Source: a virus
IMG/VR virus record: IMGVR_UViG_3300027977_000119
Coordinates: 1 to 32,292 of that record
Length of the DNA: 32,292 bases
Reading direction: 5' to 3' (one strand)
The notes beneath the pieces were generated by a model. The model searched no databases. It was given only the letters and a program-made list of their open reading frames with translations, and was not told the origin of the DNA. Below, piece after piece: positions 1 to 32,292 of this stretch. How positions within the stretch are numbered: position 1 is the stretch's first letter; each line of letters begins with the position of its first letter. Position numbers and translations under genes: made by a program.

Positions 1-1140
1 TCTCCATCAGTGTATAATGCCTCATAAGCACCAGAACCATTATTAGAATCGACAAATGTTGGAAAGAATGAAGCATTTGTCGATGTAGATACGGTTTTAA
101 TATTATCAGAATTTAATACAGTTGCTGCTGCAAAATTAACTCCAGTGTTTGTAACAGAGGTAACCCTTCCTTTAGAATCTACAGCAAATACTGGAACTGC
201 TGTAGAAGATCCATAAGTTCCTGCAGTAACTCCAGAATTATCTAAAGTAGTGACTAAATTAACATTTCCAGAACCATCAAAAGAAACTGCAGGAGCATCA
301 ACATCCCCAGTAATTGTAAAAGTTCTTGAGGTTGCTAATTTAGTTGCTGTGTCTGCATTACCAGTAACGGCACCTACGAATGTGTTGGCATAAACATTAT
401 TCCATTTATTAGAACTACCACCTAGATCCAGAGTTCCATTAGTAGATGGTAAAGTAGAACTGCTGATTCTAGCGTTAAAAGTAACAGTATCAGTATTAGC
501 ATCACCTAATGTTACATTACCATTAAATGTAGAAGTGCCAGATACGGTTACATTACCTAATGTCAGTAAATTGCTTGAAGGGTTATAAGTTATATCTCCA
601 TCAGTGTATAATGCCTCATAAGCACCAGAACCATTATTAGAATCGACAAATGTTGGAAAGAATGAAGCATTTGTCGATGTAGATACGGTTTTAATATTAT
701 CAGAATTTAATACTGTAGCTGCAGCAAAATTAATCCCAGTATTTGTAACAGAGGTGACTCTACCTTTAGAATCTACGGCAAATACCGGAACTTGAGTGGA
801 AGATCCATAAGTTCCTGCAGTAACTCCAGAGTTTGCTAAAGTTCCTACAGATGTAACATTAGCACTTCCATCAAAATTAACATTCCAAGATAAATCTCCA
901 GTAATTGCTATGTTTCTAGAATTTAATAATTTAGTTGCGGTATCAGCATTTCCAGTTACAGCACCTATGAATGTATTGGCATAAACATTGTTCCACCTAT
1001 TCGAACTACCACCAAAATCTAAAGTTCCGTTAGTAGACGGCAGTGTGGAACTATTGATTCTGGAGTTAAAAGTAATCGTGTCAGATGTATTATCTCCTAG
1101 AATTACATTACCATTGAATGTGGAAGTATCATATACTATA
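1..1140 (-). repeat. In-frame tandem repeat, period 594 bp (198 aa), inside the fibre-like gene
   Basis: The sequence at position 1 recurs at 595 exactly in frame. Positions 1-119 and 595-713 are identical, the first mismatch being at 120. Further along the two copies diverge steadily, and similarity fades by about 1140. Encoded hallmarks of both copies are SSTLPSTNGTLD, GGSSN(K/R)WNNVYANTF, AVTGNADTATKL and FAVDSKGRVTSVTNTG. The first copy is cut by the window edge, so more copies may lie outside. Confidence 0.9.
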
Positions 1141-2792
1141 AGTGTATTGGTGGTAGTCGCCCCACCGACATTCAATGCGGCAATTGTCCCAATTCCAGTT
1201 ACTCTTAAATCTTTTGTTGTAACAATTCCCGAAAAGTTTCCATTTCTAGCAAAAAGTTCATCATAAAAAATATCATCACTAACATATAAATCTCCACCAA
1301 CATATAAATCTCCTCCAGTGGTTGTGATCCCACCAGAAGATGCTAAATTAACTGCCCCACCAACATTCAATCTTTTTTCAATACCAATACCACCCTCAAC
1401 AACTAATGCTCCGGTGTCTTTGTTAGTAGATTCAGTTGCGTCATTTACATAAACTGCATCATTAATTTGGGTTGTTCCAGCAGATGAATCAATAATTAAA
1501 TTTCCCGATAGGGTGCTAATTGTATTTGTATCTATTTTAATGTTATCAAATGTTCCAACTCCAGTAACACTTAAGTTGTTAATATTAACTTGAGAAGAAA
1601 AAGTAGAAACTCCAGATACATTTAATCTGTTTAAAGTTGTTGATGAATAAACTTGAAGATTTTGAGTTGTTGTTAGACCAGTTACACCCAAATCATTGTT
1701 GATATTTGCTTTTTGTAAGAATGTCGATACTCCAATTACATATAAATTAGTTACGTCAATTGCACCAATGAATTTTGTTGCGGTTACGATACCAGCAAAA
1801 TATGCATTGGTCGCAGTTACAAATCCAAGAGTGGTAATTCCAGTTACTAATAGGTTTCTTGTTGTTGAAGTTCCAGTTACTGCAAGAGTTGAAGTTGTTG
1901 TAACTCCTGTAACGTTTAAGTTATCAATTATAGATCCACCCTTAAATGATGAGATCCCAGAAACATCCAAAGTTGTTTTTGGATAAGTGCTTCCAACACC
2001 AACTCTTTGATTTACTTCATCATATACAAAAGTTAAAGCACCATCTACTAATCCAACGCTATTATGAAATTGAATATTTTGGTAAGTCCCTCCAGCACCA
2101 GATCTTACAGTAACTGGATTTACCCAAGTTACACCACCCAAAGAATTTTTAACTAATAATTGTGTTGCATCTCCTGGTTGATTAAAATAATCATATATTG
2201 TTCCAGTAAGTCTTAAGTCACCCTGAACGTGAAGTTCTTGAGTTGGATTTATAGTCGATATTCCAACAAATCCATCATCATTAGTTGTAATGACAGTTCC
2301 ACCAAAACCAACATTAATTTTATCTCCGGCAGACAATAGTCCGCTACTAGAATTAAACTTTAACTTTGAAGAAGTTGAAAATTCATTTGAAGTATTAAAT
2401 AAAAGTTCCTGATCATTTCCCGGAGCAAAAACAGTGATAGTGACTGCCGTTCCTGGATTAGTTTGTCCTGTCCTATAACCTTGAGCACTAATGGCAAGTC
2501 CTACAAAATTAAGTTGTGTAGTGCTACTAAACCCACCAACTAGAGAACTTTCATCATACACACTAATGGTGCCAGGAATTAAACCTCCAGAAACAGGAAT
2601 CCAATATCTCTGTCCAGGATAATTTTCTACAGAAACAATTTGATATTGTTGCCCAACTGGAGGAGCTTCTCCTGGTATTACAGGATCGCCAAGATTTGGT
2701 TCTGCATCACCAATAGACAAATACCTGTCTATATTTGTTCTTAATGCAGATTGTGGAGTTTTTCTAACTCTACCACTTAAATATTTTGCCAT
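1..2792 (-). CDS. Large repeat-rich virion protein, probably tail fibre or baseplate appendage (C-terminus beyond the left edge)
   Basis: The frame is open from an ATG at 2790-2792 to the left edge, so at least 930 residues are present and the stop is missing. The protein begins MAKYLSGRVRKTPQSA and has a non-repetitive N-terminal part of about 170 residues. After that come many short beta-rich units of the type LxVTGxTT and GVSTF, as in cyanophage tail-fibre and structural proteins. It contains STNKDTGALVVEGGIGIEK, a block also seen in the gene at 3473-6319. The C-terminal part in view is a tandem repeat of 198 residues (see the repeat entry). It starts 2 bp after the stop of the 2795-3469 gene with no promoter box between, so it should be co-transcribed. 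The role is inferred from composition and neighbours; the exact position in the virion is unknown. Confidence 0.8.
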   Translation of the reverse strand, partial: MAKYLSGRVRKTPQSALRTNIDRYLSIGDAEPNLGDPVIPGEAPPVGQQYQIVSVENYPGQRYWIPVSGGLIPGTISVYDESSLVGGFSSTTQLNFVGLAISAQGYRTGQTNPGTAVTITVFAPGNDQELLFNTSNEFSTSSKLKFNSSSGLLSAGDKINVGFGGTVITTNDDGFVGISTINPTQELHVQGDLRLTGTIYDYFNQPGDATQLLVKNSLGGVTWVNPVTVRSGAGGTYQNIQFHNSVGLVDGALTFVYDEVNQRVGVGSTYPKTTLDVSGISSFKGGSIIDNLNVTGVTTTSTLAVTGTSTTRNLLVTGITTLGFVTATNAYFAGIVTATKFIGAIDVTNLYVIGVSTFLQKANINNDLGVTGLTTTQNLQVYSSTTLNRLNVSGVSTFSSQVNINNLSVTGVGTFDNIKIDTNTISTLSGNLIIDSSAGTTQINDAVYVNDATESTNKDTGALVVEGGIGIEKRLNVGGAVNLASSGGITTTGGDLYVGGDLYVSDDIFYDELFARNGNFSGIVTTKDLRVTGIGTIAALNVGGATTTNTLIVYDTSTFNGNVILGDNTSDTITFNSRINSSTLPSTNGTLDFGGSSNRWNNVYANTFIGAVTGNADTATKLLNSRNIAITGDLSWNVNFDGSANVTSVGTLANSGVTAGTYGSSTQVPVFAVDSKGRVTSVTNTGINFAAATVLNSDNIKTVSTSTNASFFPTFVDSNNGSGAYEALYTDGDITYNPSSNLLTLGNVTVSGTSTFNGNVTLGDANTDTVTFNARISSSTLPSTNGTLDLGGSSNKWNNVYANTFVGAVTGNADTATKLATSRTFTITGDVDAPAVSFDGSGNVNLVTTLDNSGVTAGTYGSSTAVPVFAVDSKGRVTSVTNTGVNFAAATVLNSDNIKTVSTSTNASFFPTFVDSNNGSGAYEALYTDG

Positions 2793-2794
2793 AC

Positions 2795-3469
2795 TTATGT
2801 TGTGCTATTTTCAAGAATGCTGCAAATAAGTTCCATTTGAAGAGGTCCAACTAGACCACCACTTACGTATGTGTGGGCAATTCCAGTAACTGTTCCAGAA
2901 TTTGTAACAAATGTTTTAGAAGTGCCAACACTTCCAATGATTGAATCTATAGTAAAAGATTGTTGTGGAGATGGAAAAATTGTAGTGGTAATTCCATAAT
3001 TTCCAGCAGCACAAGTAAATGCAAGACCACTCATTGTGACTTCATCACCAATATTAAAATTATGGGCACTAATGGTAGTGACAGTTGTAACTCCTGTAGT
3101 ATTATCATATAAACAGTTAGTTACTGATACAATTCCGGATTGAGTGCCTTCAATTACTATAGAATCTGTAATTACTGCTGTTCTTTCTAATACTAATCTT
3201 CCATCAATAATTACAATAGCGTCATTTGGTGGAATTTCAGCATTTTTTATGACTCTATTATTTCTTGTATTTCCAAAAGTTCTTTGAGAAGTGCTTTTTC
3301 TTCTATGAGTGAAAGTAACTGTTGGATAAGTTTCTCCAATTCCAACATTAGATACTTGAGCATAAAGAACAATCGCAGAAACACCAGTAGGTGCTGTATA
3401 TACAGTTTGTTCTCCCGGAGCAACTGGAACTGCAATTGTCAAAAATTTATTAAGTGGTGCTACTGCCAT
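2795..3469 (-). CDS. Virion structural protein of unknown role
   Basis: A 224-residue protein starting MAVAPLNKFLTIAVPVAPGEQ. It has no cysteine-rich or catalytic motif. It is rich in Val, Thr, Ile and Gly, with alternating hydrophobic residues that suggest beta sandwich folds. The N-terminal part (TVYTAPTGVSAIVLYAQVSN) resembles small accessory virion proteins found beside fibre genes. The C-terminal half contains VTTISAHNFNIGDEVTMSG, a segment type seen in phage structural proteins. It sits 3 bp after the 948-residue gene and 2 bp before the large fibre-like gene, so the three probably form one late transcript. The ATG has a purine-rich stretch upstream but no strong ribosome binding site. 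The specific function is not recognised. Confidence 0.75.
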   Translation of the reverse strand: MAVAPLNKFLTIAVPVAPGEQTVYTAPTGVSAIVLYAQVSNVGIGETYPTVTFTHRRKSTSQRTFGNTRNNRVIKNAEIPPNDAIVIIDGRLVLERTAVITDSIVIEGTQSGIVSVTNCLYDNTTGVTTVTTISAHNFNIGDEVTMSGLAFTCAAGNYGITTTIFPSPQQSFTIDSIIGSVGTSKTFVTNSGTVTGIAHTYVSGGLVGPLQMELICSILENSTT

Positions 3470-3472
3470 ATC

Positions 3473-6319
3473 TTATCTCAATGCAAGTATGAGTGGGGTA
3501 ACTTCTGCCTGTATTGCTTTACTAAAATCTCTTCCTCTAATTGTTGCTGTTGGTTGATTGATTTGAAAACCTTCACCAATATCAAAATTACCTTTTTGAT
3601 CTGTGCTTGTAAATGGAATTTGTGCTCCATCTAAAGCAACAATTTCGTTTGCTTTAATTGGAACACCCCCAGTAAAGGGTGTTGCTGTATTTATGTCAGT
3701 GCCCGTGCCAATATATTCGAATGAATGCGAACTTGTTAAAATTCTACTAATTCTTCTAAATGAAACTTGCTCTCCACCAAATAACTCATAAGGAATAAAT
3801 TCAGTAAATGTAACTGTCGTAATTCCTGCAGTATTTGCTGTTGCAGAATCAACTGCAAAATAAATTGGTCTTGTAATCACTTCCGCAGTTGCACTACCAC
3901 CATCAATAAAAACTTCTAGGTTTTGTGTTGCCAGATAATTTCTACCACTATTTACAACATCAATTGCAGTAATTGCACCACTGACTTCATCAATAGTTGG
4001 ACTTAATTCTGCAATAATTCCTTGCGGACCTTTTGGTTGTTGAGAATTATCACTAATATCACGAATAATAATAGTTGGAGGAGAAGCAGAACTATATCCA
4101 CTTCCACCATTAGTAACTACTATTTCTTGAATATCGACCATAGGGTCTTGTATCACACCGCTCCCAATAGCATCTGGATAATTGCTTAAATTTATCTTGA
4201 AGAATAACGTTTGTCCATCATAAGGTCTTCTTGAATTTCCAACATTTTCAAAAGTAACAATATCACTACCGGCATCAACTCCAGTTTGCCCTCTCGTTGG
4301 TGGATAAGTTCCCACAGTTCCTGTGAATTCTGTAGATCCAATTCCTACAGCATATAATCCATAATTACCGAATGATGAATTTGAGTTTGTGAGGTCACAA
4401 GATCCTCCAGTATCACAATAAATTCCAATATCACAATTAATAGTAAAGATAGAAACTAACTGGGCATAACCATTATTTGTAATTGAAACACCAATACCAT
4501 TTTCATTATATTGTGTAAATGAATCGCAAACCATGCATTTAAGATCGTTTCCGGGTGTAGACGCAGTAGCGTGATCACCATTAATTTTCATGCCAATACT
4601 GCCCGTCATAAAATTGGTGCAGTTTCTAATATATGGAGATCTCCATCTTCCTGTCGGACCTTCAGTTGCAGGTCCTGGTGCAATGTATCCAGAAACAGCA
4701 TAATCTGATGGAATAGTTGAAGGAAATGCAACAGCACCACAACCACTATGAGCAATCGATACACTTGACCCTGCAAAGTTTATGTTTTCAATTAAACATC
4801 CTCTTCTTACATGAAAAACATCTTTAGTTATATTAAGTGGCCTAATTGTGACAAGTCTTAAGTCTTGTCCAGTTACAGTAACATCTGTGCGAAGACCAAT
4901 TGGATTATTCTCAAGATAAACACCAGGTCTAATGACAATAGTATCTCCCGGTTCCGCTATTGATGCTGCAGCACCTACAGTTGCCTTTGCATCTCCCTCA
5001 AGAAAACCAGTATTTGAGTCATTACCATCTTTTGTAACCCAAATTGTATTTTGAGTTTCAACTCCAGGAGGTCTCCATGACACTCCAGTTCCAACAGAAG
5101 CAAGTCGATAATCAGTTTTTCCTATAGCAGTGCTTCCATTAATATCAATTAATGAAGAATCAAGTTCTAAAGTTCCAGTTAGTTTTGTATTTCCACCAAC
5201 ATTTAGATTTTTTTCAATTCCAACTCCACCTTGAGTAATTAATGCCCCAGTATCTTTATCTGTAGATTGTGTTGTGCTATTAAAAGTAACATTTCCATCA
5301 ACATCAAGAGTATCATTAAGAGTTGTTGCACCGTCAACGTCTAAAGTTAAGTTTAATGTTGTAGCACCATCAACATCTAACGAATCATTGAGAGTTGTTG
5401 CACCATCAACGTCTAAAGTTAAGTTTAATGTTGTATTACCATCTACGTCTAGGGTTGAATTTAATGTTGTAGCACCGTCAACGTCTAAAGTTAAGTTTAA
5501 TGTTGTATTACCATCTACGTCTAGGGTTGAATTTAATGTTGTAGAACCATCTACATCTAGTGACGAATTAAAATCAACTGCACCAGTTGCGTGAAGAGTT
5601 CCAGTAATATCTAACGTTGATGAAGGACTACTACTTTGTATTCCGACATTAGTCATTCTGTAGATATTGCCATTAGGAGTAGTTCCCCAAAGGTCTTGAG
5701 TCTGAATGTCTGCTATAAAGTTTGGATTACTTGGATTTGGAATTGGAATTATTGTCGAAGTTCCTATGCCAAGACTATTAATTTCTTTAAAATTTAATAC
5801 AGTAAAGGACTTTGCAATTCCAGTAATTGGAATATAAGTTCCATCATCTTGAACATATATTCCCTGACTGAAATTAGGAGTTGCTGCGATCCAACGAACC
5901 CCGCCAGAATCCATATTTAAATAATATCCATTTACACCCGGAGAATTTGCTGAGTCGTAAATGAAATCATCAATTTTTATACTTCCTGCTACATCAACTT
6001 TTTGTTGTGGAATGGTGCTACCAATTCCAACATTCCCAGTTTCAGCAATTACTTTTAATGTAGTGCCCCCAACACCAACATCCAATCTTGATCTTGCTGT
6101 GATTATTCCTGCACTTATACCCCTATCAAAATAAACATTGTCATAAAAATATGACGGTCCATAAAAATTTGCAGTTCCTAAAATGTCTATGTCATTAAAT
6201 ATTTCTTTTTGTTTTGCCTGAAAATCATAATACAAATTTCCATAAACGTAAATGTCCTTGTAGAACTTTACTTCTTCATTAAAAAAAGTTTCTTGACTGA
6301 AGTATTGATTGTTACTCAT
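3473..6319 (-). CDS. Large virion protein with 12-residue repeats and a predicted beta-helix domain
   Basis: A 948-residue protein. Residues 1-250 hold short fibre-like motifs such as GNVGIGSTIPQQKVDV. Residues 254-349 are eight copies of a 12-residue unit built on LDVDGxTTLNxT. Residues 352-375 carry STDKDTGALITQGGVGIEK, shared with the gene at 1-2792. From about residue 425 (TIWVTKDGNDSNTGF, then GDTIVIRPGVYLENN) the sequence looks like a pectate-lyase-type right-handed beta-helix, common in phage proteins that touch the host surface. The C-terminal part has a GSGY motif (VVTNGGSGYSS) also found in the gp5-like protein. The start overlaps the upstream spike-gene stop as ATGA, so the genes are translationally coupled. 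It could be a baseplate component, a short fibre or a glycan-binding protein; no catalytic residues can be assigned. Confidence 0.8.
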   Translation of the reverse strand: MSNNQYFSQETFFNEEVKFYKDIYVYGNLYYDFQAKQKEIFNDIDILGTANFYGPSYFYDNVYFDRGISAGIITARSRLDVGVGGTTLKVIAETGNVGIGSTIPQQKVDVAGSIKIDDFIYDSANSPGVNGYYLNMDSGGVRWIAATPNFSQGIYVQDDGTYIPITGIAKSFTVLNFKEINSLGIGTSTIIPIPNPSNPNFIADIQTQDLWGTTPNGNIYRMTNVGIQSSSPSSTLDITGTLHATGAVDFNSSLDVDGSTTLNSTLDVDGNTTLNLTLDVDGATTLNSTLDVDGNTTLNLTLDVDGATTLNDSLDVDGATTLNLTLDVDGATTLNDTLDVDGNVTFNSTTQSTDKDTGALITQGGVGIEKNLNVGGNTKLTGTLELDSSLIDINGSTAIGKTDYRLASVGTGVSWRPPGVETQNTIWVTKDGNDSNTGFLEGDAKATVGAAASIAEPGDTIVIRPGVYLENNPIGLRTDVTVTGQDLRLVTIRPLNITKDVFHVRRGCLIENINFAGSSVSIAHSGCGAVAFPSTIPSDYAVSGYIAPGPATEGPTGRWRSPYIRNCTNFMTGSIGMKINGDHATASTPGNDLKCMVCDSFTQYNENGIGVSITNNGYAQLVSIFTINCDIGIYCDTGGSCDLTNSNSSFGNYGLYAVGIGSTEFTGTVGTYPPTRGQTGVDAGSDIVTFENVGNSRRPYDGQTLFFKINLSNYPDAIGSGVIQDPMVDIQEIVVTNGGSGYSSASPPTIIIRDISDNSQQPKGPQGIIAELSPTIDEVSGAITAIDVVNSGRNYLATQNLEVFIDGGSATAEVITRPIYFAVDSATANTAGITTVTFTEFIPYELFGGEQVSFRRISRILTSSHSFEYIGTGTDINTATPFTGGVPIKANEIVALDGAQIPFTSTDQKGNFDIGEGFQINQPTATIRGRDFSKAIQAEVTPLILALR
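5273..5560 (-). repeat. Eight tandem 36-bp coding repeats (LDVDGxTTLNxT)
   Basis: Eight consecutive 12-codon units encode residues 254-349 of the 948-residue protein. The fifth position after LDVDG varies among Ser, Asn, Ala and the linker among NST, NLT, NDS, NDT. Units alternate, and longer blocks of neighbouring units are near-identical at DNA level, which indicates recent expansion by slippage or unequal recombination. The reading frame is maintained throughout. Confidence 0.9.
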
Positions 6320-6891
6320 AAGACAGAATCAATTACAGTGTTTACAACATTACCAACAATTCCACCTACAGCATTTGTAATAAAATCTGCACCAACAAAA
6401 CTTCCAGAAAAAATTCTTGATGTAAAATCAAGTCCAAGTAAAGATGGTATATTTCCACTCGTTCCTTTTATATCCACTCTTTGCCCATCAATCATAATAC
6501 GACCAGCACCACTCTTCATCGTAATGTTTCTGCCCGCTTTGAAATGAATATCTTCTTCTGCTTCAATCATAATATTTGTAGCATACAAACGAATCATTCC
6601 GTTTGCTGAAATAGAAACATTACCATTGTTTCCAAGAATGACCACATCTTCTCTTCCTTCTGGATTTTTAGCACCACCAGAAATCTGAATTGTTTGGTCA
6701 TTATAAATGGAGAATAATCCACCACTACTTAAACTGATGGAAGATTGATTGTCTCCAGTATCAGTGACTCCGTAAATCTTATAGACATCAGTTCCATTCA
6801 AACCCATTTGAGGATTTGCAGTATCAATTCTGAAGTTAGGATTGAAACTGATTAACTGTCTTTTAAAAACGTTTTTATTTCTTTCTGCCAT
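6316..6891 (-). CDS. Tail spike protein, beta-helix like the C-terminal part of gp5
   Basis: A 191-residue protein. Residues about 60-145 are a ladder of short beta strands with regular turns: DQTIQISGG, GNVSISANGMIRLYA, NIMIEAEEDIHFKAG, NITMKSGAGRIMIDG. This pattern matches the triple-stranded beta-helix of T4 gp5 C-terminal domain and VgrG needles. The C-terminal tail is hydrophobic and Gly/Val rich. It lies 1 bp after the gp5-like hub gene and overlaps the next gene by 4 bp. The inference is that the membrane-piercing needle, which is part of gp5 in T4, is a separate polypeptide here. A PAAR-type tip is not evident. Confidence 0.7.
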   Translation of the reverse strand: MAERNKNVFKRQLISFNPNFRIDTANPQMGLNGTDVYKIYGVTDTGDNQSSISLSSGGLFSIYNDQTIQISGGAKNPEGREDVVILGNNGNVSISANGMIRLYATNIMIEAEEDIHFKAGRNITMKSGAGRIMIDGQRVDIKGTSGNIPSLLGLDFTSRIFSGSFVGADFITNAVGGIVGNVVNTVIDSVL

Positions 6892-6892
6892 T

Positions 6893-8911
6893 TTATATCG
6901 GACAATCTATAGAGGTTTGAACTTCTTGACTAAAGAGATTTGCTGAATTTGGAGAATTTGGATCTGCATCTGGAGAAGCAGGAATTACACCATCACCCTT
7001 CAGTGCTCCTACAACTGGACGTAGAATTGCACTAAATCCAGTGTCTGAGGTTACAGTCAATGTAGGAAGACTATCAACAATATTATTTAGAGGTGTGACT
7101 TGAGTGATACGTCCTTCTGTAATCTGATAATTATATTCATTTCCAAGATTATCGGTAATAATAGTATCATTTTCATATCCACTACCACCTTCTTCAACCA
7201 ATACTCTCAAGACAGAGAACTCTGCAATATTTCCAACAGAATAATTTTCACCCTCAGAAACCATATAAATTGATTCAACTTCTCCACTTTGATTAATGAG
7301 TGCTCTTGCTACAGCACCATATCCTTGATCAGCATCATCAATAATTTCTACAAAAGGAGAATAAGCATAACCAGATCCAGGATTTGTAAGTTGCAATCCA
7401 ATGACGCTTGCAGTTACATTTCCATCCGGATTTGTAACTAGATTGCCAAAGATTGGAATTGCTGATGCTCCAGAACCACGACCACCAAAAATATTAACAA
7501 CTGGTGGACTCGCAAACTGTAAAGCACCAGTAAAACATTGCTGAACTGAATTAATATCTACTCCAGAACTAATGATGTTGGTAATATCTCTAATGTTTCC
7601 ATAAGTGTTTACTAAGGATGGTGCAGATGATGAAACAGATCCTGATGGTCCAGCACCTACAGTCCATTCATTTACAAGACCTTTATAATTATCTAAACTT
7701 TGATTACAAGCAAATCCAGCACCAAATTCTGATAAAGCACCAATTCCTTCACGAAGTGAATTCCCAACATTAAATCCAGAGAAGAATTGAAGTAATTTTG
7801 CAACTCCTGCTAATGGACTTTCAAAAAGTGTTTCAAGAACTCCAATGATTGAATTGAGAAGTGTCCCTGCAAATTGGTCAGCAGCACAACTTACAAAACG
7901 TTCTACATTATTGACTGTTGAATTAAGAATATCAAAAACTAAACTCTTCATACTTTCAATCGCAGCACCAGCAATACAACCAAATGCTTCTTCCAGTGCT
8001 TTGACTGGTAATACCATTGCTTCTTGTGCTGCAACTCCTGCAAGATGTGCTGCAATAGGATTTCCAGTTGCTGCTAATACCTGAGCAAAAACTAACTTAT
8101 AAAGTAAATCTAGTCCTTGTTTAAGAAGATTGATAAGTTGATTAATCAAAAAGTTAAACATTCCACCAATGAGGTCATTAGATAAGGTTACAATCTTATT
8201 TGCTGCCTCACGAATTGTTTGCTCAATTCTTGCAAGATTTCCTTGAAGATTATTTAACTTACGAAGAAGATTTTTGACAATCGATTTAATCTTATCAACT
8301 CTTGTATTCTTAACAGTATTTGCTAATGGAATTTGATTTCCAATTGCAAAGTTTTCTGAAACAATTGTTTCTCCCAATCTTTGGGATAACTGTTGTGCTT
8401 GCTCCGAAATAATGCTTTGGGGAGAACGGTTTGAATTTTCTTTTAGTTCATTTGATTCTGAATTAGGTCCGCCTGATGGTGTGAGTTTATTATTTTTACT
8501 TACTAATTCTGAACGACCTGTAAAAGGAACAAAAGGTGATTTGTAAGTTTTTGAAGGAACAGAAAAAGTTCTACCAAATGTTGCTAGAATGACTGGGATT
8601 TGAGCATTATCACCATCCAAAAAGAATCCAAGAACAGTATCACCTGGTTGTAATTGAACTCCTGTGGCAACGTTTGCTGCTCCACTTCCTGCTGTGGTTG
8701 GAATCAGGCATTGTGCCCAAGGCAGGTCTTCATTTGAAAGTTCTGCTTCACTATAAGGATGATATCCAATAATACGAACTTTGAATCTATTTCCCCATCC
8801 CTTTCCATCTACCTGACCTTCCATAGCAGAGATGGGTGGAATCTGACCAATCCACCAACGGAAACCATCTCTGCCAATAAAATTACTTTTAAGAAGTGAC
8901 TCGTCTATCAT
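6893..8911 (-). CDS. 5: Baseplate hub protein, gp5-like OB-fold, no lysozyme domain
   Basis: A 672-residue protein. Residues about 15-115 (RWWIGQIPPISAMEGQVDG, then RFKVRIIGYHPYSE, LPWAQCLIPTTAG, LQPGDTVLGFFLDG and PVILATFGRT) have the order of conserved blocks of the OB-fold in gp5 and VgrG hub proteins. No glycosidase motif follows, unlike T4 gp5 where a lysozyme domain is inserted after the OB-fold. The middle is helical and hydrophobic with coiled-coil character (about 200-360). The C-terminal third has GSGY-type beta repeats (NPGSGYAYSPFVEI, EEGGSGYENDTI). It is placed between a gp27-like gene and the spike gene, which is the expected hub context. The gp5 assignment is based on domain and order; the extra C-terminal region has no recognised role. 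Confidence 0.75.
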   Translation of the reverse strand: MIDESLLKSNFIGRDGFRWWIGQIPPISAMEGQVDGKGWGNRFKVRIIGYHPYSEAELSNEDLPWAQCLIPTTAGSGAANVATGVQLQPGDTVLGFFLDGDNAQIPVILATFGRTFSVPSKTYKSPFVPFTGRSELVSKNNKLTPSGGPNSESNELKENSNRSPQSIISEQAQQLSQRLGETIVSENFAIGNQIPLANTVKNTRVDKIKSIVKNLLRKLNNLQGNLARIEQTIREAANKIVTLSNDLIGGMFNFLINQLINLLKQGLDLLYKLVFAQVLAATGNPIAAHLAGVAAQEAMVLPVKALEEAFGCIAGAAIESMKSLVFDILNSTVNNVERFVSCAADQFAGTLLNSIIGVLETLFESPLAGVAKLLQFFSGFNVGNSLREGIGALSEFGAGFACNQSLDNYKGLVNEWTVGAGPSGSVSSSAPSLVNTYGNIRDITNIISSGVDINSVQQCFTGALQFASPPVVNIFGGRGSGASAIPIFGNLVTNPDGNVTASVIGLQLTNPGSGYAYSPFVEIIDDADQGYGAVARALINQSGEVESIYMVSEGENYSVGNIAEFSVLRVLVEEGGSGYENDTIITDNLGNEYNYQITEGRITQVTPLNNIVDSLPTLTVTSDTGFSAILRPVVGALKGDGVIPASPDADPNSPNSANLFSQEVQTSIDCPI

Positions 8912-8914
8912 TTA

Positions 8915-10249
8915 TTATGCCTTCTTGTTAATTCCGAAAGTGTCTCTTACTAATTTCATTGAAGTATATGAGCGATTTATATCAAAATGATGACACAATT
9001 CCTTAATCATATATAGACCACTTGTTTCAGTGTCATATTCTTTTGCATCGGATTGAGTAATCTTTGGAAATTTACATTCAATAATATCTCCAGCTCTTAG
9101 ATTAGTATTTGAAGGAACAATAATACTTAAAGTTTGCGTAAAGAGAATATTATATCTCATTAAAGATTGAGATTGATATTCTCTTTGATCTGAATTAATA
9201 TCTGTTGAAGTTGCAGGATCTAATGTTCCAACATCATAAACTGCAGTAATGATTCGAGTTGGAACATCTCCCAAAGTTTCTGACGATCCTTCAGACAGTG
9301 GTGGAAGTTTAATATCACTACCAAGATTATTTGTTTTTCCAACGTAATTAGATTGTCTAAACTTTCCATCTGCTTCTTTTGAAAATGAAAAGTCAAGTGG
9401 ATTAAAAAACATTCGCTGACTTGCATAAGTTCCAAGTCTGAGTTTTTCAATCAAATTTTGATTTTTTTCAGTATAATAATTCAGAATGTTAAAATCATTG
9501 TTTAGTTTTTTATCACTGTCATCATAAGATTCCTGAGATTGTGTATAAGTGTAGATTGCCTTTGGACTTTGATCTAGTAAATCATCAATTGATCTAAACT
9601 GAAATCCATCCTGAGTTTGATAAAATAAAAATCCTGCAGTTGCACTTCCTGATTTTTCCGGAACTCCCTTTGATGCTAACCAAACTAAAATTGTAAATGG
9701 TTTTCTTAAGTTTCCAATAAATCCATACTTATTTGAAGATTTATCTATTTTTCCTACTTTATTAGTTCTTAAATAATCTCTTAAAATATTTTCTACAGAA
9801 TCACTAATTCTAGTATCAACTTTAAACTTTTTACCAACCCTTACAGTTTCATTTGTAATCGCTTCTCTTGAAACTAAATGAAGTGTAAAACTTTCTCTAT
9901 TTGATTCTGAAATTACATCAGTAATACTGGAAACATAAAAGTAATCTTCTACTCTTTTTGAAAAATCCAATCCCGGATTTGTTGATGAATTTCCTGCAAT
10001 TTTCAAAGAAAGTCGTTCTCCACCTCTGAGAGGTAATCCATTATAAATTGATTGCTTATCTCCATCTGGATTACTTTGAGGGGCAATGACATTTCCATTA
10101 TCAACTATTTTAATTTTAGCAGTAATTGTAGGAGAAAATACATCCTCAAAATATTCAAAAAGAATTGCACCACCTATAAGTCCAACAGATCTAGATCTGT
10201 CATTTGATTCTAAAATTAATTCATCATATAAAGACTTTTTAATTGACAT
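8915..10249 (-). CDS. Baseplate hub protein, gp27-like
   Basis: A 444-residue protein starting MSIKKSLYDELILESNDRSR. The early segment VGLIGGAILFEYFEDVFSPT and KIKIVDNGN, the middle block (FLFYQTQDGFQFRSIDDLL) and the C-terminal block (LRAGDIIECKFP, then SGLYMIKELCHHFD) follow the usual order in gp27 and VgrG N-terminal hub domains. Such proteins form the trimeric torus linking tail tube and spike. The length is close to T4 gp27 (391). It sits directly upstream of the gp5-like gene, and its ATG overlaps the preceding gene as TAATG, indicating coupled translation. The match is at the level of fold and context rather than strong sequence identity. Confidence 0.65.
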   Translation of the reverse strand: MSIKKSLYDELILESNDRSRSVGLIGGAILFEYFEDVFSPTITAKIKIVDNGNVIAPQSNPDGDKQSIYNGLPLRGGERLSLKIAGNSSTNPGLDFSKRVEDYFYVSSITDVISESNRESFTLHLVSREAITNETVRVGKKFKVDTRISDSVENILRDYLRTNKVGKIDKSSNKYGFIGNLRKPFTILVWLASKGVPEKSGSATAGFLFYQTQDGFQFRSIDDLLDQSPKAIYTYTQSQESYDDSDKKLNNDFNILNYYTEKNQNLIEKLRLGTYASQRMFFNPLDFSFSKEADGKFRQSNYVGKTNNLGSDIKLPPLSEGSSETLGDVPTRIITAVYDVGTLDPATSTDINSDQREYQSQSLMRYNILFTQTLSIIVPSNTNLRAGDIIECKFPKITQSDAKEYDTETSGLYMIKELCHHFDINRSYTSMKLVRDTFGINKKA

Positions 10250-12159
10250 TATAGATATGCTAAATCGAGTAAGAGTTTATTCTTAATAAAGTTATTTAAC
10301 AGTTTAAATTCAGTGATTGTTGGTGTTACTGTGGGTTGCTGTTGCATAGGATAAGATACTTGAGGTTGTTGTGGTTGAGTATCATCAATGAAAAGTATTT
10401 GTGATCCTTTTCTTTCAGGAGTCATTGCAGCAGGTTGCTGTAGTTTTGGTTGTGCTGAGATTTGTGCTTCTCTTCTTTCTACAGGTGCATAAGGTATTTT
10501 TCCAGAAGATAACATAGAAATATAATTTGCAACAACTGCATCAGGTGCTTGAATATGAACGTGAGTTCCATCAACTCCAGATGGACTAACTCTTCCAGTA
10601 TATCCCTGCAAACCAAGAATAGTTCCTACAGAAACTTTATCACCCTTTTTAACATTTAGAGAATTAAAATGTCCTAGTTCTACAAGACCTTGAGAAGATT
10701 GTATTTCTACCCAGTTACCACCTGCCCCAGCACTTCCTGAAAAATTTATAGTTCCAGAAACTGGGGATGGAACTGGTATGTTTAAAAATTGATTACCTTT
10801 ATATAAAGTAAAATCTTGCCTCAATCTATTTCCACCATATGTTGTTCTAGTTGAACCGCGATGTGGTGGTAATTGACCTAAACTTGTTATATTTCTTCCA
10901 TTTCTTGTTACTCTATATCCACTTAAATTTGTTGTTTGCGAAGGTGATGGTGCTTGAGGAGTTGGAGATGTAAAAGTAACAGGTGTTCTTTGTGCCTGTT
11001 TAATAATTGCAATTTCTTGTGCAGAATATTTTGATCCTCCAGCAGTCCAAGCACCTATACCTTGCGATTTTAACACTGCAAGTCCCATTTTATCTTGATT
11101 TTCTGGACTGAATATATCATTAGGTGTTAATCCGGCACCTTTCATTGCAGATGGAAATGTTATTGGAATAATTTGATATTTTCCTGCTGCATAAATTCCA
11201 TAATTACTAACTTGAGGATTTCTTTTATCCATTAAATATGATTGTCTCTGCATAATTTCACCAAGAGTCATATTGGTTAAATTTTTACCAATAATATCCT
11301 TTGATGTTTTCCCCCCCCTTGTAGAACCAACAATTTTATCACCAATAGTTCCTTGATTCATTGCATCATAATTACCACCACTTTCTGGTCCTGCAATAAT
11401 GTCCAATGCTTGTTTATGAATTCCAGAAACTGTTCTTGTAGTGACACCCTCTTGAGGAATTGGAGGAAACATTGTATCTGGACGTGTTTCTCCAAGTCCA
11501 GGTGCTTTTTCACCAGTTTCCAATGATTCTGTCAGTGGTGTTGTAAAAAGTTTAAAGGTGTCTGTAATGTTAGTTCCTAAGTCCTGAATAGAAAGATTTA
11601 ATTCTTCAAAAGATCTTGCAACGGTTCCTTCTCCAGCAAACTCATCAAAATCTAGGCGAATGATTGCATCAAAAGAATATTTTAAAGTATCTCCAAAATA
11701 TTTGATTATACTTTGCATATTAGAAACCATATTATACATAGATCTTCCAAAAGAATTAATCCTAGATATAAACTCCTTCCCCATGAAAATCCATGTTGGT
11801 AGATTTTCTACAATCCAACCAGCAAATGTAAATCCTAAAAATCCCAATATTCTACCTAAAGGTCCTTTTTCACTTCTAGAAGAAAATGAAAGACCTAATC
11901 GTGGGGATGTTGATACTCTTGTTGATTCAATTTGATCTTCAAGTTCTTGTCTTTTAGATGCCTCTTCTCTTCTAGAATTTAAAATATCAGACCTTGTAAA
12001 TAATTCTCTTTTAACTCTGGTGTTTGTTGCAATAATTCTTGAAATATTTTCTACAGAATTGTTTACTGCTGATGTGCTTTTTTTAGTATCAGATAGTGTC
12101 TGAGAAATACTTTGAATGTTTATAGATGACTTTCGAAGAGATTCTGTTATTGCTGACAT
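10249..12159 (-). CDS. Tail-associated muralytic protein: coiled coil, lysozyme-like domain, degenerate M23-like domain
   Basis: A 636-residue protein. Residues 1-85 look coiled-coil. Residues 100-125 (GRILGFLGFTFAGWIVENLP) are hydrophobic and resemble a segment of the neighbouring tape-measure candidate. Residues about 245-390 look like a lytic transglycosylase or lysozyme: GPESGGNYDAMN around candidate catalytic E259, and YGIYAAGKYQIIPITF later. Residues about 440-540 look like an M23/LytM fold: VPSPVSGTI, LGHFNSLNVKKGDKV (H497) and GTHVHIQ (H533, H535). The usual first zinc ligand, His in HxxxD, appears to be Arg (R445 before D449), so this domain may bind rather than cut. The C-terminus is Gln/Pro rich. 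The protein probably replaces the lysozyme activity missing from the gp5-like hub. A G8 tract lies at 11311-11318. Confidence 0.7.
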   Translation of the reverse strand: MSAITESLRKSSINIQSISQTLSDTKKSTSAVNNSVENISRIIATNTRVKRELFTRSDILNSRREEASKRQELEDQIESTRVSTSPRLGLSFSSRSEKGPLGRILGFLGFTFAGWIVENLPTWIFMGKEFISRINSFGRSMYNMVSNMQSIIKYFGDTLKYSFDAIIRLDFDEFAGEGTVARSFEELNLSIQDLGTNITDTFKLFTTPLTESLETGEKAPGLGETRPDTMFPPIPQEGVTTRTVSGIHKQALDIIAGPESGGNYDAMNQGTIGDKIVGSTRGGKTSKDIIGKNLTNMTLGEIMQRQSYLMDKRNPQVSNYGIYAAGKYQIIPITFPSAMKGAGLTPNDIFSPENQDKMGLAVLKSQGIGAWTAGGSKYSAQEIAIIKQAQRTPVTFTSPTPQAPSPSQTTNLSGYRVTRNGRNITSLGQLPPHRGSTRTTYGGNRLRQDFTLYKGNQFLNIPVPSPVSGTINFSGSAGAGGNWVEIQSSQGLVELGHFNSLNVKKGDKVSVGTILGLQGYTGRVSPSGVDGTHVHIQAPDAVVANYISMLSSGKIPYAPVERREAQISAQPKLQQPAAMTPERKGSQILFIDDTQPQQPQVSYPMQQQPTVTPTITEFKLLNNFIKNKLLLDLAYL

Positions 12160-12160
12160 A

Positions 12161-13807
12161 TCACATCACCACATTATAATTCAACTGAGAATATAATACA
12201 TAAAAATTATCAGGGTTTGCCGAATTAATTAACGGAACGTCAGTTAAAGGTTCATTTGACAATGGGGGATTAGATTGCTGCTGCTGAGTATTTGACGTTT
12301 TGATCATTGTCAGTGATGGTTTTGGTTCTGGCAATTGACCAACTTGTTGTGGTTCTCTAAGTGGCATTGATACTTGTGCCGGACTTATCTCTGCAGTTTC
12401 AGTTTTAGATGGTTGCTGTTTCAAATCACTCATATCAACAGCATCTTTCAATTTCATTTCATTCCAATCATAACCCTTTGTTTGTGCCCAAGTTTTGGCT
12501 TGCTGTTGTTGATCTGGAGTCATTTTACTCCAAGCATCCTCAATTCTACCTCTTGCCATAGGATTATTACGATACTGCCATGCCTGCTCAAATTTCTTTT
12601 CCATATCAGGAGATGGAGCAGGAGTTGATGGTGTTTGCTCACCCATCATTGGAGTTTGTGGTTGTGCTACCGACGTTGGAACAGATGCTGTTGGTGCTGG
12701 TTTTGACGATGCGGTGTTTTGTTCTACTTTAGAAGTAGTTGGCGTTAATGTGGGTTTAGTTTCTTTTTGTTTTAAAGCTTCTTCTACAACACTTGCTGCT
12801 TGCTTTTGTTTATTTGGATCCTTACCAAAAATATTCATTCCAAATATTTCTGCTATTTGATCTGCAGCAAATCCAACTCCCATTAAACCTTTAACAAATT
12901 TTCCAGGACCAAATAAACTCAATGCGATCATTACAGTATCTACATATTCTCCATTTTTTGCATTCATAAATGCATTAATGCCCGCAAATAGAGATCCAAA
13001 AATTCCAGGGCCTCTACCTCCAGGTGGTTTTCCTCCTCCACCAGAACCTCTACCAGGAGTTGGAACATTTCTTCCACCAAGACCAGGTATTAAACCAGCA
13101 GCAAGTGCAAGAGGTTTTGCAATCAAAAGTTTAGTTAGTCCTGAAGCAATTGCTCCGATTGTTCTTTTAATTAATGAAAATCCTGCTCTGATTGCAAACA
13201 ATCCACCAACTGCTATTCCAACATTTTTAAGAATATTAAATCGAATTTCATTGAATAATTTTGTATTTCCTTCTTCAGATGCTCTTATTGCTTGAACGGT
13301 TTGATTCGTTAACCATCCTCCAAATAAAATTCCAAGAGCTGCTCCTATTTTACCAAAAACATCATTTACTTGTGGAACTAATCTTTGGACAGGTTCGGAA
13401 ATTGCATTTTGAATTTTTTGTTCTATTTCACTTTCTTTTCCGACTCTAACTTGTCGTTCTGTTAATAATCTTTGTTTTTCTTGATCTGCTCTAGTTTTAC
13501 TTTGGTCTTCCGCAGCATCTTGTTGTAGAAGAAGAGCAATTCCAGAAAGACCTGTTCCCAGTTTTACAATATCAGTTCTTATCGCTTGAAGAGTCGAATT
13601 AAATCCTAAAAGAGCTTGCTCTTGCCCTTTAGATAATTCTGCGTTTTGTGCATCAGTTTGCGTTCTTCTGTTTTCAATATTTTGAAAAATAGATGCATCA
13701 ATAGTAGATTTTTTTAAAAGAGCATTACGAACTTCTTGAGACAAAGGAGACCCCGTGCCTGGATCAACACCTAATCTGCCAACTTTTTCAGGATCTAACT
13801 CAGCCAT
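12161..13807 (-). CDS. Candidate tail tape-measure / hub protein (gp29-like by position)
   Basis: A 548-residue protein. Residues 50-140 are charged and helical. Residues 145-245 hold several hydrophobic helices (FGKIGAALGILFGGWL, GIAVGGLFAIRAGFSLI, LLIAKPLALAAGLIPGLGG). A Gly/Pro-rich linker follows at 245-270, then another hydrophobic stretch (290-315) and a Pro/Gln/Thr-rich C-terminus. Coiled coils mixed with hydrophobic helices and low-complexity linkers are typical of tape-measure proteins, and the length is near T4 gp29 (590). It lies immediately downstream of gp26 and gp51, the place tape-measure genes occupy after G/GT chaperone genes in other phages. Its ATG overlaps the end of gp51 by 8 bp. 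The sequence alone cannot separate a tape measure from another hub protein. Confidence 0.55.
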   Translation of the reverse strand: MAELDPEKVGRLGVDPGTGSPLSQEVRNALLKKSTIDASIFQNIENRRTQTDAQNAELSKGQEQALLGFNSTLQAIRTDIVKLGTGLSGIALLLQQDAAEDQSKTRADQEKQRLLTERQVRVGKESEIEQKIQNAISEPVQRLVPQVNDVFGKIGAALGILFGGWLTNQTVQAIRASEEGNTKLFNEIRFNILKNVGIAVGGLFAIRAGFSLIKRTIGAIASGLTKLLIAKPLALAAGLIPGLGGRNVPTPGRGSGGGGKPPGGRGPGIFGSLFAGINAFMNAKNGEYVDTVMIALSLFGPGKFVKGLMGVGFAADQIAEIFGMNIFGKDPNKQKQAASVVEEALKQKETKPTLTPTTSKVEQNTASSKPAPTASVPTSVAQPQTPMMGEQTPSTPAPSPDMEKKFEQAWQYRNNPMARGRIEDAWSKMTPDQQQQAKTWAQTKGYDWNEMKLKDAVDMSDLKQQPSKTETAEISPAQVSMPLREPQQVGQLPEPKPSLTMIKTSNTQQQQSNPPLSNEPLTDVPLINSANPDNFYVLYSQLNYNVVM

Positions 13808-13973
13808 TTGATTGGTTCTTTAAGTTTTCTTCTTCAATATATTGTTTGAGAAGAGCAATATAAATTTCACGCTCCCAAGGTATCATATTTTCTATTTCTG
13901 TCAATGAATATTTATGATGCTGAACTAAGGAAAAATTTGTTTTATAATATGACTCAAGACTTTCATGAGCCAT
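13800..13973 (-). CDS. 51: Small gp51-like baseplate hub assembly protein, or frameshifted C-terminal half of a tail chaperone
   Basis: A 57-residue frame starting MAHESLESYYKTNFSL and continuing HHKYSLTEIENMIPWERE. The YSLxEIxxMxPWE pattern recalls the T half of phage tail assembly chaperones (lambda GT type) and the small protein annotated as gp51 in relatives. The ATG lies 2 bp after the gp26 stop codon. The frame is the -1 frame relative to gp26, so it may also be made as a gp26 fusion (see the recoding signal). The end overlaps the next gene by 8 bp. T4 gp51 is much longer (249 residues), so the name rests mainly on gene order 26-51 and is tentative. Confidence 0.65.
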   Translation of the reverse strand: MAHESLESYYKTNFSLVQHHKYSLTEIENMIPWEREIYIALLKQYIEEENLKNQSNG

Positions 13974-14003
13974 CCCTAAGCGAAAAAACTTGATAATCCC
14001 TCC
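13951..14003 (-). promoter_or_regulatory. Putative programmed -1 frameshift signal joining gp26 to gp51
   Basis: On the coding (minus) strand a GGAGGG box (14003-13998) is followed after 9 nt by the slippery heptamer TTTTTTC (13988-13982), phased T TTT TTC in the gp26 frame. The gp26 stop TAG comes two codons later. A 6-bp stem (13971-13966 with 13956-13951, one G-U pair, 9-nt loop) starts 10 nt after the heptamer. A -1 slip reads CGC TTA GGG ATG GCT and continues in the gp51 frame. The predicted fusion is 298 residues: 238 from gp26, RLG, and 57 from gp51. The spaced Shine-Dalgarno-like box resembles the stimulator of the E. coli dnaX frameshift. Confidence 0.6.
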
Positions 14004-14695
14004 AGCAATACTTCGCTTTCAACTTCAGTATTTGGATTCTTAATCTTAAGAGTATGAGAAAGTTTAGGCATTGTAGAGAAAAAATTCTCAACTTGTTTAA
14101 ATTGCTTCGAACTTAATTGTTCAATAAATTCTGACAATTCTTTTTTCGTGCAATCAGATGCAGACCAAGATTCTTCTTCATTATAAACTTGCTCCATACA
14201 AGAAACAATCAAACTGAATGTATCATCCACACTCATATTAAAATCATTCCCAAAATTGGATTTAATAAATTCATTCATTGATGGATATTTCATTCTCAAA
14301 GTCAAATCATCATCAAGTTTAATATCTCTTGAATGATTTTCATTAACACTAATTTCAATATCATCAAGATTAATACTGACTGGAACTTGAGTTTTTCCAT
14401 CATCAGGGCATGTAATTAAAACATCAACTGTTTCTCCTACAGACTTTCCACGAATGTTAAGAAACAAATATTCAATATCAAAAGTTGCAAGTTGTTCAAC
14501 TTTAATTCCCCTAGTTAAAATGCAATTATTGATTACAGTTTTAACCGCTTCTGCAATTTGCTTTGGATCTTCACTCTCCATTGCAATAATAAGAATTTTT
14601 TCTTCTTTTACAAGAAATGGGCGATATTTAATTTCCTTTTTAAGAGATGGAATTTCTAAAGAATAAGAAGGAGTTGCAATCTTAGGTAATGACAT
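13976..14695 (-). CDS. 26: Baseplate hub subunit / tail assembly protein gp26
   Basis: A 239-residue protein starting MSLPKIATPSYSLEIPSLKKEIKYRPFLVKEEK. This opening is the conserved N-terminus of the T4-type baseplate protein family (gp26), followed by the usual NNCI, IEYLFLNIRGKSVGE and LTLRMKYPSMNEF blocks. T4 gp26 is 208 residues. The ATG at 14693-14695 is preferred over an in-frame TTG two codons upstream because it matches family starts. A GATAAATA late box lies 24 bp upstream. It is followed by gp51 in the same order as in T4 (26-51). Its 3' end carries the elements of a -1 frameshift. In T4 gp26 is needed for hub assembly; a chaperone role is inferred. Confidence 0.85.
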   Translation of the reverse strand: MSLPKIATPSYSLEIPSLKKEIKYRPFLVKEEKILIIAMESEDPKQIAEAVKTVINNCILTRGIKVEQLATFDIEYLFLNIRGKSVGETVDVLITCPDDGKTQVPVSINLDDIEISVNENHSRDIKLDDDLTLRMKYPSMNEFIKSNFGNDFNMSVDDTFSLIVSCMEQVYNEEESWSASDCTKKELSEFIEQLSSKQFKQVENFFSTMPKLSHTLKIKNPNTEVESEVLLEGLSSFFA

Positions 14696-14719
14696 TTTCA
14701 ATCACAAATATGATGAAAT

Positions 14720-14727
14720 TATTTATC
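14720..14727 (-). promoter_or_regulatory. T4-type late promoter GATAAATA for gp26
   Basis: GATAAATA on the minus strand matches the NATAAATA consensus. The TAA stop of gp54 (14723-14725) is embedded in it. The gp26 ATG is 24 bp downstream, so a late start would place a very short leader before gp26, gp51 and the tail genes. Confidence 0.6.
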
Positions 14728-15532
14728 TGTTATTCTGAGATCCGTAAAGTGACTCCGTTAAGGTTTGATTTATTGGAAATAATTCAACGCCGTTTGATGG
14801 TATAGATCCGGGAGATCTTGGAACTAATCTAGGTTTTGGTTGAGATACTGGTTGTGGTTGAGGTTGAGAAGGAAGTTTATTATTGTCATCATTTCTATTA
14901 TAATCCACACTAAAAGATCTTCCAATTACATAACGATCAATTTTAAATGTCACCTGCATTTTCAATACATCAGATTGACCATAAGAAACCGGTATAGATG
15001 AAATATTATATGGATATAATCCAACAAAAGTATATTCTATTTCTCTTTGATAATCACGATCAAATTTAATGATTCTTGTTCGGTTTGATTTATAATATTC
15101 TGGATATTGCATTCTTATAAAGTAACCCTCATCAACGTTCATGTTGATTGGAAGGTTATTGCCGTTAATTGGATTTGATGATCCACTTGCAATGAATTCC
15201 ATCCAATGCTCTAAAAATTTCAATGTATTGTAATTATTATCAACATAAAACTCAAGACTTATATCCTGATAAATTCTTCTGTGAGCAAACGTTTGTGTGA
15301 TTCCAGTATAATTTCCAGGAACATCTACAGTTGCAAATTGTGATGTTGGTAAAACTGCATTATGGCACAGAAGACCAGCATCCTCAGTAACAAATCTTGA
15401 TGATACTCCTCTGGGTCTTAAATAACTCATCAGTTGTCCAGAAAGTCCACCAAACTTAACTTCATAATGAGAAGTTTGTGCTAGATTTGTAAATAGTGGT
15501 TTGATATCTGATATTCTGCGTGGTAACGCCAC
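14723..15532 (-). CDS. 54: Baseplate tail tube initiator gp54
   Basis: A 269-residue protein read from a GTG start (15530-15532): ALPRRISDIKPLFTNLAQTS, then HYEVKFGGLSGQLMSYL. The blocks NAVLPTSQFATVDVPGNYTG, TFAHRRIYQDISLEFYVDN, FLEHWMEFIA and FVGLYPYNISSIPVSYG are typical of the tail-tube-like fold shared by gp54, gp48 and gp19. T4 gp54 is 320 residues. The C-terminal 45 residues are Pro/Gln-rich and probably flexible. In the virion gp54 sits on gp48 and starts polymerisation of the tail tube. The upstream CTAAATA box is 33 bp from the GTG. The GTG start is chosen because no ATG lies upstream before the intergenic region. Confidence 0.8.
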   Translation of the reverse strand: MALPRRISDIKPLFTNLAQTSHYEVKFGGLSGQLMSYLRPRGVSSRFVTEDAGLLCHNAVLPTSQFATVDVPGNYTGITQTFAHRRIYQDISLEFYVDNNYNTLKFLEHWMEFIASGSSNPINGNNLPINMNVDEGYFIRMQYPEYYKSNRTRIIKFDRDYQREIEYTFVGLYPYNISSIPVSYGQSDVLKMQVTFKIDRYVIGRSFSVDYNRNDDNNKLPSQPQPQPVSQPKPRLVPRSPGSIPSNGVELFPINQTLTESLYGSQNNR

Positions 15533-15533
15533 T

Positions 15534-15540
15534 CTAAATA
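15534..15540 (+). promoter_or_regulatory. CTAAATA late promoter for gp4
   Basis: CTAAATA on the plus strand, 32 bp before the gp4 ATG. It is one half of a symmetric pair, since TCTAAATAC here is the exact inverted copy of GTATTTAGA at 15565-15573. The spacing matches the minus-strand partner. Confidence 0.5.
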
Positions 15541-15565
15541 CCTATTATGAGTATATTGTTACAAG

Positions 15566-15572
15566 TATTTAG
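15566..15572 (-). promoter_or_regulatory. CTAAATA late promoter for gp54
   Basis: CTAAATA on the minus strand, 33 bp before the gp54 GTG start. It abuts the gp4 ATG on the other strand. Together with the plus-strand box it forms a divergent arrangement. Confidence 0.5.
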
Positions 15573-16010
15573 ATGTCATACAAAGGAAAATATAAACCGT
15601 CTTATCCAGAAAAATACAACGGAGACCCAACAAATATTATATACAGATCTTTGTGGGAGCGTAAATTTTGCGTGTATTGTGATACAAATGAAAAAATAAT
15701 CGAATGGCAATCTGAAGAAAAAGCGATTCCCTATCGTTCTCCATTGGACGGAAAAATTCACCGCTACTACCCTGACTTCCTCATAAAAGTCAAAGAATCT
15801 GATGGAAGTATCAAAAAATATATGATTGAAATTAAACCATCAAAACAAACAGTTCCCCCTACCAAACCTCAAAGACAAACAAAGAAATATATTGCAGAGG
15901 TTTATGAGTATGCAAAGAATCAATCAAAGTGGGAAGCAGCACGAGAATGGTGTGCTGATCGTGGATATGAATTTAAGGTGATTACCGAACATGAATTAGG
16001 TATCAAGTAA
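15573..16010 (+). CDS. 4: Head completion protein gp4
   Basis: A 145-residue protein starting MSYKGKYKPSYPEKYNGDP. It matches T4 gp4 (150 residues) in length and in order of blocks: NIIYRSLWERKF, IIEWQSEEKAIPYRSP, RYYPDFLI, MIEIKPSKQTVPP and NQSKWEAAREWC. D68 in YPDF and E86-x-K88 in IEIKP form a PD-(D/E)XK nuclease signature. In T4 gp4 is needed to make filled heads competent for tail joining, probably acting on the packaged DNA end. It is the first gene of the plus-strand group and its stop overlaps the next ATG (TAATG). Confidence 0.9.
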   Translation: MSYKGKYKPSYPEKYNGDPTNIIYRSLWERKFCVYCDTNEKIIEWQSEEKAIPYRSPLDGKIHRYYPDFLIKVKESDGSIKKYMIEIKPSKQTVPPTKPQRQTKKYIAEVYEYAKNQSKWEAAREWCADRGYEFKVITEHELGIK

Positions 16011-16591
16011 TGGCACTCACAGGATACGAAAAAAGATTAGAAGATTACACTAAAGATGAATTAATTGAAATCGCTGAAGAATATAAAATTTATTACACAA
16101 CCGCATCTGGTCAAGGTAGAATTAGTGGATATCAAAGATTAACTAAAACTCAACTGATTAGTTTAATCAAAAATGATCATGACTATAAAAGTGCTAATCC
16201 AAAATCCCCTAAATTGTCAGGAACAAGTCGTTCAGGAAATAGATTCTCAAAGTTTAAAGATTCTTTATTTGGAAATGAAACCCCCGAAGAATTAATGGAT
16301 GAAATACTAACCATCGCAAGTGATACAAAACGAAATTTTCCGGTTCCGGGAAAATATTACACTTACGTATATTATGCTGCAACACCTAGAATACTTTATG
16401 ATCGACATCCTTTAATTATTGCAGGAGATATATTGCCCAAAGGATTCCGTGCTTTTAATTATCATTGGGGCAAAATAAGACAATATAATACTGAAGATAA
16501 TGATAGATTAGTAAGTGGATTGTATGAATTGACACCTCAAGAATATAATACTTTAAAATCAGTTCCTTATAAAAGAATCATAAGGAATTAG
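16010..16591 (+). CDS. Conserved phage protein of unknown function
   Basis: A 193-residue protein. Residues 1-60 (YEKRLEDYTKDELIEIAEEY, then YQRLTKTQLISLIK) resemble the short helical Rho-N or SAP type nucleic-acid-binding motif. Residues 60-95 are a basic, Ser-rich linker. Residues 108-193 form a separate domain with PVPGKYYTYVYYAATPRILY and DRHPLIIAGD; proteins with a PGKxYxxxY block and YDxxPL are seen in other T4-like phages near tail genes. The start is coupled to gp4 by a 1-bp overlap, and a late box for gp48 follows its stop. The function is not recognised; a structural or assembly role is inferred from context. Confidence 0.7.
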   Translation: MALTGYEKRLEDYTKDELIEIAEEYKIYYTTASGQGRISGYQRLTKTQLISLIKNDHDYKSANPKSPKLSGTSRSGNRFSKFKDSLFGNETPEELMDEILTIASDTKRNFPVPGKYYTYVYYAATPRILYDRHPLIIAGDILPKGFRAFNYHWGKIRQYNTEDNDRLVSGLYELTPQEYNTLKSVPYKRIIRN

Positions 16592-16592
16592 C

Positions 16593-16600
16593 AATAAATA
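16593..16600 (+). promoter_or_regulatory. Late promoter AATAAATA for gp48
   Basis: AATAAATA on the plus strand immediately after the TAG stop of the preceding gene, 13 bp before the gp48 ATG. It is followed by an A-rich leader. Confidence 0.5.
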
Positions 16601-16613
16601 GTTAAAAAAATAA

Positions 16614-17525
16614 ATGGCAGATCTTAGATATCCACGTAAAAATATTGGTCCCCAAGATGATTACTTTAAAATTCAAGTTTTAAAGTATGAACCTCCAGGT
16701 CTTGGTTTGACTGGAGGATTTGCATTGAGAACTACAGAACAAGCATTAGAGGATGCACTAAGACAGTCCGGAAACACTAGAAGATCTTTGGCAACTATTA
16801 TATTACCAATGCCAGCAAATATTCAAGATAATAATGGTGCAGATTGGCAATCTGGAACGATGAATCCTATTGTAGCAACTCTTGCCAATGCTGCGTCTTC
16901 TTCAGTACTATCGGGAAATGTAGTAAAATCAATATACGACTCTATTAAAAATTTTGGAGTAAATATTAATGCTGCCATTACAACCGGCGAAGGACAGTCG
17001 GCGGTTGCTGGAGGAACTGCAGCAGCTGCAGTTCAAGCAGCATTAGGTCAAGGAAGTATTAATTCAATCATATCAAGAGCAACTGGAAAAGTATTTAATG
17101 AAAATGTAGAACTCCTTTTCAATGGAGTTACAATGCGTCCAGCATTTAATTTTACATTTGATATGGTCCCGAGATCTACAGATGAATCTCAAATGATTAA
17201 AACGATCATTAGGACATTTAAAAAAAATATGACTCCTAGTAAAGGAAAACCAGGAGTTGATGGTGGAGGTCTTTTTGTTTCAGCACCAAATATTTTTAAA
17301 CTGGAATATATGAGTGGAGGAAAGCAACATCCATTTTTACATCGTTTTAAACCATGTGCCCTTACACAAATGAGTGTAAATTATAATGGATCTGCACAAT
17401 ATGCAACATATCCTGACGCAACTCCAGTGCATATGCAATTGACCCTACAGTTTCAAGAACTGTCACCAATTTATGCAGAAGATTATGATCAATCTACTGA
17501 AGGAAGAATAGGAGTTGGATATTAA
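16614..17525 (+). CDS. 48: Baseplate tail tube cap gp48
   Basis: A 303-residue protein. The first part is MADLRYPRKNIGPQDDYFKI, VLKYEPPGLG and ATIILPMPANIQDNNGADW. The middle Ala-rich helical insertion (about 85-155) precedes NENVELLFNGVTMRPAFNF, MVPRSTDESQMIKTIIRTFK and a C-terminal LTQMSVNYNGSAQYATYPD with PVHMQLTLQFQEL. The last blocks are the conserved fold of gp48 and of tail-tube-like proteins. T4 gp48 is 364 residues. In T4 gp48 sits on the baseplate hub and nucleates gp54 and the tube. The gene is followed directly by gp53 through a TAATG overlap. Assignment is firm from sequence blocks and order. Confidence 0.85.
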   Translation: MADLRYPRKNIGPQDDYFKIQVLKYEPPGLGLTGGFALRTTEQALEDALRQSGNTRRSLATIILPMPANIQDNNGADWQSGTMNPIVATLANAASSSVLSGNVVKSIYDSIKNFGVNINAAITTGEGQSAVAGGTAAAAVQAALGQGSINSIISRATGKVFNENVELLFNGVTMRPAFNFTFDMVPRSTDESQMIKTIIRTFKKNMTPSKGKPGVDGGGLFVSAPNIFKLEYMSGGKQHPFLHRFKPCALTQMSVNYNGSAQYATYPDATPVHMQLTLQFQELSPIYAEDYDQSTEGRIGVGY

Positions 17526-18217
17526 TGACTTACTTTAGAGAGTTACCTAATCTAGAATACCAATCATTTTTACCAGATTCAAAATCTTCTGATCAATATT
17601 TGACAGTTAAAAACTTATTCCGTAGAGTCAAACTTCGTGATGACTTACAAAACGTCTTCACTGTCTTTGATAAGTATCAGATTCCAGATGGATCAAGACC
17701 AGAGTTAGTTGCACAAGAACTTTATGGTAGTGTTCAATATGACTGGGTTGTAATTGTATCAGCAGGAATCACAAGAGTCAGAGACGAATGGCCACTCTCT
17801 GACAAACAAGTTTATGATTATGCAGAATCAATTTATGGAAACGATTTGAATGCTGTTCATCATTATGAAACCACAGAAGTTAAAGACCCTGAAGACCGTT
17901 TGATTCTTCCTTCTGGTCAAGTTATTGATGAAGACTTTAAAGTTTATTATACTTATGGTGGAAATCTTTATACGAATGATGCATCAGAACTTGGAGCAAA
18001 TGTCATTCGTATTTCAGACCCAATCGTAGGAATCAGTAATTACGAATATGAAGTGCTGAAAAATAATGATAAGAGAGGTATTTACGTTCTTAAACCAAGA
18101 TACTTGCAACAAGTTCTGAATGATACAAGAAAAGCGATGATTTATGATAAATCATCGCAATATGTAAATGATAAATTGATTAAAACAGAAAATACGAAAG
18201 TTACGATTCCATTTTAA
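17525..18217 (+). CDS. 53: Baseplate wedge subunit gp53
   Basis: A 230-residue protein starting MTYFRELPNLEYQSFLPDS. Conserved blocks include VKNLFRRVKLRDDLQNVFTVFDKY, RPELVAQELYGSVQYDWVVIV, DEWPLSDKQVYDYAESIYG and a C-terminal YVLKPRYLQQVLND. T4 gp53 is 196 residues; in T4 it joins the six wedges around the hub. The C-terminal part corresponds in position to the LysM-like domain of gp53. It is the last gene of the plus-strand group, and a hairpin lies just after its stop facing the converging gp32 gene. Confidence 0.9.
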   Translation: MTYFRELPNLEYQSFLPDSKSSDQYLTVKNLFRRVKLRDDLQNVFTVFDKYQIPDGSRPELVAQELYGSVQYDWVVIVSAGITRVRDEWPLSDKQVYDYAESIYGNDLNAVHHYETTEVKDPEDRLILPSGQVIDEDFKVYYTYGGNLYTNDASELGANVIRISDPIVGISNYEYEVLKNNDKRGIYVLKPRYLQQVLNDTRKAMIYDKSSQYVNDKLIKTENTKVTIPF

Positions 18218-18218
18218 A

Positions 18219-18238
18219 GGAGGAGATTTCTCTCCTCC
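18219..18238. terminator. Hairpin between convergent gp53 and gp32
   Basis: A perfect 8-bp stem GGAGGAGA/TCTCCTCC with a 4-nt loop (TTTC on plus, GAAA on minus, a GNRA-type tetraloop). It lies 1 bp after the gp53 stop and 9 bp before the gp32 stop. The minus strand has TTTAAAAT after the stem and the plus strand has AATCTTAT, so U-tracts are weak. It may act in both directions or stabilise mRNA 3' ends. Confidence 0.65.
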
Positions 18239-18247
18239 AATCTTATA

Positions 18248-19171
18248 TCAATCTTCAGCAAGTTTTGCGAAGTATGAAAGTGCGTCGTCATCTTCATCAT
18301 CCTCTACAGGTGCCGCAGCACGACGAGTCGGTTGAAGATTATTGAGTTCGCTACGAAGATCATCATCAAGGTCACGAACTGAACCACGAGTATCATCTTC
18401 ATTCTCAACTTCTTCATCAAGACGAGTAGAAGTCTTAGCACCAAGCACAGAGTCAAGACGCTTCTTCAGTTCATCATAGGTCTTGAACTGATCAGGAGCA
18501 ACAAACTCTGTCAGAGAATACTGCTTCTTCCAGATTGCTTCCATTGCGTCATCATCATCCAGAAGAGCACCAACAGCAGCAAACTCACTGGAATCATAAT
18601 TCCTATAACCAGCAACACTCTTTGCTTTCAGTTTGAAGTTTGCACCCTGCCAGAAGTCAAAAGCGTTGATAGGAGTTTCGTCCTCATATTCAGGTTGCAT
18701 TGCTTCCATAATCTTATCAAAGATTTTCTTACCATACTTGAAGAGGAAGACTTTACCTTCGTTTTCAGGATTAGCAGGATCCTTAACAACATAAATGTTA
18801 CTCACATAAGTCAGTTTGCGTTTCTGCTTACGGGCAACTTCTTTACCAGCATCAGTGCCATTGTTCCAGAGTCCGGAGTTATACTCACATACAGGACACT
18901 TCTGATTAATGGTAGTGAGGCACTGGTCAATCAACCAACCACCAGAACCTTGAAATGCGTGACTATAAACCTTCACAAACGGCAGATCTTCCCCATCAGG
19001 AGCAGGAAGAAAGCGAATGACTGCAAAACCATTATTTCCCTTATCTACACTCAACTTCCAAAAGCGTTCATCACTAGAACTTTCGGAGTTATTCATTTTT
19101 TCAACTTGCTTCACCAGTTTTTCAGTGAGAGAACCAAGTTTGGATTGTTTTTTAAGATTTGCGAACGACAT
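18248..19171 (-). CDS. 32: Single-stranded DNA binding protein gp32
   Basis: A 307-residue protein. Residues 7-15 (KKQSKLGSL) resemble the basic N-terminal cooperativity motif of T4 gp32. The OB-fold core includes RFWKLSVDKGNNGFAVIRFL and KVYSHAFQG. A zinc site is visible as H71, C84, C92 and C95 (QKCPVCEYN). The C-terminus is acidic (VEDDEDDDALSYF), as needed for protein contacts in this family. T4 gp32 is 301 residues. It coats DNA during replication, recombination and repair and works with gp59, encoded two genes upstream. A near-consensus sigma70 promoter precedes it, and no strong ribosome binding site is visible, so translation control like that of T4 gene 32 is possible. Confidence 0.95.
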   Translation of the reverse strand: MSFANLKKQSKLGSLTEKLVKQVEKMNNSESSSDERFWKLSVDKGNNGFAVIRFLPAPDGEDLPFVKVYSHAFQGSGGWLIDQCLTTINQKCPVCEYNSGLWNNGTDAGKEVARKQKRKLTYVSNIYVVKDPANPENEGKVFLFKYGKKIFDKIMEAMQPEYEDETPINAFDFWQGANFKLKAKSVAGYRNYDSSEFAAVGALLDDDDAMEAIWKKQYSLTEFVAPDQFKTYDELKKRLDSVLGAKTSTRLDEEVENEDDTRGSVRDLDDDLRSELNNLQPTRRAAAPVEDDEDDDALSYFAKLAED

Positions 19172-19212
19172 AAGATTTTTTAGATACGTTGGATAAATTG
19201 GATTCCTTTGTT

Positions 19213-19241
19213 ATTATAGCAAAAATACTCTCAAGCGTCAA
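19213..19241 (-). promoter_or_regulatory. Strong sigma70-type promoter for gp32
   Basis: On the minus strand TTGACG (19241-19236), a 17-bp spacer and TATAAT (19218-19213). Only one base differs from the -35 consensus. The -35 box overlaps the last codons and stop of the upstream DUF1825-like gene. The predicted start lies about 35 nt before the gp32 ATG. Confidence 0.7.
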
Positions 19242-19563
19242 TAAATTGTTTGAGAGATTCAATCGTTTTAGTCATACTTTTAAACAGAATATTCATATCA
19301 GTTTCTGGGGGAAATCCCATCAGAGCAACTGATTTGCGAAGATTTTCTTTCATTGTGACTGCTTGTGGGTCATCAGAAAGAGACAAACGAGTATACATTA
19401 CACGCTGCTTTTCAAGTAGCAATTCAAGTTTTTCAATATGTTCCAATTTGTCTTCACGGGTCATCATACCAAAAGTCAAAATGCTTCCGTAAATATCCTC
19501 TTGCAACTGATTAATTTCGGTCAGTTCATCTTGGATAATATCAGAATCAAAAAAATTACTCAT
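19231..19563 (-). CDS. DUF1825-like small protein (cyanobacterial family)
   Basis: A 110-residue, mostly helical protein: MSNFFDSDIIQDELTEINQL, REDKLEHIEKLELLLEKQR, YTRLSLSDDPQAV, LMGFPPETDMNILFKSM. The opening FFDSxIxQ, the central REDKxxxIEKLExLxEK and the YxRxxLSDD block match the pattern of the cyanobacterial DUF1825 family (about 108 residues), whose function I do not know. It overlaps the gp59 stop by 8 bp and carries the -35 box of gp32 in its 3' end, so it is part of a replication operon. The family link is from memory of its pattern. A phage-acquired host gene is likely. Confidence 0.65.
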   Translation of the reverse strand: MSNFFDSDIIQDELTEINQLQEDIYGSILTFGMMTREDKLEHIEKLELLLEKQRVMYTRLSLSDDPQAVTMKENLRKSVALMGFPPETDMNILFKSMTKTIESLKQFIDA

Positions 19564-20146
19564 TGATAATTTCCCGCAAAATACGTTTGAATTGGAATAT
19601 GTCAGTATTTAGAAAAGGAGAGTATTTTGAAATTTTTAAACTTATGGTTTCCCACACTGGGTCTAGAAGTTTCTTATCAAACCTTTTACTGAACTGAAAT
19701 ATTCTATCATAAATTACCAGAGTTTCCAAGCAGATTTTACCACTTAAAAAACCTTTTAGAATTGGCGGATGTCCTTTGGAGCAGTTCAAGGCATCCTCTA
19801 ATTTTGTCTCCGAGAACAATTCGTTGCTTTGTTCCTTGAATAAGTAAGTTAAACTCTGCTGTCGTTTCATCCACTCTTGGTAGGTTCTTTCTCCAGAATT
19901 TATAACCTGACCTATCCATAAATTTCCCGGTGTGTCTGTTGCTACAAAGTTTGATACAAGAAAATCTACAACTTCTTTGTCAGAATACTTTCTTGAGGTC
20001 TTCTCGAACCAATACTTATCGGACCTTTTATTAAAAGAAGTCAGTGTTGCTCTGACTTTCTTGTTATATTTAAAGTAATCGTATTTTGGATTGGTAAAGT
20101 GTGATTTTAACGAAAGATAATTTTGATAAACTTCAAATGGACTCAT
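19556..20146 (-). CDS. 59: Helicase loader gp59
   Basis: A 196-residue protein starting MSPFEVYQNYLSLKSHFTNP. It shares with T4 gp59 (217 residues) the order YxxYLxxKxHF, KYDYFKYN, RSDKYWFEKTSRKYSDKEVV, FLVSNFVAT, a middle LFKEQ segment and the C-terminal FDKKLLDPVWETISLKISKY block. In T4 it binds forks and gp32-coated DNA and loads the gp41 helicase. Its ATG overlaps the gp33 stop (ATGA) and it is followed by the DUF1825-like gene and gp32, a T4-like neighbourhood. Confidence 0.9.
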   Translation of the reverse strand: MSPFEVYQNYLSLKSHFTNPKYDYFKYNKKVRATLTSFNKRSDKYWFEKTSRKYSDKEVVDFLVSNFVATDTPGNLWIGQVINSGERTYQEWMKRQQSLTYLFKEQSNELFSETKLEDALNCSKGHPPILKGFLSGKICLETLVIYDRIFQFSKRFDKKLLDPVWETISLKISKYSPFLNTDIFQFKRILREIINE

Positions 20147-20403
20147 AGGGGAAGTTTTGCCCGTGAGGTGCGTTTCATAAAGTTCAAACTAATCGCATCA
20201 TACTTGAGTTTTTCTTTGAGTGGTTTTGAAATCAGTTTTGTGACCGACTCCACTTCAAGATTATTAATTTCACAATAATGACAGATTGCGTCAATGTAAT
20301 TAAAGTTTTCCTCAATCACAATTTTCTCTATCTCTAGAGCAAACTTTGAGGGAGTCAGAAACTTATTTTCTATAACTTGTTCTAGTTCTTTATTGGGTTC
20401 CAT
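20143..20403 (-). CDS. 33: Late transcription coactivator gp33
   Basis: An 86-residue protein. An upstream in-frame start exists (20502), but it would overlap the nuclease gene by more than 100 bp. The ATG at 20401-20403 (MEPNKELEQVIENKFLTPSK) gives a 14-bp overlap and a size close to T4 gp33 (112). The core FALEIEKIVIEENFNYIDAI, HYCEINNLEVE and hydrophobic C-terminus parallel T4 gp33 (IEKMVEEFGMSYLEA and so on). In T4 gp33 bridges RNA polymerase and the sliding clamp to activate late promoters, matching the many late boxes here. It is coupled to gp59 by ATGA. Confidence 0.8.
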   Translation of the reverse strand: MEPNKELEQVIENKFLTPSKFALEIEKIVIEENFNYIDAICHYCEINNLEVESVTKLISKPLKEKLKYDAISLNFMKRTSRAKLPL

Positions 20404-21070
20404 ATTCTGCGAGTTTGTCTCTAACAAATGTTCTAATATATTCGGTAAGTAGTTTGAGATACTTTGATTTGTCTCTTTCTTCATAAACAACGCATTCTCC
20501 ATTTTCGCAAGACATAATGATTACAAGTTTTTTAATTGGAATACCAGTGAGTTCATAGAACATTGCACCGTATGCCATACACTGAACAAAATAGTGGTCT
20601 ATCCATTCACGGGGTTTGGGCTTTTTAGAAGTCTTAAAGTCAATTATTGCTAATTCACCATTATGCTCTGCAATTGCATCCACAGTTCCTGCAATACCTA
20701 ATTGCTTACTATATAGGGAACCTTCAAGAGCGTAGATATTATTTATACGATTGAGTTCCGTTTTCGCAATCTTAAAAAGAAAATCCGGAAGCGGCGGAAC
20801 AGGCGGGAGATCCTTATTATAAAGATAATTTTCCACGAGAGAATGCATATCCGTGCCACGATTCGTAGCCGCTTTAGTAATTTTCTGTGCTTCCTCTTCA
20901 CCGACCTTTTTACGCCACTTGACGAATATTTCACGATTAAAATGACTCGTAACAGAAGTGATTGAAACTAGTTTAAGAAGTTCTTCATCATCAGGCACTT
21001 TATAATACCTGACTCCATCGATTGTCTCACGCTCCAACTTTGGGAGTTCAATATCAATATGATTAAACAT
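20390..21070 (-). CDS. PD-(D/E)XK exonuclease (Cas4/RecB-like, MGME1-like)
   Basis: A 226-residue protein. Motifs in order: SITSVTSHF (35-44), RGTDMHSLVE with H76, GIAGTVDAIAEHNGELAIIDFKTSKK (125-150) with D131, D144 and K146, and HYFVQCMAYGAM with Q163. This is the full catalytic signature of the PD-(D/E)XK exonucleases, with the H-D-DxK-Q pattern. Such genes sit beside gp33 and gp59 in related cyanophages. A role in recombination or host DNA processing is inferred. It follows the homing endonuclease by a 1-bp TAATG overlap, so it may be translated through coupling. Confidence 0.85.
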   Translation of the reverse strand: MFNHIDIELPKLERETIDGVRYYKVPDDEELLKLVSITSVTSHFNREIFVKWRKKVGEEEAQKITKAATNRGTDMHSLVENYLYNKDLPPVPPLPDFLFKIAKTELNRINNIYALEGSLYSKQLGIAGTVDAIAEHNGELAIIDFKTSKKPKPREWIDHYFVQCMAYGAMFYELTGIPIKKLVIIMSCENGECVVYEERDKSKYLKLLTEYIRTFVRDKLAEYGTQ

Positions 21071-21795
21071 TAAGACCTCACTCTCCCTTTATTATAACCC
21101 ATAGGTATAGATTCGTCAATTGTTATAAGTTTTTCTTCAATACCATTATTAATCCAAAATCTTTTAGGGCGTTTTTTTGCCCTTTCTTTTAATTTTTCAA
21201 TGGTTTCGGGCGAATGCTTTTTGCCAAACATAGGGTTATTTTCACCAGAAATGTCGTGATGATTTTCACTGATTTTTTTTCTGGTTTCTTCAGAAAGAAT
21301 TTTGCCAAGATTTAATTGGCGAATTTTTTCTCTTGTTCCTTCACTTACTTCCCTACCAACTAACCAAGGCTTTGGTTTCCCTTTTGAGGAATCACTCATT
21401 TTTTTCCTTGTTTCTTCACTATGTTTTTTACCATACATACCAACTTTTTTATCTTTATGAAGTTGTTTTACTCGTTCAGAACATTCTTGACGATATTCTT
21501 CACTCGCTTCCCAACCAAAAATACCATCCCCACCATCAGTTAAGTTATATCCACTAGGGACCTTTGTATTATATTGTTTTATGTAATATTGTTCAAGTTC
21601 ATATGCTCTTTCGGCACTTTCAACTTCTTCAACTAATTGAATAAAAAACTTTTCTTGTCCATATTTTTGAATTGCTTCTGTTAGAATGAATCCCCTTTTA
21701 ATATGTTGTGAAAATCTTTCCTCAAGGGAAAATTTAGTTATACCAACATATTGTTTTTTATTTTCAATATTAGTAATTAAATATACTTTATACAT
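21070..21795 (-). CDS. GIY-YIG homing endonuclease with NUMOD3 repeats
   Basis: A 241-residue protein. Residues 1-95 form a GIY-YIG-type nuclease domain: KVYLITN followed by YVGIT, SLEERFSQHI, an AIQKYG/EKF block and a YELEQYYIKQYNT block ending GYNLTDGG. Residues 115-215 hold several NUMOD3-type DNA-binding repeats: YGKKHSEETRKKM, LSEETRKKISE and GENNPMFGKKHSPET. This is the layout of free-standing Seg-type endonucleases of T4-like phages. It separates phoH from the exonuclease gene and seems an insertion. Its ATG lies directly next to a 16-bp inverted repeat with a late promoter in the loop (see that entry). No good ribosome binding site is visible. Confidence 0.9.
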   Translation of the reverse strand: MYKVYLITNIENKKQYVGITKFSLEERFSQHIKRGFILTEAIQKYGQEKFFIQLVEEVESAERAYELEQYYIKQYNTKVPSGYNLTDGGDGIFGWEASEEYRQECSERVKQLHKDKKVGMYGKKHSEETRKKMSDSSKGKPKPWLVGREVSEGTREKIRQLNLGKILSEETRKKISENHHDISGENNPMFGKKHSPETIEKLKERAKKRPKRFWINNGIEEKLITIDESIPMGYNKGRVRS

Positions 21796-21854
21796 TGTCT
21801 AGTTCGTAAAGGTTTTAATTATTTATATAAATCTATTTCTTTACGAACTAGACA
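21796..21854 (-). promoter_or_regulatory. Hairpin directly before the homing endonuclease start, with a late promoter in the loop
   Basis: The arms TGTCTAGTTCGTAAAG (21796-21811) and CTTTACGAACTAGACA (21839-21854) are perfect 16-bp complements with a 27-nt loop. On the coding strand the second arm ends exactly before the ATG (21795-21793). No U-tract follows, so a terminator is unlikely. A transcript from upstream would fold and hide the start region. Transcripts started from the loop promoter would lack the first arm. Confidence 0.85.
21820..21827 (-). promoter_or_regulatory. Perfect T4 late promoter TATAAATA inside the hairpin loop
   Basis: TATAAATA on the minus strand, identical to the T4 late consensus. 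A start 6 nt downstream would fall at about 21814, between loop and second arm, and make an RNA without the first arm of the hairpin. Confidence 0.65.
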
Positions 21855-21859
21855 TATAA

Positions 21860-22624
21860 TTATAAAGTAATGCCTAGTTCATACTTTGCCAATAGATACT
21901 CCTTGACCAAAGATGAACGGACAATATCGTCTATTCCAAACTCAATTATATCAAAAGATGGCATTTTTCTAATAATATTCATAAAATCAATAATACCATT
22001 TCTTTCACTTGTTTTAATTAAATCTGACTGTGTAGCATCCCCACAGAAACATATTCTACTATTTTCACCAACACGAGTAATAATAGAATCTAATTCGTGA
22101 CCATTTAAGTTAGAGAATTCATCAACTATGATAATAGAGTTGTCTAATGTAGTTCCCCTAATAAATGAAGTGCTCCAAAACTTAACTGTTTCCTGCGATT
22201 TAAGATTTCCATAGAGCATCTCAAAATCAGCGTCAGAAGGCATTTGGAACATATACTTCACCATATTCTTATAAGGAATCTGGTAAATATCTGCCTTATC
22301 GTCGTGACTTCCGGGCAAGAATCCAATCTCTCTTGTAGCGACTAAAGAACGAACAAGATAAATCTTCTCATAAGGAGTTCTTTCGTCCAGAACATCTACC
22401 AGAGCATTATAGAGTGTAATAAAGGTCTTACCAGTTCCAGCACAACCATAAGCAATAATATGCTTACCGTCTGCATAAGAGTCAAACAGACGCTTTTGAT
22501 TGTCTGTAAGAGGTTCTATATCAACCAAATACTCTGAACTTAATGGTTTCTTTCTCTTTGCCTGTTTTGCGGTAAGACCAACGCCGATTGGTTGGTCCGA
22601 ATTGCTTCTCTTTCTTCTTGCCAT
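21860..22624 (-). CDS. phoH: PhoH-like P-loop ATPase
   Basis: A 254-residue protein. A basic N-terminus (MARRKRS) precedes the Walker A loop GCAGTGKT (60-67). Walker B is IIIVDE (164-169) and GDATQS (195-200) follows. EPLTDNQKRLFDSY and VRSLVATREIGFLPGS are family blocks. PhoH-like ATPases are widespread in marine phages and are linked to phosphate stress in bacteria, although the activity in phage is unsettled. The ATG is 1 bp after the stop of the small upstream gene. The 3' end contains TGAACTAGGCA, similar to the adjoining hairpin arm. It is probably driven from the late box at 22899. Confidence 0.95.
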   Translation of the reverse strand: MARRKRSNSDQPIGVGLTAKQAKRKKPLSSEYLVDIEPLTDNQKRLFDSYADGKHIIAYGCAGTGKTFITLYNALVDVLDERTPYEKIYLVRSLVATREIGFLPGSHDDKADIYQIPYKNMVKYMFQMPSDADFEMLYGNLKSQETVKFWSTSFIRGTTLDNSIIIVDEFSNLNGHELDSIITRVGENSRICFCGDATQSDLIKTSERNGIIDFMNIIRKMPSFDIIEFGIDDIVRSSLVKEYLLAKYELGITL

Positions 22625-22625
22625 T

Positions 22626-22874
22626 TTAGAGTTTCTTTACAGTTGATCTTGGTGCCTTACTTGCATTCTCTAGGACAGTATTCCACGAAGGGTGCTTATT
22701 GATCAATTTATTCCTCCACTCACCAACCTCACCGGGAGATGGACAAGTAGAAGGATCTGACCAGTCACGAATCCAGTCAGAGTTGTCTTTTTTCCACTGA
22801 TCCCAGTCGTGGATGCTCATTTCCACTTCTTTCTGTTCGCCAGTGGTCTTATGAATAACGGGGTATACAGGCAT
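22626..22874 (-). CDS. Small conserved cyanophage protein (FmdB-like by pattern)
   Basis: An 82-residue protein: MPVYPVIHKTTGEQKEVEMS, WDQWKKDNSDWIRDWSD, CPSPGEVGEWRNKLINKHPSW. The opening MPxYPxxxxxTGE and the Pro/Gly/Trp-rich middle are typical of small proteins found next to phoH in T4-like cyanophages, some of which are named FmdB-like regulators. Only one cysteine (C64) is present, so no complete zinc ribbon can be formed. It has a late box 24 bp upstream and is 1 bp before phoH, so both are likely co-transcribed. The function is unknown. Confidence 0.7.
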   Translation of the reverse strand: MPVYPVIHKTTGEQKEVEMSIHDWDQWKKDNSDWIRDWSDPSTCPSPGEVGEWRNKLINKHPSWNTVLENASKAPRSTVKKL

Positions 22875-22898
22875 AAAGTTATAAATTCAACACAAAAA

Positions 22899-22906
22899 TA
22901 TTTATG
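22899..22906 (-). promoter_or_regulatory. Late promoter CATAAATA overlapping the thyX stop
   Basis: CATAAATA on the minus strand contains the TAA stop of thyX (22902-22904). The next gene starts 24 bp downstream. It is likely to serve the small gene, phoH and possibly more. Confidence 0.6.
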
Positions 22907-23654
22907 GACTCAAACGTGCTCGGTGAAGACGCTTCTCTTCATAATACTTCCAGACATTTGGAGACCATTTTTGAAGAAGTGGAACAAACTGCTCACACAA
23001 TGCTTGAATCTCTAATTGTGCGTCCATTTTTGCTCGCAGATCCATAATATGAAGAACAGAACGTAGGTTAAAAGAAACCACAAAGTTCTGACGAATTGCT
23101 TGTGCAAGATAGTCCCTAATGTGCTCTTCACACATTCCTTTTTCGTATTTTGTTGCATAACGCTTACAACCTTCTACAATCCAGTTGAGTTCGTCCTGAT
23201 AATCTTCTTGAGTCCAATCATACTTTTTACCATACCGATTGGTATAAAACCCTGCAGGACGCACATAAAAAACATCTTCAGGTTTAAATTCACCACTTGC
23301 AACCTTAATGACTCTCCTTCCAGTATAACGTTGAGATTGCACATCAAAACTAACGCCCACCCTATGAGTCCGTGCTTGCATTGCAACGTTATGAACATAC
23401 CCAGACACCGAAAAAGTAATTGAAGGGTGTTCTAGCGGTCCCCAGTGACCTTTCTCATTGCTCAATAAACGTTCTACAACCCATTCACCACATTCACTTG
23501 CTTTAGGAATTGTTTGATTGTGAATTGGAGTTTCAGAATAGTCACATTTACCTGCCTGATAAATGACTTGTTCTGGAAGTGCATAGCATTGTAGCATCAC
23601 AACTTCAAGATTTTTATCCAGTTCAAGAAGATCTTTTGCTTTAATTGGTTTCAT
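22902..23654 (-). CDS. thyX: Flavin-dependent thymidylate synthase ThyX
   Basis: A 250-residue protein. The ThyX signature is at residues 95-110 as RTHRVGVSFDVQSQRY; the usual first Arg of RHR is replaced by Thr here. Other family blocks are KGHWGPLEHPSITFSVSG (68-85) and the C-terminal ARLDLR-equivalent segment FNLRSVLHIMDLRAKMDAQ. It makes dTMP from dUMP using FAD and NADPH, supplying dTTP for AT-rich phage DNA. Its ATG overlaps the stop of the upstream small gene as ATGA, so the two are coupled. Confidence 0.95.
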   Translation of the reverse strand: MKPIKAKDLLELDKNLEVVMLQCYALPEQVIYQAGKCDYSETPIHNQTIPKASECGEWVVERLLSNEKGHWGPLEHPSITFSVSGYVHNVAMQARTHRVGVSFDVQSQRYTGRRVIKVASGEFKPEDVFYVRPAGFYTNRYGKKYDWTQEDYQDELNWIVEGCKRYATKYEKGMCEEHIRDYLAQAIRQNFVVSFNLRSVLHIMDLRAKMDAQLEIQALCEQFVPLLQKWSPNVWKYYEEKRLHRARLSP

Positions 23655-23815
23655 TTCTTTCCAAATCCTTTTGTTGTTTGTGCTTCAACAACTGCAAGGT
23701 CTTTCTTGACGATTCGTAGTTGTTGTTTGATTTCTACAATTTGTTCTTCCGAAAACAAGTGATCTTGTTTTAACATTCTTTCTAACAGTTTAACCAATTG
23801 TTTTGCTCTAGTCAT
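23651..23815 (-). CDS. Small helical protein of unknown function
   Basis: A 54-residue protein (MTRAKQLVKLLERMLKQDHL, then FSEEQIVEIKQQLRIVKKD). It is predicted helical and amphipathic with basic and hydrophobic heptad-like spacing, so it may form a coiled coil. Three consecutive ATG codons occur; the third (23813-23815) is preferred because a GAGG box lies 6 nt upstream. It overlaps the preceding small gene by 8 bp and the following thyX by ATGA. The longer frame starting at 23869 is unlikely because it would lie almost entirely on the other gene. Confidence 0.6.
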   Translation of the reverse strand: MTRAKQLVKLLERMLKQDHLFSEEQIVEIKQQLRIVKKDLAVVEAQTTKGFGKK

Positions 23816-23966
23816 CATCATCCTCAAAGATTTCGTCATAACCCAGTTCTCTGGGTCGAATATCATCATACCTATAAGCAGTTGTATCTGAATAGATTTC
23901 TGCTTTCAGAGAATCAATCAAAAGTTCCAGATTACGAACAATCAGTTTTAATCGGTCTTTGTCCAT
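23808..23966 (-). CDS. Small acidic protein of unknown function
   Basis: A 52-residue protein: MDKDRLKLIVRNLELLIDSL, then AYRYDDIRPRELGYDEIFED. The N-terminal half is a helix; the C-terminus ends in four Asp. Small proteins with an N-terminal helix and this YxYDDI pattern are common in T4-like cyanophage early regions. It begins after a TATAAT box and overlaps the next small gene by 8 bp. Only 5 bp separate the TATAAT box from the ATG, so translation would be nearly leaderless if that promoter is used. The start has no Shine-Dalgarno box. Confidence 0.6.
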   Translation of the reverse strand: MDKDRLKLIVRNLELLIDSLKAEIYSDTTAYRYDDIRPRELGYDEIFEDDDD

Positions 23967-23971
23967 TGGGT

Positions 23972-24000
23972 ATTATACTCTTCAGGTATTTTATCATAAA
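23972..24000 (-). promoter_or_regulatory. Possible sigma70-type promoter running out of a terminator
   Basis: TATAAT (23977-23972) with TTTATG at the -35 position (24000-23995, 17-bp spacer, 3 of 6 consensus bases). The -35 region overlaps the T-tract of the terminator at 24002-24025. The ATG of the following gene is too close for a normal leader. Confidence 0.4.
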
Positions 24001-24001
24001 A

Positions 24002-24025
24002 AAAGGAGGGAATCAACCCTCCTTT
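24002..24025 (-). terminator. Intrinsic terminator after the micro-ORF
   Basis: A perfect 9-bp stem, plus-strand arms AAAGGAGGG (24002-24010) and CCCTCCTTT (24017-24025), loop of 6 nt. On the minus strand the stem is followed by a run of seven T (24004-23998, partly in the arm). It closes the transcript of the 28-residue micro-ORF. Confidence 0.85.
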
Positions 24026-24028
24026 AGA

Positions 24029-24115
24029 TCAAGCAAGTTTTTTTGCCATCATCAATTGTGCTTCACGAAGACGTTTTTCTTTCAGCATTTTTTGTTGAAT
24101 CAAAATCAGTGCCAT
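24029..24115 (-). CDS. Micro-ORF of 28 residues with an ideal ribosome binding site
   Basis: The peptide is MALILIQQKMLKEKRLREAQ followed by LMMAKKLA. It is strongly helical and basic with a hydrophobic face, so it may bind nucleic acid, RNA polymerase or membrane. An AGGAG box lies 7 nt before the ATG (24123-24127), the best ribosome binding site in this region. The terminator at 24002-24025 starts 3 bp after the stop. It stands alone between two terminators, so it would be an independent tiny transcription unit. Homology is not claimed. Confidence 0.6.
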   Translation of the reverse strand: MALILIQQKMLKEKRLREAQLMMAKKLA

Positions 24116-24173
24116 TGGTTTGCTCCTTTACTTTATGGGTATTGGTGCGTTCCTTCCCTAATTGGTAATTCCG

Positions 24174-24195
24174 TTCGCTATTTGGGAATAGCGAA
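24174..24195. other. Perfect inverted repeat in the leader of the micro-ORF
   Basis: TTCGCTATT (24174-24182) and AATAGCGAA (24187-24195) form a perfect 9-bp stem with a 4-nt loop. No T-tract follows on either strand. It lies about 60 bp upstream of the micro-ORF start. It may be an RNA leader structure or a protein-binding palindrome. Confidence 0.6.
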
Positions 24196-24226
24196 TGAAC
24201 GTAATGTATATATTACCATAAAACTC

Positions 24227-24272
24227 AAAAAGTAGCAACCGATACTAAAACTGTATCAGCACGCTACTTTTT
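24227..24272. terminator. Nested hairpin, probable bidirectional terminator
   Basis: The outer stem is AAAAAGTAGC (24227-24236) with GCTACTTTTT (24263-24272), 10 bp perfect. Inside is a second stem GATAC (24241-24245) with GTATC (24253-24257) and a 7-nt loop. Five or six T follow the outer GC part on each strand. On the minus strand it would end the transcript of the gene at 24329-24682. The remaining sequence 24273-24328 is A/T-tract rich, with no gene seen. Confidence 0.65.
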
Positions 24273-24328
24273 TAAAAAATCATCGTGTGGGATTTTTTGC
24301 CGGGAATTTTTTTACCCGATCTGGGAAA

Positions 24329-24682
24329 TCACTTTCGCTTTTTCTTTTCGGGTGATTTATATCCCCAGAGTTTTGGATTGATTGTTCCATAACCAAATTC
24401 AACACTCTTTAGATTCTCACGAAACTTATCCCAATACATATCAAACAAACGAAGTTTTGAACCACGAGTCAGATCAAAACAGATCTTATCATCCACCATA
24501 TACTGCACAATATAAGCATCACTGGGTGCTTCTTTCGTGCAGACTTCCGCATAAGAACCATTCTCAATCATAATGTCACAACCGTATCGTGACTTACAGG
24601 TTTCTTTTTCTGCGGGAGTCCAGTTTTCCATAGGAGTTTCGGTATTCTTTGCTTTTTCTACCACATCACGAAGTTGACTCAA
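24329..24682 (-). CDS. Conserved hypothetical phage protein
   Basis: A 117-residue protein. A TTG at 24680-24682 is chosen as the start: GGGAGG lies 6 nt upstream and the codon overlaps the previous stop (TTGA). A GTG at 24697 would lack a ribosome binding site. The protein reads SQLRDVVEKAKNTETPMENW, then ETCKSRYGCDIMIENGSYAE and a basic C-terminus SPEKKKRK. It resembles small cyanophage proteins of unknown function. It appears translationally coupled to the gene at 24679-25284. Confidence 0.65.
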   Translation of the reverse strand: MSQLRDVVEKAKNTETPMENWTPAEKETCKSRYGCDIMIENGSYAEVCTKEAPSDAYIVQYMVDDKICFDLTRGSKLRLFDMYWDKFRENLKSVEFGYGTINPKLWGYKSPEKKKRK

Positions 24683-25284
24683 GACCGACCTCCCCACTGA
24701 ATGTCAGGATATGCCTGTGAAATAATTTCCTTTGTAATCTTATACTTTGTATCCAGTTTCTTATCTTTACAGAGGCAAACAATCTCTGCTTCAAGAGGAT
24801 GAAGACCTTGAAGAGTATTGATAAACATCGTCTCTCTACGCATTGAACTCAAACCATCATTACCACCTTTGACAAAATTATAAAACTTATCATATTCTTT
24901 GCGAATTGAAGATCTTCCCTGATCTTGAGAACCCAAAGAGTTTGATCCAAGTTCTCCCATCTTTTCAACTGCATCAGTAATCTTTTCACTCAAAGTTCCC
25001 TTGAATGAATCCATTTCATCCACAGCAGCATAAGGAACATCGCCGGGAGGAAGTGCTGAAACAATTGACTCATCAAAGTTCCAAATGAAGATTGCCTTCA
25101 GACAAGGATGTTCAAACTTTTGCAGTGCTTCAATCTTTTTAGCATTGCTTCGCTGTTTGATTACAATATTCAGAATCTCAAAAACAAAAGGATTTGCAGG
25201 AAGATCAGGAATTGGTGCTTCTGCAACTTTTGGTTTGGGTGCAGTTTTTTTGACTGGAGTTTTTGCTTTCGTTGTCGTTGTCAT
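24679..25284 (-). CDS. Conserved phage protein (DUF6433-like by pattern)
   Basis: A 201-residue protein. The first 25 residues are basic and low complexity (MTTTTKAKTPVKKTAPKPKV). The rest is helical with the order NPFVFEILNIVIKQRSNAKK, HPCLKAIFIWNFDESIVSAL, LPPGDVPYAAVDEM, IRKEYDKFYNFVKGGNDGLS, MRRETMFINTLQGLHPLEAE and LCKDKKLDTKYKIT. This order is that of a family of unknown function in T4-like and other large phages that I recall as DUF6433. A late box lies 32 bp before the ATG. The role is unknown; late expression suggests a virion or assembly link. Confidence 0.7.
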   Translation of the reverse strand: MTTTTKAKTPVKKTAPKPKVAEAPIPDLPANPFVFEILNIVIKQRSNAKKIEALQKFEHPCLKAIFIWNFDESIVSALPPGDVPYAAVDEMDSFKGTLSEKITDAVEKMGELGSNSLGSQDQGRSSIRKEYDKFYNFVKGGNDGLSSMRRETMFINTLQGLHPLEAEIVCLCKDKKLDTKYKITKEIISQAYPDIQWGGRS

Positions 25285-25316
25285 ATGATTAACAGAATGT
25301 TGAATTATGTTGAAGT

Positions 25317-25324
25317 TATTTATT
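25317..25324 (-). promoter_or_regulatory. Late promoter AATAAATA
   Basis: AATAAATA on the minus strand, just after the stop of the 81-residue protein gene and 32 bp before the ATG of the gene at 24679-25284. Confidence 0.55.
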
Positions 25325-25326
25325 GA

Positions 25327-25572
25327 TTATGATTCGTCCTCTTCTTCCATCTCAAAGTCGTCTTCAAAGTATCCTTGTTCAAATCTTACGGATACAATTT
25401 CTTGATCAATTAACTCACCATCCTTATCATAAAACTCTGGATGATAGGCAATTTGTTTTGGTCCTTCTTGATGAGTCATCATATATTCACGACCTACCCA
25501 ACCAATAACCATTCCCATTATCAGAAACAAGATCGTTAGAAAAGAACCAAAGACTAAACTGATTGCTAACAT
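25327..25572 (-). CDS. Small membrane protein of unknown function
   Basis: An 81-residue protein. Residues 1-27 form one clear membrane-spanning helix (MLAISLVFGSFLTILFLIMG, then MVIGWVGREY). The rest is hydrophilic and ends in an acidic tail (EDDFEMEEEDES). A positive charge after the helix suggests the C-terminus faces the cytoplasm. A GGAG box 7 nt before the ATG supports the start. Similar one-helix proteins occur in T4-like cyanophages; function is unknown. Confidence 0.7.
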   Translation of the reverse strand: MLAISLVFGSFLTILFLIMGMVIGWVGREYMMTHQEGPKQIAYHPEFYDKDGELIDQEIVSVRFEQGYFEDDFEMEEEDES

Positions 25573-25590
25573 TTGTTTTCTCCGGGAAAA

Positions 25591-25722
25591 TTACTTTTTC
25601 TTCCTTGATTTTAAGGAAAATTCAAAATAGATAGTGACTTCCCGATTCAGAAAGCAAACTATCTTCTCAAAGATAATGTGAAACGGTTGAGTCTGCTTTC
25701 TTTTACCTCCAGTTAATATCAA
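25591..25722 (-). CDS. Possible small basic protein (uncertain start)
   Basis: The open frame ends RKKK at 25591 and includes the segment FHIIFEKIVCFLNREVTIYF. The start is unclear: TTG at 25722 (43 residues) lies 32 bp after a CTAAATA box, a spacing seen at other late genes here. A longer TTG start at 25809 would overlap glutaredoxin. No good ribosome binding site is visible. It is listed because the space between two genes is otherwise empty and the frame reads as compact protein, but it may not be translated. Confidence 0.35.
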   Translation of the reverse strand: MILTGGKRKQTQPFHIIFEKIVCFLNREVTIYFEFSLKSRKKK

Positions 25723-25754
25723 TTCAACACCACGATTGAAATGATCTTCATCTT

Positions 25755-25761
25755 TATTTAG
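25755..25761 (-). promoter_or_regulatory. CTAAATA late-type box after glutaredoxin
   Basis: CTAAATA on the minus strand, directly after the glutaredoxin stop (25763-25765). It is the only promoter-like motif before the small genes at 25591 and 25327. Confidence 0.4.
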
Positions 25762-25762
25762 G

Positions 25763-26005
25763 TTAGGACTTGATGATTTGCTTCTCTTTGAGGAATTTGA
25801 TTGTCTCAACTGACCCTCCTAATTTTTGATCATCACAGACGACTTGTGGAAATGTAGATCCTTCACCAAACTCGGCATAAAACTCTTCTTTGGTAAAGTG
25901 CTCGTTGAGATTATAAACCACAAAGTTGCTATCTGTCAACTCTAATACCTTTTTAACCTTGAAGCAGTATTCGCAGTTTTCTTTACTATACACTGTGAAG
26001 TTCAT
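25763..26005 (-). CDS. Glutaredoxin
   Basis: An 80-residue protein. The redox pair is CEYC at residues 11-14. The cis-Pro block STFPQVV and the GG motif (LGGSVETIKFL) complete the family signature. Its size matches short phage glutaredoxins. It would use glutathione to reduce ribonucleotide reductase or other disulfides, fitting the nucleotide-supply role of the nearby thyX. A TATAAATT box lies 21 bp upstream in the tail of the preceding terminator. Confidence 0.9.
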   Translation of the reverse strand: MNFTVYSKENCEYCFKVKKVLELTDSNFVVYNLNEHFTKEEFYAEFGEGSTFPQVVCDDQKLGGSVETIKFLKEKQIIKS

Positions 26006-26026
26006 ATGTCATTAAGATTTATTAAT

Positions 26027-26034
26027 AATTTATA
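26027..26034 (-). promoter_or_regulatory. Near-consensus late box TATAAATT for glutaredoxin
   Basis: TATAAATT on the minus strand (7 of 8 bases of TATAAATA), 21 bp upstream of the glutaredoxin ATG and overlapping the T-rich tail of the terminator at 26039-26062. Confidence 0.4.
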
Positions 26035-26038
26035 AAAG

Positions 26039-26062
26039 AAAAAAGAGGAGATTTCTCTCCCC
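26039..26062 (-). terminator. Strong intrinsic terminator upstream of glutaredoxin
   Basis: On the minus strand a 7-bp stem GGGGAGA/TCTCCTC (26062-26056 with 26051-26045, one G-U pair) with a GAAA tetraloop, followed by TTTTTTCTTTT. It is related in sequence to the gp53/gp32 hairpin, which also has GGAGA, GAAA and TCTCC. Confidence 0.8.
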
Positions 26063-26065
26063 TTA

Positions 26066-26113
26066 TTATACCACCAACCCCACCTCTTCACACCACTGAA
26101 GAGGGTCTTTCAT
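26066..26113 (-). CDS. Possible 15-residue leader peptide
   Basis: ATG at 26111-26113 begins MKDPLQWCEEVGLVV and ends with two adjacent TAA codons. The hairpin 26083-26104 lies inside the frame and the terminator follows 4 nt after the first stop. This arrangement resembles a transcription attenuator leader. The ribosome binding site is poor (TGAG just before the ATG), so translation is uncertain. Confidence 0.3.
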   Translation of the reverse strand: MKDPLQWCEEVGLVV

Positions 26114-26147
26114 TCTCAAAGATGCAAAGAACTTGAAAGACTTGAAT

Positions 26148-26176
26148 ATTATAAAGCAAAAGAAAAACTCTGTCAA
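26148..26176 (-). promoter_or_regulatory. Perfect consensus sigma70 promoter
   Basis: TTGACA (26176-26171), spacer of exactly 17 bp, TATAAT (26153-26148), all on the minus strand. The -35 box is part of the 3' stem of the terminator at 26157-26190 and the T-tract of that terminator is the spacer. Transcription would run towards the glutaredoxin gene. Confidence 0.8.
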
Positions 26177-26190
26177 GGGGTTGACAAAGT
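26157..26190 (-). terminator. Intrinsic terminator closing the tail-fibre operon
   Basis: On the minus strand ACTTTGTCAA (26190-26181), CCCC loop, TTGACAGAGT (26176-26167): a 10-bp stem with one G-U pair, followed by TTTTCTTTT. It lies 60 bp after the stop of the fibre gene at 26250. Confidence 0.65.
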
Positions 26191-26249
26191 TGATTTTTGT
26201 GCCTAGAGTAGGTTTGTTGCTTTTGAAGGATAGGTTATAGTTTTAATTA

Positions 26250-27407
26250 TTATAAGAGATATCCACCCCAATAAATCCAGTGTGTGCTACCACCTATTGA
26301 TGTATTAATAGCACTAAAATAGAATAATTCTACATAATCATTTGCAGCAAGATTTAAAACTATTTGGAAGGGAGATAAGGGACTGTCAGTAATACAATAA
26401 TTTCCTCCAGTAAGAAAATCCGGAGCTCCACTATTATTTACTTTTACACCAAATGCATATCTTTCTCCATTTGTATTTCCCACAGACCATCCACCAGCAT
26501 AAAACATATATCTTCCAGCAACTGGTGCAACAAATCTTCCACTTGTTGAAGTTGAATAAACTGAACCAATATCATAAGATTCTGTTAAAATACCATTACT
26601 AATTAATTGCCAGGTAGCAGAAACGGAAAGAGTTGAATTTCGATAAGCAAGAAATGCTGGTTGATAAGGTCTAATTAGAACTCCATTAGAGTTCAGAGTC
26701 ATTTGAGATCTAACATTAGCATTATCTGGTTTTGTATAAAAATTAAAATAACCACCAGTGTCAGCAGCATTTGCGACATTGGTGTTTGTATTACATTCAA
26801 TATATGCTTTAATACCAGGACTTGCAGTTACACTAGTTCCAGATACTTTATTTCCAAATACAAGAGTTCCAACTCTTGATGCACTTGGATTTGCATTTGG
26901 ACTTACTAATGCTAAACATCCATCAGAAGGATTTCCTCCACCAGCATTTCCAGAAAAAGTATAGACTAATTGATTAGTATCTTTACCCCAAGATAAATCT
27001 GAAATAGTAATTCCAGACCCAAAAGTTGCTTCACCTCTTACGTCAAGAGGTTTGACTGGACTTATTGTATTAATACCGACTCTATTATTACTATCAACCC
27101 TTAAAACTTCTGTGCCACCTTCACCAATTGCTACAGTATCAGGTGATGGAAAGAATATACCAGTGTTACTATCCCCCGTTGGACTTATTGAGGGAGCACT
27201 AGTAGATCCTGCAGAAACTACAAGACTTGTAAAAGTAGAAACCCCAGAAGAACTTAAAGTATTATTACCAATCTTAATTGTTCCTGACTGAACATCTAAA
27301 GCACTCGTTGGCACAGAGGTTCCAATACCGACTCTACCACTAGAATCCTGATAGACTCCACCAGTTCCAGATTGATGTAACCAACGATTAACCCTTATGT
27401 CAGACAT
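26250..27407 (-). CDS. Tail-fibre protein with C1q-like C-terminal domain
   Basis: A 385-residue protein. It begins MSDIRVNRWLHQSGTGGVYQ and has several fibre motifs of the form GRVGIGTSVPTSALDV and NRVGINTISPVKPLDVRG. Residues about 255-385 form a C1q/TNF-like jelly roll: ILTESYDIGS, GRFVAPVAGRYMFYAGG, LAANDYVELFYF and the terminal THWIYWGGYLL. Such heads often bind receptors or glycans. A CATAAATA late box lies upstream, overlapping the stop of the 90-residue gene. It is the last gene of the fibre cassette, with a terminator downstream. Confidence 0.8.
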   Translation of the reverse strand: MSDIRVNRWLHQSGTGGVYQDSSGRVGIGTSVPTSALDVQSGTIKIGNNTLSSSGVSTFTSLVVSAGSTSAPSISPTGDSNTGIFFPSPDTVAIGEGGTEVLRVDSNNRVGINTISPVKPLDVRGEATFGSGITISDLSWGKDTNQLVYTFSGNAGGGNPSDGCLALVSPNANPSASRVGTLVFGNKVSGTSVTASPGIKAYIECNTNTNVANAADTGGYFNFYTKPDNANVRSQMTLNSNGVLIRPYQPAFLAYRNSTLSVSATWQLISNGILTESYDIGSVYSTSTSGRFVAPVAGRYMFYAGGWSVGNTNGERYAFGVKVNNSGAPDFLTGGNYCITDSPLSPFQIVLNLAANDYVELFYFSAINTSIGGSTHWIYWGGYLL

Positions 27408-27423
27408 TTATATAGTTTTTAGA

Positions 27424-27431
27424 TATTTATG
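27424..27431 (-). promoter_or_regulatory. Late promoter CATAAATA with downstream CTAAAAA
   Basis: CATAAATA includes the TAA stop of the upstream gene (27427-27429). It continues TCTAAAAAC, a leader pattern shared with other fibre genes. The fibre ATG is 16 bp downstream. Confidence 0.6.
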
Positions 27432-27699
27432 AAGGCAATTGTGCTGCTGCTTCTTCATTTCTTTGTGCTGCTGTCTTAACTAAACCTTCTTCATAAGCAG
27501 CAAGAACCATATCTGGTTTGTTGGTTGCTGTAATTGGTTGATTATTTTCTAATTTATTCTTGACATACAAGTCACAGATTTCGTCAATGGCAATACGGGC
27601 ACGGTTGGTTGCTGCGTTATCAATCCATTCTTGAGGATCTGCTGCAGCATATTGAAGTGCCAAGTCTTCTGCTTCGGTTAAAGTGATAGTGTAGTCCAT
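27427..27699 (-). CDS. Small conserved protein of the fibre cassette
   Basis: A 90-residue protein: MDYTITLTEAEDLALQYAAA, WIDNAATNRARIAIDEICDL, VLAAYEEGLVKTAAQRNEEA. It is helical, acidic and Ala-rich. Proteins with this LTxAEDxAL pattern are commonly found beside fibre genes in cyanophages, with no known role. Its late box (27716-27723) lies 16 bp upstream and its own stop is inside the promoter of the next gene. It may be a chaperone or accessory of the fibres, but that is only inferred from position. Confidence 0.65.
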   Translation of the reverse strand: MDYTITLTEAEDLALQYAAADPQEWIDNAATNRARIAIDEICDLYVKNKLENNQPITATNKPDMVLAAYEEGLVKTAAQRNEEAAAQLPS

Positions 27700-27715
27700 A
27701 TTGAGTCTTTTTGAA

Positions 27716-27723
27716 TATTTATT
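27716..27723 (-). promoter_or_regulatory. Late promoter AATAAATA
   Basis: AATAAATA on the minus strand overlaps the end of the TAA stop of the gene at 27722-28540. It is 16 bp from the ATG of the 90-residue protein. Confidence 0.5.
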
Positions 27724-28540
27724 ATCCTAATAAGTAACCACCGAATTGCAACCAAATATTAGAATCCGAATATAAAGTTCCACTTGCGTATAAACCAAAA
27801 GTATCATTCGCATTTAAATAAACAATATTAGTTGCGGCACCAGAAGAAGAATAATCTGTGGTTTGGTTAGTTGGTCTTGCACCAAAACTTGAAGGTGTTG
27901 TTGCACCATTTACAGATCCCCATACGTCTCTAAAAGTATTTGAGACTCCTGATCCAATTGATAAAAAGAAGAAAATATAATATCCTGCAACAGGTGCGGT
28001 AAATAAACCATTACTATTATTGTAATTGTTTCCAACATCATATATTTCAGTGTTAAAAACAATTACACCCGCACCAGAAGTAGATGCAGATCGATACGCT
28101 TTAAAAACTGGTTGTGAAGGCGTTGTTATCCTACCACTAGAATCTATACTTAACCTTTGAGTGCTACTTGTTACAAGATTTATTGTTTGTGGTGAAATTA
28201 TTGTGGTTACATTTCCAGAATTACTTCCATAAATTCCACCAGCGTAACTGCCATTACCTGCCCAAAAATATCCACTAGTTGTATCTGTAAAATAATTACC
28301 ACCTTGTAAATATTGGTTTCCAATTAAATGTAACTTTGCACCTGGACTTGCAGTTCCTATACCAAGATTACCCGCAACATAAGAATTTCCAGTAAATGTA
28401 GAAACACCAGTGATATTTAAATTACCACCAATCGTTGTAGAACCACTCACATCTAATGAAGGAATTGTTCCCAATGGAGAGTTAATATCAATCTCACTTG
28501 TTGTGTTTGCTTGAATGTAATTAACTTTAAGAGTGCTCAT
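27722..28540 (-). CDS. Tail-fibre protein with C1q-like C-terminal domain
   Basis: A 272-residue protein. The N-terminus MSTLKVNYIQANTTSEIDIN is a module shared with the next gene to the right and with other cyanophage fibres, probably the attachment end. The middle has LDVSGSTTIGGNLNITGVST and LGIGTASPGAKLHLIG motifs. Residues about 150-272 are a C1q-like domain: FNTEIYDVGN, GLFTAPVAGYYIFFF, LNANDTFGLYASG and a terminal LQFGGYLLG. Both C1q domains end in GGYLL, so they are paralogous. A late box (28556-28563) precedes it, set in the end of the previous gene. Confidence 0.8.
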   Translation of the reverse strand: MSTLKVNYIQANTTSEIDINSPLGTIPSLDVSGSTTIGGNLNITGVSTFTGNSYVAGNLGIGTASPGAKLHLIGNQYLQGGNYFTDTTSGYFWAGNGSYAGGIYGSNSGNVTTIISPQTINLVTSSTQRLSIDSSGRITTPSQPVFKAYRSASTSGAGVIVFNTEIYDVGNNYNNSNGLFTAPVAGYYIFFFLSIGSGVSNTFRDVWGSVNGATTPSSFGARPTNQTTDYSSSGAATNIVYLNANDTFGLYASGTLYSDSNIWLQFGGYLLG

Positions 28541-28550
28541 TGGGAATTTT

Positions 28551-30020
28551 TTAGGTATTTATTTGAGATTCAAGAACTTCAATTTTTGATTTAAGAGTTT
28601 CAATAATTGCATTCTGTTCCTTTACTGCATTCACCAATGTTGAAAGAATATAACCATCACTTAAAGCATAAGCACGACACCAACCAATTTCATTTGGAGT
28701 ATCTTCATCTGGATAATAATTAACTGCTTCTGGAATAACTTCTTTGACTTCCTGTGCAATAAATCCAAGAATGTCACCTTGATTTTCCTCTATTTCACCA
28801 GAAGAATTAATCCTATTGAATTTTCTTGGTTGTAGTTGAAGAATTTCATTAAGTCCATAAGGATTATTTACGATATTAGTTTTATGTCTTGAATCTGATG
28901 AAAAATAAGTAGAACCATCAATTCTTAAATTGGTTCCAAAATCTGCTCCTGTTGTTCCAGGATAACTAGCATAAGACTGAGCAAATCCATGAATTCTAAA
29001 CTCAGTCCGATTAGCAGTGTTCCCATAACCATCAGCATTAAACACTACAATACCAGGAAATCCATCCCAAGAATTATCAAGAGCAACTCCTGCTCTCGCA
29101 AATGCAATTCCATTTCTAGAACTACCACTACCATCGCCAGCAATTTTCATTGCTTCAGAGTCTGCTCCGTCATATACTCGGAATTTTAATTGACCAGTGT
29201 TAGCACCACTGGTATTCTCCATAATAATTTGCCCATTTCCAACATCAGACCAGTTAGCATCACTAGTATCCACACCGAACATAATTCCACATTTTGTTCC
29301 TGATGTAGAACTTCTATTTTGTATAGAAAGAAGTGCTCCGTTTCCGCCAGCAACTGTTTTAACAATTTGTAACTCTGCAGTTGGATTTTGAATACCAATT
29401 CCAATTCGATTGTTAGCAAAAAAATATGGAGTAGAATCTGTAAGTCCTGTTGCATAAACGCCAAAAGCATTTGCCCAAGAACCAGTGCTTACATGTTTAT
29501 AGAAATTAAGACCAAAACCACCACAGGCAATAGCATATTTTGCACCAGCAACGTCGCCAATTTGTGCTGCAGTTGCTCTTGTCGCTTCTGAATCAGATGG
29601 TCCTAAATCAATCCAGTTATAAGGTCCAAGACTATCTCTAGATATATTTAATTCACTGACGATATAATCTCTTGCTCTGACTTGACCAAATACATCTAAA
29701 GTAAATGATGGATTTGATGTATTTACACCAACCAATCCTCCAACAGTTGTTGTAATAACAGTTCCACCAGTTCCTACTTGCAACTGACTAAAAGTAGAAA
29801 CTCCACTTGAGGTTACACTACCAGAAAAAGTTACATTACTCCCACTAACAGTAAAAGTATTTCCAGTCGTATTAATTCCTACGGTAGTAATGCCAGCAGT
29901 CACTCCATCAACCTGCATTAAAACTCTACCTTGAGAGTTTGTAATCTTTACCTTCTCATCAATGGTAGGACTTGAAGCATCTGCTTTTGCTTCTATGTTA
30001 CTAACACGGAGAGTGCTCAT
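28551..30020 (-). CDS. Tail fibre with C-terminal S74 intramolecular chaperone
   Basis: A 489-residue protein. It begins MSTLRVSNIEAKADASSPTI, like the gene at 27722. The middle includes GRVLMQVDGVTAGITTVGIN and other fibre repeats. Residues about 375-489 form a Peptidase S74 (intramolecular chaperone auto-processing) domain: SSDSRHKTNIV with the candidate Ser and Lys, LQPRKFN, ILGFIAQEVKEVIPEAV and a terminal coiled coil (NAIIETLKSKIEVLESQINT). In this family the domain helps trimer folding and then cuts itself off. The stop overlaps the region of the next late box. Confidence 0.85.
   Translation of the reverse strand: MSTLRVSNIEAKADASSPTIDEKVKITNSQGRVLMQVDGVTAGITTVGINTTGNTFTVSGSNVTFSGSVTSSGVSTFSQLQVGTGGTVITTTVGGLVGVNTSNPSFTLDVFGQVRARDYIVSELNISRDSLGPYNWIDLGPSDSEATRATAAQIGDVAGAKYAIACGGFGLNFYKHVSTGSWANAFGVYATGLTDSTPYFFANNRIGIGIQNPTAELQIVKTVAGGNGALLSIQNRSSTSGTKCGIMFGVDTSDANWSDVGNGQIIMENTSGANTGQLKFRVYDGADSEAMKIAGDGSGSSRNGIAFARAGVALDNSWDGFPGIVVFNADGYGNTANRTEFRIHGFAQSYASYPGTTGADFGTNLRIDGSTYFSSDSRHKTNIVNNPYGLNEILQLQPRKFNRINSSGEIEENQGDILGFIAQEVKEVIPEAVNYYPDEDTPNEIGWCRAYALSDGYILSTLVNAVKEQNAIIETLKSKIEVLESQINT
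28556..28563 (-). promoter_or_regulatory. Late promoter AATAAATA with CCTAAAAAA leader
   Basis: AATAAATA followed by CCTAAAAAA, located in the last codons of the upstream gene (ATA AAT ACC TAA). The ATG of the next gene is 15 bp downstream. The 16-bp block ATAAATACCTAAAAAA is identical at 31127. Confidence 0.6.
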
Positions 30021-30041
30021 TCCTTATATCACTTTTTTTAG

Positions 30042-30048
30042 TATTTAG
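30042..30048 (-). promoter_or_regulatory. CTAAATA late-type box
   Basis: CTAAATA on the minus strand contains the TAA stop of the preceding gene (30045-30047). It is followed by CTAAAAAAA and an AAGGA box before the ATG at 30020, 21 bp away. Confidence 0.5.
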
Positions 30049-31112
30049 ACTATAACGAGTGTAGAACCGGGAGCAACATCAATGGTTACTCCTAATCCAA
30101 CACTAACTGGTCCAATTAATAAACCGTTCTTACCAGTTCCGATTGAAACATTTACATTTATATTTTGATCGGTCAATAATGCTCCATCCGAAACAAAAAT
30201 ATTTCCAGATTCAACTTGAAGTTTTTCTGAAGGATTTGTGGTTCCTATTCCAACATTTGATAGACGATAAATGTCTAAACCATTAGTTGCTGCTGTCCAA
30301 CGTGACGCAACAAATGGTTGATTGTCTTGGAATAAATCTCCATTGAAATTGATATTCCCATTGACATCCATACTACCAGCAATGGAAACATTGTTCTGGA
30401 AAGTAGCAAATCCTACAACAGTAGAAACTCCAGAAGTAACAACTAAACCACCATCGGTAATTCTTACGCCACTTCTAGCGGTTATAACACCGACAGAATC
30501 AATGTTGGTGACATCTTCATAAGTCAGAGTTCCTCCAATAGAAACATTCCCTGTGAAGGTTCCTGTAGTTGCTACAAGAGTTGTTGCAGTTATGATACCA
30601 CTACTAATTGTTACACCATTAATTTGATTTGTTTGACCATTCAATGTAAGACTTGAAGTTCCAACTGTTAAAATACCAGCAATTCTTGCATCACCATTGA
30701 CATCAAATGTATATCCTGGAGTTGTGGAATTAATACCTACTCGATTATTTGTATCATCAAGATAAAGAAGTCCATCATCATAATTAAATGGTTTTGTAAG
30801 TTTTGATCCTGATACTGTTCCTTCGCCAGGAACTCCGACACCTAATGCAACACCTAGTGCAATACAGAAGAAATCATCTGATACCTGTGGAGCAACAGCA
30901 AAGGTGATCTGACTTTGATTAATTTGATATGCTGATTCTGGTTCTTGTATAACACCACCAAGAGAAACCAGAATTGAAAAAGCAGATCCTGGATAGAATG
31001 CTTGACCACCTGATGTAAGATTGAAGGTCTTTTGAGTTCCGTTGAATTGTGAACTCAAGTCATCAAGTTTTAAGTAATTTCCTGCGGTAAGAGCACGCCC
31101 AAGATATGACAT
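30045..31112 (-). CDS. Tail-fibre-like structural protein
   Basis: A 355-residue protein. The N-terminal domain MSYLGRALTAGNYLKLDDLS, TFNLTSGGQAFYPGSAFSIL and GGVIQEPESAYQINQSQITF (about 1-95) resembles cyanophage fibre N-terminal domains that attach to the baseplate. The rest is a series of NRVGINSTTPGYTFDVNGD and GVSTVVGFATFQNNVSIAG repeats, and RWTAATNGLDIYRLSNVGIG near the end. The C-terminus lacks a C1q or S74 domain and ends VTIDVAPGSTLVIV, so it may serve as a shaft or partner protein. A CATAAATA box is 14 bp upstream. Confidence 0.75.
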   Translation of the reverse strand: MSYLGRALTAGNYLKLDDLSSQFNGTQKTFNLTSGGQAFYPGSAFSILVSLGGVIQEPESAYQINQSQITFAVAPQVSDDFFCIALGVALGVGVPGEGTVSGSKLTKPFNYDDGLLYLDDTNNRVGINSTTPGYTFDVNGDARIAGILTVGTSSLTLNGQTNQINGVTISSGIITATTLVATTGTFTGNVSIGGTLTYEDVTNIDSVGVITARSGVRITDGGLVVTSGVSTVVGFATFQNNVSIAGSMDVNGNINFNGDLFQDNQPFVASRWTAATNGLDIYRLSNVGIGTTNPSEKLQVESGNIFVSDGALLTDQNINVNVSIGTGKNGLLIGPVSVGLGVTIDVAPGSTLVIV

Positions 31113-31126
31113 TATTGTTTTTTAGG

Positions 31127-31134
31127 TATTTATG
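31127..31134 (-). promoter_or_regulatory. Late promoter CATAAATA with CCTAAAAAA leader
   Basis: CATAAATA on the minus strand, 14 bp before the ATG of the gene at 30045-31112. It is followed by the same CCTAAAAAA seen at 28556. Confidence 0.6.
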
Positions 31135-31144
31135 GTTTTATTAG

Positions 31145-32292
31145 TTAATAATCCGCACTAAAACTTATATCTGCACCATCATGAGCACTTACAGTTACTT
31201 TTATATGACTTATAGTATAATTTGAACCTGGTCCAGTATATGTTAAACTAAATCCTGTTGAACCTGATGAACTAGATCCTGACCAAGCAATTGTGCCGAC
31301 TCCAAAACCACCAAAAGAATTTACAGCAGATAAAGCAGATAAACTTCTTGTTCCATTATAGTGTGCTAGTGCAGCACCTCTGGCATAAGTTCCAAGTGCA
31401 CTAATAGCGTGAGATGCCCAAACTTCTACCGTAATAAGTGCTGTTGAATATATACTACTCCATCCATTAACAGTTAATAATGTTCTTGCAGGATTTCCAT
31501 TATCGGAATGTATTTGCATAATGGTATATACTTCATAGAATCTATTACCATTTCTTAATATAGTTTGTCCTCCTTCTTGGTAAAATGAACCCCTCACGTC
31601 AAGTTTTTTTGTTGGTGTTGCAGTTCCAAGTCCAAAATTACCAGCAGCGGTGAGAGTCATTGCTGGGGCAGTTGTAGAATACGCTTTTGCTAAAAATCCT
31701 AAATCACCAACTGCTGCATTGGTGGAAGACGCCAATAAATGTTGAATCGAAAATTTACTGTCATAATCAGTGTCTCCAGTCAAATAAGCATCGATGCTTA
31801 TTTGACTTCTTCCTGACGCTAATGACCAACCATCATTAGCACTTGGATTGTTCGCACCATTAAATGTTTTTCCTTTGATTACTAATCCTATACGACCATA
31901 AGAATTAGTATTATTCTGTAATGTAAGATAATTTGAAGCATCAAAAACGCTGTTGGTATAAAATGTAATATTTCCAGTGTTTTCAATATTCAATCTTCCT
32001 GTTCCAGCGGTGCGAATAGAAAGAGAATGATTTGTTGTTGATCCTAAAACAACAGTATTTGTCCCCGTATCAATCCCGTAAGTTGCAGTTACAGTTCCTG
32101 TGCCAATATTTAATTCTGGGTAGGAGGTTTTAAATAAATGTATTGGATATTGTGGATTTGCAGTTCCAACTCCAAGATTACCTGCAATGTAAGAATTTCC
32201 AGATCCATCTACAGTAAATCTATTTGTTCCATTCTCATGTGCTCTGATTAAATTAGCACTTAAAGATTGATTACTACTTAATGTTAGAACAT
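31145..32292 (-). CDS. Tail-fibre protein (N-terminus beyond the right edge)
   Basis: The frame is open from the right edge to TAA at 31145-31147, giving at least 381 residues. A TTG at 31993 can be read as a start, but the same frame continues upstream with fibre motifs (GNLGVGTANPQYPIHLF and IDTGTNTVVLGSTT), so the true start is outside the window. The visible part has fibre motifs again at FGLGTATPTKKLDVRG. Residues near the C-terminus (MQIHSDNGNPARTLLTVNGW, ALITVEVWASHAI and ISHIKVTVSAHDGADISFSA) form a beta-rich head of unrecognised family. Confidence 0.8.
   Translation of the reverse strand, partial: VLTLSSNQSLSANLIRAHENGTNRFTVDGSGNSYIAGNLGVGTANPQYPIHLFKTSYPELNIGTGTVTATYGIDTGTNTVVLGSTTNHSLSIRTAGTGRLNIENTGNITFYTNSVFDASNYLTLQNNTNSYGRIGLVIKGKTFNGANNPSANDGWSLASGRSQISIDAYLTGDTDYDSKFSIQHLLASSTNAAVGDLGFLAKAYSTTAPAMTLTAAGNFGLGTATPTKKLDVRGSFYQEGGQTILRNGNRFYEVYTIMQIHSDNGNPARTLLTVNGWSSIYSTALITVEVWASHAISALGTYARGAALAHYNGTRSLSALSAVNSFGGFGVGTIAWSGSSSSGSTGFSLTYTGPGSNYTISHIKVTVSAHDGADISFSADY

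Follow-up and report, generated by a model that had tools for sequence, protein, structure and literature searches.

The stretch of DNA analysed here, referred to below as the window, comes from a T4-like cyanophage and is a fragmentary virus record of 32 kb. It is close to Synechococcus phage S-SRM01 (Kyanoviridae): a 5-kb query is 91.6% identical to that phage at the nucleotide level across 87% of its length. On the minus strand the gene of a tail tube-like protein (14723-15532) is followed by gp26, by gp51 in the -1 frame, and then by the genes of a 548-aa protein and of a 636-aa protein that has an M23 peptidase domain. Gp26 (13976-14695) is 239 aa long and starts with the ATG at 14695; an in-frame TTG is also present at 14701. 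It matches PF12322, the T4 gp26 family, with 254 bits (curated cut-off 24.5; E 1.3e-75) and phrog_150 with an E value of 1.4e-80, and would represent the short form of a tail assembly chaperone (TAC-N). In the conventional annotation gp51 (13800-13973) runs from the ATG at 13973 for 57 aa to the TGA at 13802-13800. The gene of the 548-aa protein (12161-13807) starts within the end of gp51, the overlap being 8 nt (ATGGCTGA). The fragment holds one copy of gp26, and the C-terminal part is present in it only as the -1 open reading frame; a second complete gene encoding the fused N- and C-terminal parts, as in T4, is not found in these 32 kb.

Elsewhere in the window, small phage genes surround a glutamine riboswitch (Rfam RF01739, 40.6 bits) at 24144-24203, minus strand. 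When the longest open reading frames are taken, that of a late promoter transcriptional regulator (20143-20502) and the gene of a recombination exonuclease (20390-21070), both on the minus strand, share 113 nt and are read in different frames. As the profile match of the regulator begins only at residue 43, its true start may be later. The gene of a homing endonuclease with GIY-YIG-type matches (21070-21795, minus strand) adjoins that of the exonuclease.

The 3' end of gp26 reads AG T TTT TTC GCT TAG, so that the slippery heptamer T TTT TTC (13982-13988, minus strand) is in the X XXY YYZ phase, and one sense codon (GCT) separates it from the zero-frame stop TAG (13976-13978). A GGAGGG box (13998-14003), a putative Shine-Dalgarno (SD)-like stimulator, lies 9 nt upstream of the heptamer. 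A stem of 8 bp, including one G-U pair, starts 8 nt past the heptamer, with its 5' arm (AUGGCUCA) at 13966-13973 and its 3' arm (UGAGUCAU) at 13949-13956. In the -1 frame, no stop codon occurs between a point upstream of the heptamer and the end of gp51. Slippage would append 60 residues, RLGMAHES...QSNG (TAC-C; 13800-13982 with the stop), after ...SSFF; this extension matches phrog_634 (E 2e-30). The predicted fusion, read from the gp26 ATG, has 298 aa, of which 238 come from gp26 and 60 from the extension, and its junction reads ...SSFFRLGMAHESLESYYK. Its specific tryptic peptides would be one ending in ...LLEGLSSFFR (the short form ends in ...SSFFA) and LGMAHESLESYYK. The first-pass annotation had described the heptamer and its phase at the gp26 stop, the box 9 nt upstream, gp51 in the -1 frame and a 298-residue fusion, and each of these stands. 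The stem, which it had given as 6 bp at a distance of 10 nt, is also present, those 6 bp being the inner part of the 8-bp stem.

The window contains 16 copies of TTTTTTC where 24 are expected, and therefore the motif by itself proves nothing; its rarity was rejected as evidence. The whole window has 40 open frames that reach 100 codons or more, and only one of them ends in an in-phase heptamer. Judged from the sequences compared, it is the conservation of the heptamer across relatives, unlike the count of the motif, that is decisive for the signal. Loci of gp26 were gathered from IMG/VR, GTDB contigs and GenBank phages, and 270 of these related loci were usable. TTTTTTN lies in phase, 0-2 codons ahead of the gp26 stop, in 268 of them (TTTTTTC in 214, TTTTTTA in 28, TTTTTTT in 25 and TTTTTTG in 1). 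The phages added by hand, namely Rhizobium IG49 and RHph_I9, Ochrobactrum OC, Pelagibacter HTVC008M and Vibrio EniLVp02, are concordant. Relatives lacking the heptamer, which the first-pass annotation had named as evidence against a frameshift, do exist alongside these 268: Vibrio K445, D533 and K452 and Ackermannviridae-like phages (L095, L096, L280, L286 and L287) have CTT TTT, CTT TTC or GTT TTT instead, with gp51 in the -1 frame and a TAATG stop-start overlap.

The first-pass annotation had also proposed aligning the junction of relatives, and the heptamer phase, the -1 frame and the SD-like box are all widely kept. In a diverged set of 87 representatives (less than 85% amino acid identity), the -1 frame is open for 55-68 codons beyond the gp26 stop without exception. 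The first Phe codon of the slip site is TTT in 87/87, as compared with 67% TTT elsewhere, and the base before it, the third base of the preceding codon, is T in all representatives. For the second Phe the codon used is TTC in 68/78, whereas elsewhere TTC makes up 33% and TTT is preferred. The codon between the slip site and the stop varies in its zero-frame residue (mostly G, A, E, V or D), and its -1 reading is Arg in 59/67. As an internal control, another conserved FF of gp26 makes a heptamer in just 4/80. The p values of these codon tests, binomial and Fisher, are naive in that they treat related sequences as independent, and because the counts come from related sequences they are indicative only.

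Gp26 of the window contains another T TTT TTC that is likewise in phase (14078-14084, minus strand; AAT TTT TTC TCT, the FF before TMPKL). The -1 frame closes a few codons after it, and the heptamer is rarely kept by relatives (4/80).

The proposed stimulators were compared in the same representatives. Pairing with the anti-SD sequence at or below -5 kcal/mol is found in 76% of the 87 representatives in the 12-nt window that ends 6 nt before the heptamer (-6 to -18); in none of the other windows scanned does the figure exceed 13%. The conserved Glu-Gly codons favour the box beyond the need for these amino acids (GAG codon bias, p=1e-10, a naive value in which kinship is ignored). As an SD of gp51 itself, GGAGGG was rejected, the gp51 ATG being 24 nt downstream of it. 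The stem of the window is modest (minimum free energy -10.1 kcal/mol, z -1.85). Among the representatives, folding relative to shuffles has a mean z of -1.96 in the 60 nt downstream of the heptamer and of -0.27 in the next 60 nt, which served as a control; the stem is not universal, z being above -1 in 25%. Pairing of the stem reaches 88.5% in the clade of the window, where 15 cells show two-sided compensation. The percentage paired, the two-sided cells and the covariation score exceed those of all shuffles and slides, and the count of pairs with two-sided change in this clade is not above the shuffles. In the S-PM2 clade the stem is in a different register and is 93.6% paired. A single universal register was therefore rejected, that of the window being found in 28/87 (at least 7 of the 8 inner pairs), and the stems are common but lineage-specific. 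On this comparative footing, the synonymous sites of the slip site, the box complementary to the anti-SD and the downstream stem are probably all under selection.

These observations make it very probable that gp26 and gp51 constitute one tail assembly chaperone gene, which is expressed as a short form and, by a -1 frameshift, as a long form. The first-pass annotation had proposed both the frameshift and the role of the two genes as a missing tail chaperone pair, and the comparative evidence supports it in both. The process can be pictured as follows. Most ribosomes would read gp26 to its TAG and release the short form. A minority would pause on T TTT TTC, helped by pairing of the upstream GGAGGG with the 3' end of the 16S rRNA and by the downstream stem-loop. 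The Phe-tRNAs in the P and A sites would then slip back by one base, and reading would go on into gp51 to give the 298-aa long form (TAC-NC). Both forms may, like lambda gpG/gpGT, cover the tape-measure protein, whose gene comes next, and bring in subunits of the tail tube. We infer slippage during infection, how often it happens and the role as a chaperone; a literature search found no proteomic or ribosome-profiling evidence for the fusion.

The relation to T4 is apparent from profile comparisons. T4 gp51 and the profile of the predicted fusion are colinear from one end to the other (227 columns, E 1e-10), the gp51 extension being matched to the C terminus of the T4 protein. The gp26 profile matches T4 gp26 (E 2e-17), which in turn matches the gp26 part only. 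The N-terminal domain of T4 gp51 is paralogous to T4 gp26 (E 2e-6). It follows from this alignment and this paralogy that T4 encodes the short and long forms separately. Phage IME13 has the gene order of T4 and separate genes. Thus, most of the sampled T4-like lineages appear to use a frameshift, and T4 and IME13 appear to use separate genes. Gp51 of the window also matches positions 227-278 of the 282 in the phrog_150 profile, which therefore spans the fusion. A sequence search for a relative of gp26 with a solved structure found none. The AlphaFold model of gp26 alone has a pLDDT of 88, and a fold search of a viral library returned gp26 relatives. The PDB match of highest probability among those listed is the HK97 tail assembly chaperone gp13 (2OB9), a weak one (probability 0.72, E about 1.2-1.3) that superimposes with an rmsd of 2.5 Å over 62 columns. 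This weak resemblance of the predicted fold is suggestive only.

The T4 proteins gp26 and gp51 appear in the literature as chaperones of hub assembly; gp51 is essential and does not occur in the particle (PMC3004832). The frameshift might accordingly be real and serve hub assembly, with gp26 and gp51 acting only as assembly factors of the baseplate hub and not as chaperones of the tape measure, a reading that we regard as unlikely. The position of the genes before a tape-measure candidate, the production of short and long forms by a -1 frameshift and the weak fold match to HK97 gp13 speak against it, as does the assignment of these proteins as TACs in published accounts (PMC10885494, PMC12846349). 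Moreover, gp29, the tape measure of T4, is itself a hub protein, and therefore the two views largely coincide. The description of the T4 proteins as hub chaperones is compatible with a role as tail chaperones.

It is very unlikely that gp51 is a small gene in its own right, with translation starting at an ATG of its own or resuming by coupled re-initiation once gp26 has terminated. An ATG does lie just past the gp26 stop in the window, and the commonest arrangement has the gp51 ATG 5 nt past the first base of that stop codon. Before +30 nt, however, 38 of the 87 representatives have no in-frame gp51 ATG and 23 have no ATG, GTG or TTG at all, so that only a frameshift could make gp51 there. Where gp51 ATGs are present they lack an SD (mean -0.54 kcal/mol, 2% strong, weaker than random), whereas the SD of gp26 and of the next gene is about -3.2 kcal/mol (strong in 36% and 28%, respectively). 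GenBank entries often have gp51 as a separate CDS, which would agree with a start of its own, yet the start positions are inconsistent or the gene is unannotated. The TAATG overlaps of the Vibrio K445-type relatives would also suit re-initiation, but the slippery phase and the synonymous sites would be left unexplained, and selection acts on the -1 frame already ahead of the ATG, at the codon read as Arg.

Slippage of the RNA polymerase on the T run, by which a single U inserted in some mRNAs would yield the same fusion, is scarcely probable at all, for although a T6 run is present, and T7 in some relatives, the preference for TTC as the second Phe codon keeps the run short, T TTT TTA occurs too, and an SD-like box and a stem are stimulators of ribosomes.

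The frameshift site had been placed by the first-pass annotation upstream of a tape-measure candidate. The 548-aa gene is indeed next by position, and it is this position, not sequence similarity, that makes its product a candidate tape measure: BLASTP against T4 gp29 gave no significant similarity, the protein has no PHROG match and few phage homologues, and no strongly hydrophobic 19-residue segment was found in it. In HTVC008M, the large gene one small open reading frame past gp51 is annotated as a putative tape measure. In most representatives the gp51 stop and the start of the next gene overlap, by -8, -1, -4 or -11 nt in 51/87, and such an arrangement allows translational coupling of gp51 to that gene. 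One may imagine a relay, which we consider rather doubtful, in which the frameshifted ribosomes terminate at the gp51 stop and re-initiate at the overlapping start of the tape-measure gene. The rate of frameshifting would then set the supply of both the long chaperone and the tape measure, and gp26, gp51 and the tape-measure gene would be linked in translation.

The arrangement has several parallels. In phage lambda, gpG and gpGT are the frameshift-made forms of the chaperone of the tape measure, and the slippery sequence is G GGA AAG. Here the heptamer is T TTT TTC, its stimulators are an SD-like box and a stem, and the likeness to lambda comes without demonstrated sequence similarity. The -1 signal of Escherichia coli dnaX consists of an upstream SD-like box, the slippery heptamer A AAA AAG and a downstream stem-loop; this three-part layout is common to both, whereas the gene and the heptamer differ. 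The T4 genes are homologous to those of the window, and in T4 and IME13 the long form has a gene of its own, located on the other strand, and needs no frameshift.

Vladimirov, Gautam and Davidson (Virology 566:9-15, 2022) reportedly identified the TAC genes of T4-like phages; frameshifting is said to be conserved in several T4-like groups, and T4 to make the two forms from genes 26 and 51. In that work the T4-like TACs are reportedly gp26/gp51 homologues with a -1 frameshift to TAC-NC outside the group of T4 and a poly-T signal like the present one, and nothing categorical differs. The chaperone pair, offered in the first-pass annotation as a departure from the usual view of T4-like phages, has thus been in print since 2022, and that reading is correct but not new. 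Two later papers cite the 2022 Virology study: one describes some T4-like phages in which the short gene is accompanied by a separate gene for the fused long form (PMC10885494), and the other poly-T -1 frameshift signals in the TAC-N genes of T4-like phages (PMC12846349). According to the latter, TAC-N of Pseudomonas phage Adele (Vandenendeviridae) has a -1 frameshift at a conserved poly-T motif, GTTTTT, before the tape measure (PMC12846349). The poly-T frameshift in TAC-N is alike in Adele and here; the motif and the phage family differ.

By its sequence, the locus is clearly a previously unannotated case of a T4-like chaperone predicted to be made by frameshifting. Since the concept has been published, the gain lies in confirmation and breadth. 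The comparison adds a conserved signal of three parts, consisting of an SD-like box, T TTT TTN and a lineage-specific stem, and points to a separate T4 gene standing in for frameshifting. The gp51 of cyanophages, which is a separate gene in many GenBank records and missing or truncated in others, would be the C-terminal domain of the predicted frameshift product, and its annotation would have to be corrected across the Kyanoviridae and related T4-like phages.

Follow-up and report, generated by a model that had tools for sequence, protein, structure and literature searches.

Homing endonuclease genes of phages are in several cases kept silent by the structure of their own messages. I-TevI, I-TevII, I-TevIII and segB of T4 and mobE of Aeh1 are locked by RNA structure and freed by promoters located at that structure (PMC2988022, PMC3014915). 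In one of the closest known cases, I-TevI, a GIY-YIG enzyme encoded in the td intron, a hairpin hides the start of the gene on read-through RNA, while the late RNA lacks the 5' side of the hairpin (PMC2988022). The late promoter box of I-TevI, AATAAATA, forms part of the 5' arm, where its partner is the start region, and a Shine-Dalgarno sequence is sequestered. T4 segB is a free-standing GIY-YIG gene with a hairpin over its start and a late-type box; its CATAAATA belongs to the 5' arm and is base-paired to UAUUUAUG, which includes the start codon, and the gene sits in a tRNA neighbourhood. Aeh1 mobE is described as free-standing, with a sequestered ribosome site and the same arrangement of promoter and structure, but it encodes an HNH rather than a GIY-YIG enzyme and sits in a split ribonucleotide reductase gene (PMC2988022, PMC3014915). 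On read-through RNA the T4 late genes e, soc and 49 are likewise shut off by hairpins, and late promoters free gene e (PMC3014915); these are resident phage genes, not mobile endonucleases. In the literature searched, most subscription papers lying outside its scope, we found no account of this kind of control in a cyanophage.

In the present study we analyse a hairpin that precedes an endonuclease gene in a 32,292-nt stretch of cyanophage DNA (IMG/VR record IMGVR_UViG_3300027977_000119, hereafter the window). We consider it very likely that the hairpin is a translation lock on a mobile homing-endonuclease cassette and that a promoter in its loop is the key. The initial annotation had suggested that this would be an independent or conserved case of the I-TevI logic in a free-standing gene. 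The sequence supports the same logic in a cyanophage, but its use by a free-standing gene is not new, as segB and mobE show (PMC2988022). What is new is the cyanophage setting, the position of the promoter in the loop instead of an arm, and an unrelated second family that combines a stem, a terminator and TATAAATA.

The insert between phoH and the exonuclease gene

The features of the locus, all on the minus strand, are as follows.

21860-22624, minus: phoH (PF02562), upstream neighbour and source of read-through RNA
21861-21869, minus: predicted outer helix, 5' side, in the phoH stop region; 9-bp complement to 21784-21792
21839-21854, minus: hairpin 5' arm, the first arm reached by RNA from phoH; half of a perfect 16-bp inverted repeat
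21812-21838, minus: hairpin loop, 27 nt; promoter-distal half variable in relatives, TATAAATA half constant
21820-21827, minus: TATAAATA, box of the T4 late promoter type; its motif class precedes virion genes
21814, minus: predicted late transcription start, placed by T4 spacing; leader of ~19 nt
21796-21811, minus: hairpin 3' arm, covering the ribosome landing region; last base adjoins the start codon
21784-21792, minus: predicted outer helix, 3' side, in endonuclease codons 2-4; encloses the AUG
21070-21795, minus: free-standing homing endonuclease gene, GIY-YIG catalytic domain plus NUMOD3 repeats, 241 aa
21091-21119, minus: sigma-70-like promoter TTGACG-17-TATAAT (11/12 match), in the last endonuclease codons and facing the exonuclease gene
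20390-21070, minus: PD-(D/E)XK exonuclease gene, downstream neighbour

Along the minus strand, phoH (22624-21860) is followed in turn by the hairpin (21854-21796), the endonuclease (21795-21070, ATG at 21795-21793), the exonuclease (21070-20390), gp33, gp59, DUF1825 and gp32; the next gene upstream of the endonuclease is phoH, as first annotated. The endonuclease reading frame has Pfam matches above cut-off to GIY-YIG (PF01541, E 4e-12) and NUMOD3 (PF07460, E 2e-25), and its protein matches PHROG homing endonuclease families. Phage S-SRM01, ~90% identical to the window in the matched flanks, has an empty site at which the phoH stop codon overlaps the exonuclease ATG, and neither the endonuclease nor the hairpin is present. 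The gene is thus an intronless, Seg-type insertion between phoH and the exonuclease gene, and the absence of the hairpin from the empty site indicates that hairpin and gene form one insert and arrived together. About 28 non-redundant viral relatives were gathered by protein, alignment and DNA-pattern scans of IMG/VR. The endonuclease lies between phoH and the exonuclease gene wherever the contig extends far enough, and phoH is the upstream neighbour in every relative whose contig extends there. No isolate carrying this gene family was found in the phage collection. In P-SSM2 the junction instead holds two related hypothetical genes (L004:1762-3142; T4-GC 323), and it looks like a repeated insertion site. 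The junction genes of P-SSM2 and S-SCSM1 were considered as endonucleases and rejected, being unlike endonucleases by inspection and without such a hairpin.

The insert also carries the sigma-70-like promoter at its 3' end, which the empty site of S-SRM01 lacks. Both boxes are kept in full-length relatives, and TATAAT is kept in L020, L103, L110 and L111 despite their differing protein ends (in L020 it is non-coding). The exonuclease gene, which the insert displaced, may regain a promoter from it.

The hairpin itself is as initially described: the two arms are complementary at 16 of 16 positions, and the arm nearer the gene ends one base before the ATG. The computed folding energy of its region is -29.8 kcal/mol (z -7.1), a value reached by none of 200 shuffles. 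Among the perfect stems of the window whose loops are no longer than 60 nt, this one of 16 bp is the longest; across 100 dinucleotide shuffles of the window, stems of at least 15 bp did not occur and stems of at least 14 bp averaged 0.01. The 20 nt preceding the AUG contain no GGAG-like Shine-Dalgarno motif; what the 3' arm and the fold cover is the landing region and the AUG. A 14-nt repeat between the phoH end and the arm was set aside because it is missing from L008. No Rfam family was found at the hairpin site. Elsewhere in the window, the gap between 23869 and 24329 holds a glutamine riboswitch (RF01739, 24144-24203, minus; 40.6 bits, above the Rfam gathering threshold) and a strong terminator-like stem (24025-24002, minus).

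Stem-loops 3' of genes often protect 3' ends, and this one lies 5 nt past the phoH stop codon, so its role could be to stabilise, process or terminate phoH messages instead of locking the endonuclease. We regard this as highly unlikely. An intrinsic terminator was rejected, as no T run follows either arm and the site is absent from the list produced by the terminator scan. Moreover, the phoH gene of S-SRM01, which has no endonuclease behind it, has no such hairpin; where the hairpin occurs, it goes with the endonuclease and the start codon of that gene, and a conserved promoter box accompanies it.

The predicted loop promoter and the computed folding of the two transcripts

The box TATAAATA lies in the 27-nt loop at 21827-21820, oriented toward the endonuclease as first reported, and 24 nt from its ATG. 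T4 I-TevI (23 nt, against 24 nt here) and segB have nearly the same box-to-AUG spacing. As an octamer, TATAAATA is not rarer than chance in the AT-rich window (2 seen, 3.2 expected); position and conservation carry the weight, not frequency. The related heptamer NATAAATA, the published late motif of S-PM2 (PMC2984593), occurs at 12 sites in the window, 9 of which are 13-32 nt ahead of a start codon on the same strand, and several of the genes so preceded encode tail fibre or baseplate proteins. The best score among 20 other 7-mers of the same composition was 5/27. To judge from this placement, NATAAATA behaves as a late promoter motif in the window, and the TATAAATA/NATAAATA box, at a set distance before late genes, is of the T4 (gp55-dependent) late type. 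Transcription would start near 21814, ~6 nt past TATAAATA, if the established geometry of T4 late promoters applies.

Could TATAAATA be a chance match in AT-rich sequence, with the endonuclease expressed only from upstream promoters? Its chance-level frequency would allow this, but the box is exact in 26 of 27 non-redundant relatives beside a loop half that varies, its spacing to the start is fixed, and its motif class marks the starts of virion genes in the window. A chance match is hardly credible.

The initial annotation had proposed that RNA from phoH would be folded over the start region and that RNA started in the loop would lack one arm, and computed folding gives the difference expected from this. 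Opening the start region was calculated to cost 12.5-17.7 kcal/mol on read-through RNA against 2.2-3.4 kcal/mol on loop-started RNA, the ranges reflecting the amount of flanking sequence folded; in like-for-like folds the gain on starting in the loop was 9-10 kcal/mol. The same calculation gave gains of 10.0 kcal/mol for T4 I-TevI and 12.0 kcal/mol for segB; the window has eight further genes with a late motif, and their gains were 0.1-4.7 kcal/mol. The region from -12 to +3 was computed to be 9% unpaired in read-through RNA and 69% unpaired in loop-started RNA. The locus thus combines a computed start-covering structure on read-through RNA with a loop promoter, recognised from sequence only, whose RNA lacks the 5' strand.

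In the mechanism that we propose, read-through RNA from phoH would hold both arms, fold, and hide the landing region and start codon, so that little endonuclease is made. Once the late sigma factor system gp55/gp33 acts, polymerase would start in the loop; the resulting RNA could not form the hairpin because the 5' arm is absent, and would be translated. We infer the block to translation, its timing and the homing activity of the endonuclease. The gene had been suggested to be silenced early and expressed late. The off/on difference holds in the computed folds, but another late-type motif lies upstream of the phoH unit (22899, minus), and read-through RNA made from it late in infection would contain the hairpin as well. 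The proposed switch would therefore be between own start and read-through, not strictly between early and late.

Conservation, compensatory change and exceptional relatives

The window element differs from I-TevI in that its box lies in the loop, its stem has a sequence of its own, and there is no clear Shine-Dalgarno motif. With the promoter box in the stem, as in I-TevI and segB, promoter and lock constrain each other. With the box in the loop, the stem is free to drift by paired changes and can give clean evolutionary evidence for a lock. The initial annotation had pointed to related genes as the place to look for such changes, and across 27 non-redundant copies the arms are retained with compensatory changes and the box is conserved.

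The same hairpin is present in all relatives but one (L110), with TATAAATA in its loop in every case except L018, which has GATAAACA; the endonucleases of the stem-bearing relatives are 58-88% identical. In an alignment of 14 sequences, 94% of stem cells are paired, and sliding one arm by 1-3 bases lowers this share to 28-41%. Changes on both sides are seen in seven pairs, and the covariation score exceeds those of all 500 shuffles. The stem cells of the 27 copies comprise 347 Watson-Crick, 27 G-U, 10 A-C and 16 other combinations. Parsimony on a coding-sequence tree gave 28 double changes from one paired state to another, a count that recombination could inflate. The TATAAATA half of the loop stays constant while the other half drifts, the box-to-start spacing is 21-30 nt in all relatives, and in almost all of them the inverted repeat ends within a few nucleotides of the start codon. 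A covariance model, applied to 302 kb, matched the element a single time at each locus and at no other place; as the element is a palindrome, the matches fall on either strand, and their alignment mixes sense and antisense.

Paired changes can arise when a quasi-palindrome undergoes template-switch repair, in which one arm serves as the template for the other, and the arms could be kept complementary in this way during replication, with no selection on function. Arms swapped as a block by recombination may likewise have inflated the count of double changes. We consider this explanation most improbable, as one-sided changes leaving G-U pairs are common, and selection is needed to account for the position at the start codon, the retention of TATAAATA, the replacement of the stem in L110 and the unrelated stems of the second family described below.

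A further alternative places the function of the inverted repeat in the DNA: it would be a palindromic operator at which the endonuclease or another protein binds over the late promoter and represses it. Pairing evidence alone cannot separate an RNA stem from a DNA palindrome, because the excess of G-U over A-C is modest (27 against 10 cells; 12 against 8 gains). I-TevI, and probably I-TevII and I-TevIII, autorepress at sites over their own promoters (PMC2988022), and the core TAGTTCGT/ACGAACTA is conserved beyond the needs of pairing down to L111, at 58% protein identity. On the other hand, an operator does not require the repeat to end within a few nucleotides of the start codon, and L110 has swapped its stem sequence yet retains a stem that covers the start. 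We also searched the phoH-exonuclease region of four phages lacking the gene for a homing-site-like operator; the best hairpin-like matches were no better than shuffles, and this candidate was dropped. An operator in place of an RNA lock is in our view unlikely, but the repeat may have an operator role in addition to the lock, because TAGTTCGT is kept more than pairing demands.

Several relatives depart from the common form. L110 has lost the old 3' arm, and of the old 5' arm a remnant survives. Just ahead of its ATG stands a new stem, AAACGATTATAAA/TTTATAATCGTTT, with TATAAATA now within the 5' arm, and L110 is the sole relative here built like T4 segB; this fold improves only modestly on shuffles (z -1.6). 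In L018 (2936-3003), where GATAAACA replaces TATAAATA, the stem is still largely paired, and the promoter has possibly been lost. L013 has ATA at the start position, and the computed locks of L019 and L105 are weak (gains of 1.6 and 3.7 kcal/mol). Among distant GIY-YIG relatives (30-43% identity), most lack the hairpin and box. An unrelated GIY-YIG gene (L043:2960-3003) has AGGAGG and the AUG inside a 16-bp hairpin whose 5' arm has TATAAATA at its base.

A second endonuclease family and the proposed regulation of cyanophage homing endonucleases

The isolate S-SRM01 carries another NUMOD3 endonuclease, of an unrelated family, between DUF1825 and gp32. Ahead of the gene, a 13-bp stem surrounds both a terminator-like hairpin and TATAAATA. 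Its relatives (L184-L223) have three different stem sequences, each pairing over 13-14 bp (with a mismatch in a few), as compared by script and by eye and not by a formal covariation count. The box, TATAAATA or, in L212, CCTAAATA, lies 24-27 nt before the ATG, and the computed gain is 5.4-14.5 kcal/mol. The device accompanies the gene to a second junction, between the exonuclease gene and gp33 (L212, L217, L223), and is absent in L203, L209 and L211. In this family (L087:1968-2056, L184-L223) a short CCTGA/TCAGG or CCTAAG/CTTAGG hairpin overlaps the 5' arm and could compete with the outer stem. Two unrelated cyanophage endonuclease families thus probably use a lock made of a hairpin and a late promoter.

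The psbA endonuclease F-CphI of cyanophage S-PM2 is also free-standing, with TATAAATA 23 nt before its ATG. It differs from the window gene in having a terminator-like hairpin before TATAAATA and no stem over the start, and its computed gain is -1.1 kcal/mol. In S-PM2 (L226:969-1028) the terminator-like hairpin is followed directly by TATAAATA, an off/on arrangement without a lock stem.

A broader reading, for and against which we find the balance about even, is that cyanophage homing endonucleases are self-contained regulatory cassettes. Each would comprise a start-covering stem and a late promoter free in the loop, joined in one family by a terminator and in the window family by a 3' sigma-70-like promoter directed at the displaced gene. 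The lock would have arisen separately in the two unrelated families, with a replaceable stem and a persisting logic.

The hairpin with its predicted loop promoter would be a compact natural off/on switch. It extends the I-TevI type of logic to cyanophages, and apparently also to an unrelated second endonuclease family, and it supports the view that selfish endonucleases generally need late, self-limited expression to persist.

Follow-up and report, generated by a model that had tools for sequence, protein, structure and literature searches.

A putative two-headed promoter cassette of cyanomyoviruses, with a terminator-like hairpin over its -35 box and a candidate structured RNA downstream

Can one short segment of phage DNA both end one transcription unit and begin the next, and what would the new transcript contain? 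The locus that raises this question lies in a stretch of 32,292 bases, here called the window, which is an IMG/VR virus record and is read as a cyanomyovirus fragment. The closest named relative of the region is Synechococcus phage S-SRM01 (Kyanoviridae, Serangoonvirus), at about 91% identity over 67% of a 2.5-kb query. A preliminary description had proposed that a 43-bp segment of the window stops late transcription of a fibre operon and starts a host-type early transcript in the same direction, as a compact switch. The genes flanking the segment are all on the minus strand, with a tail-fibre-type run down to 26250, a gap of 244 bases, and then nrdC. By sequence and pattern scan, all elements of the segment are also on the minus strand:

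26250 to 27407, minus strand: last fibre-type gene, 385 aa (open reading frame; PHROG tail fibre families, best E 3.8e-11); the stem comes after its 3' end
26166 to 26191, minus strand: terminator-like stem-loop AACTTTGTCAA-CCCC-TTGACAGAGTT, 11 pairs, loop CCCC, with a -35 box in its 3' arm (sequence, pattern scan)
26171 to 26176, minus strand: -35 box TTGACA of the minus-strand promoter (mean identity 0.96, 49 loci)
26158 to 26167, minus strand: T-tract TTTTTCTTTT in the 17-nt spacer (26154-26170; spacer identity 0.51, 49 loci)
26148 to 26153, minus strand: -10 box TATAAT of the minus-strand promoter (mean identity 0.99, 49 loci)
25763 to 26005, minus strand: nrdC-type glutaredoxin, 80 aa (open reading frame; PHROG thioredoxin domain, E 8e-18)

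The stem proposed to end the fibre operon is present, with 11 pairs, including one G-U and three G-C, rather than the 10 first counted (26191-26166; fold energy -10.9 kcal/mol), and it runs directly into a T-tract with nine T among the ten bases 26167-26158, as an intrinsic terminator does. Its 3' arm holds TTGACA at 26176-26171, as had been described, and the distance to TATAAT is exactly 17 nt, with the T-tract inside this spacer (26170-26154). In 40 dinucleotide shuffles, perfect TTGACA-N16-18-TATAAT matches average 0.125, whereas the window has two; a perfect promoter with its -35 box in a stem and a T-tract after it occurs once in the window and in none of the shuffles. Because perfect promoters are rare by chance, and because none of the 40 shuffles has one with stem and T-tract, the claim that a terminator-like hairpin and a sigma70 consensus promoter overlap in the same bases is confirmed. 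The other perfect match, TTGACA-N18-TATAAT at 25939-25910 on the minus strand, lies within the nrdC frame and is identical in S-SRM01; since it overlaps conserved residues, it may be a coding coincidence or an internal promoter. The preliminary description had included neither this match nor the strand, nor two elements taken up below, a second terminator at 26064-26043 and a plus-strand TTGACA at 26181-26186.

Conservation was assessed in 80 nrdC loci taken from viral contigs, with further loci added by a pattern inside the structured RNA described below. In every one of the 50 distinct loci the promoter boxes stand exactly 17 nt apart and depart from the consensus at no more than one of their 12 bases; in 43 the promoter is perfect. 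Mean pairwise identity across 49 loci is about 0.32 upstream, 0.96 in the -35 box, 0.51 in the spacer, 0.99 in the -10 box, and 0.77-0.79 downstream. On this comparison such a profile marks a promoter under selection, and homology breaks off sharply at its upstream edge. A stem of at least five pairs covers the -35 box in 19 of the 50 distinct loci, and stem plus T-tract occurs in five (the window's own type, L128, L149, L156, and L175), a count that does not sustain the terminator half as a feature of the nrdC locus in relatives. As far as these loci tell, the promoter is the conserved half of the segment and the terminator half is lineage-specific, not conserved at the nrdC locus. The S-SRM01 ortholog retains the palindrome, TTGACA, the 17 nt, and TATGAT, with a spacer, ATTCCACCACGTTCTCT, that has no T-tract; the terminator half is therefore lost there. 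Under the same stem rule as in the window shuffles, none of 53 S-SRM01 promoters has stem and T-tract on its -35 box. Because the stem has only three G-C pairs, and because the T-tract is missing in S-SRM01 and most relatives, the terminator at the stem may be weak or accidental.

The conserved sequence downstream points to what the promoter would make. The stretch from the -10 box to nrdC folds as two hairpins and an intrinsic terminator (-35.6 kcal/mol, z -2.99), the latter only some 80 nt past the predicted start near 26141 and ahead of the nrdC start at 26005:

26038 to 26141, minus strand: structured RNA of about 105 nt, comprising P1 (26141-26105), P2 (26104-26083), and terminator (26064-26043) (covariance model, covariation, fold; start near 26141 predicted)
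26043 to 26064, minus strand: second intrinsic terminator, end of the structured RNA (pattern scan; 9 pairs, -11.9 kcal/mol)
26026 to 26034, minus strand: late-type promoter motif TATAAATTA preceding nrdC (sequence; TATAAAT in 49 of 50 loci, downstream of the RNA terminator)

A covariance model was made from 34 sequences; the window, itself among these source sequences, matches it at 98.9 bits (E 3.3e-24). At E below 1e-10 the model finds the RNA in the window, in S-SRM01, and at 65 of the 80 nrdC loci; it does not find it at the other 15, nor at the S-SKS1 and P-SSM2 loci. At the same threshold it matches 25 of 25 pattern-selected loci against none of 28 control loci, which were drawn from a wide palindrome-plus-promoter pattern scan of viral contigs. 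In whole-record searches S-SRM01 has a single copy of the RNA, at 10,971-11,079, while S-SKS1, P-SSM2, AG-345-L05, DSL-LC03, S-T4, S-SSM5, and Sf-CH8 have none. Locus L185 has a weak second match to the model at 5425-5534 (22.4 bits, E 0.002), probably by chance.

Among 42 distinct RNA sequences, 98.8% of cells in the helices are paired. Changes on both sides occur at 11 of 26 pairs (73 cells), a level reached in none of 500 shuffles and compared with at most five pairs and 23 cells in slid structures, these being counts from an alignment that was fitted to the model and so leans towards the structure, and that related sequences inflate. Compensatory base changes, as expected of a structured RNA family, are thus seen in the proposed helices of the model-fitted alignment. 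No Rfam 15 family matches the RNA at gathering score, and a search at E up to 10 over 25950-26300 gave weak, unrelated matches only. The window's one Rfam match is an intergenic glutamine riboswitch aptamer on the minus strand at 24203-24144 (RF01739, 40.6 bits). A scan of bacterial genomes with an exact RNA pattern, which would miss divergent copies, found no match, and a literature search found no description of the structured RNA or of the cassette discussed below. The covariation suggests that the RNA is a candidate new family.

Several other features of this stretch were set aside. A mini-ORF following the promoter, MKDPLQWCEEVGLVV, was rejected as coding: its start is ACG in S-SRM01, and its frame and length vary among the 42 distinct sequences, which have no conserved reading frame anywhere in the RNA stretch. 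A second TATAAT at GGTGGTATAATAAGG was rejected as a promoter, being unconserved and GGTTAAT in many loci. BLAST fragment matches in E. coli, Enterococcus, and other phages were short and weak, and were taken as chance.

The inverted repeat over the -35 box has an explanation of its own in elements that face the other way:

26181 to 26186, plus strand: -35 box TTGACA of a divergent promoter, in the other stem arm (pattern scan)
26204 to 26209, plus strand: -10 box TAGAGT of the divergent promoter, with a 17-nt spacer (pattern scan; TAGACT in most relatives)
26204 to 26228, minus strand: conserved cassette block CTTCAAAAGCAACAAACCTACTCTA, which on the plus strand would be the -10 box and first transcribed bases

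In the window the plus-strand promoter matches 10 of 12 consensus bases, with four of six in TAGAGT. A clear upstream block is present in 18 of the 50 distinct loci; all 18 have the stem, the other arm of which is an opposite-strand TTGAC[AG], 17 nt from TAGACT or TAGAGT. The stem would accordingly exist because a second -35 box, that of an opposite-facing promoter, abuts the first. The cassette block recurs in at least 120 viral-contig stretches and three times in S-SRM01, at 10.9, 141.7, and 179.4 kb; an exact-pattern scan of bacterial genomes, in which divergent copies would be missed, gave no match. Selecting by TAGA[CG]T-N-GGTTTGT yields 97 distinct cassettes among the matches listed, and in each of these 97 a spacer of 16-19 nt separates TTGAC from TAGA[CG]T. 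A divergent-promoter pattern finds 14 sites in nine of ten records, one to three copies in each, and its reversed control finds none. The RNA model, run on 89 cassette loci, has no match at E 0.001. Eight viral contigs from the wide palindrome-plus-promoter scan (L003, L005, L009, L031, L034, L048, L051, and L069, among the matches listed) have symmetric divergent promoters, with TATAAT and TTGACA on both strands around one palindrome.

Among the 98 distinct copies listed, 37 lie between uvsW.1 and gp55, 18 between two genes, B and A, on the cassette's reverse strand, and 11 between converging A and B; 27 matched none of four probe proteins (nrdC loci among these), and five matched partially. 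Gene A encodes a homing-endonuclease-like protein by PHROGs and is annotated as NAD synthetase in its record. Next to one and the same hairpin cassette the gene points one way in 18 distinct loci and the other way in 11 (e.g. L302 and L249), as if inverted or replaced. At S-SRM01 141,640-141,780 (L248) and the 37 loci just named, where uvsW.1 and gp55, the gene of the late sigma factor, flank the cassette, many copies have a forward sigma70-like promoter facing gp55. A forward TTGTCA-N16-18-TATAAT-like promoter follows the cassette in 45 of the 98, among the matches listed. One cassette-bearing contig, L295, also carries tRNA genes and an abiF RNA (RF03085; 1391-1355, minus strand).

The same arrangement, which the preliminary description had suggested looking for in related genomes, is present there at a locus other than nrdC. 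A hairpin covers the -35 box in 31 of the 97 distinct cassettes, 28 of which also have a T-tract in the spacer (among the matches listed). The hairpin stems differ around a constant TTGAC, as GGGG/CCCC, GCACC/GGTGC, GGAGG/CTCC, GAGGG/CCCTC, and GGGGTC/GACCCC. They were judged sequence by sequence; an alignment-based count of covariation was dropped because the aligner set the stem subtypes out of register. The cassette at this third locus, from gene B to gene A, combines a terminator hairpin, a -35 box in the loop, and co-directional genes. In the ten B-to-A loci examined, the gene A start codon is 53-54 nt from the first -10 base, in nine an upstream ORF stops 30-35 nt short of the -35 box, and the promoter of the hairpin cassette faces a co-directional gene in all ten. 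The differing stems on a fixed TTGAC, together with these ten loci, therefore mark same-direction sharing of bases by terminator and promoter as a repeated arrangement in these phages. Its place in the window is the boundary between the fibre genes and the RNA.

On the reading that we consider probable, freshwater and estuarine cyanomyoviruses carry a two-headed regulatory cassette, composite in this lineage, and the 43-bp segment is its minus-strand half. Transcription by a sigma70-type RNA polymerase of the host would begin near 26141, on the minus strand; the resulting structured RNA of about 105 nt would end at its own terminator (26064-26043), and nrdC would be read separately, from its late-type promoter. 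Because the 17-nt spacer is T-rich in this lineage, the repeat would also form an intrinsic-terminator-like hairpin after the fibre genes. Comparison among loci shows the conservation of the promoter, the covariation of the RNA, the second terminator, the consensus of the divergent promoter, and the recurrence of the composite design; from these we infer that each element works in the cell, the timing, and the role of the RNA. It counts against this account that an RNA read from the plus-strand promoter would lie antisense to the fibre gene and has no known use.

The switch as first proposed would end the late fibre unit and start a co-directional early operon from nrdC onwards. Its stem, T-tract, and promoter are all present, bases are shared in a single direction, and the B-to-A loci show the design again, so that part of the proposal stands. 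The idea that the segment starts an early operon fares less well: the terminator at 26064-26043 lies ahead of nrdC, the conserved downstream product is the RNA of about 105 nt, and nrdC has a late-type TATAAATTA motif of its own. Read-through of that terminator could still carry transcripts into nrdC; against this, few loci have stem plus T-tract, and S-SRM01 lacks the T-tract and has no such promoter among its 53. We regard the full switch as unlikely; what the promoter chiefly makes is most likely the small structured RNA, not an early operon. That RNA might itself be a cis-acting leader of nrdC, attenuator- or riboswitch-like, with early transcripts ending at 26043 unless a signal permits run-on into the gene, a lesser possibility that nonetheless deserves weight. 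It precedes nrdC at 65 of 80 loci, an intrinsic terminator just before a gene is usual attenuator anatomy, and the conserved unpaired segments would fit a ligand pocket. Yet in L231 no nrdC adjoins the RNA and its terminator; a separate promoter, TTGACA/TATAAT, and a different gene come next. In L136 an ORF between 1261 and 1940, HNH endonuclease-like by eye, separates the RNA from nrdC. The late-type motif also intervenes between terminator and nrdC in 49 of 50 loci. For the one antiterminator tried, pairing between the 5' arms of P2 and of the terminator, no covariation was seen: complementarity was 6.40 within sequences and 6.52 for dealt arms, at least as high in 280 of 300 deals. Because it is also found away from nrdC, the RNA is most likely a free small RNA with a presumed regulatory role, although nearly all copies adjoin nrdC, which a free RNA would not need. 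On the evidence of these loci we favour the free RNA over the leader, with some doubt left.

The palindrome could instead be an operator, bound over the -35 box by a regulatory protein, with the terminator and plus-strand promoter as side effects. TGTCAA-N3-4-TTGACA is indeed retained while the spacer varies, and L149, L156, and L175 change both arms together (CGTCAA/TTGACG) at a cost to the -35 consensus. We think this quite improbable, as the palindrome is found in only 19 of 50 loci and always with the cassette block (a clear one in 18 loci, a variant one in L128), and the fixed distance to TAGA[CG]T is better explained by a second promoter. A wider reading of the two-headed cassette can be offered only tentatively and is rather doubtful as a whole. 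It would be a hitherto undescribed cassette of freshwater cyanomyoviruses in which one palindromic -35 region serves two diverging sigma70 promoters, in many copies inside a terminator hairpin. All reverse transcripts would share their first bases, complementary to the 3' ends of cassette-bearing messages (fibre genes, uvsW.1), so that the copies could form a shared-seed antisense network also touching gp55, while at nrdC the other head would drive a new class of structured small RNA.

In the PeSL (promoter-early stem-loop) cassettes of T4-like phages, a strong sigma70-like promoter is joined to an effective terminator stem-loop; they occur in many copies, dense in hyperplastic regions, and are linked to gene shuffling by recombination. 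They were reportedly described by Arbiol in 2010 and Comeau in 2014. The present cassette resembles them in pairing a terminator-like stem-loop with a sigma70-like promoter, predicted in the window with 12 of 12 consensus bases and a 17-nt spacer; like them, it belongs to a T4-like phage and occupies intergenic gaps close to variable genes. Unlike PeSLs, which are numerous, it sits at recurring loci with one to three copies per matching record (nine of ten records), not densely in hyperplastic regions; the hairpin encloses its -35 box, in stem or loop, a divergent promoter accompanies it, and the downstream product is a structured RNA. As for recombination, homology breaks at the -35 box (0.33-0.35 before it, 0.96 at it) and gene A occurs in either orientation at 18 and 11 loci. 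The cassette is PeSL-like in form but is not classed as a PeSL, since its copies are few and any role of it in recombination is putative. For a variable region of S-PM2, the accessible portion of PMC4503421, a cyanophage paper in which both PeSL reports are cited, gives a single early promoter and two potential stem-loops, describes other T4-like phages as much denser in such elements, and judges the mechanism unlikely in S-PM2.

T4-like phages have sigma70-like early promoters, also before novel ORFs, and early and late promoters before one gene, according to the available parts of PMC1524935 and PMC2984593; the latter gives the cyanophage late promoter consensus as NATAAATA. The sigma70-like promoter and NATAAATA-type late motif found here are alike in kind, while a shared -35 palindrome and this RNA do not appear in those parts of the two accounts. 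CfrI of cyanophage S-PM2, as excerpts of PMC2984593 and PMC5931967 report, is an antisense RNA of about 225 nt to psbA and a homing endonuclease gene; the RNA here is likewise a non-coding RNA of a cyanomyovirus but is about 105 nt, intergenic, and near nrdC. Rfam RNAs reported in cyanophages include wcaG, manA, glnA, and abiF (portions of PMC12197685 and PMC9964418); these too are small structured RNAs in cyanophage genomes, whereas the nrdC-locus RNA falls in no Rfam 15 family. The words promoter, terminator, glutaredoxin, and riboswitch are absent, by word search, from the main text obtained for the S-SRM01 genome paper (PMC8557907).

This analysis brings to notice a structured RNA beside nrdC, at 65 of 80 related loci, and a promoter cassette before the late sigma gene gp55, both open to testing in the isolated phage S-SRM01. 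Composite terminator-promoter elements are known from other T4-like phages, and the present cases are cyanophage sequence evidence for them. The differing hairpin stems set on a fixed -35 box offer a clean system in which to ask whether a terminating polymerase restarts in place.
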